Of a stretch of DNA of 64,000 nt, positions 1-64,000 are shown one piece after another. Position 1 is the stretch's first letter; every line of letters begins with the position of its first letter. Made by a program: the position numbers and the translations under genes. This DNA is from Fervidobacterium pennivorans DSM 9078 (GTDB lineage: Bacteria > Thermotogota > Thermotogae > Thermotogales > Fervidobacteriaceae). The notes beneath the pieces are model-generated. The model searched no databases. It worked only from the letters and a program-made list of their open reading frames with translations, and was not told where the DNA came from. Where the stretch lies: the NCBI RefSeq assembly GCF_000235405.2, contig NC_017095.1:1947501-2011500 (forward strand), written 5' to 3'.

Positions 1-857
1 TTTGAAATAGTGCAGTTGTCCCCAATAATTACAGGTCCTCTTATGACACTGTTGACTACTTCTGAATTCTTTCCAACACTTACCCTACCTTGTATAACTG
101 ATGAGGCTTCAACGGTGCCCTCAATTTTGAATTCTTCGATAATTTCATCCAAAATCTTGTGGTTTGCCTCTATAAGGTCTTCAGGTTTACCTGTGTCCTT
201 CCACCAACCGTATATTATGTGCCCTTCAACAGTTCCTTTATGTTGAATGAGCCAGTCTATCGCATCTGTGATTTCAAGTTCCCCACGCCAGGATGGTTTG
301 ATATTGGCTATACCTTCGAAAATGTCTTTTCTGAATAGATAAAGCCCAATGATTGCAAGGTTTGAAGGCGGTTCTTTGGGTTTCTCGATAGTTTTGATAA
401 TTTTATTTCCTTCCATTACCGCTATACCAAAGCGTGATGGTTCTTGGACTGGAGAGAGCATAATCAATGCGCTTAACTCCTTCTTTTCTTCAAATTCTTT
501 TACAAAGGGTCTTATATCGTCCATGATGAGGTTGTCACCAAGGTACATCATGAAATCCTCGTCTCCGAGGAAGTCTTTTGCCATGAGAACGGCATGTGCC
601 AAACCTTTTGGTTCTTCTTGGAGGATGTAAGTCAGGTTGACGCCGTATTGTGAACCATCACCAAGTGCAGCTATGAAATCTTGCCTGTTTTCTGGACTGA
701 CAATGATTCCTATCTCCTTAATCCCCGCGCTTTTGATTTTCTCGATAGTGTAGAGTATAACAGGTTTGTTTGCAACAGGAATAAGGTGTTTTGCCGTTGT
801 GTAGGTAAGAGGTCTTAAACGTGTTCCTTTCCCTGCGCAAAGAATAATAGCCTTCAC
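1..857 (-). CDS. Sugar-phosphate nucleotidyltransferase (glucose-1-phosphate thymidylyltransferase-like), C-terminus cut off by window edge
   Basis: Reading the minus strand from a GTG at 857-855 gives an open frame to the window edge with no stop, so the gene is incomplete at its 3' end. The start follows an AAGGGGTGAGA ribosome binding site. The N-terminus VKAIILCAGKGTRLRPLT carries the GxGTRLxPLT nucleotide-binding signature of the family that couples NTPs to sugar-1-phosphates. Further family motifs are YLGDN and a later GWWKDTGKPEDL. After about residue 245 the pattern (GTVEASSVIQGRVSVG) looks like the start of a left-handed beta-helix, as in the long RmlA-like enzymes. The nucleotide and sugar specificity cannot be read from what is present. 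It would supply activated sugars for polysaccharide or glycoprotein synthesis. It is divergent from the glutamine synthetase gene. Confidence 0.85.
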   Translation of the reverse strand, partial: MKAIILCAGKGTRLRPLTYTTAKHLIPVANKPVILYTIEKIKSAGIKEIGIIVSPENRQDFIAALGDGSQYGVNLTYILQEEPKGLAHAVLMAKDFLGDEDFMMYLGDNLIMDDIRPFVKEFEEKKELSALIMLSPVQEPSRFGIAVMEGNKIIKTIEKPKEPPSNLAIIGLYLFRKDIFEGIANIKPSWRGELEITDAIDWLIQHKGTVEGHIIYGWWKDTGKPEDLIEANHKILDEIIEEFKIEGTVEASSVIQGRVSVGKNSEVVNSVIRGPVIIGDNCTIS

Positions 858-919
858 ATTTCTCACCCCTTGTCGATGATTTTAATTGAATCAGTTACGT
901 TATTTTAAGAAGCAAAACT

Positions 920-947
920 ATTATATAACAATAGTGTTGGATTTCAA
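920..947 (-). promoter_or_regulatory. Probable sigma-A promoter of the nucleotidyltransferase gene
   Basis: On the minus strand, TTGAAA (947-942) and TATAAT (925-920) are separated by 16 bp, about 60 bp upstream of the GTG start. Five of six and six of six consensus bases match. Confidence 0.6.
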
Positions 948-1074
948 ATAGAATTAACCTAAAAACAGACCTCTTTTTAAAGAGCATATCGAAGAATTCT
1001 TAAGAAAAAATGAGAAGCTCTCAGGTTAGTTTAAAATAAATCGTTTTTTGTATGTTCCACTTGGATGGTGTAAT

Positions 1075-1103
1075 TTGTTTCCTTAGAACGAACATGCTAG
1101 TAT
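1075..1103 (+). promoter_or_regulatory. Candidate promoter of the glutamine synthetase gene
   Basis: TTGTTT and TAGTAT are spaced by 17 bp, about 50 bp before the ATG of the glutamine synthetase gene. The match is moderate, and an alternative -10 (TATTAT) lies 3 bp downstream. I saw no other clear signal in the rest of the 296-bp divergent region. Confidence 0.35.
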
Positions 1104-1153
1104 TATTGTGATAGAAAGCGATTTTCAATTAATGGTTTTTAGGAGGGATTAAG

Positions 1154-2524
1154 ATGACCAGTTCGCAAGTTCTGAAATTAATCGAACAGGAAGGTATCAA
1201 TTTCATAGACCTCAAGGTTGTTGACCTCTGGGGTAGATGGAGACACGTGACACTTGCAAGAACAAACTTTTCCGAAAAGACTTTCGTTGAAGGTGTAGGA
1301 TTTGATGCTTCAAATCTTGGCTATGCCGAGGTCTTCAACAGTGACATGGTTATTATTCCAGACCCCGAGACCGCATTTATCGAAGAATACGATGGTGAAA
1401 AAGTTCTTTCAATGATTTGTGATGTCTACGAAGTTGAAAATATGACACCATGCTCGCATGACCCGAGAACAATTTTGAAGAAAACACTTAAGTCAATAAA
1501 AGATATCGCAGATGAAGTTTATCTGGGGCCTGAATACGAATTTCATATCTTTGAAGATGTGAGATACGATGTGAAGTCTAACAGAATCATGTTCGAAATT
1601 GACAGTTCGGAGGGGTTTTGGAAATCCAGTGAGACAGGGGAATATTTCATTGGGAGGAAGAAAGGTTACCACAGAATCCCTCCATTTGATAGGTTGATGG
1701 AAGTCAGAAATGCGATTGTTAAAAAGTTGCTTGAATACGGAGTGCCTGTTAAGTACCACCATCACGAAGTTGGAACTTGTCAAGTAGAGATTGAATTAAC
1801 ATTTGTAGATGCTTTGAAAGCGGCAGATTACACGATGCTTGTCAAACACGTTGCAAGAATGGTTGCAAAACAGTACGGATACTTAGTAACATTCATGCCA
1901 AAACCTATGTTTGACGAAGCTGGTAATGGGATGCATGTGCACCAATTCTTGAAAAAGAACGGTAAGAACATATTCAACGGGGATAAACTTTACAATCTTT
2001 CCGAAGAAGCTCTTTGGTATATTGGTGGTATGTTGAAAAACGCCCCTGCCCTTATGGCTTTCACAAACCCATCAACGAACTCATACCGCAGATTGGTCCC
2101 AGGTTTTGAAGCACCAACGAACGCTGTCTTTGCGCTCGCAAATAGAACATCAGCTATTAGAATTCCCGCTTATGTGAAAGACCCAGAAAAACGAAGAATT
2201 GAGTTCAGAACCATAGATGCGACGTGTAACCCATACCTTGGTTTTGCAGCAATGATACTTGCCGGTGTCGATGGTATTAGGAAGAAGATAGACCCAACTT
2301 CTGAAGGTTTTGGACCATTTGAAGGAGATGTTTATGAAAAAGAGCTTAAACCTCTTCCAAAATCGCTCGAAGAAAGCTGTATAGCATTGAAAAATAATCA
2401 CGAATTTTTAACAACATTCCCGAAAGATTTGATTGAACATTGGATAAAAGCGAAATTATTCGAAGAAAGGCAAGTCAGCTCTGTGCCTCATCCAAAAGAA
2501 TATGACTTGTATTTTGATGTGTAA
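1154..2524 (+). CDS. glnA: Glutamine synthetase, type I, divergent form
   Basis: Makes glutamine from glutamate, ammonia and ATP in the cytoplasm. The 456-residue protein shows the GS-I motifs in order: catalytic Asp51 in GFDASN, a metal-site Glu in GPEYEF (around 125-130), the substrate region KYHHHEVG, GNGMHVHQ, the flap-Glu segment NPSTNSYRRLVPGFEAP, and RIEFRTID. The start has a good AGGAGG SD. Oddly, the usual DGSSIxGF segment is replaced by DASNLGYAEV. The Arg that gives feedback inhibition in Bacillus-type enzymes is not recognisable there. The C-terminus HPKEYDLYFDV looks more like the GS-I-beta tail. A Tyr (GDVYEKE) sits near where the adenylylation loop lies in that class. Active-site residues are kept, so it is probably a working enzyme. 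A related gamma-glutamyl ligase is less likely because the flap and ammonium-site motifs are intact. The gene is transcribed alone and ends at a strong terminator. Confidence 0.88.
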   Translation: MTSSQVLKLIEQEGINFIDLKVVDLWGRWRHVTLARTNFSEKTFVEGVGFDASNLGYAEVFNSDMVIIPDPETAFIEEYDGEKVLSMICDVYEVENMTPCSHDPRTILKKTLKSIKDIADEVYLGPEYEFHIFEDVRYDVKSNRIMFEIDSSEGFWKSSETGEYFIGRKKGYHRIPPFDRLMEVRNAIVKKLLEYGVPVKYHHHEVGTCQVEIELTFVDALKAADYTMLVKHVARMVAKQYGYLVTFMPKPMFDEAGNGMHVHQFLKKNGKNIFNGDKLYNLSEEALWYIGGMLKNAPALMAFTNPSTNSYRRLVPGFEAPTNAVFALANRTSAIRIPAYVKDPEKRRIEFRTIDATCNPYLGFAAMILAGVDGIRKKIDPTSEGFGPFEGDVYEKELKPLPKSLEESCIALKNNHEFLTTFPKDLIEHWIKAKLFEERQVSSVPHPKEYDLYFDV

Positions 2525-2593
2525 TCTGGTAGTCTATAATAGGAGTTAAAAGATTCAGAGTTACAGAGAAGCTTCCTCATACCAGTACCCCCA

Positions 2594-2630
2594 CCCCCTT
2601 GGACTTATAAGTGCCAAGGGGGTTAATTTT
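2594..2630 (+). terminator. Rho-independent terminator after glnA
   Basis: Nine-base-pair arms CCCCCTTGG and CCAAGGGGG enclose a further ACTT/AAGT pairing, with one bulged G. A T-rich run (TTAATTTT) follows. It lies about 70 bp past the glnA stop. Confidence 0.85.
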
Positions 2631-2640
2631 AAGATATTAC

Positions 2641-2668
2641 TTGACAAAACTCAATATTGATATATAAT
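2641..2668 (+). promoter_or_regulatory. Consensus sigma-A promoter of the PadR/NifX-like unit
   Basis: A perfect TTGACA and a perfect TATAAT are separated by 16 bp, directly after the glnA terminator and about 50 bp before the regulator gene. It is among the best promoter matches in the window. Such a strong promoter would normally need a repressor, and the first gene downstream encodes one. Confidence 0.8.
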
Positions 2669-2717
2669 CAGTAACGACAAATATGGAGTCAGGTAGTTGA
2701 GGAAGGGAATGTGATAA

Positions 2718-3098
2718 ATGAGGAGAAAATGTGCATGTCAGCATCGTGGTGAAGGACATCATGGACCTCATATATGTGAGCAAATAGGTTTTTCCGTGGG
2801 AGATTATCTTACGGCGGTTATATTGAAAGAGCTCTCAAAGAAACCCATGCATGGTTACGAATTATACGATAAAATATCGCAAGCGGAATATTATCCATTC
2901 AAACATGACCAAAGTGTTATATACAGTTTGTTAAGAAAGCTAAATGCTCATGGGTTGGTGAGTTATTCACTCCAGGAAGGAAACGGTGGGTTGAGGAAAG
3001 TTTACGAAATAACAGAAGAAGGTCTTAAATATTTGGAGCAGTTGGTGGAATACATATCAAGACTAAAGCAAGCGTTTGATTTGTTTTTGAATGCTTGA
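2718..3098 (+). CDS. PadR-family transcriptional regulator with Cys/His-rich N-terminus
   Basis: The protein has 126 residues. From about residue 25 it is a PadR winged helix: a DYLTAVILKELSKKPMHGYEL core (helices and the conserved HGYEL), then SVIYSLLRKL and a wing ending RKVYEITEEG, followed by a C-terminal helix. This family usually represses neighbouring genes. Upstream of the winged helix is an unusual stretch with C5, C7, H9, H14, H15, H18 and C20, which could bind a metal ion. The ATG is preceded by GGAAGGG. The gene is 43 bp ahead of a histidine-rich NifX-like gene and shares its promoter and terminator. I infer that the pair responds to or handles a metal. The family call is firm; the metal-sensing role is inference. 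Confidence 0.85.
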   Translation: MRRKCACQHRGEGHHGPHICEQIGFSVGDYLTAVILKELSKKPMHGYELYDKISQAEYYPFKHDQSVIYSLLRKLNAHGLVSYSLQEGNGGLRKVYEITEEGLKYLEQLVEYISRLKQAFDLFLNA

Positions 3099-3141
3099 AA
3101 AAATTGGCAACTAAAAATCATACTTGAAGGAGGTGTTGGGT

Positions 3142-3591
3142 ATGAAAATTGCGATTCCTACGGACGATGGAAGAACGGTGGCAAGTCACTTTGGAAGTGC
3201 TGAATATTTTATGATAGTCGAATTTGAAGATGGAAAAGAAATATCCAGAAGACTCTCAGAAAATCTTCATGCAAGAGGACATGGACATCATGGTTATCAC
3301 GAACATTACGAAGGACATGGATATGGACATGGTTGGCATCACGGTAATCACGGCTATGGTGGAGGTTATCATCACGGCTATGGTGAAGGTCATCGCCACG
3401 GGCATGAAGAGGTATTTGCCTCGACCGGAGAGATTCAAGCAGTTATTGCTGTTAGGATAGGACCACACATGTTTGAGGATTTGAAAGAGAGAGGTATAGG
3501 AATTTACTTGGTTCGACCAGGAACGAGTATAGATGAAGCAATTGCAAAATTTACTGCAGGAGAATTGAGAAAAATAGAACCAAGAAAGTAA
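3142..3591 (+). CDS. NifX/NifB-type (dinitrogenase Fe-Mo cofactor domain) protein with a large His-rich insertion
   Basis: The 149-residue protein starts MKIAIPTDDGRTVASHFGSA, the hallmark of the NifX/NafY-like cofactor-binding fold. It ends with the matching half: a V-I-A-V-R-I-GPHM strand, then LKERGIGIYLV. The two halves are split by about 50 residues of mostly Gly, His and Tyr, with some 16 histidines in HGHH, WHHG and YHHG patterns. The start at 3142 was chosen over an upstream in-frame TTG because GAAGGAGGTG ends 5 bp before it. Small proteins of this family bind iron-sulfur or molybdenum clusters. The insertion suggests storage or buffering of Ni, Zn, Co or Cu. No nif genes are nearby, so a nitrogenase role is unlikely here. 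It is cotranscribed with the PadR gene. Confidence 0.82.
   Translation: MKIAIPTDDGRTVASHFGSAEYFMIVEFEDGKEISRRLSENLHARGHGHHGYHEHYEGHGYGHGWHHGNHGYGGGYHHGYGEGHRHGHEEVFASTGEIQAVIAVRIGPHMFEDLKERGIGIYLVRPGTSIDEAIAKFTAGELRKIEPRK
3349..3385 (+). repeat. In-frame 13-bp repeat inside the His-rich insertion
   Basis: CACGGCTATGGTG occurs at 3349-3361 and again at 3373-3385, offset by 24 bp. The offset equals eight codons, so the insertion seems to have grown by in-frame duplication of a HGYG unit. Confidence 0.8.
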
Positions 3592-3612
3592 AAGATGAGA
3601 AAACCTTCCAAC

Positions 3613-3644
3613 AAACCGGCGCTTTAAAGGCGTCGGTTTTATTG
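3613..3644 (+). terminator. Rho-independent terminator after the NifX-like gene
   Basis: The arms AAACCGGCGC and GGCGTCGGTTT pair with one G-T wobble around a short TTTAAA loop. A T-rich run (TTTTATTGTTT) follows. Confidence 0.85.
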
Positions 3645-3720
3645 TTTATTATCAGTCACTGTTATGTTAAAATTAATGTTGAGTAATGAAAAATTTATTC
3701 ATTCCAAGAGGTGAACAACT

Positions 3721-4710
3721 TTGCGAGTTTTCCTATTTTTGCAAGTGATTGCACTCATTATCTTCGTATATACAATGTATTTCTTACCTTCAAATTTGTA
3801 TTTTATCTCTATCGTATCTGTGTTTGTCATAGTGAACACGGTTGGTTTGACTTATTATGTTTTCCGAACTTGGTGGAAGGAAATTCGTAATTCTGGGCAA
3901 TTAACTAAGGTTTTTTACTTCACGTTATTGGTTACTGCAATTGTCGCTGTGCTCTTTTTATTTTCGAACATATTCAGAATGTGGGTTTACAGGTATACAG
4001 AAGATTCGCTTGTGAATTTTTCAAACTCGTTACTTGCTATTTCTACCTTTCTTTTAGTTTCGTTTGGTGTGTCTTATCTAACTTTGAAAAGAGAACTTGA
4101 AAAGCAGATTCAGGAATATGAAAAGCTAAGAACTGTCCAGCAAAGACTGAGCATCCAGGTTGTTAGATACAAAACAAATCCACATTTTCTCTTCAATTCG
4201 TTGAGCACAGCAATTTCGATGTTGGACTTACGAGTGGAAAGAGAGAAGATTAGAGAGTATTTGTCAAACCTCGCAGAGCTCTTCAGGGTTGTGTTGAATG
4301 CGTCCGAAGTCTGGACATTAAAAGATGAACTAGAACTTACCAAACGCTATCTTGAGATACAAAAAGTTAGAGTGGAAGGTCTTGAGTACGAAATTACTAT
4401 GGGCCCAGCATGTGAGACGGTGAAAATTCCTTCTTTGGTTTTGCAACCAATAGTAGAAAATTCCGTGGTTCATGGAATAGCGAAATCGAAAAACGGCGGG
4501 AAGATAAAATTAGAATGTACGAAAGTTAATGGGACTGTTACAATAAAGGTTAGTGATAATGGTAAAGGTGCGGAGAAAATAATTCCAGGAACAGGTTTAA
4601 AGCTTGTTCAAGAATTGATGAATGCATTTTCACGAAAAGTGGAACTACATTTTGAATCTTCTCCGGAAAGTGGAACGATTGTTACTCTTTCCTGGGAAGA
4701 TATTGGGTAA
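3721..4710 (+). CDS. LytS/YehU-type membrane sensor histidine kinase
   Basis: The protein has 329 residues. The first 120 hold about four hydrophobic membrane segments and no obvious extracellular sensor domain. A short coiled stretch follows. The His_kinase domain has the phosphoacceptor His155 in TNPHFLFNSL. The ATP-binding part has QPIVENSVVHG (N box) and VSDNGKG followed by GTGLKLV (G boxes). This is the LytS class, which lacks a classical HisKA dimerisation domain. The start is TTG at the front of the frame, preceded by AGAGGTGA. It is 30 bp ahead of a LytTR response regulator, so the two almost certainly form a cognate pair. The signal is unknown; cell-envelope state or small metabolites are typical for this class. 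Confidence 0.9.
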   Translation: MRVFLFLQVIALIIFVYTMYFLPSNLYFISIVSVFVIVNTVGLTYYVFRTWWKEIRNSGQLTKVFYFTLLVTAIVAVLFLFSNIFRMWVYRYTEDSLVNFSNSLLAISTFLLVSFGVSYLTLKRELEKQIQEYEKLRTVQQRLSIQVVRYKTNPHFLFNSLSTAISMLDLRVEREKIREYLSNLAELFRVVLNASEVWTLKDELELTKRYLEIQKVRVEGLEYEITMGPACETVKIPSLVLQPIVENSVVHGIAKSKNGGKIKLECTKVNGTVTIKVSDNGKGAEKIIPGTGLKLVQELMNAFSRKVELHFESSPESGTIVTLSWEDIG

Positions 4711-4740
4711 CTTAGGAAAAGTTCTTCAAGGGGGGAGTTC

Positions 4741-5475
4741 ATGACCTGCGTTATTGTTGAAGATGAAAAACTTTTGGCAATGGTTTTGGAAAAAATGGTA
4801 AAAGAAGAAGGATTAGAAGTGCTTGGTATTGCCAAGGATGCAGAAGAAGCGATAAGAATGATAGATGAGAAAAAACCTGAGATAGTTTTTCTTGATATAA
4901 ACCTTGGGGAACACGACGGATTCTACGTGCTCCAACATATCAATCACAAACCTTACGTGATATTCACAACCGCCTATTCTGAGTATGCGGTAAAGGCTTT
5001 TGAAGAAAATGCAGTGGATTATCTTTTAAAACCAATAAAAAAGGAAAGGTTGCACGAAGCTATTGAGAAGGTTAGAAAGTTGAGCACTTTTGAAAGAGCG
5101 AATCTATACGATAACATTCAAAGAGTAAAGGACTTAGCGCAAAGATTAAAAGCTGACAAGTTCATTGTGGAAATCGGTGATGAAATAGTTTTTCTAAATG
5201 TTGACGAGATAATCTTTCTAACATCGGAAAAAGGCGAGACGGTTGTTGTTACAAAGAACGAAAAGATGAAGACAAAAATCCCACTTAAAGATTGTGAGAT
5301 TAAGTTGCCTTACGAAAGGTTCCTAAGAGTGCACAAGTCGTATATCGTTAATGTTGAGAAGATAAGAAAGATTATCCGAAATTATTTTGGTTCGTTAGCT
5401 CTTGAACTCTCTAATGGAGATATTATTCCTGTAGGAAGAAATTACAAAGATTCTATAAAAAAACTGCTCGAATAA
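4741..5475 (+). CDS. LytTR-family response regulator
   Basis: The protein has 244 residues. The receiver domain (1-120) has acidic residues E7 and D8, the phosphoacceptor Asp52 in VFLDINLG, and Lys in YLLKPIK. The C-terminal LytTR DNA-binding domain (about 140-244) has the typical core FLRVHKSYIVNVEKI. An SD of AAGGGGGGAG precedes the ATG. LytTR proteins bind pairs of short direct repeats ahead of target genes. I did not see such a pair immediately before the kinase gene. The stop codon lies inside the loop of a bidirectional terminator. Confidence 0.92.
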   Translation: MTCVIVEDEKLLAMVLEKMVKEEGLEVLGIAKDAEEAIRMIDEKKPEIVFLDINLGEHDGFYVLQHINHKPYVIFTTAYSEYAVKAFEENAVDYLLKPIKKERLHEAIEKVRKLSTFERANLYDNIQRVKDLAQRLKADKFIVEIGDEIVFLNVDEIIFLTSEKGETVVVTKNEKMKTKIPLKDCEIKLPYERFLRVHKSYIVNVEKIRKIIRNYFGSLALELSNGDIIPVGRNYKDSIKKLLE

Positions 5476-5487
5476 TCGAGCAGTTTT
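5460..5487. terminator. Bidirectional terminator between LytTR gene and propeller-like gene
   Basis: A perfect 12-bp stem (AAAACTGCTCGA / TCGAGCAGTTTT) carries a 4-base ATAA loop. The A- and T-flanks allow it to work on both strands. The TAA stop of the response regulator occupies the loop, so the last codons form the 5' arm. Confidence 0.9.
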
Positions 5488-5506
5488 CTGATCAATTTTA
5501 TCGGTC

Positions 5507-6940
5507 CTATATTTCCGGCAAAAGCTTTGTCAATCCTTTCATCTTTCCATTATCCATAACACTACCGGATAATATGAATACATTTCTCTTCTCATCTCTT
5601 GATATCGAAAAGAGCATACCGTATTCCGTGTCAATTGTTTTCTCAACGACGTTGATAGCATCTGAGGCCTTATTGTATTCAAAAACACCGTACCAAGGAA
5701 CTTTTTTCTCATAATCGTATTTGTAACCTGCGAAGTAAACCACATCATTCAGTTCTTGAACTTGGCTTTGCGAATTACAAACCACAGAATGGATTCTCAC
5801 ATTTTCTCCAAACGTTTTTAAGTACTCCACCTCTCCGTTTAGGGACAATTTTGCAACGAAGGCTTTCTCGGTTCCAAGCTTTTCGAAATTCGGAACGTTG
5901 GAGAATTCATAAACGTAACCTGCGACAAAAACGCTCTCAGCTGTGACACATAAATCCATGGGCCAAAGGGTTTGAGAGTTTGTAAGAACTGTTTGCCAAA
6001 GTAGGTTCCCGTTTGTATCATAACTGACAACGTATCCATCGTAACGTGTCCCATCTGTAAATGAGTTACTTGTCCCTGCAACGATTATTTGTTTGTTTTT
6101 CTCATCATAACCAACAGCGTAAGCCCTGTCCCAGCGTACTCCTCCAAAACTTCTGTCCCAAATGATTTTACCTTCTTTTGAAAGTGAAACAATCCAGTAG
6201 TCGTGTTCTCCAAAATTTTGAGTTACATCTTTACCTTTTTCGTAGTTATCACCAATGAAAACAAAGTTGTCTTCTACTTTCGTTATTTTGTAAGCTCTAT
6301 CCCAGTCAGGTCCTCCAAATGATTTTTGCCAAATCACATCCCCGGTTTTATCAAGTCGAATGACGTAAGCATCAAATCTTCCTAAAGCGCCTAAACTTCC
6401 TGAAGAGGTTGTTCCAAGAAGTAAGAAGCCATCGTCTAAAGGAATAATGTCGTATCCAAAATCATCCCCATCAGCTCCTAAAAGTTTAGTCCACAGAATT
6501 TTGCCGGTTTCGTCTATCTTGGTAAGTAATATCTGATATTTCTCTTTTTCATCAGTCATTACTGAACCAATTCCGGCAAATCCATCATCGGTGCCGATAA
6601 CCCTTGATATTCTTGATTCTAACCCTGTGTCAATTATTACTTCTTTATCCATTGTTACATCCTTTTTGCTATGAGTGCTTTTTATCAAAGACAGCGACGG
6701 GTAATTATGTGTGAAAATAAATCCGAAACTAAGAACTAAAATTCCAAGGATTATAAAAAGTAAAATCATAGAAACTAAAATTTTTGACTTTGAGCGTTTT
6801 TTTGTTTTCTGTGGTCCCGAGACTGAAAATGGACTTGAAAAGCTTTCTCTTTTAGAGTTTCCAAGGAATTTTTGACTGCAATGTTTGTTGAACTTTCTCT
6901 TTTTTTGAAAATTCCTTAGTTTGTCTCTGTCAAGTCTCAA
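5507..6940 (-). CDS. Membrane-anchored, propeller-like repeat protein of unknown function
   Basis: The protein has 477 residues. The first 50 or so are basic and hydrophilic, then one strong transmembrane helix (about 55-77) anchors it with the bulk outside. The rest is built of repeats of about 45-60 residues containing [26 protein letters not shown] and [13 protein letters not shown], followed by WDRAY or DDFGYD. These resemble the blades of a PQQ- or NHL-like beta-propeller. No catalytic motif is visible. The TTG start overlaps the dnaJ stop by 4 bp (TTGA), so it should be translated by coupling as the last gene of the hrcA-grpE-dnaJ operon. A role in envelope protein quality control is possible but unproven. 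It is convergent with the LytTR gene. Confidence 0.75.
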
Positions 6941-8076
6941 ATTTCTAAGCCCCTTTCCTTTGCTATTTCTTCAAGAAATTTTCTTTCTTTAGATGAGACT
7001 CTTTTGGGTATTAACACTTTTACTTCTACTATGAGATTTCCGCGCTTTCTTGTTCTTGAGTTTGGAATACCTTTTCCTTTAATGACAATACGTTCATTTG
7101 GTTGTGTGCCTGAAGGTATCTCTACTGGAACACGTTCACCATTTGGCAGATTCACATATACAGTCCCACCAAGTATGGCGGTGACATAGTCAATAGGGAC
7201 AGTTATTATTATATCATCACCTTCACGTTTGTAATCACTTGTTTTTCTAACCCGAACATGGACATACAGGTCACCATAATCTCCACCACTTATTCCAGCG
7301 TTACCTTTCCTTGGAATTCTAATTACGGCTCCATCTTCTACACCAGCTGGTATGTTTACAACGGTACTTGTTCTTTTCCTTACTCTTCCAGAGCCTCTAC
7401 AAATATGACAAGTTTCTCCAGGAACAGTTCCACTACCGCCACAAACGTCACAAGTGTATTGGTTTATGAAGACACCAAATGGAGTTCTGCGCTCTTCACG
7501 GACTACACCAGTTCCATGGCATTTTGAACATGTTACCCATCTGCTACCTGGTTCTACTCCTTCTCCCTTACAATTTTCACAAGTTTCGTATCGGTCGTAC
7601 TCTATTGTGACATCTTTGCCTGTGAATACGTCGGCTTCCGTGATGGTTACCTCAAGATTTATATCTTCTCCTCTTTTGGCGTATCTTCTTCCACTAGTTG
7701 TTCTTTGTGTTTGTGATGCGGTCGTTCTGTGACCACCGAAAAATATGTTAAATATGTCATCGTTCAGGAAATCTCTAAAGATGTCGCTTATATCGTCGAA
7801 TCCAAATCCACCAGTTCTTCCTGAAGGTTCGTACACGTAACCACCCTCGCCCACGTATCCAAATTTATCATACATCGCACGTTTTTGAGGGTCACTTAAA
7901 ACCTCGTACGCTTCTTGTATCTCTTTGAATTTCTGCTCTGCTTCCTTTTTCTTATCACCAGTATGCCTATCAGGATGCCACTCTTTTACAAGCCTTTTAT
8001 ATGCAGCCTTTATTTCATCCTCAGAAGCGTTTCTTGGCACTCCGAGAATTTCATAATAGTCTTTTCTTGCTGGCAT
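6937..8076 (-). CDS. dnaJ: Chaperone protein DnaJ
   Basis: Hsp40 co-chaperone that binds unfolded proteins and stimulates the DnaK ATPase. The 379-residue protein has the full type I layout. The J domain (1-70) contains HPD at 34-36, and a Gly/Phe-rich linker (FGFDD, FGGH) follows. The zinc region (about 145-220) has four CxxCxGxG repeats: [24 protein letters not shown] and [10 protein letters not shown]-terminal substrate-binding domain completes it. The ATG is preceded by GGGGTGG. It is third in the hrcA-grpE-dnaJ operon, 31 bp after grpE. The partner dnaK is not in this window. Confidence 0.97.
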
Positions 8077-8107
8077 TGCAAACCACCCCTATTTTGTATT
8101 TTGATTC

Positions 8108-8746
8108 TCACGTGTTTTGTTGGTCATTAACTGCATTCTCTTCCTTTTTTCTTGGTTTTATAGCAACACGTACCTTAGTTGGTTTTACAACCTGCCCATT
8201 GAATGTGTAACCATCTTCAATGACTTCAAGAATAGTGTATTCTTCAACATCATCACGTTCCTCTTTTTCAAATGCTTCATGGTTGAACGGGTCAAACTTT
8301 CCAGAGGCATCAATAATCCTTAATCCCTCGTTTTCCAGTGTCTTTAGAAGTTTTTCATAGATTTTTTCTACTCCAAGTTTGAATTTTTCTAAATCCTTGT
8401 CTGAGTCGTAGTATTTGAACGCTCTCTTAAAATCGTCTAAAATGGGTATAAGCGCTTTTACTATACGAAGCGCCGTTGATTTCGTTGCGTCTCTAATTTG
8501 CCTATCAACGTCGAGCTTGTAATTTTCAAATGCTGCTTTGATTATGCGTGCAGCGTTCTGTATTTCCTTCAGTTGGTTTTCTAACTCTGCTATCTTTTCT
8601 TTCAGTTGTTTGTTCTCTTCTGATAATTCGTTTTGGTTCATTTGGTTCACTTCTTCTCGCTCCTTAATTTCATTTGAACTTTCCAAGTTGTTTTGAACTT
8701 GCAGTTGTGTTTCATTTATTTCATTTATTTTCTTTTCTTCACACAT
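8108..8746 (-). CDS. grpE: Nucleotide exchange factor GrpE
   Basis: Dimeric exchange factor that releases ADP from DnaK. The protein has 212 residues with an acidic, Glu/Asn-rich N-terminus, a long coiled-coil helix (LSEENKQLKEKIAELENQLK) and the C-terminal beta domain. The conserved features include FNHEAFEKEE, and then VEEYTILEVIEDGYTFNGQV and KPTKVRVA. An AGAGGAGG ribosome binding site precedes the ATG at 8746, which supports this start over an internal Met. It lies 30 bp downstream of hrcA and is regulated with it. Confidence 0.95.
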   Translation of the reverse strand: MCEEKKINEINETQLQVQNNLESSNEIKEREEVNQMNQNELSEENKQLKEKIAELENQLKEIQNAARIIKAAFENYKLDVDRQIRDATKSTALRIVKALIPILDDFKRAFKYYDSDKDLEKFKLGVEKIYEKLLKTLENEGLRIIDASGKFDPFNHEAFEKEERDDVEEYTILEVIEDGYTFNGQVVKPTKVRVAIKPRKKEENAVNDQQNT

Positions 8747-8776
8747 GTTCCCTACCTCCTCTTTTAGTTTGAGTTT

Positions 8777-9826
8777 TTAGACATTCCTCGATACTATAGT
8801 GAAATACTCGCTCAGTCTGTTGAGCATAAACTCGAAGCTATCCATAATCAAATCATATCGACCGTATTTGTCGAATATAACAGCAACGCGTCCAACGGGA
8901 TTATCTTCTGAGTAGAACTGTCCAAGAATTACCGAGAAATCTTCAAGGAACTTCAATCCATGCTCTTTACCGATGTATATGTCGTTCTCAAGCTCAAATA
9001 GTTCTTTGTAAAACACGTCGGATGAAACATACACAAGGATGTTTTGTAATTTTTTCAGATTGATTCTATCGTTTGCAAGAAGGTTTGGTAGTCCTTCCGT
9101 TATGTAATCTTCGTAGCTTTCAACAGATAACCTTTCCGTGATTTCTAAAAATCCACGACTGATAGTTCCAAAATCGCTGTCTTTGAAGCTATTTAAGTTG
9201 TTAAAATTATTGATTCGAGTAAGTATATCTCGCAATTTGGATTTGAATTCGTTCAATGTTAATCCTGTCATCGCTTTGTTAAGCATCTGCTCTATTTTCT
9301 CAACATCGTCAAGTTCGGTGTGCTGGATTGGAATGGAAGAACTGAGACCGAGGGATGTAATTATATTCGCAATTGAGAAATTCTTACTCACAGGTGTTAC
9401 AACTATACGCTTGATTCTTAGCGTTAGTGGGCTGGGCTTTTCAATAATAACCATACCTTTTGTTGAAGAGCTTAACAACTTTGCTGCACCCGTGAGCACC
9501 TTTTCCATATCACCGATTGGAAATTTTGCCGCAACCTCCACTTGTGAGCTTTTGGACTTTATCTCTTCCCTGATTTTTTTCAGTTCATTTACGTAAAACC
9601 TGAGTCCTTTGTCTGTTGGAACGCGACCAGCAGAAGTGTGTGGCTGGAATATATATCCCGTGCGCATTAAACGGTTCATATCATTTCTAATCGTTGCACC
9701 GGATCTCTCAATTGCAGCACTTTCCAAAACCCTTTTTGAGCTTACAGGGGTCCTCGTGTTGATGTATTCTTGCACAATGCAGTAAAGAACTTTCTTTTGT
9801 CTTTCGGTGATATCGTTTCCTAACAC
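8777..9826 (-). CDS. hrcA: Heat-inducible transcription repressor HrcA
   Basis: Represses class I heat-shock genes by binding the CIRCE operator; its activity is kept up by GroE in other bacteria. The protein has 349 residues. The N-terminal winged helix is TERQKKVLYCIVQEYI, then SGATIRNDMNRL and HTSAGRVPTDKGLRFYV, all signature HrcA segments. The central GAF-like part and the C-terminal end follow at normal length. I chose the GTG at 9826 because the anti-SD match AGAGGTGAT sits 8 bp before it. The longer version from GTG 9835 would overlap its own SD. A CIRCE-like element and a consensus promoter lie directly upstream, so it controls its own operon. Confidence 0.95.
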   Translation of the reverse strand: MLGNDITERQKKVLYCIVQEYINTRTPVSSKRVLESAAIERSGATIRNDMNRLMRTGYIFQPHTSAGRVPTDKGLRFYVNELKKIREEIKSKSSQVEVAAKFPIGDMEKVLTGAAKLLSSSTKGMVIIEKPSPLTLRIKRIVVTPVSKNFSIANIITSLGLSSSIPIQHTELDDVEKIEQMLNKAMTGLTLNEFKSKLRDILTRINNFNNLNSFKDSDFGTISRGFLEITERLSVESYEDYITEGLPNLLANDRINLKKLQNILVYVSSDVFYKELFELENDIYIGKEHGLKFLEDFSVILGQFYSEDNPVGRVAVIFDKYGRYDLIMDSFEFMLNRLSEYFTIVSRNV

Positions 9827-9883
9827 GGTTATCACCTCTCCGTTTTTCTATCTGTTTTAGCCTAATTTTTGTTATCAGAAATG

Positions 9884-9910
9884 TTAGCAATCTACACTTT
9901 AGTCTGCTAA
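9884..9910. promoter_or_regulatory. Degenerate CIRCE operator (HrcA binding site)
   Basis: TTAGCAATC-N9-GTCTGCTAA, compared with the CIRCE consensus TTAGCACTC-N9-GAGTGCTAA. Eight of nine bases match in the left arm and seven of nine in the right, with the exact 9-bp spacer. It starts right after the -10 box of the hrcA promoter, over the expected transcription start. Confidence 0.85.
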
Positions 9911-9911
9911 T

Positions 9912-9940
9912 ATATTACCATAAGTGTGAGAATTTGTCAA
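9912..9940 (-). promoter_or_regulatory. Promoter of the hrcA-grpE-dnaJ operon
   Basis: On the minus strand, TTGACA (9940-9935) and TAATAT (9917-9912) are spaced by 17 bp. The CIRCE element follows at once, so HrcA would block initiation. Confidence 0.8.
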
Positions 9941-9993
9941 TTTTTGGAGTGTTTTCAGTATCTGAGATATCAGACACAAAGCAAAGAAAAATA

Positions 9994-10021
9994 TTGATGA
10001 AAATTTCCTTTTTGGTAAAAT
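9994..10021 (+). promoter_or_regulatory. Candidate promoter of the EamA transporter gene
   Basis: TTGATG and TAAAAT are spaced by 16 bp, about 70 bp before the GTG start, divergent from the hrcA promoter. A short inverted repeat (TCTGA-N4-TCAGA, 9961-9974) lies between the two promoters. Confidence 0.5.
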
Positions 10022-10089
10022 AGTAACAGAAAAAATTGTGCGGAATACGAACATTTGTAGATGATTCTACTTTGCCTGAGGTGATAAAT

Positions 10090-10965
10090 GTGAACTGGAA
10101 GGTTTATATTTCTGGATTTGCAGTTTCAACGATATTTGGGTTATCATTCCTTTTTACTAAAAACAGTATAGAACATATAAACGTTTACACGTTTTTAGCC
10201 TTTAGGTTTGGTGTGGCAACCAGTGTGATGCTATTACTTTGGCTTTTTGGAATCGTAAAATTAACAAAGAAACCATTTTGGAAATTATGGAAAGTAGCGC
10301 TATTTCAACCGATTGCTTACTTTGTGTTCGAGACTAATGGACTCAGGTTTACGACGTCCTCTGAGGCTGGGATGTTGATTGCATTAATTCCAATCGTTAT
10401 AACGATTTTGAGTCCAGCATTGCTGAAAGAAAGAATCAGATGGTACCAAATTCTCTTCGCATTTCTTAGCTTTTTTGGAGTGTTTCTTATCGTCAAAGGT
10501 GGGGGATTAGAACAAGGAGCGCTACTTGGAAAGCTGTTGGTTTTGGGTGCGGTTTTCTCCGCAGCATTTTACAATATTTTCTCGAGAAAGCTATCCTCAG
10601 AGTTCACTCCTGTTGAGATAACGTTCTTTATGATGCTTACGGGATTTGTCTTTTTCTTTTTCCTGAGCATCGTAACAGGAAATTTCACAATCGCATTCCA
10701 CCCTGCTGTTGTTATTGGAGCATTGTATCTTGGCATACTTTCTTCAACGGTTGCATTTTTTCTTGTGAATTTCATGCTTAGCAAGGTTTCACCAACGGTT
10801 TCTTCTCTTTTCTCAAATCTAACGACGGTGATATCTGTAATTGCAGGCAGTTTCATTCGGCATGAAAGGATTGCTGCAGTACAAGTATTTGGAATGATTT
10901 TGATACTTGTTTCGCTAATTCTTAATTCTTATCTGAAAAGCAAAGAAGTTGAACAGAGTAGATAA
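10090..10965 (+). CDS. EamA/DMT-superfamily transporter
   Basis: An integral membrane permease of the drug/metabolite transporter superfamily; the substrate cannot be told. The 291-residue protein has about ten hydrophobic helices arranged as two EamA repeats. The first repeat contains FGLSFLFTKNSIE and FRFG, the second begins near SAAFYNIFSRKL and ends with ILSSTVAFFLVNFMLSKVSP. These are typical EamA positions. The start GTG at 10090 is chosen because GAGGTGAT lies 4 bp before it; the longer frame from TTG 10036 has no SD. It is monocistronic and ends at a bidirectional terminator shared with rpsB. Confidence 0.88.
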   Translation: MNWKVYISGFAVSTIFGLSFLFTKNSIEHINVYTFLAFRFGVATSVMLLLWLFGIVKLTKKPFWKLWKVALFQPIAYFVFETNGLRFTTSSEAGMLIALIPIVITILSPALLKERIRWYQILFAFLSFFGVFLIVKGGGLEQGALLGKLLVLGAVFSAAFYNIFSRKLSSEFTPVEITFFMMLTGFVFFFFLSIVTGNFTIAFHPAVVIGALYLGILSSTVAFFLVNFMLSKVSPTVSSLFSNLTTVISVIAGSFIRHERIAAVQVFGMILILVSLILNSYLKSKEVEQSR

Positions 10966-10969
10966 CAAA

Positions 10970-10996
10970 AAAGCCCTCGGATTTCCCGAGGGCTTT
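10970..10996. terminator. Bidirectional terminator between EamA gene and rpsB
   Basis: An 11-bp stem, AAAGCCCTCGG / CCGAGGGCTTT, has a 5-base loop. On the minus strand a run of six T follows, and on the plus strand a weaker T-rich run. Confidence 0.9.
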
Positions 10997-11013
10997 GGTA
11001 TTATTTATTTTCC

Positions 11014-11790
11014 TTATATTTCCTCTTCGTCAAGGTTTTCTGGTATGCTGATTTCAATTTCTTCTACTTCTGTCGTAGTTGTGGTTGCTTCTTCTGTTGA
11101 GTAAGGTACTCCTTCACGACCTTCGAGGTATGCATCCGCTATCTTACCGGCAATGAGAGCTATTGCTCTTATTGCGTCATCGTTCGATGGTATTACGTAG
11201 TCGATAGGATCCGGGTCACAGTTTGTATCAACCATTGCAACTATTGGTATTTTGAGGTGGTTCGCTTCTTCAACGGCTATCTTTTCTTTCCTCGGGTCGA
11301 CTATGAAGATGACATCGGGTAAGCTCTTCATGTTTTTGACGCCACCGAGGTTCTTTCTGAGTTTTTCAAGTTTCTTTCTGAGTTTGCTCTGTTCTTTTTT
11401 TGGAAGCTTGTCGAGTTCACCATTTGCTTCCATTTCCTCGAGTTCGATGAGCTTTTGGATTCTTGTCTGGATTGTGGAGAAGTTGGTCAAAAGTCCACCG
11501 AGCCATCTGTTGTTAACGTAGAATCCTCCGCATCTTTCAGCTTCATTTTTGACAACTTGTTGTGCTTGTTTCTTTGTTCCAACAAAGAGGATAGTTCCAC
11601 CTTTGCTTGCTACGTCTCTGACAAAATCGTAGGCTTCATCGAGTAGTTTGACAGTCTTTTGCAAATCGATAATATAGATACCTTTTCTTGCGCCGTAAAT
11701 ATACGGTTTCATCTTAGGGTTCCATCTTTGTGTTCTGTGCCCGAAATGGACACCTGCTTCCAAGAGCTGTTTCATCGTTACAACTGGCAT
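11014..11790 (-). CDS. rpsB: Small ribosomal subunit protein S2
   Basis: A 258-residue S2 protein starting [25 protein letters not shown], the family signature. It continues with [23 protein letters not shown] and the second signature around [19 protein letters not shown]. The last 30 residues are an acidic, Thr-rich tail. The longest frame runs back to 12057, but the true start is the ATG at 11790, preceded by GGAGGTG. Usually rpsB is followed by tsf (EF-Ts); here a terminator follows directly, so rpsB stands alone. A structured leader upstream suggests autoregulation. Confidence 0.96.
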
Positions 11791-11832
11791 ACCGACACCT
11801 CCATGATTTGGTTTTATCCTCCGCCCCCTTGA

Positions 11833-11873
11833 CCCACCGACCTTGCAATTACCTTGCAAGGCACCGAGGTGGG
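11833..11873 (-). promoter_or_regulatory. Structured 5' leader of rpsB (candidate S2 autoregulatory element)
   Basis: In the rpsB transcript an outer stem CCCACC/GGTGGG encloses an asymmetric internal loop and an inner perfect 8-bp stem CCTTGCAA/TTGCAAGG with a GGTAA loop. It lies between the promoter and the SD. Free-standing rpsB genes in other bacteria have leaders bound by S2. Whether this one belongs to a known class cannot be judged here. Confidence 0.6.
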
Positions 11874-11918
11874 AAACGGGTTGGCGTGTGGATTGGGATA
11901 CATTTTTAACGCATTCGA

Positions 11919-11946
11919 ATTTTATCATATATTTTTTGTTCGTCAA
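11919..11946 (-). promoter_or_regulatory. Promoter of rpsB
   Basis: On the minus strand, TTGACG (11946-11941) and TAAAAT (11924-11919) are spaced by 16 bp. The leader would be about 120 nucleotides long. Confidence 0.65.
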
Positions 11947-11987
11947 GTATTTAGTGTTGCAAACGGAAGGCATTAAATGGTAGTTAG

Positions 11988-12017
11988 TTGTTTTATTACG
12001 CAAAAATGTGATAAAAT
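11988..12017 (+). promoter_or_regulatory. Candidate promoter of the solute-binding/GGDEF-like gene
   Basis: TTGTTT and TAAAAT are spaced by 18 bp, about 50 bp before the GTG start of the downstream gene, divergent from the rpsB promoter. Confidence 0.45.
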
Positions 12018-12064
12018 ATGTAGCGAGATGCTCAGTCTGAAACTCAGAGGAGGGCAAAGCAACA

Positions 12065-13387
12065 GTGAAGAGAAAATTAAGTTTTCTTTTTTATTTTTTC
12101 TTGATGTCCACTCTTTTGTTTTCGGCGATAAAAATAGGTTATTACGATAACTACCCGCTAACTTACGATGACAATGGTAAGCCTAATGGATTGTTCATAG
12201 ACGTGCTCAAAAGAGCTGGAATCCTAAGAAGTTTCGATGTGGAATTTATCTTTGGCGAATTTGCTGACCTTATGCAGCAATTGAATAAGGGTTATATTGA
12301 TATGGTCGTTTGTGTTGCGCATACTCCCGAACGCGAAAAATTATATTCGTTTAACACAGAACCTGTAATTATAAACTGGGGCGTACTTGTTAGTTTTAGG
12401 ACTCTTGAAGATATAAAAGCAATAGATGGAAAGAACGTTGCTGTTAATCGTGGGGATATATACTATCAAAAATTCTTGGAGATTGCTCAGTCTTTTGATG
12501 TGAAACCAAATTATGTGGGATACGACTCGTATGAGAGCGTTATAAGAGCTGTCAACGATGGAGAAGCGATAGCTGGTGTTGTTAGTAGGATAGCTTATCT
12601 TGTCAACAATACTAAGTATCCGAAAGTTAGGGCAACACCCTTTGTTTTTAGTCCTGTTCAACTCAAGTTTGCAATTCGCAAAGGTTCTGAAGTAGCCAAT
12701 AAAGATATTTTAGAAAAGATTGATAAGACGGTTGCAGTTATGAAAGTTTCTGGTGAGTTGGATAAGATTTTTAATTCATATTTTGGCGTTTCAAGAATGG
12801 TTGGAAGACAAGGTTTTCAGATGTATTTGATAATAATATTTATAGGACTTTACGTACTTACCATAGCTGGCTTTATGCATGTAATAAAACTCCAAAAAGC
12901 TCGCTATGAAGCTGCTTTAGAGGTAAACAGACAAGCTATAGCGAGAGAAAGCATTCTCGACGAAAGTAGAGGGATTTACACTTACAGTATCGGATTAGAA
13001 ATTTTGAAAAAGTACATGGAACTTTCGAAGCGGGAGAATCAATTGCTCGGAGTTGTTATTTTGGAATTTGAAGGAACAGGATGCGAAGAAAGTAAGGGAA
13101 AGGTAGAAAGCATACTTAGGCAAAATGCAAAAGAAGGAGATGTTATAATTCACATATCACAAAATACATATGCGCTGGTCCTTTACAAATATGGTGTTTT
13201 CTTTGCGGAACATTTTAGAAGAAAGGTAGTAGATTCTTTGGAAAAAAATAATATACCTTGCAACCTCTACATTGGGTTTGCAAGGTATATTCCAGAAAAA
13301 AACATATCGGCGGAAGCTCTCGTATATGAGGCAACTGCTGAAATGGAAAAAGATAAAGAATTCAAGAAAAAGATGAATATTGAGTGA
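12065..13387 (+). CDS. Membrane receptor: periplasmic solute-binding (SBP_bac_3) domain joined to a degenerate GGDEF domain
   Basis: The protein has 440 residues. A signal-type hydrophobic segment (5-20) is followed by a type 3 solute-binding domain (22-240). It opens with [21 protein letters not shown] and ends with the usual [13 protein letters not shown]. One transmembrane helix follows (253-274), then a short linker and a cytoplasmic domain (295-435) that aligns by pattern with GGDEF domains. The signature is absent: the GGDEF position reads SQNTYALVL (365-373), and the metal-binding Asp of the first strand is replaced in ILEFEGTG. It is therefore unlikely to make c-di-GMP; it may bind GTP or regulate a partner. 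The GTG start has AGGAGG 11 bp upstream. The 3' end overlaps the convergent HD-GYP gene by 26 bp. Confidence 0.78.
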
Positions 13388-15128
13388 GAGAATAATTAAA
13401 CCATCTTAATTCCTCCCAAATTTTACGTATTTCATCAGCGTTTTCTTTAAATACTTCCAGTATTTTCGGTGAAAAGTGAGATGGAAGTGTTCTACCATCA
13501 CCTTTTAAGATAATTTCCAATGCCTCTTCGTGGGTCATACCTTTTTTATAAGGTCTGTCAGAACGCAGAGCATCGTAGACGTCTACGATTTTTACTATTT
13601 GTGCCTCAGTTGGTATTTCTTCATTTGCTAAGCCAAATGGATAACCTGTTCCATCGTAATTTTCATGGTGATATAACGCTATGTTTAAGGCTGTTTCAAA
13701 ACCAGGAACATCAAGAATCCTTCTTGCATAGATTGTATGTTTTTTCATCTCTTCCCATTCTTCTGGTGTTAATTTTCCAGGTTTTAGTAGGATTTCCTTT
13801 GGTATGAAAATCTTTCCTATATCATGCAAGCTTGCGAACATGTTTATCTCTTCAATTTTTTCTTCAGACAAATTCAGCTTTTCAGCAATTAATTTGGAGA
13901 GGTGTTTAACCCTATATATATGCTGACCTGTATTTTCATCGTAGCCTTCGGCGATAATAGCCAACTTTTCGGAAATATTAACCAAGAGTCTTTTAAATTC
14001 CTCGCTTTTGAGTTTTATTTCATCGTAAGAACGCATAAGTTCTTGGTTTGTGGCTTCTAATTCCTCCATAGTTGCGCTCAGTTCTTGTAAGATTGCCGAG
14101 AGAGTTTCATAAAATTCCTGGGTTTCGACTAAGTTAAAGTTGCCTGCAGGTGGTAAAGTGCCTGTGTTCCCAATTTCTCTCACGGCAATGGATAACTTAT
14201 TCAAATCGGAAGCGAAAGGTTTTAGCGTTGCTTGTGTGGCAAAGAGCGTAAAAATAATTACGGTTAGTATAAACGCAATCAAATAGATGAGAACGTAGAA
14301 TAAAACTTTTCGGTAATCAAAAACAACTTTGAGATAAATTGGAACGGTTAATTCTCTGTAGGAAGAAAGAACGTAGGCTTTATAGAATATGGATTTTGGC
14401 CAGTCCCTTTTTAAATATTGGTCCTTAAAGCCTTCTGCAATTATTGGGTCAGCTATCTTTTTAGAGGTATCCAACCTGTTTTCGTAATCTACGTATATGG
14501 CTATCTCAGAAACATTTGCTGCGGATAAGTTTGCTAATCCTTTTATAAATCCTTCGTATAATCTTGGACTTAGGTATAACGTGAAAAGAAGATATTCGGT
14601 TTCAGAGAACTGTAACCATAGGTATTTGACCACGCGTGATGTCCCTGGAACAAAGCCTGTAATGATTGATATGGAATTTGTAGAATAAACTGTAGGTTTA
14701 AATCCAATATTTTTTACAGTTGCAAGATAACCTGTTGCGTTCAAAATTTCTCCTTTTGAGTTCAACAGAGCGACGTCTATATCAACGAAGACGTTTGGAA
14801 TACTGTATAAAATGGTCTGTGAAAGTTGCTTTTTAATGTTTTCTAAGGCTTCGTTTTTATTTAAATTACCGATAAGCTCCTTGGCTAAAGGAAGGTTAGC
14901 CCTTATGTAATCTTCCAGCTCTTCATCATGATGTGAAACTAGGGTATTAAATGTGTCAAGAAAGTTTCTAAAAGCTAAGTCTATCTTTTCAAAATGCGCA
15001 GTCGAATTTTCCACACTGTAGAATCTTGTCCAAATCAGTGAGCCAACAAGAACGAATATAGTAACTGAAATTGCAACTAGAAAGTTTTTTATGAGGATAC
15101 TCTTCTTAAGTTGGTCAACCCTTAACAT
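13362..15128 (-). CDS. Membrane-bound HD-GYP domain protein (probable cyclic dinucleotide phosphodiesterase)
   Basis: The protein has 588 residues. One transmembrane helix near the N-terminus (about 14-35) and a second around 275-300 flank an extracytoplasmic sensor region of some 240 residues. A coiled-coil linker (LSATMEELEATNQELMRSYDE) leads to the HD-GYP domain, with SLHDIGKIFIP, the HTIYARRIL helix, ALYHHENYDGTGYP and DVYDALRSDRPY. HD and GYP motifs are intact, so hydrolysis of c-di-GMP or a related dinucleotide is expected. The ATG at 15128 is preferred over ATG 15182 because AAGGAG sits 8 bp before it; the longer frame overlaps the previous stop as ATGA but has no SD. It is the last gene of the long minus-strand operon. 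Confidence 0.88.
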   Translation of the reverse strand: MLRVDQLKKSILIKNFLVAISVTIFVLVGSLIWTRFYSVENSTAHFEKIDLAFRNFLDTFNTLVSHHDEELEDYIRANLPLAKELIGNLNKNEALENIKKQLSQTILYSIPNVFVDIDVALLNSKGEILNATGYLATVKNIGFKPTVYSTNSISIITGFVPGTSRVVKYLWLQFSETEYLLFTLYLSPRLYEGFIKGLANLSAANVSEIAIYVDYENRLDTSKKIADPIIAEGFKDQYLKRDWPKSIFYKAYVLSSYRELTVPIYLKVVFDYRKVLFYVLIYLIAFILTVIIFTLFATQATLKPFASDLNKLSIAVREIGNTGTLPPAGNFNLVETQEFYETLSAILQELSATMEELEATNQELMRSYDEIKLKSEEFKRLLVNISEKLAIIAEGYDENTGQHIYRVKHLSKLIAEKLNLSEEKIEEINMFASLHDIGKIFIPKEILLKPGKLTPEEWEEMKKHTIYARRILDVPGFETALNIALYHHENYDGTGYPFGLANEEIPTEAQIVKIVDVYDALRSDRPYKKGMTHEEALEIILKGDGRTLPSHFSPKILEVFKENADEIRKIWEELRWFNYSLTQYSSFS

Positions 15129-15178
15129 TACTACCGCTCCTTTTCGTTTGAATCCAGTCATTCTGAAATTGAAATGAG

Positions 15179-15496
15179 TCATTTTTGAAATTTTTTCAGG
15201 ATTTGCAACCTGTCTGGGTTTTCATAGTTTAAACAACATCCACTTCCAAAAAGTCTAATTTCAAGTTTTTGTGATTCTTCAAATGCGTTTATTTCATCGT
15301 ATTTGCTACACAAGTTATCTTCAGTTAAATACTTGCATTGGTTTTTCTCATAGTCCCATTCACCGTAGTAACAAACGGTATGTTTACAGCACCAGCCACA
15401 CTTTACACATGGTGGGCATGCCGTTTGTTTTGTTTCATCCAACATTTTTTCAAGTTCTTCTACAAAATCATCTGATAATGGCTCTGAGCTACTCAT
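15179..15496 (-). CDS. Small cysteine-rich YkgJ-like (CxxCxxCC) protein
   Basis: The protein has 105 residues with ten cysteines: 27, 30, 33, 36, 37, 42, 54, 63, 87 and 88. The core CPPCVKCGWCCKHTVC resembles the YkgJ/UPF0153 family, proposed to bind zinc or an iron-sulfur cluster; the biochemical role is unknown. The N-terminal 25 residues are acidic and helical. It starts 4 bp after der and ends just before the HD-GYP gene, so it is part of the same transcript. The cysteine pattern is directly visible; the function is not. Confidence 0.75.
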   Translation of the reverse strand: MSSSEPLSDDFVEELEKMLDETKQTACPPCVKCGWCCKHTVCYYGEWDYEKNQCKYLTEDNLCSKYDEINAFEESQKLEIRLFGSGCCLNYENPDRLQILKKFQK

Positions 15497-15500
15497 GAGT

Positions 15501-16904
15501 CTATTGCCTCTCTTTGAATTTTAAGAATATCGGAGCACCTGTGAATGGGTCAACTTGCTCTCTTATTGTTTTCCTTATCGCATTCTGGAAACTCTCAGGC
15601 ACTTCTAATTTGTTCACGAAGAACAAAAACGTTGGTGGACGTATGTCAACTTGTAGACCGTAGTAGAGCTTTAGTCCGTGAGGTGGTTTGGCTATCATCC
15701 TTTGGATAGCTGCGTTTACTGCACTTGTTGGGACTTTTTTGTGGAGAGAATCGTATGCTGTGTTGATTGCTCTTATCAACTCCTTGTAACCAACACGATT
15801 TATCGCACTCGTGAAGACAACAGGTGCAAAGTCTACGAAGTAAAGTTTTTCGTTGAACTGGTCCATGAAATCTTTGATTCTTTTGTCTGCATGTTTAATC
15901 AAGTCCCACTTGTTGAATACGACCACAATACCTTTACCATTTTTTTCTGCAAGTCCCGCTATTCTTTGGTCTTGTCTTGTTATACCTTCTGTAGAGTCTA
16001 TGACCAAGACAACGACGTCCGAACGCTCAATTGCGTCTATCGTTCTGAAAGTGCTAACGCGTTCTATAAAGTCTTCGATTCTGCTCTTTTTTCTCAAACC
16101 AGCGGTATCGACAAAGAGGTAACTTTTATCACCTATCTTGACAATCTCGTCTATCGTGTCACGTGTTGTCCCTGCAATTGGTGTGACCAATGCACGCTCT
16201 TCTTTCACAATCATGTTGAAGAGCGAAGATTTGCCAGCGTTAGGTCTACCGACGATAGTAACCCTAATGAGGTTTTCAAATTTTTGAGTCTTACTTAGGT
16301 CGTATCCTTTCTCTTCAAGCTTGGTGATAATTAGTTCAACTAATTCGTCCAAATTCTTGCTTTGTTCTGCAGAAACCGGGAACGGTTCGCCAAATCCCAA
16401 GCTGAAAAGCTCTGGATAAACTTTTGAATAATTCTTTTCACTTTCAGACTTGTTAGCAACCAAGATAACGTCGACCCCGGATTTTCTAAGCATGTCGGCT
16501 ATTGTGTAGTCTTCTGAGGAAAGTCCATTCTTTCCATCGACAACGAAAAGTATTAAATCGCTTTCTTGCAAAGCTTTGAGTGTGAATTCTTTGCTCTTCT
16601 CATAAATTTCGTCTTCTTTTCCCTCGAAGATTCCACATGTATCGACCAACTGAAACATTTTGTCAGAATAAACGACGCGGTCAATGACCGCGTCTCTTGT
16701 GGTCCCTTGCTCATCTGCAACTATCGATTTTCTCTTACCGATGAGTTTATTAAAAAGTGTTGATTTTCCAACGTTACTTTTTCCAACTATTAGAACCGTT
16801 GGAATTTTTGATGCATCTACAGTATCTCTAGTTTTGTTCTCTTGTTTCACATTTTCTTCAGTCTTTAGCTGTTCCTGTTTCTGGTCCCTTGGATTCAACG
16901 GCAT
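15501..16904 (-). CDS. der: Ribosome assembly GTPase Der (EngA)
   Basis: Double-GTPase needed for 50S subunit maturation. The 467-residue protein has two tandem G domains: GKSNVGKST, VDTCGIF and NKSE in the first; GRPNAGKSS, VDTAGLRKKSRIEDF and NKWD in the second. The C-terminal KH-like domain (LHKKVPTSAVNAAIQ, then PPTFLFFVN) completes it. The N-terminus is about 30 residues longer than usual (PRDQKQEQLKTEENVKQENK), charged and probably disordered. This extension is encoded in a 47-bp overlap with the end of ispH-rpsA. A GGAGGG lies 11 bp before the ATG at 16904. A shorter start at an internal GTG would remove the extension but has a poorer SD. Confidence 0.93.
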   Translation of the reverse strand: MPLNPRDQKQEQLKTEENVKQENKTRDTVDASKIPTVLIVGKSNVGKSTLFNKLIGKRKSIVADEQGTTRDAVIDRVVYSDKMFQLVDTCGIFEGKEDEIYEKSKEFTLKALQESDLILFVVDGKNGLSSEDYTIADMLRKSGVDVILVANKSESEKNYSKVYPELFSLGFGEPFPVSAEQSKNLDELVELIITKLEEKGYDLSKTQKFENLIRVTIVGRPNAGKSSLFNMIVKEERALVTPIAGTTRDTIDEIVKIGDKSYLFVDTAGLRKKSRIEDFIERVSTFRTIDAIERSDVVVLVIDSTEGITRQDQRIAGLAEKNGKGIVVVFNKWDLIKHADKRIKDFMDQFNEKLYFVDFAPVVFTSAINRVGYKELIRAINTAYDSLHKKVPTSAVNAAIQRMIAKPPHGLKLYYGLQVDIRPPTFLFFVNKLEVPESFQNAIRKTIREQVDPFTGAPIFLKFKERQ

Positions 16905-19455
16905 CCTCTAATTTTCCCTCCATAGTTACTTTTGCTATGTTTGTTTCCTCTGTTGACTTTGCACTTTTCAAAGCGTTTTCATCTTCGTAAGCTTTAGGAC
17001 TGACGATAATCTTATAGATATCTTTTTGTGGTTCGAGTTTGATGATTTTGCCAGTAATTTCATCATCGATGTTCAAATTATCGTATACTTGCGTTTTTGG
17101 TATGTATACCTCCACACCTTCGCAAAGTCCGATGTAACCTTTATCGACAGCTTTTATTATTTTGGCAGTTACTGTATCTCCTTCCTTGTGGCTCTTTGCA
17201 AATTTTTCCCAGGGGTTTTCCTTCGCCTTCCTAATGCTAACCCTTATTTTTTTGTTATCTTTGTCAATTGAGAGTATCTGGAATTTTACTATGTCGCCTT
17301 CTTTTATCACATCTTCGATTTTATCAACAAAGTTCCAGCATATTTCTGAAATGTTGCAGAAACCAGTAATGTTTGGTTCTAGTTCGACTATGACTCCGTT
17401 TGGCAACACCTTGATAACTTTACCAGTAGCTATACTACCTTCTGGATATTTCTGTTCAACCTTATCCCACGGATTTCCTTCAACAGATTTATAGCTCAAC
17501 ACAATTCTTCGCTTTTCAGGGACAATTTCAAGAATCTGCAACTTAACTGCATCCCCGACAGCAACAACATCCGTGATTTTGCCTGGTTTTCCCCAGAAGA
17601 TTTCGGATATCGGCACTAGCCCTTCTATACCGTCATCTATCTTTGCAAAGAACCCGAAAGGTTTTATTGAGGTGACGATACCTGAGACTTGTTGACCGAC
17701 CTGGAATTTCTTGGTTACGTTCTCCCATGGATCCGGCGTCAAGGCTTTAAGGCTGAGCGTTATTCTTCTTTTTTCTGGGTTTATTTCTTTAATTTGGAAT
17801 TTCATGACTTTTCCTGCTGTTAGGACATCACTTGCTTTAGTAGAACTGTTGTGCGAAACTTCGCTGTTTGGTAAGAAACCAGTTAAAACCCCACCTATCT
17901 TAACAAATGCGCCACGTTCATCAATCGTTTCAACAATACCTTCGACGACATCACCTTGTTTTTTTGTCTGGAAGAATTCTTCGATGAGTTTTTGGAAAAG
18001 TCTTTTTCTGGAAACTACAACGTTAGTTTTTCTACCTCGTTGTTCAAAATTTATAACCGCGAAGTGCATTTTTTCTCTTGGCAGTTCTTCACCTTCTTTT
18101 ATGTTGGACTCGCTACCTGGAAGGAACGCTTCTACTACATTTTCGATAAGGACTCTGTATCCACCTTTAATTCTTTCGAGTATTCTCCCTGTAACGGTTT
18201 TGCCTTCTCTAAACGCGTTGAGTATATCTTCCATCACTTTCCTTTGCATTGGTTTCTTTTCCGAAAGGATTGCAGTTCCTTCTTCCTCGTTGAACTTTTC
18301 TATTCTAACAAGGATTTTTTGACCTACTTTGTATTCTGAAAGTTCTTTGTAAAGTTCCTCGAGAGGTACCACTCCTGTTCCTTTCCATCCAAAGTCTACG
18401 GTTAAACCTGTCGGTGTGACTTCTGTTACGATGCCTTCTACTATACGCCCCTTCCCCACACGATTCTGCTCCATCGCTTTTTCCGACTCGTTAAGAAGTT
18501 CTTCAAATGATGGTTCGCTTTGGTTTTCTAACTGTTCGAAGTTGACCTGTTCTTCTTTAACAGTGTCGTTGAGTTTTTCAAGTTCCGCCATGAAAAGTTC
18601 CCTCCCACCGTATTTTTCAAGAATATATTTAACGATGTTGTTGACATCGTTATTTGATGTAGAAGTACCACTCAAAATACCAATCTTCGAATCTGCGTTC
18701 GAAAGAATTTCAGAAAGCTTAGAGTCAACGGAAATCAAGCTTTTCAGTTCTTCAATATCCTCAACGTGAATAGCGTTACCCCGTTTCTCTAAAGCTAACT
18801 CGTAAAGTTTCTTCGTGTTAGAACTATTCTTTCCACCTATTACTATTGTTAAATCACACATCTCACCGAATTTTTTCGCAACATCTTCTCGTTCAATAGT
18901 AACATTGCATATGGTATTGTAAATACTGAATTCTGCATCTGGGTTCAGTGTTTTCATCGATTTTACAAACTGCTCATAGCTATCTTTAGAACTCGTTGTT
19001 TGGCTTATGATTGCCCATCTTCCAGGTTCAACGCGAACAGACATTTTTGTAATTATTGCGTCTTCGACATGTCCTTTTAGCGCAATCATTTCTGCATGAA
19101 GGGTATTACCGTAAGCAATTATTTTGAAACCATTAGCTCTAAGTTTTTTGGCGAGTTTGAATACATTCAAAACTATCGGGCATGTTAAATCAATTATTTG
19201 GTATTTCTTTGAAATTTCACTTAACACCTTTGGTGGTAAGCCATGGGCTCTAACAACAAAGATAGTGTTGTCAAAAACAACATCTTCCTCGACTTTCAAA
19301 CCAAGCTCTTTGAGATGGTTCATAACATTTTTGTTATGAACTATCTCACCATCAGTAAGGACATTTTTTCCTTCCCGAAGCAACTCTTTGACCTTTTCAA
19401 CAGCTCTTTCAACGCCAAAGCAAAATCCAACAGGTCCGATTATTACATTTGGCAC
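16858..19455 (-). CDS. ispH-rpsA: Fusion of IspH (HMBPP reductase) with ribosomal protein S1-type repeats
   Basis: The 865-residue protein has two parts. Residues 1-280 are IspH, the [4Fe-4S] enzyme that makes isopentenyl and dimethylallyl diphosphate in the last MEP step. Cluster cysteines are C12 (GFCFGV), C92 (LTCPI) and C183 (TICNVT), and substrate residues H40, H71, H120 and E122 are kept. After an acidic linker, residues 335-820 hold about six S1 RNA-binding repeats, for example VEGIVTEVTPTGLTVDFG, VSGIVTSIKPFGFFAKI and ATGKVIKVLPNGVIVEL. A stretch of Lys/Glu-rich sequence ends it. The frame is continuous with no sign of error. The same fusion is known in clostridia and Thermotogota. 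The GTG start has AAGGTGAG 6 bp upstream. It follows cmk by 7 bp, as rpsA does in many genomes. Confidence 0.93.
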   Translation of the reverse strand: MPNVIIGPVGFCFGVERAVEKVKELLREGKNVLTDGEIVHNKNVMNHLKELGLKVEEDVVFDNTIFVVRAHGLPPKVLSEISKKYQIIDLTCPIVLNVFKLAKKLRANGFKIIAYGNTLHAEMIALKGHVEDAIITKMSVRVEPGRWAIISQTTSSKDSYEQFVKSMKTLNPDAEFSIYNTICNVTIEREDVAKKFGEMCDLTIVIGGKNSSNTKKLYELALEKRGNAIHVEDIEELKSLISVDSKLSEILSNADSKIGILSGTSTSNNDVNNIVKYILEKYGGRELFMAELEKLNDTVKEEQVNFEQLENQSEPSFEELLNESEKAMEQNRVGKGRIVEGIVTEVTPTGLTVDFGWKGTGVVPLEELYKELSEYKVGQKILVRIEKFNEEEGTAILSEKKPMQRKVMEDILNAFREGKTVTGRILERIKGGYRVLIENVVEAFLPGSESNIKEGEELPREKMHFAVINFEQRGRKTNVVVSRKRLFQKLIEEFFQTKKQGDVVEGIVETIDERGAFVKIGGVLTGFLPNSEVSHNSSTKASDVLTAGKVMKFQIKEINPEKRRITLSLKALTPDPWENVTKKFQVGQQVSGIVTSIKPFGFFAKIDDGIEGLVPISEIFWGKPGKITDVVAVGDAVKLQILEIVPEKRRIVLSYKSVEGNPWDKVEQKYPEGSIATGKVIKVLPNGVIVELEPNITGFCNISEICWNFVDKIEDVIKEGDIVKFQILSIDKDNKKIRVSIRKAKENPWEKFAKSHKEGDTVTAKIIKAVDKGYIGLCEGVEVYIPKTQVYDNLNIDDEITGKIIKLEPQKDIYKIIVSPKAYEDENALKSAKSTEETNIAKVTMEGKLEDAVESKGPETGTAKD

Positions 19456-19462
19456 GAATATC

Positions 19463-20143
19463 TCACCTTACTGTCTTTTGAAAATTTAGACTGCACCGCT
19501 CTTTAATTATTTCCAGAATCTTTTGAACTACATCTTCAACACTTAGATTGGAAGAGTCAATTTCAATAGCATCTTCTGCCTTAACCAGAGGTGCTATTTC
19601 TCTGGAAGAATCGAGTTTGTCCCTCTCTATTATTTGTTTAAGAAGCTCATCGTAGCTAACTTCTAAACCTTTGCTTTTGAGTTCTTCATATCTTCTTTTT
19701 GCTCTGACTTCTGGAGAAGCGATGAGGAAAATTTTAACTTGGGCATCTGGCATGACGACAGTACCTATATCACGCCCTTCGGCAACGATGCTCCTCGTGG
19801 CACAGATTTCTTTTTGAATTTTTGTTAAAAATTTTCTCACTACAGGGTTTGCACCGTAACGTGATGCGTAAATGCCTGCTTCTGCTGTTCGTATCTCGTC
19901 TCCTACTTGCTTGCCATTTAAATAGTACTTTCCATCTTTGTATTCTATTGAAACGGTACTTAACGTCTTTTCGATTTCTTCCGTTGAATCTGGACTCACA
20001 CCACAGTTATGAAGATAAAGCCCAACGATGCGATACATCGCACCCGTATCAAGGTAATCAATCCCCAGCCTTTTGGCAATTTCTTTTGCAACAGTAGTTT
20101 TTCCGGAGCCGGCTGGTCCGTCTATTGCGATTTTACAATGCAA
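19463..20143 (-). CDS. cmk: Cytidylate kinase
   Basis: Phosphorylates CMP and dCMP with ATP for nucleotide recycling. The 226-residue protein has the P-loop GPAGSGKTT, then YLDTGAMYRIV, the CMP-binding insert (EIRTAEAG, VRKFLTKIQ), and EGRDIGTVVMPDA with the RRYEELKSKG lid. I place the start at the TTG at 20143 because GAGGAGG, which encodes the last residues of the STAS gene, ends 9 bp upstream. The longer frame would overlap the STAS gene without a better SD. The gap to the STAS stop is 4 bp, so translation is probably coupled. Confidence 0.93.
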   Translation of the reverse strand: MHCKIAIDGPAGSGKTTVAKEIAKRLGIDYLDTGAMYRIVGLYLHNCGVSPDSTEEIEKTLSTVSIEYKDGKYYLNGKQVGDEIRTAEAGIYASRYGANPVVRKFLTKIQKEICATRSIVAEGRDIGTVVMPDAQVKIFLIASPEVRAKRRYEELKSKGLEVSYDELLKQIIERDKLDSSREIAPLVKAEDAIEIDSSNLSVEDVVQKILEIIKERCSLNFQKTVR

Positions 20144-20147
20144 TTTA

Positions 20148-20477
20148 TCATGCCTCCTCAACAGTCTGCACAATTTTGAATACTCTATCGAGTCGTGTCA
20201 TTTCGAATATTCTCATAACGGTTTGTTTTAGTGAGGCGAGAACGAGTTCTTTTTCGGCCATCCTGGCATCTTTGTAGAGTGCAACCAAGCTACCAAGACC
20301 AGCACTGTCAATGTAATTTACTTCCGACATATCAAGGACGATTTTTGGTAACTTTGTTTCATTTATGGCATCTTTAAGAAACTTTTTGACCTCTCCAGAA
20401 TGGTACGCATCTATCTCGCCGTGAATAGAGATAATCAGTTTATCCTTTTCTTCCCTTTTGTCGAACTTAATAGCCAT
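20148..20477 (-). CDS. STAS-domain protein, anti-sigma factor antagonist type (SpoIIAA/RsbV-like)
   Basis: A single-domain STAS protein of 109 residues. The conserved phospho-acceptor motif is VNYIDSAGLGSLVAL with Ser58, and the strand IVLDMSEV precedes it. The family binds an anti-sigma factor kinase and is switched off by its phosphorylation. No anti-sigma kinase or sigma factor gene is nearby; it sits between aspS and cmk. ATG 20477 is chosen because GGGAGGTGT lies 7 bp upstream; a GTG two codons earlier overlaps that SD. Thermotogota do not sporulate, so a stress or motility partner-switching role is more likely than a sporulation one. Partner unknown. Confidence 0.88.
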   Translation of the reverse strand: MAIKFDKREEKDKLIISIHGEIDAYHSGEVKKFLKDAINETKLPKIVLDMSEVNYIDSAGLGSLVALYKDARMAEKELVLASLKQTVMRIFEMTRLDRVFKIVQTVEEA

Positions 20478-20520
20478 AGACACACCTCCCGTTGTTAGTG
20501 GTATTCCAAGTTTTATATCA

Positions 20521-22242
20521 TTACCTCAAAGAGATTCCAAGCTCTTCAAGCTGTTTTTGTGAAACTGTCGATGGTGCGTTGGTTAATAAACAAGTCCCAC
20601 TAGATGTTTTTGGGAATGCGATAACCTCTCTGATACTATCAGCCCCAACTGCTATTGTTACTAGTCTGTCCAGTCCAAATGCAATTCCTCCGTGCGGAGG
20701 TACGCCGTATTTAAGTGCTTCCAAGAAGAATCCAAATTTCTCCTCCATCTCTTCTTTTGTCAAACCAATTATATCAAAAACTTTCTCTTGTATATCCTTC
20801 CTGTGAATTCTTATACTTCCCCCACCGACTTCATATCCGTTTATAACCATATCGTACGCATGTGCTCGGATTTTTGAAAGTTCCACTCCGTTTTCTAAGT
20901 CTTCTACGTATGGCATTGTGAATGGATGATGTCGAGCGACGAATCTATTCTCTTCTTCGCTCCATTCAAGGAACGGGAAGTCTACAATCCAAAGGGCATC
21001 GAAACCTTCCACTTTGAAATGCTCTTTTCCTATCTTTAGCCTTAGAGCACCCAATGCTTCATTCAGCCTCTCTCTATTATCATGTGCTGCAAGTATGACA
21101 ACGTCTCCTTCCTTCATTTCGAATGCTTTTGAGATTTCCAAATATTCATTTTCTAAATACTTTGCTGTCGTTGATGCGATTTGACCATTTTCAATTTTAA
21201 ACCAAAGAATGCCACCTAGGCCGAAAGTCTTTACAAATTCTGAGTATTCGTCAGCTATTTTTCTACTCATAGGTATGTGTGTTTTAAAACCTTTTACTGA
21301 ACCACCTTTTGCAAGAACATCTGCCACGATTTTGAACTGCGTGTTAGCGAAGTGAATTGTTAGGTCATGTAGTTCCATTCCATACCTTCGGTCAGGCTTG
21401 TCTGACCCATATTTTTCCATCGCTTCTTCATATGGGATTCTATCAAATTTTTCGGGAAGGTGTATCCCCACCTTTGAGTAAATGTATCTTATCAGGTCTT
21501 CGGCAAGGTTCAGGACATCTTCCGTGTGGACAAAAGACATTTCTATATCAATTTGGGTAAATTCAGGTTGTCTATCCGCTCTCAGGTCTTCATCCCGGAA
21601 GCAGCGTACTATTTGGAAATATTTATCCATTCCTGAAATCATGAGTATTTGTTTAAATAACTGCGGGCTCTGTGGAAGGGCGTAAAATGTCCCCTTTTTC
21701 AAACGAGATGGAACAAGAAAGTCCCGCGCACCCTCTGGGGTACTTTTTGTAAGGTATGGAGTTTCAATTTCCAAAAAGTCTTTGCTTGTTAAGAATTCTC
21801 TAGCATAGAACGCCATTTTGTGCCTGACTATGAGGTTATTTGCCATCTTTGGATTTCGAAGGTCCAAGTATCTGTATTTCAAACGCATTTCTTCCGAAAC
21901 TTCATCACCCGGATAAAATGGCGGTAGTTCGGATTTTGAGAGAATTTCGATTTTTTCCGCGAGGATTTCTATCTCTCCGGTAGGTTCAGAGGTCACCGCT
22001 TCATTTGGCCTTGCTCGAACAATGCCTTCAACATTGATGACGTCTTCTCTGGAAATTGTATTGACAATCGAGTAAACTGGTGAATCCGGATTTACAACAA
22101 CTTGCGTTTTTCCATACCTATCTCTGAGGACTATGAACTTAACACCGCCGAGGTCTCTGATTCTGTCAACCCAACCCGCAAGTTTCACTTGCTTTCCTTC
22201 GTCTTTTAAGCGGAGCTCACCACAATTATGAGTTCGATACAT
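20521..22242 (-). CDS. aspS: Aspartyl-tRNA synthetase, bacterial type
   Basis: Charges tRNA with aspartate. The 573-residue length fits the bacterial class II enzyme with its GAD insertion. Visible parts: N-terminal OB-fold anticodon domain ([26 protein letters not shown]), motif 2 around [20 protein letters not shown], the GAD insert (about 290-410), then RHHPFTMP and the final motif 3 [13 protein letters not shown]. The ATG is followed by [10 protein letters not shown], typical for the family. A GGGAGG SD precedes it. It follows the transaldolase gene by 32 bp in the same operon. gatA-gatB, on the other strand close by, encode part of the tRNA-dependent amidation enzyme. Confidence 0.96.
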
Positions 22243-22274
22243 CTATTTACCTCCCTTTAGTGTTCGCATTCTTT

Positions 22275-22928
22275 TTACTTTTTCGAAGATTTGTAAGATT
22301 CCCAGTCTTGCAAGAATCTCTTTATCCCAACATCGGTTAACGGATGCATAAACATCTTCTTAAGCACATCGAATGGAACTGTTGCTATATCCACACCTAT
22401 AAGTGCAGCTTCCACAACGTGCATTGGGTGTCTTATACTTGCGGCAATTACTTCTGTTTCAAAACCATAATTAGCGAAAATTTGCATGATTTCTTCCAAC
22501 AATTTCAGTCCATCGTTACCGTTGTCATCTATTCTTCCTACGAAAGGACTAACATACGTTGCACCAGCTTTCGCTGCGAGTAAGGCTTGGTTTGCACTAA
22601 AAACAAGTGTCACGTTTGTTCTTATACCTTCGGCTGATAGTATCTTCACAGCTTTTATTCCATCAGGAGTCATTGGAATTTTTATTACCACATGTTCGTC
22701 GATTGCGGCAAGTTTTCTAGCTTCTTCGACCATGCCTTCCCAGTTCAAAGAGATAACCTCAGCAGAGACAGGTCCTTGGACAAGCTCGCATATCTCCTTT
22801 ATACGTTTTTCGAAATCTGCTCCTTCTTTTGCTATGAGTGTTGGGTTTGTTGTAACTCCATCTACTATTCCCCACTCCACTCCCTGCCTTATCTCCTCAA
22901 GATTCGCTGTATCGAGAAAGATTTTCAT
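22275..22928 (-). CDS. tal: Transaldolase, small (TalC/fructose-6-phosphate aldolase-like) type
   Basis: Transfers a dihydroxyacetone unit between sugar phosphates in the pentose phosphate pathway. The 217-residue single-domain protein starts [13 protein letters not shown] and has [14 protein letters not shown], the Schiff-base Lys in HVVIKIPMT, and [15 protein letters not shown]. The length and motifs are those of the short thermophile transaldolases; fructose-6-phosphate aldolases share the fold. It is the first gene of the long operon down to the HD-GYP gene, judging by the promoter just upstream. Confidence 0.93.
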
Positions 22929-22945
22929 ATCACTCCACCCCCTAT

Positions 22946-22973
22946 CAAAGGTTTAGATGAACCAAAACCTTTG
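22946..22973. repeat. Perfect 9-bp inverted repeat at the transaldolase transcription start
   Basis: CAAAGGTTT and AAACCTTTG are separated by 10 bp. The repeat starts 6 bp downstream of the -10 box of the minus-strand promoter, so it covers the expected start of the transcript. It could be an operator or a 5'-terminal RNA hairpin. Confidence 0.65.
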
Positions 22974-22978
22974 GTAAG

Positions 22979-23007
22979 ATTATACCATACTTGTTTTAAC
23001 TTTTGAA
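22979..23007 (-). promoter_or_regulatory. Promoter of the tal-aspS-cmk-ispH-rpsA-der operon
   Basis: On the minus strand, TTCAAA (23007-23002) and TATAAT (22984-22979) are spaced by 17 bp, in the 87-bp gap between the flavin reductase-like gene and tal. Confidence 0.6.
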
Positions 23008-23015
23008 AGCCTGAC

Positions 23016-23597
23016 TTAAACTTTTTTGTTGCTAAGTTCGTTGTAAACTTCTTCTTTGCCGAACTTTATGCTTTTGTTTAGAGCGTATGTGTATCTATCG
23101 TTACCATGGTAGAGCAGCAACGATTTTGAAAGTCCATTGTCGTAGTATGTTTTATCGTAATGTATTCCAACAATTTCGCCGACGTATAATATATGGTCTC
23201 CGTATGTTTTTTGGTCTACTATTTTGCATTCATAACAAGCTATTGCGTTTTCTAAAACAGGCACAGGAAGAACTTTCCCATCAAAGTATTTTAGTTCGAA
23301 TGTTTTAACTTTATCTAAGTCCTTTCCTGATGTTCTTCCGACAAAGCCGGCTATTTTGTAATCTTCGAACTTCAGAAAATTGACAGAAAATGCATCTGTT
23401 TGTTTTATAAGCTCGTTTGTGTATCTTTTTGGTGAGATTAAGATACCATATAGCGGCGGGTCAAAAGAAAGTTGTGTATGCCACGCTACGGACATGAAAT
23501 TTACCTTTTCGTCAACCTTGACTCCTATTATAGCAACAGGAAATGGGTAATGATAATAATATTTACCACTTCTCAGTTCAAATGTTAATTGGTTCAT
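23016..23597 (-). CDS. Flavin reductase-like FMN-binding protein
   Basis: The 193-residue protein of the flavin reductase-like (DIM6/NTAB) family has a split-barrel FMN-binding fold. Typical segments are PFPVAIIGVKVDEKVNFMSVAWHTQLSFDPPLYGILI, seen as shorter conserved blocks, then RYTNELIKQTDAFSVNF and the later VGEIVG strand. The N-terminal RSGKYYYHYPFPV is common in the anaerobe members whose partner is unknown. A rubredoxin- or NAD(P)H-linked electron transfer role is likely. ATG 23597 follows GGGAGGGAAGAGG; the TTG five codons earlier overlaps that SD and was rejected. It is divergent from gatA. Confidence 0.85.
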   Translation of the reverse strand: MNQLTFELRSGKYYYHYPFPVAIIGVKVDEKVNFMSVAWHTQLSFDPPLYGILISPKRYTNELIKQTDAFSVNFLKFEDYKIAGFVGRTSGKDLDKVKTFELKYFDGKVLPVPVLENAIACYECKIVDQKTYGDHILYVGEIVGIHYDKTYYDNGLSKSLLLYHGNDRYTYALNKSIKFGKEEVYNELSNKKV

Positions 23598-23689
23598 CCT
23601 CTTCCCTCCCAATGTCGTTTTGGCTAAGTTTTCTTTTCATTTGCTTTGTTATCAATTTTAACACACAACGGTGTATTTTGTTGAATATG

Positions 23690-23698
23690 TGATATAAT
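23690..23698 (+). promoter_or_regulatory. Extended -10 promoter of gatA
   Basis: TGATATAAT gives a TGN extension before a perfect TATAAT. No good -35 box is visible upstream, as is usual for extended -10 promoters. It is 30 bp before the gatA start and heads the long plus-strand gene run. Confidence 0.55.
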
Positions 23699-23727
23699 TT
23701 CCTCGAAAGAGCAAGGAGGTGTTCACA

Positions 23728-25122
23728 TTGGAAGAGAGGGTTTTGAATTCCGAGGAATTTAAAAAACTGACACTCAGAGAAGCTATTGAATTTGCAAAAA
23801 GTGACGATTTAGGAATACTTGTGAAAAGAGCGTTAGAAGTCATTGAAAAAGAAGACAAGATTTTGAATGCGTTTATAAGTGTAAACAAGCAAGCTCCAAG
23901 AGGAGTCCCTATAGGGATAAAGGATAACATAAATGTTCAAGGAATTGAAACCACATGTGCATCGAAGATATTGAAAGGATACATTGCTACCTACGATGCT
24001 ACGGTCGTGAAGAAACTCAAAGAAAATGGATTTTCTGTTGTTGGAAAGACAAATCTCGATGAGTTTGCAATGGGAGCGAGTACAGAGTACTCCGCCTTTG
24101 GACCAACAAGAAATCCGCATGACACGCAAAGAGTTGCGGGCGGAAGTAGTGGAGGCTCGGCTGCGGCTGTAGCATCTGGAGAAGTAGTTGCAGCGCTTGG
24201 AAGTGACACAGGAGGTTCGATTAGACAACCAGCCGCCTTTTGTGGTGTTGTAGGTTTTAAGCCATCTTACGGTTTGGTCTCACGATACGGACTTGTCGCT
24301 TTTGCTTCTTCACTGGACCAGATAGGACCTATCACAAAGACGGTTGAAGATAGCGCGATATTGATGAACATAATTGCGGGAAAAGATGAAAATGATTCTA
24401 CAACAGTTGACAGAAAAATCGATTTTACGCAATTCATAGGGAAAGAATTGCCAAGAATGAAAATCGCCGTTGCTAAACAATCTTTCAATGATGGGGTCGA
24501 AGAGGGCGTAAAAGGAAAGATTGATGAATTCATTAAATTCCTGGAGAGCTTAGGACATTTTGTTGATATGGTTGATTTGGACGAAATCAAATATTCGGTC
24601 GCAACTTATTACATAATAGCCCCTGCGGAGGTAAGTTCAAACCTGTCGAGGTTCGACGGGGTGAAATACGGTTTAAGGGTTTCAGCAGAAGGGTTAAGAG
24701 AGATGTACGAAAAGACGCGAGGGATAGGGTTTGGTGACGAGGTGAAAAGAAGGATACTGATTGGAACGTTCACACTTAGTGCTGCTTACTACGATGCGTA
24801 TTTCGAAAAGGCTCAAAAAGTTAGAAGAAAAATATCGACGAAGCTCAACAGTGTCTTTGAGCAGTACGACTTCATCGTTACACCCACATCTCCTATCGTT
24901 GCTTTTAAAATAGGTTCTGTTAGTGACCCGCTTGTTTATTATATGATGGACATATTCACAATCCCTGCAAATCTTGCTGGATTACCAGCAATTAGTATTC
25001 CTTTTGGTAAAGTGGAGCATCTACCTGTTGGTATCCAAATAATGGGTCCGAGATTTTCTGATGCCAAGGTCTTAGGTTTTGCCGATTACATTGAAAGGCA
25101 TTTAAGAGAAAAGGGAGCTTAG
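23728..25122 (+). CDS. gatA: Aspartyl/glutamyl-tRNA amidotransferase subunit A
   Basis: Glutaminase subunit of GatCAB, which converts misacylated Glu-tRNA(Gln) or Asp-tRNA(Asn) to the amidated form. The 464-residue protein has the amidase signature [14 protein letters not shown], the catalytic Lys in GIKDNI, and [16 protein letters not shown] with the Ser pair. The start is a TTG 8 bp after AAGGAGG; the GTG at 23719 lies inside that SD and was not used. gatB follows by 25 bp. gatC, the small third subunit, is not adjacent and must be elsewhere. Confidence 0.95.
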
Positions 25123-25147
25123 ATGCTTTAAGGAGGTTGAATGTTGG

Positions 25148-26587
25148 ATGGAAAAGGCGAAGAGATATAAGCCTGTCATAGGACTTGAAATACACGTTCA
25201 ATTGAGCACAAAAACGAAGGCATTTTGCAACTGTAGTGCGGACGTATTCGATTTGGAACCTAACACTTCGATATGTCCTGTATGCACGGGTCAGCCCGGC
25301 GCTTTGCCTGTACCGTCAATGGAGATGTTTGAGTTAGGAGTTAGGTTAGGATTGGCTTTGAATTGTAAGATAAACAGGTTCTCAAGATTTGATAGGAAGA
25401 ACTACTTCTATCCGGACTTGCCAAAAGGGTATCAGATTACTCAGTTCTTTTATCCACTTGCTGAACACGGATTTTTGGAAGTTGAAGGTAAAAAGGTTCG
25501 AATAAGAAGAATACACTTAGAAGAGGATGCTGGAAAATTGATGCATGCTGGAGATAACATCACCGAAGCTGATTACTCACTCGTTGACATGAACAGATGT
25601 GGGGTGCCGTTGGCTGAAATTGTTACTGAACCTGATATAGAATCTCCAGAGCAAGCAAGGATATTTATGGAGAAACTAAGGAGCATTTTGAGATACATAG
25701 GCGTAAGTAGTGGAGATATGGAAAAGGGAGCTATGCGTTGCGATGCAAATATTTCAGTCGTAGACACTCTAACGGGAAAGCAGAGCAACAAAGTAGAGGT
25801 CAAAAACATGAACTCTTTTAGGTTCGTTGAAAAGGCTCTTGAATACGAGTATGAACGCATTGTAGAGCATTTGGAAAAAGGGCTAGACGTGGAAAGGGAA
25901 ACAAGAGGCTGGAATTTAAGCACTAAAACTACGGTGAGTATGAGAAGTAAAGAAGAAGCACACGATTACAGATACTTTCCAGAACCGGATATACCACCTG
26001 TCGTGCTTGATGACGAGTTTATTGAGAAAATCAAAGCAACAATTGGGGAGTTGCCAGAACAAAGGCTCAAAAGATTTGTAGAAACTTACGGTTTGAACAC
26101 AAAAGAAGTTTGGGCACTTGTTGAAGACAAAGAGATTGGTGACTTGTACGAAGAGGCTGTGAAAAAATCAGGAGAACCTAAAGAGGTTGCAAACTGGTTC
26201 TTAACAGAACTTTTTAGATTGTATGGCGAGTACGAAAAAGAGAAGCTATTTGTTAGTGCAGATACGTTTGTAGAGGTTATCAACTTAATAAAGGATGGAA
26301 CCATTTCGCGGAATATGGCAAAGGACGTTTTCCAAGAATCGTTACTCACAGGTAAAATGCCAAAACAAATAGTTGAAGAGAAAGGTTTAAAACAGATAGA
26401 CGACACTGCGTTGATAGAGCAGATTGCAAAGAAGGTTATCGAGAGCCATCCAAAAGAGGTTGAGACTTTCAAAGCTGGAAAAGAAGGCCTCTTTGGTTTC
26501 TTCGTTGGACAAGTTATGAAAGAGCTCAAAGGCAAGGCAAATCCAAAGACGGTGAACGAAATATTGAACAAATTGCTAAGAAACTAA
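25148..26587 (+). CDS. gatB: Aspartyl/glutamyl-tRNA amidotransferase subunit B
   Basis: tRNA-binding kinase/transamidase subunit of GatCAB. The 479-residue protein starts with the family hallmark [18 protein letters not shown]. It has the zinc-site cysteines in FCNCSADV and [12 protein letters not shown], then [15 protein letters not shown] and EEDAGKL. The C-terminal YqeY-like tail ([24 protein letters not shown]) is complete. A GGAGG precedes the ATG region. Together with gatA it implies that this organism makes Gln-tRNA, and possibly Asn-tRNA, by the indirect route. Confidence 0.96.
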
Positions 26588-26624
26588 AGTCTATTTTCTT
26601 GAAAGGTTTTGAGGGGGGGACAAG

Positions 26625-27521
26625 ATGGATACATGCAAAAGCTTAAGGCTTGTGTTACTAACTCTGGTATTCTTTTTATTTTCATCAACAATAGGTTTTG
26701 GTGACGTAGCTGAGGATACTGTAAACGTCCTGAAGAGTGTGAATCTTGAAATACAGGGCATGTATAATGCTATTTCGCTCAATGTGTGGAATGCATCCTT
26801 AGTAAATGAAAATTCCAAGTGGGCGGTAGGATTAAGGTTGCACGATGAGAATGTCAGAAGTGAAGCTTATAAGCTGGGATTTATAAACTTGAAGCGTCCT
26901 GTTGACAAAAGTTACTTTAATTTACTAGCGTTTGTTGGGCAAGTGCAAGGAGTTGCTCTTACGATAGGATATGAGAGTTATTCTATACCTGTTACAGGTT
27001 TTGAAAAGACTTACTATATTTCCACAAACCAGGTCTTGCAAACCGAGTATTCCAAGACATGGCTGGCTTTACCAAGCTTGCCATTAGGTGATTTGGTTAT
27101 AGGACCTTTCGCGTTGAACTACGAAGGTTTTTCGCTCTCAAAACTAGGGAACGAGCAGCCCAAGGTCGAGGTAAACATGAAGAGGGGATACGCCCTAATC
27201 GATACATTACCTCTCAGCTTTGTGCAGATAGGCAACATCTATTCACTTGGCATTTTTGTATTTGCGGACAAATCACTTGAGCAAGGAGCAATCGTGAATC
27301 TTGGATGGGACCTCGATGAAGGAAGATTAGTAGGGCTTCTTGGAGGGAGAATATTTATAGACTTCCAGGATTTCAGATTTTTCTTCTCAACCTTTGGAAC
27401 TTACGTTCCATCTTCTCAGAACCTAAAATACGGTGTTTGGTTTAGGTTCCTTTCACCGTTCTCAGGGGATTTGATAATCCAAAACAACGTGGCTTATTTT
27501 AAGCTTAGATTTTCTGAATAA
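26625..27521 (+). CDS. Exported protein of unknown function (possible outer-sheath protein)
   Basis: The 298-residue protein has a clear signal peptide (KSLRLVLLTLVFFLFSS) with cleavage likely near residue 26. The mature part is a run of alternating hydrophobic and polar strands rich in Tyr and Phe (YFNLLAFVGQVQGVALTIGYESY, broken by short turns). It ends in an aromatic-rich strand, VAYFKLRFSE. That pattern suits a beta-barrel or beta-sheet envelope protein. I do not recognise the family. An AGGGGGGG stretch precedes the ATG. It lies between gatB and a hemW-like gene, and no neighbour points to a function. Confidence 0.6.
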   Translation: MDTCKSLRLVLLTLVFFLFSSTIGFGDVAEDTVNVLKSVNLEIQGMYNAISLNVWNASLVNENSKWAVGLRLHDENVRSEAYKLGFINLKRPVDKSYFNLLAFVGQVQGVALTIGYESYSIPVTGFEKTYYISTNQVLQTEYSKTWLALPSLPLGDLVIGPFALNYEGFSLSKLGNEQPKVEVNMKRGYALIDTLPLSFVQIGNIYSLGIFVFADKSLEQGAIVNLGWDLDEGRLVGLLGGRIFIDFQDFRFFFSTFGTYVPSSQNLKYGVWFRFLSPFSGDLIIQNNVAYFKLRFSE

Positions 27522-27546
27522 TTCAATGGAGAGGTTGAGTAAATCA

Positions 27547-28665
27547 ATGCTTTTCAAGAGTCTTCAGGAAGGATTAGGGGTATACATACATATTCCATTC
27601 TGCAAAAGTCGTTGTGTATACTGTGATTTTGTGAGTTTTGTAGATAGAAGTTACGATGAGTATACGGAATACTTGCTGAAAGAGGTAGAGATGTATAAAG
27701 AGTATCTCAGTGAAGGTGTTACAACATTGTACATAGGTGGCGGAACTCCAAGCATATTTCCTTTGCAGAACCTTGCCAGGATGGTTAAGTCCATTTCTAT
27801 TTATGCAAAAAATAGTTTTCAAGAGTTTACGATAGAAGTTAACCCCGACTCTTTCGATTTAAACTTAGCTGTTGAATACAAAGCGCTTGGAGTAAATAGA
27901 CTGAGCATGGGACTGCAAAGTACAGATGACAACGTGCTTAAGAGGTCTGGTAGATTATATGATTTTGAAACATTTTTGAGAAAGTACGACATTGCCCGAA
28001 GGTATTTTGATAACGTGAATGTAGATTTTATTGTAGGATTACCTGGAGAAACATGGAAAACTATTCAAGAGAACGTTAGGTTTGTGAGCGATTTTGTGCC
28101 TGACCATGTTTCCGTTTATATGTTGGAGATTCATTCAGAAAACGGTGCCGGTGTACTAAAAAAGCCAGACGAACAGACGTTTCAAAGGTATGATGAGTTT
28201 TTAAATGCACTAAGAGCACTTGGATATGAGAGGTATGAGATTTCTAATTTTACCATCAACGGTAAATATTGTTTACACAATTTAAAGTATTGGTTTAATA
28301 CAGACTACATAGGTTTGGGTGTTGCCGCAGGTGGTCATATAGGTTTTCTGAGGTATAATAACTTCGAGAAATTGAGTGACTATTTTTTGGCAATCTCCGA
28401 AGGTAGATTACCCAGGTCTTACGAAGTGTTCAATACACCCGAAAGAGAAGCATTAGAAACACTCTTTATGTCGTTAAGAACAAAATGGGGTTCTGACCTT
28501 GAGTATGTCAAACGAAAAACAGGTGTAGATCCAAAGGATGTACTTGATATCCTTAAAAGAAGGTTTGAATTTTTTGATGGTGAAAAACTTACAGAGCAAG
28601 GTATGGACTTTAGTAACCTATTTTTCGTAACACTTCTTAGTGTTTGGGAGGAGTATTTCAAGTGA
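27547..28665 (+). CDS. hemW: Radical SAM protein, HemW family
   Basis: The 372-residue protein has the radical SAM cluster motif CKSRCVYCDF in YIHIPFCKSRC, the GGGTPS SAM-binding loop, EVNPDS and the RLSMGLQS block, all in the order seen in HemW. The C-terminal region (LEYVKRKTGVD, FEFFDGEKL, LTEQG) is the HemW wing. HemW is a heme chaperone, not the coproporphyrinogen oxidase it was once annotated as. ATG 27547 is preferred because GGAGAGG precedes it, although the spacing is long; ATG 27526 adds seven residues and lacks an SD. The stop overlaps the ftsW start as GTGA. Confidence 0.85.
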   Translation: MLFKSLQEGLGVYIHIPFCKSRCVYCDFVSFVDRSYDEYTEYLLKEVEMYKEYLSEGVTTLYIGGGTPSIFPLQNLARMVKSISIYAKNSFQEFTIEVNPDSFDLNLAVEYKALGVNRLSMGLQSTDDNVLKRSGRLYDFETFLRKYDIARRYFDNVNVDFIVGLPGETWKTIQENVRFVSDFVPDHVSVYMLEIHSENGAGVLKKPDEQTFQRYDEFLNALRALGYERYEISNFTINGKYCLHNLKYWFNTDYIGLGVAAGGHIGFLRYNNFEKLSDYFLAISEGRLPRSYEVFNTPEREALETLFMSLRTKWGSDLEYVKRKTGVDPKDVLDILKRRFEFFDGEKLTEQGMDFSNLFFVTLLSVWEEYFK

Positions 28666-29777
28666 GAGCAGAACTCAAAGCTACTCTGGTCACTTATCTG
28701 GTGCTTTTTGTTATTGGAGCTTTGGCAATGTATAGCTTGGACCTTGCGAAAGAACAGGTTTTCAATACCTCGAGCAATTTTTTTGTAAAACATGTAGTCA
28801 CAATGGCTGTTAGTCTGTTTCTCATGCTGATTGTAAAGAATATACCTTTCAGTTTTTATGAAAGGTACGATAAATGGCTCTATGCGATTGGTATTGTTTT
28901 GCTAGGGGTAGTATTTCTATTCCCTCCGATAAATGGTGCACACAGATGGATACACATCGGAGGGTTCACATTACAACCTTCCGAGTTTGCTAAAATCATA
29001 CTAATACTTTATCTATCGATTTATGCGAAAAAACACAAAGCAAAGATGTCTGAAGTTTGGACAGGAATGTTATTACCGCTCTTATATGCATTGGTTTACG
29101 TCGGTTTGATTGTCCTCGAACCGAATTTAAGCACAGCCATGTTTACGTTTTTGATAGCCGCAGTTACTTTGTATTACGGTGGTACGAAGCTAAGGTATTT
29201 TCTTGTAGCTGTTGTAGTAATTGTTATTGCAGTTGTAATTGCTTCAACGACAGGTCTATTGCATTCTTACCAGCTTGGTAGGTTGCGATACTTCTTCAGT
29301 GGGGAATTAGCACCGCAGGTAGAGATAGCGCTGAAGACTTTGAAAAACTCAGGACCAACAGGTGTGGGAATAGGTAACAGTTGGTTGAAGGTTTATGTTC
29401 CTGAAGCGGAGAGTGATTTTGTCTTGGCAGTCATTGGAGAAGATTTTGGCTTTTTTGGTATAATCCTTGTTTGTGTGATGTACATGTTTTTGAGTTATTC
29501 ACTCATGAGATTGGGAAGTTACATAGAAGACACAGCACTTCGTGTCTTTACTTGGTCGTATGCAACAGTTATACTTTTCCATGTGACAATAAATCTTGGA
29601 GTTTTCGCCGGGCTTTTCCCGGTGACTGGTATCCCGCTACCTTTTATAAGCACAGGCGGAAGCTCCATGATGGCACTTTTGATAGGCTTTGGGATAATAC
29701 TCTCAGGATTATTTGGAAAAGAAGAGAACGAAAAACGGGAGAATATAAAAATTTCAAAAGAAGGAGAGAGCATGTAA
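28662..29777 (+). CDS. ftsW: FtsW/RodA/SpoVE-family peptidoglycan polymerase, probably FtsW
   Basis: A SEDS-family membrane protein of 371 residues with about ten transmembrane helices. The conserved loop INGAHRWIHIGGFTLQPSE and the later GLFPVTGIPLPFISTGGSSM motif are both present; the first contains the catalytic-type Asp/His region of SEDS polymerases. The GTG start overlaps the previous stop by 4 bp and has GGAGG 10 bp upstream. Being followed by murG and murC it fits the cell-division FtsW better than the elongation RodA, though sequence alone does not separate them. ftsQ, ftsA and ftsZ are not in this cluster. Confidence 0.88.
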   Translation: MRAELKATLVTYLVLFVIGALAMYSLDLAKEQVFNTSSNFFVKHVVTMAVSLFLMLIVKNIPFSFYERYDKWLYAIGIVLLGVVFLFPPINGAHRWIHIGGFTLQPSEFAKIILILYLSIYAKKHKAKMSEVWTGMLLPLLYALVYVGLIVLEPNLSTAMFTFLIAAVTLYYGGTKLRYFLVAVVVIVIAVVIASTTGLLHSYQLGRLRYFFSGELAPQVEIALKTLKNSGPTGVGIGNSWLKVYVPEAESDFVLAVIGEDFGFFGIILVCVMYMFLSYSLMRLGSYIEDTALRVFTWSYATVILFHVTINLGVFAGLFPVTGIPLPFISTGGSSMMALLIGFGIILSGLFGKEENEKRENIKISKEGESM

Positions 29778-29780
29778 AAT

Positions 29781-30836
29781 ATGTTGGAGAAAAAAATAGC
29801 AACAGATAGACCGTTAAAGATAGCTGTTGCCGGCGGGGTTACTGGCGGGCATTTTTACCCAAATCTAGCGGTGTTGGAGGAGTTCCAGAAAAGAAGAGAG
29901 ATTGAAGTATTATATTTCTGTGTTGAAGGTAAAATAGAAGAACGGGTACTTCCAAAGTTTCATCCGGAGTTCAAAAGGTTCAGTGTAAGGGTAAAGGGCT
30001 TGCGTAGACCGATATTTCATCCAGAAAATGTGCTAAGGTTTTCGAAGTTGGTTTTAAATTCGATAATCATAAGAAGAGAACTTGAAAGATTTTCTCCTGA
30101 TTTTGTCTACGTATCTGGTGGTTATGTAAGTTATCCAGTTGCTTTAGCAGGTAAAAAGCTCGGTGTTCCTGTATACGTCCAAGAACAAAATACTATACCA
30201 GGGAAGGCGAACGTAACTATTTCGAAATTTGCTAAAAAGGTCTTTGTCTCATTTGAAGAATGTGTGGAAAAATTTCCCCAAGAGGTGCGAGAAAAGATAA
30301 TGGTTACTGGTAATCCTATCTGGGCAAGGGAAGGGAAGGTAGAGCTAGTTTACCCCACGGTGATAGTTATAGGTGGTAGTGGCGGTAGCGAGTTTCTAAA
30401 CAAAATTACGTTAGATATTGCAAAGTTACTGCCAGGTGTGCATTTTATTCTGTCTACCGGTGGCAAGAAAGTAGAAGGAGATGTTCCTGGTAACGTTCAA
30501 GTCGTGGATTATATAGAAAACATGTACGCATACTGGCGGAGTGTTGACTTGGCGATAACACGGGCTGGTGCAACAACTATTTCTGAGCTGATTTACTTTA
30601 ACGTTCCTGCTGTTGTTGTACCTTGGGAAGGTGCTACTGAATCTCACCAGGTTGTAAACGCAAAAATCATTGAAAGAAAGGGACTTGGAGTAATGATTAA
30701 GGAAAGTGAGTATGAACCCGACAAGTTGGCTGAAACGATAAAACAATTACTGGCAAAAGGTAGGAATTTTCAAGAGCGCGAAAATCCTGCGAAGAGAATA
30801 GTAGATGAGATAGAACGAGACATATTAGCCATTTAG
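29781..30836 (+). CDS. murG: UDP-N-acetylglucosamine transferase MurG
   Basis: Adds GlcNAc to lipid I to form lipid II on the inner face of the membrane. The 351-residue protein has the N-terminal GGVTGGHFYPNLAV loop, YVSGGYVSYPVALAG, the EQNTIPGKAN block, GGSGGSEFLN, and the C-terminal donor site ATTISELIYFNVPAVVVPW followed by ATESHQ. It starts 3 bp after ftsW. The order ftsW-murG-murC is a remnant of the classic dcw cluster. Confidence 0.95.
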   Translation: MLEKKIATDRPLKIAVAGGVTGGHFYPNLAVLEEFQKRREIEVLYFCVEGKIEERVLPKFHPEFKRFSVRVKGLRRPIFHPENVLRFSKLVLNSIIIRRELERFSPDFVYVSGGYVSYPVALAGKKLGVPVYVQEQNTIPGKANVTISKFAKKVFVSFEECVEKFPQEVREKIMVTGNPIWAREGKVELVYPTVIVIGGSGGSEFLNKITLDIAKLLPGVHFILSTGGKKVEGDVPGNVQVVDYIENMYAYWRSVDLAITRAGATTISELIYFNVPAVVVPWEGATESHQVVNAKIIERKGLGVMIKESEYEPDKLAETIKQLLAKGRNFQERENPAKRIVDEIERDILAI

Positions 30837-30880
30837 TCCTGTGAAAAACGAACATAATCTACAGCATGGAGGCATGGAAG

Positions 30881-32224
30881 ATGGGATTTGAAAACGGCAA
30901 GAGAGAAAAGAAAGAAAAGATACACTTCATAGGTGTTGGCGGCATTGGAATGAGTGCACAAGCGATGCACGAACATTTCACTGGGAAAGAAGTCTCGGGT
31001 AGTGACCCCTACAGTTCTGAGAGAACGCAGTATTTGAGAAGTCTTGGAATAAAAGTTTACGACAAACATGAAGAAACGAATGTAGAAGGCGTGGATGAAG
31101 TCGTTATGACTCCCGCTATTCCCAAGGACAATCCGGAATACGTTGCGGCAATTAAGAACAACATCAAGATAACAATGCGCATAGACCATTTTAGAAGGAT
31201 TTTGGAACCGTTCAAAGGTTTCGCTGTAACTGGAACGGATGGCAAATCTACAACTACTTCGATGCTCGCAAACAGTTTGATAAACCTCGGTGCTGACCCG
31301 TATGTTTTCTTAGGTGCGTTGCACAACAAATTGGAGCACGGAAACTACAGAAAAGGATCGGAAGAAACAAAAGTTGTGGTTTACGAACTTGACGAAAGCC
31401 AACCAGGATTTGAGCAGTTTTGTCCTGATTATTTAATAATAACCAACATACGTGAGGACCACTTAGAGAATTATCGTGACTTGGAACATTATTACAGCTG
31501 TTTCGAAACGCTTATCAAAAATTCGAAGTTCGTGGTCACATTTGCGGACGAAGGTAAGTACAAAGGACATGCAACATTTGGGTTATATTCTGGTGATTTC
31601 AAAATGGTTGAACGTAAACAAGAAGGCTTCAGGCAAATTGTTACAATAATTACCCCATGGGGGGAGAAAAAACTGTTTTTACCCGTGCCTGGATATCACA
31701 ACGCTTTAAATGCACTTGCTGTTGTCACTTTACTCTCAAGTGTGGGGTACAATATAGATGATGTGCTGAACTCTTTCCATGATTTTACACTGCCTGGCAG
31801 AAGGTTCAACGTAAGTTACGACAACCCGAGCAGAAAGCTTACGATCGTGGATGATTATGCGCACACAGCGGAAGAAGTTGAAGTACTCTTAAAAACAGCC
31901 AAAGAGGTTTATCCAGACAGAAAGGTCGTTGTCATATTCCAACCACACCGTTATACAAGACTGAAGAGGGAAGCTGAGCGGTTCAGTAAGGTTTTACAGT
32001 TAGCTGATGAAATATATGTCACGGAAGTTTACGGTGCATTTGAAAGCAAGAACGGGGCGAGTGCAAGAAAAATTGTAGAGAGTATCCCCAAGGCAATTTT
32101 TGTAGAACAATTAGATGAATTGAAAAACCTGAAATTCGAAGATGGAGCAGTCTATATGTTTGTAGGAGCAGGGGATATATATAATGTATCGCAAGAGATA
32201 ATAAAAGTTTTAAGTGTTCAGTGA
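30881..32224 (+). CDS. murC: UDP-N-acetylmuramate-L-alanine ligase MurC
   Basis: Adds the first amino acid of the peptidoglycan stem. The 447-residue protein has the N-terminal HFIGVGGIGMSAQA dinucleotide-like fold, the ATP loop GTDGKSTTTSML, the NIREDHLENY block and the C-terminal DDYAHTAEEVE plus FQPHRYTRLK. The start at 30881 is used because GGAGG lies 8 bp before it; the ATG at 30866 overlaps this SD. One point to note: the ATP loop reads GTDGKSTTT where most Mur ligases have GTHGKTTT. This is the same position with Asp for His and Ser for Thr, still compatible with a P-loop. Confidence 0.93.
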   Translation: MGFENGKREKKEKIHFIGVGGIGMSAQAMHEHFTGKEVSGSDPYSSERTQYLRSLGIKVYDKHEETNVEGVDEVVMTPAIPKDNPEYVAAIKNNIKITMRIDHFRRILEPFKGFAVTGTDGKSTTTSMLANSLINLGADPYVFLGALHNKLEHGNYRKGSEETKVVVYELDESQPGFEQFCPDYLIITNIREDHLENYRDLEHYYSCFETLIKNSKFVVTFADEGKYKGHATFGLYSGDFKMVERKQEGFRQIVTIITPWGEKKLFLPVPGYHNALNALAVVTLLSSVGYNIDDVLNSFHDFTLPGRRFNVSYDNPSRKLTIVDDYAHTAEEVEVLLKTAKEVYPDRKVVVIFQPHRYTRLKREAERFSKVLQLADEIYVTEVYGAFESKNGASARKIVESIPKAIFVEQLDELKNLKFEDGAVYMFVGAGDIYNVSQEIIKVLSVQ

Positions 32225-32282
32225 TACCAAGAATGTCCACATTAAAAGATATGGCAGTCCCTAAGAATGGGGAGGGTGGTCG

Positions 32283-35200
32283 GTGGTATTAAAGGAGATT
32301 TTCATAAAAGGTTTCAAGTCGTTCGCTGACCCAGTTCGATTGGAGGTATCAGATAGAGTAACAGTTGTTGTAGGTCCCAACGGCTCTGGAAAATCAAACG
32401 TGGTCGATGCGATACGTTGGGTGCTCGGTGAACAATCTATGAAAGAAATCCGTGCGCAAGAGCGCGAAGATGTGGTATTTTGGGGAAATGAGAAAAGACC
32501 ACCCGCACAATATGCTTACGTGGAACTTGTTTTTGAAGATAACGGGAATAAAGTTTCTATTGCTAGGGAATTATCACGTGACGGGACAAGTAGGTATCTG
32601 CTCAACGGAGATGAAGTAAGGCTTAAAGATTTGAGAGAGCTACTGATGACACACGGGTTTGGAAAAAACCCGTATTCTATTATTGGTCAAGGTCAAATCG
32701 ATAAGATAGTATCCGCCACACCCGAAAGTTTGCGTGCAATAATAGAAGAGATTGCTGGAATTGGTATCTATCGAGAAAAGAAGAAAGAAGCATTAGCAAA
32801 ACTCGATGCAACGCAAATCAACCTCAGTAGGATAACAGATGTGCTTTTTGAGGTTGACAAAAATAGAAAATCACTCTACTTGAAAGCAAAAAGAGCAGAA
32901 AGATATCTTGAGTATTCTCAGGAATTAGAAAATGTGAAGAAAGAATATTATGGAGGAGTCTATCGTTTAGAAACCCAAAGACTTGCCGACATGGAAAGTT
33001 ATTTCAATGAGTTGAACATCTCTTTGAAAGAGAAACTAAAGCAGCTTGCGCAACTTGAAATGAATTGGTCTACTCTCCGTGAGGAATTCAACCAGATAGA
33101 CGTGGAAATGGAAAGTTACACAAAGACTTTGGAAGAGTTCAAGATACGAGAAGACCAGCTCAGGGAGATTAGAGAGAAATTTACAAAGAAACTCAATGAG
33201 CTTGAAAGTAAGTATATTGAAATAACAACACGTCTTGACATGTTGACGGATGAGGCAAATTCACTGAAAAATAGATACGAGGAAATAAAACTCATCGTCT
33301 CAAAAATAACGGAAGAGATTAATGAGAAAGAATCCGAGCTCTCAAAACTTGAAAAAGAAAAGAGCGAAATATACACGCAGTATTCTGAGCAAGAGAAGGA
33401 GATACTGAAAAAGAAACAAGAATACGAGGAGATAGAAAAAAGCCTTGCAAAAATCCACAATGAGATAGTTCGTTTGACGGAAACAAACCAAGATATCAAG
33501 CACCGACTTGAAATGATTCAGAGTCAAAGAACGTCCAAGGAAACAAGGAAGCAAGAGCTGGAGGAAGAAATAAACGACCTTGAGAAACATTTGCTTGAAA
33601 TCGTAGAGAAAGAGAACGAACTTGTGAAGGAATTAGAGGTTGTCAAAAGTTCACTGGAAGAGTACAATCAAAGTAAAGAATTGAAAACTCATCAGCTGGA
33701 TACGATTGTGCGAAGGCAGAAAGAAATACTAGCAGAAATCGATGTTTTGAATAAGCAAATCTCAGAGTATCAAGGATTTGGTTATTCAATAAGGAAGATA
33801 TTCGAAAACAAAGACATATTTAAAGGACTCATAGACGTTGTTGCCAATCTTATTGACTTTGATAAATCGCTCTCTACAGCTTACGAAACACTTTTGGGCG
33901 GAGCGGTGCAACATGTTGTTGTAAAAACCGCAGAAGATGCAAAACAAATAATCGACTTCTTAAAAGCGGGTGAGTATGGTCGTGCCACTTTCATACCCTT
34001 GGATTTGATAGACGCTTCATTTTCGCCTATCAGCGGTATTGAACACGAGCCGGGATTCATTGGATATGCCGCGAATCTTGTAAATGTATCAGCAGAATAC
34101 AGGAATTTACCACTTTATTTATTTGGTAACGACATAATTGTCAAAGATATCGACTGTGCAATAGAGATAAAAAGAAAGTATGAAATCAGGTCAAGGATTG
34201 TTACACTCGATGGTGAACTCATCTCAGGTCGAGGGGCTATCAGTGGTGGAAAAGCGAAGGAAGATTATTCGAACTCGTTGATAGCAAGAAAGGTTAGACT
34301 AAAGACACTACAAGAAGAACTTGAAAAGTTAGTTAATGAGAAGAGCAAAGTCGAAAAGGAGATTGAAGAAATCAGTAAAGAGATAAAGCAACTTCAAGAA
34401 AATATGGCAATAATAAGAGAAGAGCTTGCAAGTGTGTCAAGTAAGTCTCTCTCATCCAAACGTGTGCTCGAAGAACTCCAGAAAGCACTAAGGGATGTTA
34501 CAAACGAACTTTCTGACTTAATCAAACTCGAGGCAGAATACAACGGAAAGTACGAAGGTAATATTGCTCGAATAGAATATTTGGAAGAAGAAAGCAAAGT
34601 GCTGGAAGAAAAACGAAAGGTTTTACAAGCAGATGTCAGCGAATTTTCAAAAGAACTAGAAGAGCATAGGAAAAAATTGGAGATTCTAAATGAAAATATC
34701 GCAACATTACGTGCGGAGTTGAAAAACCTTGCTGAAAGAAAACTACAATACACAGCCGAGAATGATAGAATAAACAACAGGTTGGAAGAAATTGCTAAAG
34801 AGGTGGCCGATGCTAAGTACAATATATCGCAACTTGAGCAGGAAATAAATGACACGAAGAACTTCCTAATAGAAAACGAAAGGGAACTGGAAAGTTTAAA
34901 AGCAACGGCACAGGATATCTTCACAAATATTAGAGAAAGAAAGAGCGGAAAAGAGGAAAAACTACAACAACTCCAGACATTGGAAGAGGAGATAAGCCGA
35001 ATAAAAAGTGAGATAGAATCAACAAGGGAAAGAATCCATGAAATGGATTTAAGAATACAAGAAATTAGATTCAGGATTTCAAATGTTCCCGAGGAATACA
35101 GAAATCCCGTAGAGATAGAATCTGAGAGATTGGATGAACTCGCTCAGCTAATGAAGGATTTGGAGAATAAAATAAAGATGCTCGGTGCCGTTGATTTGAG

Positions 35201-35777
35201 TGCTATTGATGAATACAAGGCTGTTGAAAATGAATATAACGAGCTTGTGAAACAGAAATTGGACCTGGAAGAAGCAAAAAGGAAGTTGGAAGAACTCATT
35301 GAACAGACCGATATCCAAGCAAGAGAGCAATTTTTAAACACATACAACAGAATTAACGCAGCCTTCAAAGGATACATAGAAAACCTGTTCTATGGTGGAA
35401 CGGGTAGTATGAGATTAATTGACGACGGGAATATATTTGAATCAGGCATAGAAATCGTGGTTTCAAAAGCTGGTAAAAAGGTCCAGAAACTCCAATTGCT
35501 CTCTGGTGGGGAGAAAGCGCTTGTTGGAATTGCACTTATAATGGCGATGCTTGAATCTAACAAAGGGGTTTTTTACGTTCTTGATGAGGTTGATGCCCCA
35601 CTTGATGATTACAACTCAGAAAAGTTCAGAAGACTTTTGGAACAACAACAGTCGCAGTTCATAGTAATAACGCACAACAAGCTGATTATGGAAGCTGGGG
35701 ATATTGTGCACGGGGTAACTATGGTTGATGGCATTTCAAAAATCATTCAAGTGAAGATGGAGGAGGTAACAGCATGA
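32283..35777 (+). CDS. smc: Chromosome segregation protein SMC
   Basis: ATPase of the condensin-like complex that organises the chromosome. The 1164-residue protein has the normal layout. The N-terminal head has Walker A GPNGSGKSN and the Q-loop region GQGQIDKI. The first coiled coil runs from about 165 to 480, and the hinge (about 500-650) has GYSIRKIFENK and GGKAKEDYSN. The second coiled coil runs to about 1010. The C-terminal head has the signature LLSGGEKALVGIAL and Walker B VFYVLDEVDAPLDD. The GTG start has GGGGAGGG upstream. Its stop overlaps the next start as ATGA. Confidence 0.97.
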   Translation: MVLKEIFIKGFKSFADPVRLEVSDRVTVVVGPNGSGKSNVVDAIRWVLGEQSMKEIRAQEREDVVFWGNEKRPPAQYAYVELVFEDNGNKVSIARELSRDGTSRYLLNGDEVRLKDLRELLMTHGFGKNPYSIIGQGQIDKIVSATPESLRAIIEEIAGIGIYREKKKEALAKLDATQINLSRITDVLFEVDKNRKSLYLKAKRAERYLEYSQELENVKKEYYGGVYRLETQRLADMESYFNELNISLKEKLKQLAQLEMNWSTLREEFNQIDVEMESYTKTLEEFKIREDQLREIREKFTKKLNELESKYIEITTRLDMLTDEANSLKNRYEEIKLIVSKITEEINEKESELSKLEKEKSEIYTQYSEQEKEILKKKQEYEEIEKSLAKIHNEIVRLTETNQDIKHRLEMIQSQRTSKETRKQELEEEINDLEKHLLEIVEKENELVKELEVVKSSLEEYNQSKELKTHQLDTIVRRQKEILAEIDVLNKQISEYQGFGYSIRKIFENKDIFKGLIDVVANLIDFDKSLSTAYETLLGGAVQHVVVKTAEDAKQIIDFLKAGEYGRATFIPLDLIDASFSPISGIEHEPGFIGYAANLVNVSAEYRNLPLYLFGNDIIVKDIDCAIEIKRKYEIRSRIVTLDGELISGRGAISGGKAKEDYSNSLIARKVRLKTLQEELEKLVNEKSKVEKEIEEISKEIKQLQENMAIIREELASVSSKSLSSKRVLEELQKALRDVTNELSDLIKLEAEYNGKYEGNIARIEYLEEESKVLEEKRKVLQADVSEFSKELEEHRKKLEILNENIATLRAELKNLAERKLQYTAENDRINNRLEEIAKEVADAKYNISQLEQEINDTKNFLIENERELESLKATAQDIFTNIRERKSGKEEKLQQLQTLEEEISRIKSEIESTRERIHEMDLRIQEIRFRISNVPEEYRNPVEIESERLDELAQLMKDLENKIKMLGAVDLSAIDEYKAVENEYNELVKQKLDLEEAKRKLEELIEQTDIQAREQFLNTYNRINAAFKGYIENLFYGGTGSMRLIDDGNIFESGIEIVVSKAGKKVQKLQLLSGGEKALVGIALIMAMLESNKGVFYVLDEVDAPLDDYNSEKFRRLLEQQQSQFIVITHNKLIMEAGDIVHGVTMVDGISKIIQVKMEEVTA

Positions 35778-37000
35778 GGTATCTATACTTTTTGCAACAG
35801 TTTTTTGAAAGACTTCCAGCACCTGCGTTTATTAAAGACAATAAAGGACGTTACCTGTGGATAAATAAAGAACTTGAAAACGTTCTGGGGTTGCCGGAAG
35901 AAAAGATTATAGGAAAGCTCGAGAGCGAAATTTTTGGTATTGAAGAAATTGAGGAAATCGATAGGAAGGTCAAAAGAACTAGAAGAAACCACTCACATGA
36001 GATAGTTTACAACGGAAGACATTACAACATCCAGAGAATGCCTATCAGACTTGGTGATGGGAACTACGGTGTTGCCGGTGTGATGTTCGATATCACACAA
36101 AAGGTTCTTGAACAGAGCTTGTATAAACTACTGTCTTTTGTTGAAGAAAAAATTATGGAAGCTTTGGGTGAAGCTGATGGAGATATAGTTACGTTTGTAA
36201 CGTCTTTTTCCAGAAAATTCCATGCACAGTATCCTCACGTTGCAGTTGTTCTTCTAATGAACAACGAATATTTAATAGGGACAAAAGATGAAAAGATTAT
36301 AGAGAAGGCAAAAGAGATTAACGAAGTTAAAACATTCGTCCACGATAAGAAGACTTATCAAGTTGTTCCTATCGACCGTTTCAAATTTGTTGTTCATGTG
36401 CCTGAGCACTATACAAGCATGGCAAAAGCGCTGGCAGGATTCTTAGGTTCTTACGTGCTTGCTGCGTTAAAAGTTTTGGAAAATCAAAAGGTCTACAAAG
36501 ATGTTATAGAAAAACTCAATTCAGTTACCAAGATTATCGAGCTTTGGAACAAAACCCAAACACTCGAAGAATATCTAACACTCATGCTCGATGAACTTGT
36601 AAAAGTTATCCCAGAAACGCAAAAGGCTTCTGTGTGGCTTTTAGAAAATGACGAATACAAGTGTGTCGCAGTTTACAACTACGATGATGAAGTTAAGAAT
36701 CTTGTTATAAAGGCTTCCGAAGACAGTTATGGACCGCACATTGGCGAAAACAAAGTTGTGGAGTTGTTGGATGCATATAAGTTAAACAGGGAAAGTAAAT
36801 ACAAGGACCTCTGGGAAAAAACAGGGGTTACCTCTCCGAACTTTATTCCCTTGATTGGTAGTGTTAAGGTTGGTGATAAAAAGGTAATAATTATATCGCT
36901 TGATAATTTTGAAGGTAGTCGTTTTTCGGAGGCCAGTAAAAAAGTTTTGCAGATTTTTGTTGAATTGCTCTCAACATTCTTGTCTTCAAAGGAAAAATAA
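35774..37000 (+). CDS. PAS-GAF sensory protein without output domain
   Basis: The protein has 408 residues. Residues 1-115 form a PAS domain (LPAPAFIKDNKGRYLWINKELENVLG, seen as shorter blocks, ending GVAGVMFDITQK). A middle part (120-240) is less clear. The last 150 residues look like a GAF domain (WNKTQTLEEYLTLMLDELVK, ASVWLLENDEYKCVAVYNYD, and VIIISLDNFEGSRFSEAS). No kinase, cyclase or DNA-binding domain follows. The ATG overlaps the smc stop, so it is probably translated by coupling. Ligand and partner are unknown. It lies between smc and a fliJ-like gene; a signalling link to motility or chromosome state is only a guess. Confidence 0.78.
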   Translation: MRYLYFLQQFFERLPAPAFIKDNKGRYLWINKELENVLGLPEEKIIGKLESEIFGIEEIEEIDRKVKRTRRNHSHEIVYNGRHYNIQRMPIRLGDGNYGVAGVMFDITQKVLEQSLYKLLSFVEEKIMEALGEADGDIVTFVTSFSRKFHAQYPHVAVVLLMNNEYLIGTKDEKIIEKAKEINEVKTFVHDKKTYQVVPIDRFKFVVHVPEHYTSMAKALAGFLGSYVLAALKVLENQKVYKDVIEKLNSVTKIIELWNKTQTLEEYLTLMLDELVKVIPETQKASVWLLENDEYKCVAVYNYDDEVKNLVIKASEDSYGPHIGENKVVELLDAYKLNRESKYKDLWEKTGVTSPNFIPLIGSVKVGDKKVIIISLDNFEGSRFSEASKKVLQIFVELLSTFLSSKEK

Positions 37001-37026
37001 GTGGGAGTAAAAGGAGAGCAGAGAAT

Positions 37027-37461
37027 TTGTCATTCCGCCTTGAAAAGTTACTGTCACTAAGGCAAAAGGAAGAAGAAGCTTTAAAAAATGAGCTTAGCAG
37101 AATCAGGGCAGAAATAAGAAAGTTAGAAGAAGAGATAGAACAGGTCAGCAACTCGAAAAAAATCACAGAAGAGCAACTGCGCAGTGGTGTTCAAACCGGT
37201 GCGCAGGTTGCTTTTTTAATCTACCTTGTTCAAATGTACGATGAACATTTGAAAAAGCTTAAGCTGAAACTGAGTAACATTCGTAAGATAGAGGAAGAAA
37301 CCTTAAGAGCTTATCTTGAAAAACGAACCGAGCGCAGAAGTTTCGAAAAGCTCAAGGAAAGATATGTCAGAGCGCAGTTGCTGGAAGCTGACAGAAAAGA
37401 AAGAAAAATAATAGATGAAGTGGCTCTACAAAAGTACATAAAAAGTTTAGAAGGGCGTTGA
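37027..37461 (+). CDS. fliJ: FliJ-like flagellar export coiled-coil protein
   Basis: The 144-residue protein is almost entirely helical and charged, opening FRLEKLLSLRQKEEEALKNEL. That opening is the pattern of FliJ, the coiled-coil stalk of the flagellar type III export ATPase. The length fits (FliJ is about 145 residues). The TTG start has AAAGGAG 10 bp upstream. FliJ usually lies next to fliI, which is not here, so the call rests on the N-terminal pattern and length. A generic coiled-coil protein is the alternative. Flagellar rod genes lie 16 kb downstream. Confidence 0.6.
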   Translation: MSFRLEKLLSLRQKEEEALKNELSRIRAEIRKLEEEIEQVSNSKKITEEQLRSGVQTGAQVAFLIYLVQMYDEHLKKLKLKLSNIRKIEEETLRAYLEKRTERRSFEKLKERYVRAQLLEADRKERKIIDEVALQKYIKSLEGR

Positions 37462-37498
37462 AAAAGCGTGCTGAGTAGGAGGCGTTTAACGTTCAAAT

Positions 37499-38242
37499 AT
37501 GCTTGAACTCACGAAGATAATATCTGCTTTTATTGTATTTCCAGGATTTTTCGTTACATTTTTTGCGATTTTAGCATTTTATTTTTTTCTTAAGAAGAAA
37601 AAGCCATTAAAACCTCTGAGAGGTGCTTGGTTACCTATTCTATTCCTTTCACTATCTGTGTTCTTTTACATGGCTTCCTCAACCTGGTTCGTGAATTTGT
37701 TTTCTAAGGTTCTATACATTCCAGATACAAAAGACAAAGGGGATTACATCGTTGTTCTTGGTGGAGGAATTGATGAATACTCTGGAAGTGTTGAGGTAGG
37801 GAAACACACACTTAGGAGGTTGTATAAGGGGTATTTACTTTACAAGTCAAAACCAAGAAAGATTGTTGTTACGGGTGGAGTGGTTTCAAAAGGTATTCCG
37901 GAAGCTTTTGTTATGAAAGATGTGTTAATCTCATTTGGTGTACCTGAGGAAGATGTTATTGTTGAAGATAAAGCAAGGAACACCTTCCAAAACGCACAGT
38001 ATACTCATAGTATAATTGGAGACAGACCTATTACTCTTGTGACGAGTGTAACACATATGAAGAGAAGTTTGCTGTCGTTCAGGAAATTTTTCAAGGAAGT
38101 TTACCATATCCAAAGCGACGTGCCTCTTGATTTTCGAAATGCCTTTCTTGATTACATACCCACATACAGAGCCTTTTATACTTTTTGCAATATAGTGTAT
38201 GAGTTGGTTGGGATTCTTCAGTATGCGATTTTTAAGAGCTAA
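37499..38242 (+). CDS. YdcF/ElyC/SanA-like (DUF218) membrane protein
   Basis: The 247-residue protein has two N-terminal membrane helices (5-32 and 43-65). The DUF218 domain contains GDYIVVLGGGIDEYSG, RLYKGYLLYKSKPRKIVVTGG, GVPEEDVIVEDKARNTFQNA and LVTSVTHMKRSLLSF. ElyC-type proteins act in envelope biogenesis, in undecaprenyl phosphate or polysaccharide handling; the exact reaction is not settled. The position after peptidoglycan genes fits that role but does not prove it. Confidence 0.82.
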   Translation: MLELTKIISAFIVFPGFFVTFFAILAFYFFLKKKKPLKPLRGAWLPILFLSLSVFFYMASSTWFVNLFSKVLYIPDTKDKGDYIVVLGGGIDEYSGSVEVGKHTLRRLYKGYLLYKSKPRKIVVTGGVVSKGIPEAFVMKDVLISFGVPEEDVIVEDKARNTFQNAQYTHSIIGDRPITLVTSVTHMKRSLLSFRKFFKEVYHIQSDVPLDFRNAFLDYIPTYRAFYTFCNIVYELVGILQYAIFKS

Positions 38243-38276
38243 TTTAATTTCTTTTTATTAGAGAGGTGAGAGACAA

Positions 38277-38927
38277 ATGTTTCCACTTTACGATACAATA
38301 CCAAGTTTGAGAAAACCTGTTGTGAATTATATGATTGTGATAACCAATATCCTTGTTTTTCTCTATGAATTAACATTATTTTGGGATCCAGAACTTCTCC
38401 AGGAATTTTTCTACACGTTCGGATTTGTTCCAGAGCGTATGTTCTATGCATTCCCTGTCTTACAGATTTTCACACATATGTTTGTCCATGGTGGGTGGTC
38501 GCATATAATCGGTAATATGTGGTTTTTGAAGATATTTGGCGACAACGTCGAAGATGCCATGGGGCATTTTAAATTCTTTCTGTTTTACATAACGGGTGGA
38601 ATTTTTGCTTTGTTTTTCCATGTAATATTTAACCCGTTCTCCCCTTATCCATTGGTGGGTGCTTCTGGTGCAATATCCGCAGTTATGGGTGCTTATTTCA
38701 TTTTGTTCTACTATTCACGCATAGTTTCTCTTGTCTTTTTCATCCTTCCATTTATCGTGGAAATTCCCGCGGTGATTTACTTATTTGTCTGGTTCTTACT
38801 GCAAGTATTGAACGGTATGTTAGCTGATGTCACAGGAACAGGTGTTGCCTACTGGGCACACGCTGGAGGTTTTATCTACGGCGTTCTTGTTGGAATGAGA
38901 ATCAGGAAGAAAAGGTACTGGTATTGA
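38277..38927 (+). CDS. Rhomboid-family intramembrane serine protease
   Basis: Cleaves membrane proteins inside the bilayer. The 216-residue protein has six or seven transmembrane helices, the catalytic Ser130 in LVGASGAISAVMG and catalytic His195 in YWAHAGGFIYG. The HMFVHGGWSHIIGNMW helix with its conserved Asn and His residues is also present. It starts with SD AGAGGTGAGA and ends just before the asparaginase gene. Substrates cannot be predicted. Confidence 0.93.
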   Translation: MFPLYDTIPSLRKPVVNYMIVITNILVFLYELTLFWDPELLQEFFYTFGFVPERMFYAFPVLQIFTHMFVHGGWSHIIGNMWFLKIFGDNVEDAMGHFKFFLFYITGGIFALFFHVIFNPFSPYPLVGASGAISAVMGAYFILFYYSRIVSLVFFILPFIVEIPAVIYLFVWFLLQVLNGMLADVTGTGVAYWAHAGGFIYGVLVGMRIRKKRYWY

Positions 38928-38963
38928 TTGCCATCGGTAAACTTTGAAAGGGGAGAGGGATTT

Positions 38964-39995
38964 ATGATTTCTGGTAATTGGATGACCAAAAGAAAAAAGA
39001 AGATAATTATTATAAGCACAGGTGGAACAATAGCAATGGTGAAAAAAGGTAGGACTGTTGTTCCGTATGACAAGGGGAATGCACTTGTTACAGACATACC
39101 CGAACTTTACGATATCACCGATGTGGAGCTTTACGAATTCTCTAATATTCCAAGTCCTTACATGACTCCAAAGTTGATGTTTGAACTTGCAAGAAAGATA
39201 GATGAATTTTTAGAAGAAAAAGGATACGACGGAGCTGTCGTGACGCACGGAACTGACACATTGGAAGAGACAGCTTACTTTCTTGACCTCGTGTTGAAGA
39301 CGGAAAAGCCCGTTGTCTTGACAGCGTCAATGAGGAACATCAGTGAGCTTAGCACGGACGGTCCACGAAATGTACTTTCATCTGTACTTGTTGCTTCTTG
39401 TGATGATAGCTACGGAATGGGGGTTGTTGTGTGTTTGAATGACGAAATACATGCGGCGAGGGAAGTGACAAAGACATATACGAGTAATGTGGCAACGTTT
39501 GATTCTCCAGGTTACGGTCCACTTGGCTTGGTGGATGAGAACAATGTGATATACTTTAGAAAATCACTGACAAGAGAGAAGATACCGACCGATAGAGTAG
39601 AGGAAAGGGTAGCTGTTGTTAAGACTTTTACAGGTGATGATGGCACAATTTTGCGTACTGTATATGAAATGGGTTACAAAGGGATTGTATTGGAGGGTTT
39701 TGGACGCGGTAACGTTCCACCAGAACTTGCTGATGTGGTTGAAGAGATTGTAAAAAAGGGAATTCCTGTGGTAATTACATCGCGATGTTTCAAAGGAAGG
39801 GTGTATCCAATATACGGATACACAGGTGGTGGCGCTGATTTGAGAAGACGAGGTGCTATACTCAGTGAACACCCACTTGCTCAGAAGGCAAGAATTAAAC
39901 TGATGGTTGTCCTTGGAATTACGAACGATATAGAGGAAATAAGGAAATACTTTGAAAAGCACATAGGAGGGGTGGTAAGTGAAGTTGAGCATTAG
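38964..39995 (+). CDS. ansA: L-asparaginase, type I-like
   Basis: Hydrolyses asparagine to aspartate and ammonia. The 343-residue protein has the first active-site motif IIISTGGTIAMVKKG with the nucleophile Thr, and the second motif VVTHGTDTLEETAYFLDL with Thr, Asp and a downstream Lys-type segment (VLTASMRN). There is no signal peptide, so it is cytoplasmic. ATG 38964 follows GGGGAGAGG and was chosen over TTG 38928. It overlaps the next gene by 17 bp. Glutaminase or GatD-type activity is a weaker alternative. Confidence 0.92.
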   Translation: MISGNWMTKRKKKIIIISTGGTIAMVKKGRTVVPYDKGNALVTDIPELYDITDVELYEFSNIPSPYMTPKLMFELARKIDEFLEEKGYDGAVVTHGTDTLEETAYFLDLVLKTEKPVVLTASMRNISELSTDGPRNVLSSVLVASCDDSYGMGVVVCLNDEIHAAREVTKTYTSNVATFDSPGYGPLGLVDENNVIYFRKSLTREKIPTDRVEERVAVVKTFTGDDGTILRTVYEMGYKGIVLEGFGRGNVPPELADVVEEIVKKGIPVVITSRCFKGRVYPIYGYTGGGADLRRRGAILSEHPLAQKARIKLMVVLGITNDIEEIRKYFEKHIGGVVSEVEH

Positions 39996-40995
39996 ACAAC
40001 AAGCACTTCTCATAGTGCTTTTGTATGCTGCGATATTTTTCATAGCATTTGCAATTTCAAAAACATTGTTATACGTCTTCGTTTTTTCGCTGATATCCAT
40101 ATTAGTGGTAAATTTCATCTACAAAAATTTGCTGAAGATAAAAATCCCGCATCCTATCTCTGTGACTTTATCACTGATTATATATTTTGGAGTGTTAGTC
40201 TACGCATTTGTCAACATCATACCCTTAGTTGTTAACCAAATAGGCTCTTTCTATGAGTTCATGAAGAAGATTCTAGATTCAAAATATTGGGAAAATTACT
40301 TGGTTGACAATCCAGAACTGTCCAAAGTTATAGGTAACTTAGCTGACTGGGCAAGCCCAAGGATTTCAGAGCTGTTCAACAATTTCCTTTTGGATTTTGC
40401 TAAGAAACTTCCCGGTATTGGCGTTATTATTTTTTATAGCATACTCTTCACAGTCTACGTAACGATATACACTAAATGGACAACAAAATCACTACCAGGA
40501 CTTTTCCCCAAGCGAGTTAGACCTCTGATAGAGGATTTCCTTACAAAATTGGGAAATTCTTTGCAAAGTTATGTTGATGTGATTCTTCTTGGAGCACTTA
40601 TCGTAGGCGTGAGTTTCTATTTCCTTTTCACGATTTTCCTTCCAGAGTATACAATCCTACTTTCCTTTTGGGGATTCATAACTAATTTTATACCAATAGT
40701 CGGGGTTGTTATTGAGTGGATACCTATTCTGATAGTTACACTGGGATTGGGTTTCAAGAACTTTTTGATAGTGAATTCAATCGTTGCTATAGTTCATTTA
40801 GGTGCGTTTTTGTTCTTCATCTTTATCATGAAACACAAAGCTGATATCAACCCGGTTTTGATGTTGATATTCATCTTCTTAGTAGGGTTGGTCTACGGAT
40901 TAGTTGGAACATTCTTCGCTGTGCCTGTTGCCATATTTTTTGTGACATTGTGGAACGAATTTATCAAAAGCGAGTTGGATGAAACAAGAATTTGA
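39979..40995 (+). CDS. AI-2E family transporter-like membrane protein
   Basis: The 338-residue protein has the family's pattern: three N-terminal helices, a long middle section (VDNPELSKVIGNLADWASPRI) and four or five C-terminal helices. The C-terminal part has the conserved SYVDVILLGALIVG and then LVGLVYGLVGTFFAVPVAIFF. Members export small molecules or act as sodium/proton antiporters; the autoinducer name is historical. The GTG start is preceded by ATAGGAGGGG and lies inside the end of the asparaginase gene, so the two are probably translated together. Confidence 0.87.
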   Translation: MKLSIRQQALLIVLLYAAIFFIAFAISKTLLYVFVFSLISILVVNFIYKNLLKIKIPHPISVTLSLIIYFGVLVYAFVNIIPLVVNQIGSFYEFMKKILDSKYWENYLVDNPELSKVIGNLADWASPRISELFNNFLLDFAKKLPGIGVIIFYSILFTVYVTIYTKWTTKSLPGLFPKRVRPLIEDFLTKLGNSLQSYVDVILLGALIVGVSFYFLFTIFLPEYTILLSFWGFITNFIPIVGVVIEWIPILIVTLGLGFKNFLIVNSIVAIVHLGAFLFFIFIMKHKADINPVLMLIFIFLVGLVYGLVGTFFAVPVAIFFVTLWNEFIKSELDETRI

Positions 40996-41010
40996 TATCT
41001 TTTGATATCT
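40991..41010 (+). repeat. 10-bp tandem duplication at the AI-2E-gene stop
   Basis: TTTGATATCT occurs twice in a row; the first copy contains the TGA stop of the AI-2E-family gene. Each copy holds a GATATC palindrome. The panB stop begins 4 bp later. No proper terminator is visible between these convergent genes. Confidence 0.7.
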
Positions 41011-41013
41011 TTG

Positions 41014-41805
41014 TTATTCAAATATGTGTTTTTCTTCAGGGAATAGTTTAGATTTAACCTCTTCCCTATATTTTTTAATAGCATCTAACATTATCTCGTA
41101 AGTGTTTGCGTATCTTTTTACGAATTTCAAATTCATTTGAGATAGACCTACGATGTCATGGAATACAAGAACTTGTCCGTCGCAAAATCTTCCAGCTCCA
41201 ATTCCTATGGTTGGTATATTTATGCTTTCCGTTATCTTTTTTGCCACGCTCTCAACAACGAGCTCAAGAACGATTGCAAAACATCCAGCTTCTTCCAAAG
41301 CTTTTGCATCTCTCAAGAGCTTTTCTTTGCTTTCGTTTGTCTTACCTTGTACTCTGTGACCACCGAGTAGATTAACCGACTGGGGAGTAAAACCAAGATG
41401 TCCCATGACTGGTATTCCAGCACGGATAATTTGTCTTATTGTGTCTGCGTATTCTTCTCCACCCTCGAGTTTTATTGCGTTTGCACCGGCTTTAAGCATG
41501 AGTCCTGCATTTTCAACAGCTTTTTCGATGCTAACCTCATAGGATAAAAATGGCATATCCCCAACGATAAATGCTTCAGGAGCACCTCTTCGAACAGCCT
41601 TGATGTGCATTAGCATTTCTTCCATACTCACAGGTATTGTGGAATCGTAACCAAGCACAACGTTTCCCAGGGAATCACCAACTAAGATGATATCAACACC
41701 AGCTTCTGATGCTATCTTTGCAGTTGGGTAGTCGTAAGCTGTTACCATAACAATAGGTTCTTTGCCCTTCATATCTATAATCTTCCTCGTGTTAACTGCT
41801 CCCAT
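41014..41805 (-). CDS. panB: 3-methyl-2-oxobutanoate hydroxymethyltransferase (ketopantoate hydroxymethyltransferase)
   Basis: First committed step of pantothenate and coenzyme A synthesis. The 263-residue protein has the family motifs VTAYDYPTAKIASEAGVD, ILVGDSLGNVVLGYDSTIPVS as shorter blocks, the metal-site GDMPFLSYE, GHLGFTPQS, and IGIGAGRFCDGQVLVFHDIVG. Length is normal. GGGGTGATGG precedes the ATG. It is convergent with the AI-2E gene and divergent from pepF. panC and panD are not in the window. Confidence 0.96.
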   Translation of the reverse strand: MGAVNTRKIIDMKGKEPIVMVTAYDYPTAKIASEAGVDIILVGDSLGNVVLGYDSTIPVSMEEMLMHIKAVRRGAPEAFIVGDMPFLSYEVSIEKAVENAGLMLKAGANAIKLEGGEEYADTIRQIIRAGIPVMGHLGFTPQSVNLLGGHRVQGKTNESKEKLLRDAKALEEAGCFAIVLELVVESVAKKITESINIPTIGIGAGRFCDGQVLVFHDIVGLSQMNLKFVKRYANTYEIMLDAIKKYREEVKSKLFPEEKHIFE

Positions 41806-41851
41806 TTTCCATCACCCCTTGCATTTTGGAAAAACAACTTCAGATAACAAA

Positions 41852-41875
41852 ATTATACCACCTTTGTGGTATAAT
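41852..41875. promoter_or_regulatory. Perfect palindromic divergent promoter of panB and pepF
   Basis: ATTATACCAC-CTTT-GTGGTATAAT is a perfect 10-bp inverted repeat. Each arm ends in a TATAAT read outward, one for panB (minus, 41857-41852) and one for pepF (plus, 41870-41875). Good -35 boxes are not visible, though TAGTCA (minus) sits at 17 bp for panB. Confidence 0.6.
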
Positions 41876-41877
41876 GA

Positions 41878-41898
41878 CTACACATGGAAGATGTGTAG
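41878..41898. repeat. 8-bp perfect inverted repeat at the pepF transcription start
   Basis: CTACACAT-GGAAG-ATGTGTAG begins 2 bp after the plus-strand TATAAT. It would form a hairpin at the very 5' end of the pepF mRNA or act as an operator. Confidence 0.65.
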
Positions 41899-41932
41899 GA
41901 AAATTGAGAATAGACTAAAGGGGGTTAAAAAG

Positions 41933-43690
41933 ATGAGATGGGTTTTGACAAATATCTATTCTTCATTTGAATCAGAAGATTTCAAGTCTGATTTAGTAAA
42001 GTTTGAAAAGGAGCTTTCAGAATTTCTAACGTGGATGGATGAGGAACTTCAATCAACAGAAAGAGTTGAGGAAAAGTTAGAGTACGTTATCAACAAACTT
42101 AACGAACTTTCCTTGCTTGGAGGGAAGTTGTACAGTTTCGCCAGCTTGACACTAAGTGCGGATGCGAACAACGAAACAGCAGCAAAGTATCTTGACATTA
42201 TAAGAAGTAAATTTGTAGACCTTTCAATCGCAAGGACAAAGTTTAGGAAGTTTTTGAAGCAGGTAGAAATTGAAAACCTCGAAAATACCTCTTCAGAGGT
42301 TATTAAATCGCACATGTTTGTGATTAAAGAACAAAAAATGTTGTCAAAATACATGCTTTCTGAAAATGAAGAGAGAATCATCAATATGATGAGACTAACA
42401 GGTGGAAACGCATGGAATAACTTATATGAAAAAACAACATCAAATCTAACCTGCGAAATGGAAATAGACGGCGAAAAGAAAAAATTGCCTTTAATGAAAG
42501 TTAGAAATTTGGCGTACGATAAATCTCCAGATGTTAGAAAGAAGGCGTATGAATCAGAACTCAGGGCATGCGAAAGTGTTGCTGATGTTGTGGCACAGTG
42601 TCTAAACAGTATAAAGGGTGAGTTTTTGACTGAGGTGAAACTCAGGGGATATTCATCACCTCTGGAACCTATGCTTTTTGAGAATAGAATAACTGAGCAG
42701 ACATTCAGCGCTATGATGGATGCTGTTAGAGAAAGTATGCCAAAACTGAGAGAATACCTAAAAAAGAAGGCAAAAATGCTTGGATACGATAAAGGTTTAC
42801 CTTGGTATGACTTATTCGCACCACTTGGTGGATACGAACGAAAATGGAGTTATGAAGAAGCTAGAAGATTCATAGTGGATAATCTCTCAACATTTTCAAA
42901 AGAGCTTGGAGACTTCATAGATGATGCTTTTGAAAAAAGCTGGATTGATGCAGAGACAAGACCAGGAAAACGTGGAGGAGCGTTTTGTGCATCAATAAAA
43001 GCACTTAAAGAATCAAGGATACTCATGAGTTTTGACGGAACTTTGGATAATGTTCTTACACTTGCCCACGAGCTTGGGCATGCTTTCCATAACTATTGTC
43101 TGAAAGATGAAACACCTTTGAACAGTACTACCCCCGCTACTTTGGCTGAGACGGCATCGATTTTCAATGAGACGTTGCTTCTGAACATGATAAAGAAAGA
43201 TGCGAAAAGTAGTGAAGAAAAGCTTGCACTTTTGGATAAAGAACTATCCGATGCAGTCCAGATAATAATAGACATATACAGCCGGTTCTTGTTCGAAAAG
43301 ACAGTCTTTGAAAAACGCATATCAGGTCCTCTTAGTGTAAAAGAGCTTAAAGAGATTATGATAACTGCTCAAAAACAATCCTACGGTGATGGACTAAACG
43401 AAGAGATTCTTCATCCGTTCATGTGGCTTGTAAAACCGCACTATTATTCTCCAACATTCCACTTCTACAATTTTCCATACACGTTTGGTATGCTCTTTGC
43501 ATTGGGTGTTTATGCCAAACGCGATGAACCAGGTTTCTTTGAAACTTACAAAAAGCTCCTTGCTTCCACAGGTAAGGGCACGGCAGAAGAAGTTGCAGCC
43601 AGCGTAGGGATAGATATAACCAGAAAAGAATTTTGGCAGTCTTCTCTGAAAGTGATAGAAGAGGCTATAGAAGAGTTCTTAAAGATTTAG
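41933..43690 (+). CDS. pepF: Oligoendopeptidase F (M3 family zinc peptidase)
   Basis: Cytoplasmic metallopeptidase that breaks down short peptides. The 585-residue protein has the zinc motif HELGH in TLAHELGHAFHNY and the downstream glutamate ligand in TASIFNETLL. It also has the family block GKRGGAFC before the active site and the HFYNFPYTFGMLFALG segment after it. The longest frame begins inside panB, but ATG 41933 is preceded by AAGGGGG and starts MRWVLTNIYSSF, as in other members. Confidence 0.94.
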   Translation: MRWVLTNIYSSFESEDFKSDLVKFEKELSEFLTWMDEELQSTERVEEKLEYVINKLNELSLLGGKLYSFASLTLSADANNETAAKYLDIIRSKFVDLSIARTKFRKFLKQVEIENLENTSSEVIKSHMFVIKEQKMLSKYMLSENEERIINMMRLTGGNAWNNLYEKTTSNLTCEMEIDGEKKKLPLMKVRNLAYDKSPDVRKKAYESELRACESVADVVAQCLNSIKGEFLTEVKLRGYSSPLEPMLFENRITEQTFSAMMDAVRESMPKLREYLKKKAKMLGYDKGLPWYDLFAPLGGYERKWSYEEARRFIVDNLSTFSKELGDFIDDAFEKSWIDAETRPGKRGGAFCASIKALKESRILMSFDGTLDNVLTLAHELGHAFHNYCLKDETPLNSTTPATLAETASIFNETLLLNMIKKDAKSSEEKLALLDKELSDAVQIIIDIYSRFLFEKTVFEKRISGPLSVKELKEIMITAQKQSYGDGLNEEILHPFMWLVKPHYYSPTFHFYNFPYTFGMLFALGVYAKRDEPGFFETYKKLLASTGKGTAEEVAASVGIDITRKEFWQSSLKVIEEAIEEFLKI

Positions 43691-43723
43691 TTTGGGACTA
43701 TTTTAAGTGGTGGGGTGGTTTAT

Positions 43724-44809
43724 TTGAACAACACAAGTGTTTACGGCTCAGTTGAACAAAGCCTGTTCGGACATACGCAAGAGGGTATACCTGTTCACGA
43801 ATACACACTAATTAATAAACACGGTTTAATGATGAAAGTCCTTTCGTTGGGTGGCATTGTTCGTGAGTTATGGGTACCGGATAAAAACGGAAGGTTTGTT
43901 GACGTTGTACTTGGGTTCAACAGTGTTGAGGAATACGAACGCAATCCGGGATACCTCGGGGCTATTATTGGTCGGTTTGCAAACCGAATTGATAATGGAA
44001 GATTCCAAATTGATGGGGTTACCTATCAACTGGCATTAAACGACGGTGGTGGGAAAAGACCCAACGCGTTGCATGGAGGTGTGAAGGGTTTTGACAAGAG
44101 GGTTTGGAAAACCTTTGCTGAAGTAACTCCGGAAGGTCCGAAGGTTATCTTGAAACTCCGCGGTCACGATGGAGAAGAAGGTTATCCTGGAAATCTGGAC
44201 GTAACAGTTATTTACACTTTAACTAACGAGAACGAATGGAAAATAGAGTATTTTGCAACGGCTGACAAACCTACGATCGTAAATTTAACGCAGCATACAT
44301 ACTTCAACCTAAATGGTGGTGGTAAAATCTACAATCATTGCGTTCTAATAAGAGCAGAAAAATATACCCCAGTTAATGAGAATTTAATTCCAACAGGAGA
44401 AATTGCACCAGTTGAAGGCACATCCTACGATTTGCGAAAGCAAATAAGTATAAAAGAAGCTATCGCTCGGCTAAGGAATGAATATCCAAACCTGAAAGGA
44501 TTTGACATTAACTATGTGCTTTCGGAAAACCACGAAAACATTGAAAGATTTGCAGGAAGCGTATACAGTGAAGTGACCGGAGTAAGAATGGAGGTCTACA
44601 CAACTCAGCCTGGGTTGCAGTTTTACACGGGAAATTACTTACAGGGGTTCCAAGGAAAATATTGTCAAATCTACGATGAGCATACGGGTTTCTGTCTTGA
44701 GACTCAGCATTTTCCGAATTCACCAAACCATGAAAACTTTCCAAAAACAGTGTTAAGACCAGGGGATATATACCACTACGTAACACGTTTCAAGTTCTTG
44801 ATAGGCTAA
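43724..44809 (+). CDS. galM: Aldose 1-epimerase (mutarotase)
   Basis: Interconverts alpha and beta forms of hexoses. The 361-residue protein has the GalM blocks LGGIVRELWVPDK, YLGAIIGRFANRI, NALHGGVKGFDKRVW, the catalytic His in TQHTYFNLNG, and the catalytic Glu near the end in FCLETQHFPNSPNH. The TTG at 43724 is favoured, with a GGTGGGGTGG stretch 5 bp upstream; a GTG at 43715 is in frame but overlaps that stretch. It follows pepF by about 30 bp and ends at a strong terminator. Confidence 0.93.
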   Translation: MNNTSVYGSVEQSLFGHTQEGIPVHEYTLINKHGLMMKVLSLGGIVRELWVPDKNGRFVDVVLGFNSVEEYERNPGYLGAIIGRFANRIDNGRFQIDGVTYQLALNDGGGKRPNALHGGVKGFDKRVWKTFAEVTPEGPKVILKLRGHDGEEGYPGNLDVTVIYTLTNENEWKIEYFATADKPTIVNLTQHTYFNLNGGGKIYNHCVLIRAEKYTPVNENLIPTGEIAPVEGTSYDLRKQISIKEAIARLRNEYPNLKGFDINYVLSENHENIERFAGSVYSEVTGVRMEVYTTQPGLQFYTGNYLQGFQGKYCQIYDEHTGFCLETQHFPNSPNHENFPKTVLRPGDIYHYVTRFKFLIG

Positions 44810-44829
44810 CCCTAAGGAAAATTGTAAAC

Positions 44830-44862
44830 AAAAGCCCCCGATTAATTATTCCGGGGGCTTTT
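44830..44862. terminator. Bidirectional terminator between galM and pmbA
   Basis: An 11-bp stem, AAAAGCCCCCG / CGGGGGCTTTT, with flanking A and T runs, serves both converging transcripts. Confidence 0.9.
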
Positions 44863-44882
44863 GCAATTTTCTAGTTAGTGAC

Positions 44883-46190
44883 TTACGCATTCCCTGCTAT
44901 ATCAAGGTTACTGATTAAAACTGAAGGTGTTATTATTCCCATAAACGCGCGTATATCATTTCCAATATCTTCAATATTACCAAGCATTTCTAAAAAGTTT
45001 CCAGAGATTGTTATCTGCTCAACTCCATGCGTGATTCGACCACCTTCAACTCTGAACGCCTTAGCACCCAGTGAGAAGTTACCGGATATTGGATTAGCTC
45101 CCGAGTGCATGCCTTCAACCTCAATGATTACAAGTCCATCGTCCAAGGATTTGAGTAATTCGTCAAACGACTTGTTACCGGGCTCAACATAGAGGTTGAT
45201 TGGTTGAATACCTGTTCCCATAGCATTTCCGGTTGGTTCAACACCTTCTTTTTTCGCGGTCTTTAGATTATGCAGGAACGTTTTGAAGACACCATTTTCG
45301 ATGATTGTTTTCTCTTTCGTCGGAACGCCTTGTGTATCAAAAGGCGCACAGCTTATGCTCAATGGATGATACGGCAAATCCTTGACTGTCAGAATGTCAC
45401 TACCTATCTTTTCTCCAATCTTCCCTTTCAAAGGTGATAAGTTCTTCTGTGCGTTCTCAGCACTAATCATAGAAATGAGCATTCCTAAGATATCTGAAAA
45501 AACATCGTTTCTAAGAATTACTCGATACTTTCCACTTTTAACAGATTTCGACCCAACGAGTGCAAGAGCTTCGTCACGGGCTTTTGAACCAACGAGGATA
45601 GGATCGATTGCTTCCGGTTTTCTTCCAATAGCAAATTCTACCGCTGACCTCGGTGATACATCTTTTGCAACTGCCATCGCGTACATGAAGCCTCCACCGT
45701 TTGTGTAGGACAAATCAAGTCCAAGTGTGTTGGCTAATCTCATTTCGTTCATCTGTTGCCCATAGACCGCCATATCGTTTATTATATCCGAGCTTTTCCT
45801 AATTTCTTCATGAGCTTTCTCAACGTAAGATAACCTTTCTTTCACAGAGAGTTTTTCAAAACTACCATCGTACGGTTCAATCTTTGGATATTCACCTTTA
45901 CCATCGTAAAAATACTCTACATCTTCACTATCGATTATTGCGATATTGCTCAGTGCATCTTCAAAAACCTTTTCGGGGTCGTCCAGAGTTTCTGTATAAG
46001 ACATTCCCAGCTTTCCATCTTTCAAAAGTTGTAGAGTGATTTTGAATTTACCGGCGTCTGTGTATTGGTCCATCGTGCCATTTTGATACCTAACCTGGAA
46101 GTTTTTGTTTTGAGAGTAACTTAACTGTGCTTCCACACCATGTGCTTTTGCAAGTGCAAATATTTTATCTTTGAATTGTTCAAATGTCAT
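44883..46190 (-). CDS. pmbA: TldD/PmbA-family protein (PmbA/TldE-type subunit)
   Basis: A 435-residue protein of the TldD/PmbA family. It lacks the zinc-binding HExxxH motif of TldD and so is the TldE/PmbA-like partner. Visible family segments include VRYQNGTMDQYTDAGKF, LGMSYTETLDDP, and the C-terminal GMHSGANPISGNFSLGAKAFRVEGG. In other bacteria the TldD/TldE heterodimer trims peptides and acts on peptide antibiotic precursors. Its ATG overlaps the tldD stop by 4 bp, so the two subunits are made together. Confidence 0.9.
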   Translation of the reverse strand: MTFEQFKDKIFALAKAHGVEAQLSYSQNKNFQVRYQNGTMDQYTDAGKFKITLQLLKDGKLGMSYTETLDDPEKVFEDALSNIAIIDSEDVEYFYDGKGEYPKIEPYDGSFEKLSVKERLSYVEKAHEEIRKSSDIINDMAVYGQQMNEMRLANTLGLDLSYTNGGGFMYAMAVAKDVSPRSAVEFAIGRKPEAIDPILVGSKARDEALALVGSKSVKSGKYRVILRNDVFSDILGMLISMISAENAQKNLSPLKGKIGEKIGSDILTVKDLPYHPLSISCAPFDTQGVPTKEKTIIENGVFKTFLHNLKTAKKEGVEPTGNAMGTGIQPINLYVEPGNKSFDELLKSLDDGLVIIEVEGMHSGANPISGNFSLGAKAFRVEGGRITHGVEQITISGNFLEMLGNIEDIGNDIRAFMGIITPSVLISNLDIAGNA

Positions 46191-47584
46191 GCATTTCGCC
46201 CCCCAACGATGATTTCCCTAACCTTTATCGTCGGTTGCCCAACGTCTGCTGGTATTGAACCACTGTAAGAACCGCACATACCTTGACCTCTTGCAACATC
46301 GTTTCCAACCATCTCTATTTTCTGGATGATTTCGTATCCTTTTCCTATCAATGTGGCACCCTTTACTGGTTTTGTTATCTTTCCGTTCTCTATTAAGTAT
46401 CCTTCGTTTACAGCGAAATTGAATTCTCCCGTTGCCGGATTCACAGAACCTCCGCCCATCGTCTTTGCGTACAGACCATATTCTACCGAGGCGATGATTT
46501 CTTCTGGATGATAATCACCCGGAAGGATGAATGTGTTACTCATTCTCGATGTTGGTGCGAATGTGTAGTCTTGACGTCTTCCACTTCCCGTTGAAGGCAT
46601 TCCCATCCTTCTTGAACCGAGTTTATCTATCATGTAACCTTTGAGAATCCCATTTTCGATTAGCACAATTCTTTGTGTAGGTGTTCCTTCATCGTCGATG
46701 TTTGCGCTTCCCCATGCGTTCGGAATTGTTGCATCGTCAACAGCGCTGACGCATTCCGCTGCCACTTGCTGACCAAGTTTCCCAGCGAAAACAGACATTC
46801 CACGCGCAACAGAAGATGCTTCTAACGCATGACCGACAGCTTCGTGGAAAATAACCCCGCCAAATTCGTTCGAGATTACGACGGTCATCTTTCCGGCAGG
46901 TGCTGGTTGAGCGTCAACCATTCTTACTGCGATTCTTGCTGCCCTCACACCAGCTTGTTCAACATCGATTCTTTCCAAGAATTCTGGTCCCATGGCAGCA
47001 CCTGGTCCATAAAATCCGGATTCCATCTGCCCATCTTTTACAGCAACTGCGTTAATCATCAGCCTTGTGCGTACTCTGTTGTCTGTCACAAATACGCCTT
47101 CTGTGTTGGTAATTAGCACATTTTGATCGTAATCCCAGTATCTTACAACAACCTGGGCTATCGTTGGTGAATATTTCTTAGCTGCCTCGTAGGCTCTTTT
47201 CATATAACCAACTTTCGTCTCTTTTCTAACTTGTTCTGGTTTCCACAAAACAAAATGCTTGTTTTCTAACTCTTTCTTTCTCAAATCGATGGAGAAATCC
47301 TTGAATTTAACCTCACCAAGAGCTTCCCCTACTCTCTTGGCAACAGCGAGGATGTTATCTTTCGATAGGTCGTTTGTGTATGCGTATATTGCCTTATCCC
47401 CGAGAAATCCCCTTATACCAATTCCGAACATTCTACCCGTTTGTGCCAGCTCTACTTTGCCATTTTTTAATTCGATGTTCGTAGAATACCTATCTTCTAC
47501 AAAGACTTCTGCAAAATCCCCCCCGTATCTGAGAACCGTTGCCAAAATCTCTTCAACAAATGGTTTGTCAAATCTGTCCAACAC
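46187..47584 (-). CDS. tldD: Metalloprotease TldD
   Basis: The catalytic subunit of the TldD/TldE peptidase. The 465-residue protein carries the zinc motif HEAVGH in GGVIFHEAVGHALEASSVA, plus VLIENGILKGYMIDKLGSRRMG and the C-terminal block GEFNFAVNEGYLIENGKITKPVKGA read as shorter pieces. The GTG at 47584 has AGGGGTGAGA upstream; a TTG one codon later is also possible. It has its own consensus promoter in the gap after mutL. Confidence 0.93.
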   Translation of the reverse strand: MLDRFDKPFVEEILATVLRYGGDFAEVFVEDRYSTNIELKNGKVELAQTGRMFGIGIRGFLGDKAIYAYTNDLSKDNILAVAKRVGEALGEVKFKDFSIDLRKKELENKHFVLWKPEQVRKETKVGYMKRAYEAAKKYSPTIAQVVVRYWDYDQNVLITNTEGVFVTDNRVRTRLMINAVAVKDGQMESGFYGPGAAMGPEFLERIDVEQAGVRAARIAVRMVDAQPAPAGKMTVVISNEFGGVIFHEAVGHALEASSVARGMSVFAGKLGQQVAAECVSAVDDATIPNAWGSANIDDEGTPTQRIVLIENGILKGYMIDKLGSRRMGMPSTGSGRRQDYTFAPTSRMSNTFILPGDYHPEEIIASVEYGLYAKTMGGGSVNPATGEFNFAVNEGYLIENGKITKPVKGATLIGKGYEIIQKIEMVGNDVARGQGMCGSYSGSIPADVGQPTIKVREIIVGGRNA

Positions 47585-47668
47585 AATCTCACCCCTCTTC
47601 TCACAGTTACCAACAGCATCACTACCTCGTAACTACATAGTTCGCTTTTCGAACTAATTGTTTAGATT

Positions 47669-47698
47669 ATTATACCATATCTAAGGAAAGTTTGTCAA
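47669..47698 (-). promoter_or_regulatory. Promoter of tldD-pmbA, with an inverted repeat over the -10
   Basis: On the minus strand, TTGACA (47698-47693) and TATAAT (47674-47669) are spaced by 18 bp. TTAGAT and ATCTAA (47662-47667 and 47679-47684) form an inverted repeat flanking the -10. A hairpin AGTTCG-CTTTT-CGAACT (47639-47655) lies in the leader. Confidence 0.75.
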
Positions 47699-47714
47699 AA
47701 TCTGTCATAAACTG

Positions 47715-49565
47715 TTATCTTCTTTCAAAATAGCTATCCAATTGGTCAAACGTGATTTTCATCATTATTGGTCTTCCGTGAGGGCAAGTGAGGAGATTTC
47801 TACGTTTTATCTCATCCAGCAACATTTTTGCTTCATCTACGCTGAGTTTATCACCGGTTTTTACAGCTGTTTTGCATGCTTTTGATGCAAGAACGTGTAA
47901 GATGCTCCTTGGTTTGTTGAAAGGAATGCGGTATTCTTCGAGCATCTCAATTAACGTTTCCTGAGCCTGCGTTATTTTTAAAAGCGAAGGGATTGATTTC
48001 AGCACAACCTTTACGCTGTTCTCAGATTTCTCCGTTTCTAAACTGAACCCGAGTTCTTTTAATTCATTTTCTAAACTTTCCAAAACACTTGCCAAGCTCT
48101 TTCCAATAGAGAACTCCACAGGTATCAAAAGATTTACTACTTGGAATTGGCGTTCCTTTAGTTGTTCGTAGATAATTCTTTCGTGGGCGGCGTGGAAGTC
48201 GACAATGACGATTCCGTCACTATCTTCGAAAAGGATGTATCTATTTTTTATTATTGTAAACTCGCCTACTTTTTCTAAATTTGTGGGGCTCACAACGTGC
48301 GGAAAGAGAACAGATGGTTGTTTTGAAGTTGTGAAATCAAAAGGTTTTTCATAATTTTGGACATTTCGATATTTTTCTTCGTATCCGGTAACACCTTCGA
48401 ATGAATAGCCTGGTTCTCTAACTCTGTGAGTTTCTGACCGCTCAACAATTCTTTCAACATCCCTAAAAACGGTTTCGTTGTTGATATGGAATATTTTGGA
48501 TTCATCTTGGTTATCACTTGTTGGAGCAAACGGTTTTGGTACATGATTCTCAATTTTTTCAACGAGCATTTGAAATCCTTCGAATTTTCTCAGTGTATCT
48601 CTTACACATCTGGCTATAGCATCGTAGACCATGCGAGGTTCGGAGAATTTAACCTGCAACTTTTGTGGGTGGATATTCACATCTACTTCTCTTGGGGAAA
48701 CTTCGATGAAAATTACAGCGAATGGATGAGTGCCTTCGATAAGAGCTTCCCCATACCCACGTTCAAGAGCGATATGGAGAAGGTTATCTAAAACGAAACG
48801 CCCATTTACAAAAAATAATTGACCAGAACGATTTTTTCTAAAAAACTGAGGTGAAGAGATTATGCCAGAGACTCTGATTATTCCATCTTTGCAATCCTCG
48901 ATTATCTCAAAAGATTTCACTTCGGGGAAAATCAATTTGAATCTTTCTAATAAGTTTGATGAAGGTGCGTTGTAGATAATTTCGTTGTCGACTTTGAATA
49001 GGAATTTTATTTCAGGTTTTGTGAGCAAAAACCTTTCAATTACTTCAGTCACCATTCTTCTTTCGATTTTTTCCGATGAAAGGAACTTCCTTCTGGCAGG
49101 AATGTTGAAGAATAAATCGAACACTTCAACGGTGGTCCCTCTTTCTCTGAGGGTTTCACTGACCCTTACAACCTTTCCTCCAACCATCTCAAGCTTGTTG
49201 GATTCATTACCGTTGGATGTAGTTATCACCAAGCGCGATACTTCTCCAATAGAAGCAAGTGCTTCTCCTCTGAAACCATAGCTTGTGATATTGTAAATAT
49301 CTTCTATAGAGGAGATTTTACTTGTTGTATACCTTTGAACAGCAAGCAGAAGGTCTTCTTTTGACATACCGGACCCGTTGTCGGAGACCTTAATATAGCT
49401 TTTCCCACCATCTTTTATCTGCACTTCAATATTGCTAGCACCCGCATCTATGGAGTTTTCCACAAGTTCCTTAACAACTGATGCAGGGTTTACAACCACT
49501 TCACCAGCAGCGATTTTTGAGACAACTTCTTCTGGTAATTTGATTATCCTTCGCCCATCGTTCAT
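47715..49565 (-). CDS. mutL: DNA mismatch repair protein MutL
   Basis: Couples mismatch recognition to strand removal. The 616-residue protein has the GHKL ATPase motifs KIAAGEVVVNPASVVKELVENSIDAG (as shorter blocks), VSDNGSGMSKEDL, TSKISSIEDI and SYGFRGEALASIGEV. The C-terminal endonuclease domain is visible around VIVDFHAAHERIIYEQL, then ACKTAVKTGDKL and CPHGRPIM. An HGRPIM block like this, with the upstream Cys and Asp/His residues, is typical of MutL proteins with nicking activity. I place the start at ATG 49565, with AAGGGG 9 bp upstream; ATG 49589 would be only a few bases after the predicted transcription start. Confidence 0.93.
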   Translation of the reverse strand: MNDGRRIIKLPEEVVSKIAAGEVVVNPASVVKELVENSIDAGASNIEVQIKDGGKSYIKVSDNGSGMSKEDLLLAVQRYTTSKISSIEDIYNITSYGFRGEALASIGEVSRLVITTSNGNESNKLEMVGGKVVRVSETLRERGTTVEVFDLFFNIPARRKFLSSEKIERRMVTEVIERFLLTKPEIKFLFKVDNEIIYNAPSSNLLERFKLIFPEVKSFEIIEDCKDGIIRVSGIISSPQFFRKNRSGQLFFVNGRFVLDNLLHIALERGYGEALIEGTHPFAVIFIEVSPREVDVNIHPQKLQVKFSEPRMVYDAIARCVRDTLRKFEGFQMLVEKIENHVPKPFAPTSDNQDESKIFHINNETVFRDVERIVERSETHRVREPGYSFEGVTGYEEKYRNVQNYEKPFDFTTSKQPSVLFPHVVSPTNLEKVGEFTIIKNRYILFEDSDGIVIVDFHAAHERIIYEQLKERQFQVVNLLIPVEFSIGKSLASVLESLENELKELGFSLETEKSENSVKVVLKSIPSLLKITQAQETLIEMLEEYRIPFNKPRSILHVLASKACKTAVKTGDKLSVDEAKMLLDEIKRRNLLTCPHGRPIMMKITFDQLDSYFERR

Positions 49566-49601
49566 ACTTGGGTACCCCTTTCTTGGCATTATCTCAAATC
49601 A

Positions 49602-49629
49602 ATTATATCATCTCCACTGCAAATGAAAA
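49602..49629 (-). promoter_or_regulatory. Promoter of mutL
   Basis: On the minus strand, TTTTCA (49629-49624) and TATAAT (49607-49602) are spaced by 16 bp, with a TGN extension before the -10. The -35 lies in the T-run that ends the upstream terminator. Confidence 0.6.
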
Positions 49630-49631
49630 AA

Positions 49632-49657
49632 GCCTGCCGAATCTGATTCCGGCAGGC
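49632..49657 (-). terminator. Terminator after the envelope protein pair
   Basis: On the plus strand, GCCTGCCGAATC and GATTCCGGCAGGC pair with one bulged C. Read on the minus strand, six T follow, so it ends the transcript coming from the lipoprotein and its neighbour. Confidence 0.85.
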
Positions 49658-49715
49658 AGAATACATATCTGAACATTTTTAATCTGTTTAGTAGATGTAT
49701 TAGTAGATGTAATAT

Positions 49716-50936
49716 TTACAGTCCGCCTGACATCGTTAAAGCAAAGCCTATTCCAGGTGTTGAATTGCTTGATGGTAGTAAAGAATTTGTTGTCGCTGTG
49801 AGCTTTAAATCTGCATTGAGTAGGAAAAGGTTCATTCCAACACCTATGGTGTGTGAGTAGTTTATCTGGTTATATCCAAGCATATAATATGCTCTCGCAA
49901 TACCGATGTTCAATCCTGCGTAACCTTTTACAGCCCAATTACCGTCGAGCCAATAGCTTCCCATAACTCCCCACATGATGAATCCGTCATTTTTGAAATA
50001 ACCTGTTATTTGAATTGGTGGAGTGATACTAGCAGGAGTTAACAATCTTGCGACCGTTGGTTCAGAAATGGAATAAGTTGCTTCAAACGTAATATCTGTT
50101 CCTTGTGCAGTGTATGTAACTTTTCCATCACCGGTTACTTCGAATGCATACCATGCCTTTGCGGGAGTTATAACAATATTCCTCACTGCGACACCGAAGT
50201 TATCATTTCCATACCCAATCTCAACGGACAAACCATAGTTTTCAAAATGGTTGAGTTCATCCATTAAGCCGTCGATGTTCCCGGTTCTGACATCGTTCAG
50301 TGATACGAGGCTGTAAGCGCGAATCTTTCCAACACCGTTAAGCTCAGCGTATGCTGGAGTTGAAGAAGATGTGTAACTTACTGTCATCATAGTTTGTGAC
50401 GGGTCGCTGAAAAGAACAGGGACAAACGCATTGCCTGCGACGTAGAAATCTCCAAGCAGTAAAGCAATACCACCATTTGCCATGATACTTGCGTTGAGAA
50501 AGTCTTCTTTTGTGTCATTGTAAGTGTGGTCAATGAGAGTATCTTCTACAAGCAGCTCAGCAAATGTCTTTGGCAGTTCCAAGGATATATTACCATCTAC
50601 ACGCACATAAGGAACAAGCCTGAGTGCCCCGAGTTTTAAGTTAAGATACGTTCCAAGACTGATAGGTGCAGACAGTTTAAAACCATTCGCTAAGGCATCA
50701 GCAAAAGCGGATTCATTGATGTTAACTTGTTCTTCATTCAAGAGAGCGTTGATGTTGTCCAGTGTTAGGATATTTTGCCCGAGTTCAAACTCCACAAAAG
50801 GAACAACCTTGATAAGTGCCGTTAAATCGTGTCTTACGAGCTCCACATTTCCGAAAAGGCCAAACGGCTGAATCACAAAGGAAAACGCTGCTGAAAAAAC
50901 AACGAGCAAAAAGACTAATATACTAATTCTTCTCAT
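49716..50936 (-). CDS. Exported beta-strand-rich envelope protein, probable outer-sheath barrel
   Basis: A 406-residue protein with a signal peptide (RRISILVFLLVVFSAAFSF). The mature part consists of alternating strands (LGTYLNLKLGALRLVPYVRVDG, YGLSVEIGYGNDNFGVAVRN and others) with many Gly and aromatic residues. The last 100 residues are strand-rich and end GIGFALTMSGGL. No known domain is recognised. ATG 50936 has AGGTGAT 4 bp upstream; a TTG three codons earlier was rejected. It follows the large lipoprotein by 15 bp and shares its transcript and terminator, so the two probably work together at the cell surface. Confidence 0.6.
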   Translation of the reverse strand: MRRISILVFLLVVFSAAFSFVIQPFGLFGNVELVRHDLTALIKVVPFVEFELGQNILTLDNINALLNEEQVNINESAFADALANGFKLSAPISLGTYLNLKLGALRLVPYVRVDGNISLELPKTFAELLVEDTLIDHTYNDTKEDFLNASIMANGGIALLLGDFYVAGNAFVPVLFSDPSQTMMTVSYTSSSTPAYAELNGVGKIRAYSLVSLNDVRTGNIDGLMDELNHFENYGLSVEIGYGNDNFGVAVRNIVITPAKAWYAFEVTGDGKVTYTAQGTDITFEATYSISEPTVARLLTPASITPPIQITGYFKNDGFIMWGVMGSYWLDGNWAVKGYAGLNIGIARAYYMLGYNQINYSHTIGVGMNLFLLNADLKLTATTNSLLPSSNSTPGIGFALTMSGGL

Positions 50937-50951
50937 CTCAATCACCTACCT

Positions 50952-53453
50952 TCAATTTCCAAGTTTGACTTCTGTTGCAACCTTCAAATCAACAGCGATG
51001 TAAGGAGCAATATTCAATTTACCGTTGTAATTCAATGAAATTGTTGAACTTGCGGGAAGTAGTATTTTATACGGTACATTGCTATTGGAAATTACTTGAA
51101 GCTTGTCGTTCGGAATTGTAACAATTGGCTGAGACACCCCAATTAACGTTGAAACCTCATCGTTAGAACCAAGTTTTAACACCGCTTGTAATCCCGTGGT
51201 ATTTGAGTAATATCCGAATTTGAGCTCTACTTTGTTCAAAATATCTTTGACGTTATTGAGTGTGCTTAAATCAACTGTTCCAGATTTTATCAATATCTCG
51301 TTTTCTCCTGTTGATGCGCTAAGTGGCAGTGCAAACTCTAGAGATGCAGTGATTAAGCTATCTTTTGTCAATGTACCCGTGCCGGTTTCTATAATTATGG
51401 ATAAGCTTAGAGGTGCACCTTCACTAATTAGTTCTTCTATAATAGTTCCAATATTTTCTTTTTGCCCTTTGCTGATTTTAAATTCTTTACCAGAAACGTT
51501 TAGAGTTACTGTTGCCGGAACAGTTGTTTCGGTTATATTAAAAGTTACTGTGGCGTCAACGTTTATATCTAAGTCCTTAACGAACGCAAAATCATCTTTA
51601 AAAATATCTCCGAAGTTTATTAACGTTCCAAGGTCTTGCTCAAACGTCTGACCTTTTAAATTAACCTCTGAAATTTCGAATTGTTCTATTACTGGTTGCA
51701 CTATCAGCTTTACTCCTTCTCTTATATCCACGTTACTTACCGTCACAGTAGTAGGGACAACGGGAGTTATTGTCATTGTAAAGTTAGTAAACGTTGAAAA
51801 ATCGAAGACTTTGTCTACAGCACTCAGGACGATAGTGCCAACTCCAGACAGGTTATGTGTTCCATTTCCGGTGTCGAAAATATTGGAGGTAACATTTAAA
51901 GAAACACCTGAGATATTTGTTACATCGTAATTGAGTTTAACTTTAATAGTTGCTTTAACAGAATTTGCAAAATCCTTTACCGATGAAGGTACTGGTTCAT
52001 TGATTGTTACAGGATCAATGCTAATACCTGTAATTTCTGCGTTTGAAATTTTTATCGTCTGGTCTTCAGGCAGTTCAAGAGTGTAAGATATTTCATTCGA
52101 ATTAACATTACCACTTATTTGCGCGTTTATAGTTGAAGGTAAAGAAATTCCCCCAAATGGTAATACGATTCCACCTGAAAGAGAAAGATTGTTACTTCCA
52201 AACGTGCCTGATACAGCTGTAAGTGTTACTCCGCTTAGTTTCAACAACATATAACCACTGTCGTTGGTAAAACTTACCGATTGGACATTGCTTGGCAAAG
52301 GTACGGTTACATTTAATGGGTAGTTTTCTATCTTTGTTACATTAACATTTGGTGTGATTGTTATTGAAGGTGGTGTTCTTAAATCTGCACTGACTGTTCC
52401 CGACAGTTCTACAACACCGTCGAGCACGATACCGTCACCAACTGTGAATAATTTGGTGCCATCAAATCCTATATTGCATGTTAGATTTAATGAGGAACCA
52501 GAACCTATCGTGATTGTTCCTGATTTTGCTGTGTAGCTTTGTGATATATTTCCGCTAAATCCTAATATGTTCAAATTCACATCAACGTTACCACCTAGTG
52601 CCAATTTCCAGGTGCCAGTTGTAATCGGTATATTCTGTGTCACGTTGATTGAAATTTTCCCGTCAGAGAGCTGAGTTGTATCAAGGTTCTTAAAGTAGTC
52701 CACCTTTTGATTTAAGAACTTCAATGTAGCTTGGGCTAAGCCGCTGCTTGATGAATCGAATTTTATTTTCACGGTTGATGTTTTTTTAATCATAACGTTA
52801 GTTAAATTTTTTGTGCCATTCACTGTAATTGGATAGCTTACTCCATCGACTATCATGAATGCGTTAGAAGCGGAAACACCATTGATTGTAAATTGCACAT
52901 CGACACTTTTCAGATTTGCTTCGCTAAATATCAATGAGTTTAGCACACTTGATGGTAATTCGATAATATTTGTCCCGTTCGCCACAGGCATGGACTGATT
53001 TTCAGCAATTGTGAAACTGCCTATATCTACTGCATCAACAGATACTGACTGTTGAATTGGCTGAAGTGTTGGCAATGTAACTTTTCCAGTGACCGTTGAG
53101 AGAAAATATGAACTATCGACTCTATACTCAAAACTTTGCTCAAAGCTTTGGAATTCTGTTTGTATGGAATTCTCTATATCTTGTAAAAATGTCCCTGGGC
53201 TGTATTCGATGGAAGTTGCGTATTTGATACTTATAGGGTCTGCTTTGACAACAGATAAACCGGGGATACTTTCCTGTAGCAGACTATCTACAAAATCCGA
53301 TACTTTCAAGTCCAGTGTTGTAATTGGGAACTCCAAATACTTCGTATACTGGACTTTTACCTTCTCAGGTGCTTTCGAAGGTAGTTTCAAACCGCAGGAA
53401 AACAAAAAAAGACCAATGAGTACAGCAACGAACACTAAATATAGCTTTCTCAT
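50952..53453 (-). CDS. Large beta-rich lipoprotein of unknown function
   Basis: An 833-residue protein beginning with a lipoprotein signal: a hydrophobic stretch and the lipobox LFSC, with Cys20 as the lipid attachment site. The rest is dominated by Val, Thr, Ile, Ser and Asn, and by segments of the type VDLSTLNN, VTLNVSG and ITPNVNVTKIENYPLNVTVPLP. Repeated strand-turn-strand units are apparent, but I could not define a fixed repeat length by eye. It is probably a tethered, fibrous or multi-domain surface protein. ATG 53453 has GGGAGGTGA upstream; the GTG at 53462 lies in that SD. The upstream region to flgB contains no other gene. Confidence 0.65.
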   Translation of the reverse strand: MRKLYLVFVAVLIGLFLFSCGLKLPSKAPEKVKVQYTKYLEFPITTLDLKVSDFVDSLLQESIPGLSVVKADPISIKYATSIEYSPGTFLQDIENSIQTEFQSFEQSFEYRVDSSYFLSTVTGKVTLPTLQPIQQSVSVDAVDIGSFTIAENQSMPVANGTNIIELPSSVLNSLIFSEANLKSVDVQFTINGVSASNAFMIVDGVSYPITVNGTKNLTNVMIKKTSTVKIKFDSSSSGLAQATLKFLNQKVDYFKNLDTTQLSDGKISINVTQNIPITTGTWKLALGGNVDVNLNILGFSGNISQSYTAKSGTITIGSGSSLNLTCNIGFDGTKLFTVGDGIVLDGVVELSGTVSADLRTPPSITITPNVNVTKIENYPLNVTVPLPSNVQSVSFTNDSGYMLLKLSGVTLTAVSGTFGSNNLSLSGGIVLPFGGISLPSTINAQISGNVNSNEISYTLELPEDQTIKISNAEITGISIDPVTINEPVPSSVKDFANSVKATIKVKLNYDVTNISGVSLNVTSNIFDTGNGTHNLSGVGTIVLSAVDKVFDFSTFTNFTMTITPVVPTTVTVSNVDIREGVKLIVQPVIEQFEISEVNLKGQTFEQDLGTLINFGDIFKDDFAFVKDLDINVDATVTFNITETTVPATVTLNVSGKEFKISKGQKENIGTIIEELISEGAPLSLSIIIETGTGTLTKDSLITASLEFALPLSASTGENEILIKSGTVDLSTLNNVKDILNKVELKFGYYSNTTGLQAVLKLGSNDEVSTLIGVSQPIVTIPNDKLQVISNSNVPYKILLPASSTISLNYNGKLNIAPYIAVDLKVATEVKLGN

Positions 53454-53569
53454 GAATGTCACCTCCCAAATGATGTACTATTCTTTGGAAAATTATTTCC
53501 TGTATATTTAGACAACAAAATTTCAGAATTGTTCAATTCAATTATACTTCAAGAATTTTAAAACATAAA

Positions 53570-53599
53570 TTGTAGGAATACAAGTAATTGTGGTAGAAT
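53570..53599 (+). promoter_or_regulatory. Candidate promoter of the flgB-flgC-fliE genes
   Basis: TTGTAG and TAGAAT are spaced by 18 bp, with a TG one base before the -10, about 60 bp upstream of flgB. I did not see a clear sigma-28-type flagellar promoter. Confidence 0.4.
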
Positions 53600-53658
53600 A
53601 TTACACATGAGAATGTGAAACAAAGAGAAGACCTGATTTACAAAGCGAGGGGGAAAAT

Positions 53659-54051
53659 ATGGCAAATATATTCAATTCAAATTTTGAAACTCTTAAGGTA
53701 GCGATGGATGTTCAGATGAAGAGACAAGAACTTCACGCTCAAAATATTGCTAATGCCGAAACTCCTGGATATAAACGAAAATATGTAGCATTCGAAGAGT
53801 ATTTGCAAGAATCTAAAATGAAATTGAAACTGACAACAACAAACCAAAGACATCTTCCAACATCGCCAAAGATTGTAACTGCCAAGGAAGTTACAATGAA
53901 AAATACCTCCTTAACCAATGACCAGAACAACGTTGACATAGACATGGAAGTCACAGAAATGGTTAAAGATGCACTTAGATACCAGGTTCTCTCAAGATTG
54001 ATGAGTGCAAATATAGATAGATACAACACGGTGATTAGGAATACTAGGTAA
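53659..54051 (+). CDS. flgB: Flagellar basal-body rod protein FlgB
   Basis: Proximal rod component of the flagellar motor. The 130-residue protein has the rod motif QELHAQNIANAETPGYKRKYVAFEEYL near the N-terminus, given here as shorter blocks, and the C-terminal NNVDIDMEVTEMVKDALRYQVLSRL. A GAGGGGG precedes the ATG. It heads the flgB-flgC-fliE set, the usual order. Confidence 0.95.
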   Translation: MANIFNSNFETLKVAMDVQMKRQELHAQNIANAETPGYKRKYVAFEEYLQESKMKLKLTTTNQRHLPTSPKIVTAKEVTMKNTSLTNDQNNVDIDMEVTEMVKDALRYQVLSRLMSANIDRYNTVIRNTR

Positions 54052-54083
54052 TTTTGTGGTAAAATAAATTGAGAGGTGAGATG

Positions 54084-54500
54084 ATGCAAAGTGAATTCAA
54101 TATAATGAACATTTCATCAACAGGGTTGTCAGCTCAAAGGTTTAGAATAGAGCTTATTTCTACAAACATAGCAAACTCGGAGACGACAAGAACAGAAAAA
54201 GGAGAACCATACAGAAGAAAAGTACCCATCTTCCAAGAACTTGTAAGAAACATCCAGGGAAGGCGAGAAAATTCAGGTGTAATTGTGAAAAGTGTTTACG
54301 AAGACCCTTCGGAATTCAGAATCGTTTATGACCCAACGCATCCGGATGCAGATGAAAATGGGTACGTTAGATTACCAAATGTGAATATAATTCGTGAAAT
54401 GGTGGACATGATAAACGCACAGAGAGCTTATGAAGCAAACGCCACAGCTATAAACACAACGAAGGCAATGATAACTTCCGCCCTGCAGATAGGGAGGTGA
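54084..54500 (+). CDS. flgC: Flagellar basal-body rod protein FlgC
   Basis: Second proximal rod protein. The 138-residue protein opens with MQSEFNIMNISSTGLSAQR and has NIANSETTRTEKGEPYRRK in the rod motif. It ends MVDMINAQRAYEANATAINTTK in the family's C-terminal helix. Start 54084 is favoured because GAGAGG lies 7 bp before it; the adjacent ATG at 54081 is nearly equivalent. Confidence 0.95.
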   Translation: MQSEFNIMNISSTGLSAQRFRIELISTNIANSETTRTEKGEPYRRKVPIFQELVRNIQGRRENSGVIVKSVYEDPSEFRIVYDPTHPDADENGYVRLPNVNIIREMVDMINAQRAYEANATAINTTKAMITSALQIGR

Positions 54501-54505
54501 AGTAA

Positions 54506-54799
54506 GTGGTAGATAAAATCGGAGGGATTAACCATCTAAAACAGAATATTTCGATTCCAAGTGTTAAAAAGCAAAACGAAAGTGATTTTAGCAAAGTGCT
54601 TTCAGATGCGTTAAAGAGTGTGAATGAACAACAAAAGAATGTCGAGAAAATGGCTGATGATTTTGCCATGGGAAAGGTGAGCAACATACACGAACTCATT
54701 GTTGAAGCAGAAAAGGCATCTATATCGCTAAGGTTAACTGTTGAAGTGAGAAACAAGATAGTGGAAGCCTATAGGGAAATTATGAGGATGCAGTTCTAA
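54506..54799 (+). CDS. fliE: Flagellar hook-basal body protein FliE
   Basis: Links the rod to the MS ring. The 97-residue protein has the family pattern [36 protein letters not shown], with shorter blocks such as VNEQQ and [17 protein letters not shown], and ends [17 protein letters not shown]. The GTG start follows GGGAGGTGA. A bidirectional terminator lies 75 bp downstream, so the unit ends here and fliF and the rest are elsewhere. Confidence 0.92.
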
Positions 54800-54874
54800 A
54801 ATAGGGGCATTCTACGGATGTTCAGAAAAGTTGGAAATTCTGAATTTTATACTTGTTTAACATAGCAAAATAAT

Positions 54875-54897
54875 AAGCGGGGCTGTAAGCCCCGCTT
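54875..54897. terminator. Bidirectional terminator between fliE and the coiled-coil gene
   Basis: A perfect 10-bp stem, AAGCGGGGCT / AGCCCCGCTT, with a 3-base loop, followed by TTGTTA on the plus strand and a less regular T-rich run on the minus strand. Confidence 0.85.
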
Positions 54898-54923
54898 TGT
54901 TATATATCAGCTCGAATTTTTTA

Positions 54924-55832
54924 TTATTGACCTTTGACAAATGGAAGAACGAGTGCAACTGTACCGAGAACAACGCCTATCCAAGCAATCATGTTGACAT
55001 TGTTAACTTTTTCCTGAACTACGTTAACTTTTTCCTCGACTACTTTTGCATCTGCTTTTGTATCAATCTTTGCTTGCAGGTCTTTCTGAGTGTTTTCTAT
55101 AGCTTTTCTGAGGAGGTAATCAGTATCACCAATTTGCGCTGCAAGACCTGTGAGTATCTCGTTCAATCCTGAAATCTGTTCTTGCAAATCTGTGACACTT
55201 GCCTCGAGTGTATCAACTTGTTCTCTGTCAGCTTTCATGGAGAGGTTGTCGTAAATATTGACAATATCTTGGTCGTGCATGTCAAGTTTGAGGGTTAGCG
55301 ATTCTATTGAAGTTGATATTTCCTCAAAGCTTGCGAGTTTTTCTTGAACTGCTGCGATCTGTTCGGAGAGAGTTCCAAGTGTGTCGTATATCTTGAGGAT
55401 ATCGCTGTCGTGGATATCAAGGGTTACTTTAATATCGTCAAGCATCGGGAGAATTTCGTCCATAAGTTCAGCTTTGATTTCTTCTTTTGATGACATCAAG
55501 GAAACTTCGACGTAAGATGTTATTCTTTCTTCAAGTGCTGCAAGGTTAGCAGAAAGTTCATAAAGCATGTCTCTAAGTGCTGGTAATCCTGTATCAATAG
55601 TGCTTTGGATGTTGAGAACTTTTGTCTCAAGTTCGGAAATTCTCTCATCTAATTCTGCCAACACTGTTTCAAATTCATCTGAAGAGACCTTTGTGCCTAA
55701 TACATCGTAGATCATGTTTGTGTACTCTTCCAAAAGCTCAATCCTGTTGAGCAGGGTTTCCATATCTAGCTGTTGTGCGAAAGCGAAAATTCCAAAAAGA
55801 ACGACCGCAATAAGAATCCCCAGTTTCTTCAT
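54924..55832 (-). CDS. Exported coiled-coil protein with C-terminal membrane anchor (Omp-alpha-like candidate)
   Basis: The 302-residue protein has a signal peptide (MKKLGILIAVVLFGIFAFAQ), about 250 residues of heptad-like helix, and a C-terminal transmembrane helix (281-298, IAWIGVVLGTVALVLPF) followed by KGQ. This layout matches Omp-alpha, the coiled-coil spacer between cell and toga in Thermotoga, but without its SLH head. A motif of the type LDxHDxDIxxIYDxL occurs at 138-152 and 183-197; a related IYDVLG lies at 41-46. The two full copies are 45 residues apart. AGGAGGGA precedes the ATG. It is monocistronic, with a leader of about 120 nucleotides. Confidence 0.65.
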   Translation of the reverse strand: MKKLGILIAVVLFGIFAFAQQLDMETLLNRIELLEEYTNMIYDVLGTKVSSDEFETVLAELDERISELETKVLNIQSTIDTGLPALRDMLYELSANLAALEERITSYVEVSLMSSKEEIKAELMDEILPMLDDIKVTLDIHDSDILKIYDTLGTLSEQIAAVQEKLASFEEISTSIESLTLKLDMHDQDIVNIYDNLSMKADREQVDTLEASVTDLQEQISGLNEILTGLAAQIGDTDYLLRKAIENTQKDLQAKIDTKADAKVVEEKVNVVQEKVNNVNMIAWIGVVLGTVALVLPFVKGQ

Positions 55833-55953
55833 ACTTAATCCCTCCTTCTGAGAAATGTGATAAGTTTAAAACGCGAAGACAAACTGTTAAGTAAGAAAAA
55901 GAAATAATTCCAAACTCATGGTGACAAAATTTCAATAACACCAACCAAACTAT

Positions 55954-55984
55954 ATTATAGCACTACTTTACAAAAAGTTGTAAA
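55954..55984 (-). promoter_or_regulatory. Candidate promoter of the coiled-coil envelope gene
   Basis: On the minus strand a perfect TATAAT (55959-55954) has TTTACA 19 bp, or TTACAA 18 bp, upstream. The 382-bp gap between this gene and rpsO otherwise holds only the rpsO promoter and leader. Confidence 0.5.
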
Positions 55985-56114
55985 TAAATATCTTTAAGAT
56001 TTCCACGAAATATTGTGCTTTTTTTGTTGGAAAAAGAAGAAATTAGCTTAATGTGTTTGTTAATCGTGTTTTTCCAAGAATTAAAATAATATCTCTTCAC
56101 CTAGCTCAAGGTTC

Positions 56115-56143
56115 TTGACATACTCTCTATTATATTATATCAT
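56115..56143 (+). promoter_or_regulatory. Promoter of rpsO
   Basis: TTGACA and TATCAT are spaced by 17 bp, about 70 bp before the rpsO start. Confidence 0.7.
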
Positions 56144-56152
56144 ATCATTGCC

Positions 56153-56189
56153 CTTGCTCGGTTGTGGGAGTATTCCCCTACTTGGCAAG
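56153..56189 (+). promoter_or_regulatory. Structured 5' leader of rpsO (candidate S15 autoregulatory element)
   Basis: CTTGC and GCAAG form an outer stem around an inner GTGGG/CCCTAC-type hairpin with a T bulge. It lies between the promoter and the SD (GGAGGTG). S15 leaders elsewhere use a similar junction with a GU-GC motif to bind S15. That class membership is a guess from the shape alone. Confidence 0.5.
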
Positions 56190-56214
56190 AGGATATTAGA
56201 TGGAGGTGTAGTAG

Positions 56215-56469
56215 ATGGAAAAGCAGGACATCATTAAAGAATTCCAGATTCACGACACAGACACGGGAAGCACGGCAGTCCAGATTGCTCTTCTAACCGC
56301 ACGAATAAGACATTTGACAGAACACCTTAAGAAACATCCAAAAGACTACCACTCCAGACGCGGACTCATGAAAATGGTTGGGCGCAGAAGAAAGATGCTC
56401 AAGTACCTGATGAAGAAAGACCCAGAACTTTACAAACAACTCCTTGAAAAGTTGTCATTGAGAAAGTAA
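56215..56469 (+). CDS. rpsO: Small ribosomal subunit protein S15
   Basis: Primary 16S rRNA-binding protein. The 84-residue protein has the S15 signature [29 protein letters not shown], seen as the blocks DYHSRRGL and VGRRRKML, and [16 protein letters not shown] near the start. It is a few residues shorter than the usual 88-89 at the N-terminus. GGAGGTG precedes the ATG. It ends at a terminator, so it is monocistronic. Confidence 0.96.
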
Positions 56470-56483
56470 AAAATCAAAATTCC

Positions 56484-56509
56484 AAAGGGCGGGTAACCGC
56501 CCTTTACTT
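56484..56509 (+). terminator. Terminator after rpsO
   Basis: A 9-bp stem AAAGGGCGG / CCGCCCTTT with a GTAA loop, followed by ACTTTT. Confidence 0.85.
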
Positions 56510-56549
56510 TTGGATCGGCAAAGGAACTACCGAAGGGGTGTAGAATAAT

Positions 56550-57593
56550 ATGAAACCAGTTGACTTGTATAAACTAGAAGCATACGATTACGACCTTCCC
56601 GAAGAGTTAATTGCTCAGGAACCTGTAGAGCCACGGGATCATTCAAGGCTCATGGTAGTGAACAGAAAAACGCAGGAGATTGAGCACAGAATTTTCAAAG
56701 ACATTGTGGAATATTTAAATGCGGGTGACCTTCTGGTATTTAACACTTCGAAAGTAATTCCAGCAAGGATAATAGGTAAAAAAACTACAGGTGCTAAAGT
56801 TGAACTACTGTTGCTTGAGAAAATTGAACCAGGTGTATGGAAATGCCTTGTAAAACCTGGTAAGGCGGTAAAGGAAGGTACAGAAATTATTTTTAATGTT
56901 TACAGCAACGAAAATGTTGTGACAGCCAAGTGTGTAGGAAGGGCTGAAGAAGGTACACGACTTGTTGAATTTTCAACACAAAATGATCAAGAAATCTTTG
57001 CGATAGGGAAAGTTCCATTACCACATTATATAAAAAACGATAATATAGATTTCGAAAGATATCAAACCGTGTATGCAAAATACGAGGGTAGTGTTGCTGC
57101 TCCGACTGCTGGGTTGCACTTCACAGAACAACTATTAGAGAAGATTAGAGAGAAAGGAATTCTTACTGCCGAGGTTGTTCTCCACGTTGGCATTGGGACG
57201 TTCAGACCAGTCAAAGTAGAAGATATCCGTAAACACAAAATGCATGAAGAGTATTACGTTGTTCCTGAAGAAACAGTTCGTATAATCGAGCAAGTAAAAA
57301 ACAAAGGTGGCAAAGTTTTTGCGGTTGGAACCACTAGTGTGCGAACATTGGAGACCATCGCTCGGCTACCCAAAGCGCCATCTTATTCTGGAAAAACAAA
57401 TATATTTATCTACACACCTTTCGAGTTCAAACTTGTTGATGCGTTAATTACCAATTTTCATCTTCCAAAATCATCTTTGATAATGCTTGTTAGTGCATTT
57501 GCAGGCTACGAGCTGACAATGAAAGCTTACAAAATTGCTGTTGAGGAAAGGTATAGATTCTTCTCTTTTGGCGATGCTATGCTTATACTTTAA
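56550..57593 (+). CDS. queA: S-adenosylmethionine:tRNA ribosyltransferase-isomerase
   Basis: Builds the epoxycyclopentane ring of queuosine in tRNA. The 347-residue protein has YDLPEELIAQEPVEPRDHSRLMV, shown in shorter blocks, FNTSKVIPARI, YEGSVAAPTAGLHFTEQLL and VVLHVGIGTFRPV. Family length is normal. The SD is GGGGTG. It sits between rpsO and ruvC on the plus strand, 176 bp before ruvC. tgt is not in view. Confidence 0.95.
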   Translation: MKPVDLYKLEAYDYDLPEELIAQEPVEPRDHSRLMVVNRKTQEIEHRIFKDIVEYLNAGDLLVFNTSKVIPARIIGKKTTGAKVELLLLEKIEPGVWKCLVKPGKAVKEGTEIIFNVYSNENVVTAKCVGRAEEGTRLVEFSTQNDQEIFAIGKVPLPHYIKNDNIDFERYQTVYAKYEGSVAAPTAGLHFTEQLLEKIREKGILTAEVVLHVGIGTFRPVKVEDIRKHKMHEEYYVVPEETVRIIEQVKNKGGKVFAVGTTSVRTLETIARLPKAPSYSGKTNIFIYTPFEFKLVDALITNFHLPKSSLIMLVSAFAGYELTMKAYKIAVEERYRFFSFGDAMLIL

Positions 57594-57707
57594 GTTAACA
57601 AAAAACATAGAATAAAATGTAACATACCAGCAGGCGGGAAGGGTGTATAATTATTAATCGAACATCGAGCGAATAAGCACTTAACAACAGAACATACTGA
57701 TGTCTTT

Positions 57708-57727
57708 TTCAGATAAGTTCAGATAAG
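57708..57727 (+). repeat. 10-bp tandem repeat ahead of ruvC
   Basis: TTCAGATAAG is repeated twice without a gap. The queA-ruvC gap (57594-57768) otherwise has a TATAAT at about 57651 with no clear -35. Confidence 0.6.
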
Positions 57728-57768
57728 CGATACTCAACATACCGGCTTCCAAGAAAAGAGGTTTTGAA

Positions 57769-58278
57769 ATGCGGATACTTGGAATAGACCCAGGATACGG
57801 TATTGTAGGTTACGGGGTTGTGGAGAAGATTGGCAACAAGATAATCCACGTAGCCCATGGTGCAATCACAACTGGTAAAGAAGAGCACTTTGAAGATAGA
57901 TTGGATTACATTTATTCTGAGATTTCAAACATAATATCAACTTACAACCCTTCGATCGTGGCTGTTGAAAGTTTGTATTTTTACAAAAATGCGAAGACCG
58001 CTATTTACGTTGGTGAAGCACGTGGGGTTATCCTTCTTGCGATAAAACATTCCGGAATTCCTTTTGTTGAGTTCACCCCTCATCAGGTGAAACAAACAGT
58101 AACAGGATATGGTCGAGCTGAAAAGTCTCAAATCCAAAAAGTTATGAAAATGCTCTTAAAGCTTGACAAGGTCCCTAAACCGGACGATGCGGCTGATGCG
58201 CTTGCTGTAGCCTGGTGCGCTGCCGTAACCTCTGCTGGTCCCGGTCAGTTAGGTTTATTGAACCAATTTAATCGGTAG
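57769..58278 (+). CDS. ruvC: Holliday junction endonuclease RuvC
   Basis: Resolves Holliday junctions in recombination and repair. The 169-residue protein shows acidic catalytic residues D7 ([12 protein letters not shown]), E67 (VAVESLY), D140 and D143 ([10 protein letters not shown]), plus [17 protein letters not shown]. Length matches the family. AGAGG precedes the ATG. polC follows with a gap of 54 bp. Confidence 0.95.
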
Positions 58279-58332
58279 TGATAAAGGCACAGATGTTTCA
58301 AAAAGTTGCAGCATATTTCCGAGGTGGGCGAT

Positions 58333-61300
58333 ATGTATCACGTGTTTGATGTTTCGAAAAACCTTAAAGATATCTCAAAGAAAATAGGTATACAAGCAGA
58401 AGGGTTAATCAAAAAGATAATTTACGACCGAAAAAGAGAGTCGGTCTCTTTTGTTATAGAAGATTTCAAAGGTGATGCGCATTCTTTGAAAAGCGTGCTT
58501 GAAAATTTCATCGGTATTCACGTCGATTTAGTTCTTGAGAATGAAACAAAAGGACAGATAGAAAGCTTAGAGACACTACATGAAAAAGTAATGCAGCAAC
58601 TAAACGGTTCAGGAAAATACGTGGAAAAGATAGAGATAAACGGAGAACATCTCAGGATATATGCTCTTGGTGAGTTCGGAAAGGCGCATGTGATTTCCAG
58701 ACTGAAAAAAATAAAGCATTCTCTACCATTTAAAGAATACACTATTGACGTTGTTGAACAAACCTATGAAACTTCTCCAAAAGATTTAGCGGTGAATGGA
58801 GTATCACAGAATTCTGCTTATTTATCTCAAGCAAAAACGAGTGAACAATTTAATGGAAATGATGAAAATAGCACAGTGCATCTTCCGGGACCTACCGAAC
58901 TTACGAACTTCAATCCTTCTGTCCTCAAAACACTCTACAGCCCATCAGAGCCCCCACAAGTTAAAAAGAGAGCAAAGCTTTACGGAAAGATTTTCAAAAT
59001 TGATAAAGTATCTGATGAGATAATCAATGTATACATCACAGATAAAAAGGACTCCATCCTTGGTAAAGTCTTTAATTCAAAGGTAAAGGAGTTGGAAGAC
59101 CGCCTTGCAGAAGGTGGTTGGTATATATTCAGCGGTTCGATTAATTACGACAAGAACGGAAATCTCTTTTTCAAAATAGATTCTGCGACAGAAATCCCTT
59201 CACTTGATAGAATGGACAATGCTACTGAAAAACGCATAGAGCTACATGCACACACAAAGATGAGTGATTTGGATAGCGTGCTCGATGTTGCCGAATACGT
59301 CAAAACAGCGAAAAAATGGGGTTGGGAAGCTGTCGCAATCACAGATCACGGGAATGTTCAAAGCATCCCAGAGTTTTACGAACTTGCAAAGTCAGAGGGT
59401 TTAAAACCCATCTTTGGTTGTGAACTTTACATCGCGAATGACCCAAAGAGGATAATGATAAACGAAATAGAAGGTTCGATAGAAAACGCCACTTATGTAG
59501 TTCTTGACTTAGAAACGACAGGTTTGAACCCCAGGCTTGATGAAATAATGGAAATTGGTGCCGTAAAAATTGTGGAAGGGAAAATTTCAGATGAATTCCA
59601 CACATTAGTAAAACCAACGACGCTTAAAGAAAAAAGTTTGCAAATCACTGGTATCACAGAAGAGATGTTGAAAGATGCCCCGGAAATTGGTGAAGTAATT
59701 GACAAGCTCTGGCAATTTTTAAAAGATGCCGTTCTTGTTGCACATAACGCAGATTTTGACATCAGCTTTTTGAAGCACACATTTGCAAGATTTGGAAGGG
59801 AGTTCAACCCACCGTATATAGACACTCTTAGGCTGTCTCAAGCACTCTTAAGGAACCAAATGAAAGCGTTTTCGCTTGACAAACTTGTTGAACATTTCAA
59901 ACTTGGAAAATTCCAGCATCATAGAGCATTAGACGATGCAAGAGTAACCGCAAGGGTATTCTTAGAACTCGTTGAGCTTTTGAAGAGAAAATCTATAACT
60001 ACTTTTGACAGAATTAACAAACTTGTCGAGCATATAAATCCACTTTCAAAACATCCTCAGCACCTAACAGTTTTGGTGCAAAACAAAACAGGTCTTAAAA
60101 ATCTATACAAGCTAATCTCAAAGTCCCATACAGAAACGTTCTTCGCAGTGCCACAAGTGCTTCGCTCGGATTTAGAAAAGCACAGAGAAGGCTTGTTATT
60201 GGGAACCGGATGTGCAAATTCTGAGGTATTTGAAATCGCTCTTGAAGGAGATAAAGACGCACTAAACGAAATTTTAAAGTTTTACGATTATGTTGAAATC
60301 ATGCCTCTTGATACGATAGTCTCTGAAGAATTTACAAAAGAGGAAGCAAAAAAAGCTTACAAGTTGTTGTATGAAGTTGCTAAGGAATTAAACATTCCCG
60401 TTGTGATGGTTTCAAACGCACACTTTTTGGATCCTGAAGACATAAAGGCACGTAAAGTGTTATTGGCTCCACAAAGTAACATTGAGGATGCCGATGCCAA
60501 TTATTATTTGCGCACAACAGATGAAATGCTCCAAGCCGCGATAGAAATTTTCGAAGATGAAAAAATAGCAAAAGAGGTTGTAATTGAAAATCCCAGAAAG
60601 GTAGCTGGACTTATCGAAGAAATCAAACCTCTTGAAAAACAGTTGCACCCACCAAAAATCGAAGGCGCGGAAGAAAAATTGAAGGAAATGACCTACAAAC
60701 GTGCATACGAACTGTATGGAAATCCATTGCCTGAAATCGTTGAGAAGCGGATTGAGAAAGAACTGAACAGCATTATAGGTCATGGGTATGCAGTTCTCTA
60801 CATGATTGCTCATCTTATCGTTAAAAAAGCGGGCGAGGATGGTTATGTTGTTGGTTCAAGAGGTTCGGTCGGTTCTTCTCTTGTTGCGCACCTTGTTGGA
60901 ATAACCGAGGTCAACCCGTTGCCAGCGCATTACAGATGTCCTGATTGTAAATATTTTGAGCTCCATGAAGAAGTGGGCTCAGGATACGACCTTCCGGACA
61001 AACGTTGTCCGAAATGCGGAGCAAAATTGGAAAAGGCGGGTCAAGATATACCGTTCGAAGTCTTCATGGGATTTGAAGGCGATAAGGTTCCGGATATAGA
61101 TTTGAATTTCTCAGGCGAATACCAAGAACGCGCGCATAAATTCATAGAAGAATTGTTTGGTAAATCACACGTTTTCAGAGCGGGAACGATAAGTACGATA
61201 GCTGATAGAAGCGCAATTGGATATGTCCGAGCGTATATGGAAGATAAGAACGGTAATATTGTAAACCCGCTCAATCCAGCCGAGCAAGAACGTTTGGCTA

Positions 61301-62520
61301 TGTATGTCACAGGTGTTAAGAGAACAACAGGTCAACATCCAGGTGGACTCATGATTGTTCCAAGCGACTACGATATACACGACTTCACACCCTATCAACA
61401 CCCTGCAAACGATAAAAAGTCAGGAGTCTACACCACTCACTTTGCTTACGAAGCTATCCATGATGACCTGGTCAAACTCGACGCGCTTGGTCACGATGAC
61501 CCGACGATGATAAAACTGCTGTATGAATACAGTGGTGTGGACCCCATGACTATTCCTATGGATGATAAGGCTACGATGAGTATCTTTTCTTCAGTCAAAG
61601 CTCTAGGCGTGGATCCAGAAGAGCTTGGAACAGATGTTGGAACAATCGGCATTCCAGAGTTTGGAACGGATTTCGTTATGGGCATGCTAAGAGAGACAAA
61701 ACCAAAGACCTTTGCAGAGTTAGTACGTATATCGGGATTATCACACGGAACGGATGTGTGGCTTGGGAACGCCCAGACGTTGATTGAGAAGAAAATAGCA
61801 ACACTTTCGGAAGTTATCTCTTGTCGTGATGATATCATGATTTACCTTATCCACAAAGGTGTTCCACCGTCAAATGCATTTAAGATAATGGAAAACGTGC
61901 GTAAAGGTAAGGGACTGAAAGAGGAAGAAGAAAAACTGATGAGAGAATACAATGTTCCTGAATGGTTCATCGAATCCTGTAAGAAAATCAAGTATCTCTT
62001 CCCAAAAGCTCATGCAGTGGCTTACGTGAGCATGGCCTTCAGAATAGCCTACTTTAAAGTCCATTATCCACTTGCGTTCTATGCAGCGTTTTTCTCAACA
62101 AAAGGAGATGAATTCGATGCAGAGCTGATACTAAAAGGCAAAGAAGCGATAAAGAAAAGGTTGATGGAACTCAACAACAGTCCAAAAAAGGATGTTAAAG
62201 AGAAGAACGAAGAAAAGGTCCTTGAAGCTGCACTTGAAATGATTTTGCGTGGGTTTGGATTTAAAAAACCTGATCTGAGAAGGAGTCATCATTCAAGGTT
62301 TATAATAGATGGAAAAGATCTGCTTATACCGTTCAACAAAATTCGCGGAATAGGGGACAACGTAGCAAAATCGATAGTCCAGAAAAGGGAAGTCAAAATG
62401 TTTACATCCATCGAAGACCTCATGACAAGGGCAAAAGTAACCAAAGCACAAGTGGAAGTACTCAAACGATTGGGTGTATTGGACGGGCTACCAGAAACCG
62501 ACCAAGCATCTTTGTTCTGA
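58333..62520 (+). CDS. polC: DNA polymerase III, PolC type
   Basis: The Gram-positive-type replicative polymerase with built-in proofreading, also found in Thermotogota. The 1395-residue protein has an OB-like N-terminus and the start of the PHP domain (ELHAHTKMSDLDSVLD and AITDHGNV). The DEDDh exonuclease is inserted in the PHP domain (VVLDLETTGLNP, HHRALDDARVTA). The catalytic palm has GSRGSVGSSLVAHLVG, a four-cysteine zinc site (YRCPDCKYF, RCPKCGAKL) and the two aspartates of PDIDLNFSG. The KxTGQHPGG block and the helix-hairpin-helix C-terminus (FNKIRGIGDNVAKSI) follow. ATG 58333 is used because GAGG precedes it by 8 bp; the TTG at 58306 has no SD. Confidence 0.96.
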   Translation: MYHVFDVSKNLKDISKKIGIQAEGLIKKIIYDRKRESVSFVIEDFKGDAHSLKSVLENFIGIHVDLVLENETKGQIESLETLHEKVMQQLNGSGKYVEKIEINGEHLRIYALGEFGKAHVISRLKKIKHSLPFKEYTIDVVEQTYETSPKDLAVNGVSQNSAYLSQAKTSEQFNGNDENSTVHLPGPTELTNFNPSVLKTLYSPSEPPQVKKRAKLYGKIFKIDKVSDEIINVYITDKKDSILGKVFNSKVKELEDRLAEGGWYIFSGSINYDKNGNLFFKIDSATEIPSLDRMDNATEKRIELHAHTKMSDLDSVLDVAEYVKTAKKWGWEAVAITDHGNVQSIPEFYELAKSEGLKPIFGCELYIANDPKRIMINEIEGSIENATYVVLDLETTGLNPRLDEIMEIGAVKIVEGKISDEFHTLVKPTTLKEKSLQITGITEEMLKDAPEIGEVIDKLWQFLKDAVLVAHNADFDISFLKHTFARFGREFNPPYIDTLRLSQALLRNQMKAFSLDKLVEHFKLGKFQHHRALDDARVTARVFLELVELLKRKSITTFDRINKLVEHINPLSKHPQHLTVLVQNKTGLKNLYKLISKSHTETFFAVPQVLRSDLEKHREGLLLGTGCANSEVFEIALEGDKDALNEILKFYDYVEIMPLDTIVSEEFTKEEAKKAYKLLYEVAKELNIPVVMVSNAHFLDPEDIKARKVLLAPQSNIEDADANYYLRTTDEMLQAAIEIFEDEKIAKEVVIENPRKVAGLIEEIKPLEKQLHPPKIEGAEEKLKEMTYKRAYELYGNPLPEIVEKRIEKELNSIIGHGYAVLYMIAHLIVKKAGEDGYVVGSRGSVGSSLVAHLVGITEVNPLPAHYRCPDCKYFELHEEVGSGYDLPDKRCPKCGAKLEKAGQDIPFEVFMGFEGDKVPDIDLNFSGEYQERAHKFIEELFGKSHVFRAGTISTIADRSAIGYVRAYMEDKNGNIVNPLNPAEQERLAMYVTGVKRTTGQHPGGLMIVPSDYDIHDFTPYQHPANDKKSGVYTTHFAYEAIHDDLVKLDALGHDDPTMIKLLYEYSGVDPMTIPMDDKATMSIFSSVKALGVDPEELGTDVGTIGIPEFGTDFVMGMLRETKPKTFAELVRISGLSHGTDVWLGNAQTLIEKKIATLSEVISCRDDIMIYLIHKGVPPSNAFKIMENVRKGKGLKEEEEKLMREYNVPEWFIESCKKIKYLFPKAHAVAYVSMAFRIAYFKVHYPLAFYAAFFSTKGDEFDAELILKGKEAIKKRLMELNNSPKKDVKEKNEEKVLEAALEMILRGFGFKKPDLRRSHHSRFIIDGKDLLIPFNKIRGIGDNVAKSIVQKREVKMFTSIEDLMTRAKVTKAQVEVLKRLGVLDGLPETDQASLF

Positions 62521-62616
62521 TTTATTCCGATTTATTTTTGTTTATTACATTAAATAATTCGCTTTGTTTTGGCTCCTTAGTTAACTTTGAAATGTAAAGA
62601 AATTTCTTTTTTGGTA

Positions 62617-62646
62617 TTGCAAAACTTAAAGAAGATATGCTATAAT
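62617..62646 (+). promoter_or_regulatory. Candidate promoter of secG
   Basis: TTGCAA and a perfect TATAAT are spaced by 18 bp, about 60 bp before the secG ATG. Confidence 0.55.
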
Positions 62647-62704
62647 AAGCACTGAATTGATTAAGAGGAAATACAAACTTCGAAAGAGATTTGGAGGTGT
62701 TCTG

Positions 62705-62938
62705 ATGTTGGCAGTAGTTTTACTAGTCATCCACACGATTATTGCATTAGGTCTTATTTGGATGGTTATGCAAGAAATGACAAAGTTTGCAGAACTTGGT
62801 GGAGCATTTGGAAGTGGTGCAGCCTATACGATGTTTGGCAGAAAAAAAGGATTAGATACATCAGGTAAGATAACTGTTGCGTTGGCTGTTGCGTTCTTTA
62901 TTATGTGCTTTTTAACATCTTGGGTATTGTCCAGGTAA
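62705..62938 (+). CDS. secG: Preprotein translocase subunit SecG
   Basis: Small membrane subunit that helps SecYEG move proteins. The 77-residue protein has two transmembrane helices (3-23 and 54-75) and, between them, the SecG-type loop GGAFGSGAAYTMFGRKKGLD. The ATG at 62705 has GGAGGTG 5 bp upstream; the longer frame from 62657 would add a basic stretch that contains this SD. The size and loop support SecG, but the protein is short and the call rests on that loop. Confidence 0.82.
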   Translation: MLAVVLLVIHTIIALGLIWMVMQEMTKFAELGGAFGSGAAYTMFGRKKGLDTSGKITVALAVAFFIMCFLTSWVLSR

Positions 62939-62977
62939 TTGAAAAATAAAACTTTACCAAAGAGACGAAACAATTAA

Positions 62978-64000
<1,023 letters not shown>

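Follow-up and report, generated by a model that had tools for sequence, protein, structure and literature searches.

A PadR-family repressor paired with an IssA-like PF02579 protein in Fervidobacterium pennivorans: a possible iron-sulfur storage circuit

A two-gene unit in Fervidobacterium pennivorans DSM 9078 encodes a PadR-family repressor with a Cys/His-rich N-terminal tail and a PF02579 protein whose domain is interrupted by a Gly/His-rich loop (Table 1). We put at about even the chance that this unit is an autoregulated, IssA-like iron-sulfur store or buffer for which the tailed PadR protein serves as the sensor. The storage and sensing of iron-sulfur species in anaerobes are poorly known, with IssA as the one characterised example, and the locus offers a defined putative operator, regulator and regulon in culturable thermophiles. 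It also suggests a role for DUF5320 proteins, and it may present a natural swap between an Arg/Gly tail protein acting in trans and a His/Gly loop acting in cis.

Table 1. Features of the PadR-PF02579 unit, numbered from the first nucleotide of the window (the whole 64,000-nucleotide stretch of DNA that was analysed)
Feature	Position	Strand	Evidence
Terminator hairpin of upstream glnA; upstream border of the unit	~2593..2623	+	RNA fold -21.4 kcal/mol, z -3.6
Sigma-70 promoter, TTGACA-16-TATAAT	2641..2668	+	12/12 match; kept in relatives
Putative PadR operator, CTCAATATTGATATATAATCAGTAACGAC	2650..2678	+	Kept in 8 promoters; matrix test; single exact genomic site
PadR-family repressor, 126 aa	2718..3098	+	PF03551, E 7e-14
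N-terminal Cys/His tail, residues 1-24	2718..2789	+	C5, C7, H18 and C20 invariant in clade
PF02579 (Nitro_FeMo-Co) IssA-like protein, 149 aa	3142..3591	+	E 5e-17; best solved relative MTH1175
Gly/His-rich loop within PF02579 domain, residues 45-87	3274..3402	+	37% Gly, 33% His, 16% aromatic
Intrinsic terminator of the unit	3613..3639	+	Fold z -4.2

The two genes and their proteins

The PadR and PF02579 genes form a unit bounded by a perfect sigma-70 promoter and by terminators, much as a preliminary description had it: both reading frames and their coordinates, the consensus promoter, the unit's own terminator and the numbering of the tail residues (C5, C7, H9, H14, H15, H18 and C20) all proved correct. 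The second reading frame was listed with a TTG start at 3124 (155 aa), and the alternative ATG at 3142 (149 aa) is more probable as the start, given that a Shine-Dalgarno sequence falls within the longer form. The promoter is the sole 12/12 match in the region scanned. Because promoter-like matches there occur overall at chance level (7 vs 6.3), it gains its weight from its conservation in relatives. Downstream of the terminator lies a pair of genes (3721-5475) for a histidine kinase, at 3721, and a LytTR response regulator. An Rfam search of the whole window returned nothing at gathering scores.

The F. pennivorans genome is a single contig of 2,166,381 bp. Five genomes of the genus, this one included, carry the PadR gene, with the PF02579 gene next to it in each, and four carry neither gene, two of these four being at least 97% complete. 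The same pair is found in both genomes of another genus (g2) of the family. Because the two genes are kept or missing jointly throughout the genus, their pairing is beyond chance.

The tail residues listed above all precede the PF03551 domain, which spans residues 35-107 of the PadR protein (52 bits against a cut-off of 27) and is the ordinary winged helix that had been recognised from the start. An AlphaFold2 model (pLDDT 88) predicts this winged helix followed by a C-terminal helix at residues 100-125. The signature tyrosines of the PadR-2 wHTH (PMC6457526), Y47 (in HGYEL) and Y69, are invariant in our alignment. Among the tails of seven Fervidobacterium-clade PadR proteins from genomes with the pair, M1, R2, R3, C5, C7, H18 and C20 are invariant, H9 occurs in six and H14 and H15 are not conserved. 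Since C5, C7, H18 and C20 are kept in all seven relatives despite indels and length changes around them, their presence is beyond chance. The proposal that both proteins carry extra metal-ligand residues is supported by conservation for these four residues and for the His loop of the second protein, and not for H14 and H15.

The PF02579 match falls into two stretches separated by the 43-residue Gly/His loop, and 16 of the protein's 18 His residues lie at residues 43-88. The split, His-rich NifX-type fold reported earlier is thereby confirmed, and each of the seven clade proteins has such a loop (36-54 residues, 19-38% His). The label "NifX-like" is apt at the level of the PF02579 domain and goes too far beyond it: the NCBIfam search with this protein gave no NifX-specific match and only weak MrpORP and partial NifB matches. 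The closest match among solved structures is MTH1175.

The putative operator and the age of the circuit

Alignment of the upstream DNA revealed a palindromic block around the -10 box with the consensus ATCAnTAnTGATATATAATCAnTAnTGAT, composed of 12-bp units with a 17-bp period. In F. pennivorans two such units (2650-2661 and 2667-2678), each an imperfect palindrome of the type nTCAnTAnTGAn, flank and overlap the -10 box, and several relatives have a third unit across the -35 box. The exact site occurs once in the F. pennivorans genome and matches with two mismatches are at control level, so that the unit appears to be self-contained, as had been proposed. For the same reason, further regulon members in this genome were rejected as candidates.

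An operator matrix trained on six clade promoters was run on 566 kb from other genera with a cut-off of at least 12 bits. It identified 18 distinct sites, 17 of which lie ahead of PF02579, DUF5320 or PadR genes at a distance of up to 150 bp, in loci that were picked for carrying such genes, which makes nearby sites likelier, and in which such upstream stretches make up an estimated few percent of the DNA. Shuffled versions of the 566 kb gave 3-7 sites in total. Across 20 whole genomes of the family, chosen regardless of their genes, each of the five sites without a mismatch is on target, and the one in G018 lies upstream of a DUF5320 operon. Six one-mismatch sites in the family are off target, within or beside unrelated genes, and look like chance. 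In the rest of the family, then, the operator precedes PF02579 genes and DUF5320 operons, which we assign to the putative regulon by motif only.

PF02579-paired PadR proteins of other subfamilies have distinct palindromes of their own, likewise situated between the -35 and -10 boxes: these are of the ATGTACATATGTATGTATAAT type in families f5 and f7 and of the GCACATANATGTGC type in f2. Autoregulation with co-evolving sites would be expected to leave such subfamily-specific palindromes at a shared position. Regulation of the unit through its palindromic operator is a well-supported prediction. The f7 operon encodes PadR, a 4Fe-4S protein, the PF02579 protein and two half-size ArsP_1 permeases, and that of f5 is without the 4Fe-4S protein; this PadR-PF02579-ArsP_1 operon is kept, with its putative operator in the promoter, at L046, L047, L079-L083 and L086.

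The pairing extends across the phylum. Among 81 Thermotogota genomes we found 98 PadR matches, and 31 of them have a PF02579 gene within 1.2 kb, where chance adjacency is estimated at about 0.003 per PadR. The paired PadR proteins cluster together in a PadR tree. Those of the Fervidobacterium clade, to which the full CxC...HxC motif is limited, are sister to Thermosipho-like PadR proteins with RG tails, and that of G011 branches just outside. The G011 operon (PadR - DUF5320 - DUF5320 - PF02579) has the same operator, its PadR protein has no tail Cys and its PF02579 protein has no His loop. Because G011 keeps the operator and the pair without these residues, the pairing and the operator must be older than the Cys/His residues. 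The clade version is, judged from these comparisons, a lineage-specific variant of an older control circuit.

These results bear on the earlier idea that the pairing is tied to the Cys/His motif. A tail Cys is enriched among paired PadR proteins (22 of 31 versus 9 of 67 unpaired ones, counts that ignore relatedness); the full motif is confined to one clade and the pairing is wider. G011 and the phylum-wide adjacency count in part against the motif as what defines the system, and not against the motif as a sensor of metal. None of 79 loci with PadR relatives outside Thermotogota has a PF02579 gene nearby, a weak result given that the loci were picked by winged-helix similarity. Cys/His-rich PadR tails are seen there in Desulfotomaculum copahuensis and Candidatus Sysuiplasma (L116:4977-5387 and L117:4971-5357) with other neighbours; the L116 gene adjoins OsmC-like and probable chromate-transporter genes.

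Proposed mechanism and likely cargo

DUF5320 genes are present in nine of nine genomes of other genera and in none of 11 from the Fervidobacterium clade. The DUF5320-b proteins are mostly 31-33% Gly, 18-22% aromatic and 13-21% Arg/Lys with a pI of 10.5-11.8, one having 16% Gly. In the disordered tail of IssA, which has a pI of 10.7, Gly accounts for 15, aromatic residues for 14 and cationic ones for 7 of 70 residues (PMC5524996), and most DUF5320-b proteins are nearly alike in composition. Given the absence of DUF5320, this similarity to the IssA tail and the gain of the loop, we propose that the tail has moved from trans to cis. The DUF5320 loss and the His-loop gain are one evolutionary event, so that the idea of the loop taking the place of DUF5320 amounts to a correlation.

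In the mechanism that we favor, PadR would repress both its own gene and the PF02579 gene by binding at the -10 box, on the palindromic operator. The globular PF02579 domain would hold iron-sulfur species, as does IssA in Pyrococcus, while a disordered Gly/aromatic segment might wrap or solubilise them. Related genera would supply this segment in trans through co-regulated Gly/Arg/aromatic DUF5320 proteins, and the Fervidobacterium clade would have built it into the PF02579 loop with His replacing Arg. An ample supply of iron and sulfide (or of another thiophilic metal) might lead the CxC...HxC tail to bind metal or Fe-S, causing PadR to leave the operator. PF02579 protein made from the derepressed operon would then capture the cargo, after which the circuit would reset. 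The operator, the regulon, the domain families, the conserved ligands and the DUF5320 loss are the parts of this explanation supported by sequence comparison; the iron-sulfur cargo, the repression and the sensing by the PadR tail are what we infer. One point against this mechanism is that Cys-tailed PadR proteins also exist without PF02579 neighbours (the 9 of 67 noted above, and L116).

The preliminary description had favored Ni, Co or Zn as the cargo. An iron-sulfur cargo is likelier because relatives have iron-sulfur gene neighbours, because the PF02579 protein is akin to IssA, and because the F. pennivorans genome yielded no large subunit of a NiFe hydrogenase; Ni, Co or Zn as first choice was accordingly ranked below it. 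Nor was a NifDK-type protein (PF00148) found in this genome, so that a nitrogenase role was rejected. At two Thermosipho-like loci (L302 and L303), DUF5320, two Fer4-containing nucleotide-binding ATPase genes and two PF02579 genes are grouped in what is likely an iron-sulfur assembly or storage operon. The ATPases are of the Fer4-bearing type that was assigned to CbiA/NUBPL in G074.

We consider it unlikely, though likelier than the other alternatives, that the two proteins are a sensor and a buffer for a divalent metal (Zn, Ni, Co or Cu), with the His loop as chelator and the Cys/His tail as sensor. The His content of the loop across the clade is typical of Ni/Zn buffers, and CxC...HxC is a plausible Zn site. 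However, those PF02579 relatives whose function is known deal with Fe-S or FeMo clusters, and the genes that neighbour the regulon in other genomes are for iron-sulfur and for iron/oxygen stress. The unit also has no metal transporter, and the genome gave no NiFe hydrogenase large subunit, as noted above.

Some of those neighbours recall oxygen stress. At L039-L043, operator-bearing DUF5320 operons are near desulfoferrodoxin, ferritin, flavodiiron, Fur-family and peroxiredoxin genes, with the gene for an RG-tailed PadR close by. In some relatives desulfoferrodoxin directly precedes the DUF5320 operon, ferritin and flavodiiron genes lie just upstream and a Fur-family regulator is nearby. Such an arrangement would suit a thiol/redox switch, in which the tail Cys residues would respond to oxidants or to sulfide/persulfide, with the PF02579 protein as a trap for iron under oxygen stress, and a single tail Cys does recur among other paired PadR proteins. 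We nevertheless consider this switch improbable, as the Thermosipho-like PadR orthologue near the oxygen-stress genes has no tail Cys and the conserved H18 suggests metal ligation. Least probable is that the tail is a mere DNA-contacting or disordered extension, with a small molecule as ligand at the dimer interface of PadR, the case known from LftR, and with neutral drift as the origin of the His loop: the tail is mostly disordered in the AlphaFold2 model (pLDDT 52-58 at residues 1-20), related PadR proteins have basic RG tails and LftR DNA binding uses K9, near the N-terminus (PMC6457526), but C5, C7, H18 and C20 are invariant even though the tail varies in length.

A further speculation concerns the PadR tail. 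RG tails accompany RG-rich DUF5320 proteins in the Thermosipho-like group, and Cys/His tails accompany the His-loop PF02579 protein here. Perhaps the PadR tail mimics the low-complexity segment of the protein under its control, so that the two share a cargo and the repressor can probe the content of the store. In G030 (L048:5624-6242), a PadR protein with the tail VKANCGCCHW has a perfect GCACATATGTGC palindrome in its promoter. The next gene there encodes an 81-aa protein (MCCCGCCCFHCCCCHCCCCKHHGRGHH...) that has a metallothionein-like Cys/His run, a helical C-terminus and no significant Pfam match, and the genome has no PF02579. G030 would be a second, apparently separate case of tail mimicry. 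The PadR tails of G028, G032, G034 and G038 have His, and three of them also Cys, and the genes nearby are for MarR and ABC transporters and not for PF02579, which argues against mimicry as a general rule. With one further case and these counter-cases, we assign tail mimicry a low probability.

Relation to known systems

A search of open-licence papers found no link between PadR and PF02579 and no paper on DUF5320 function, and the nearest known systems each share a part of the unit. The nitrogenase cofactor chaperones NifX and NafY have the PF02579 domain in common with it, and differ in the NifX-specific NCBIfam match and the PF00148 partner that are missing here. The MrpORP (Mrp/NBP35-ORP) iron-sulfur carriers resemble it in that relatives of the locus bring PF02579 together with Fer4-bearing ATPases of the CbiA/NUBPL type, but the present operon has no such ATPase, and the MrpORP model matches residues 1-37 only of the PF02579 protein (31.8 bits, cut-off 450).

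On the regulatory side, PadR-2 repressors such as LftR (PMC6457526) share the short winged helix with a C-terminal helix, the signature tyrosines and a partly palindromic operator at their own promoter, which is putative here. They differ from the present repressor in its extra Cys/His tail and in its partner, a PF02579 protein rather than a drug pump.

The closest likeness is to IssA, the thioferrate storage protein of Pyrococcus furiosus (PF2025; PMC5524996) and the only member of PF02579 for which a storage function is known. The two share the globular domain (IPR003731 = PF02579), a low-complexity Gly/aromatic segment and an anaerobic thermophile as host, and the best solved match of the present protein, MTH1175, is a member of the IssA clade as placed by the same study (PMC5524996). 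They differ in that the IssA tail is C-terminal and cationic with a high pI, whereas the loop here is internal, rich in His and not Arg, and part of a protein with a pI of 6.4, a contrast that counts against the favored reading. The present protein, which is likened to IssA from its sequence, also differs in lying under putative PadR control. Both proteins of the unit thus belong to known families, and an IssA-like protein under predicted PadR control, with a clade-specific tail and a His loop, appears to be a new combination.
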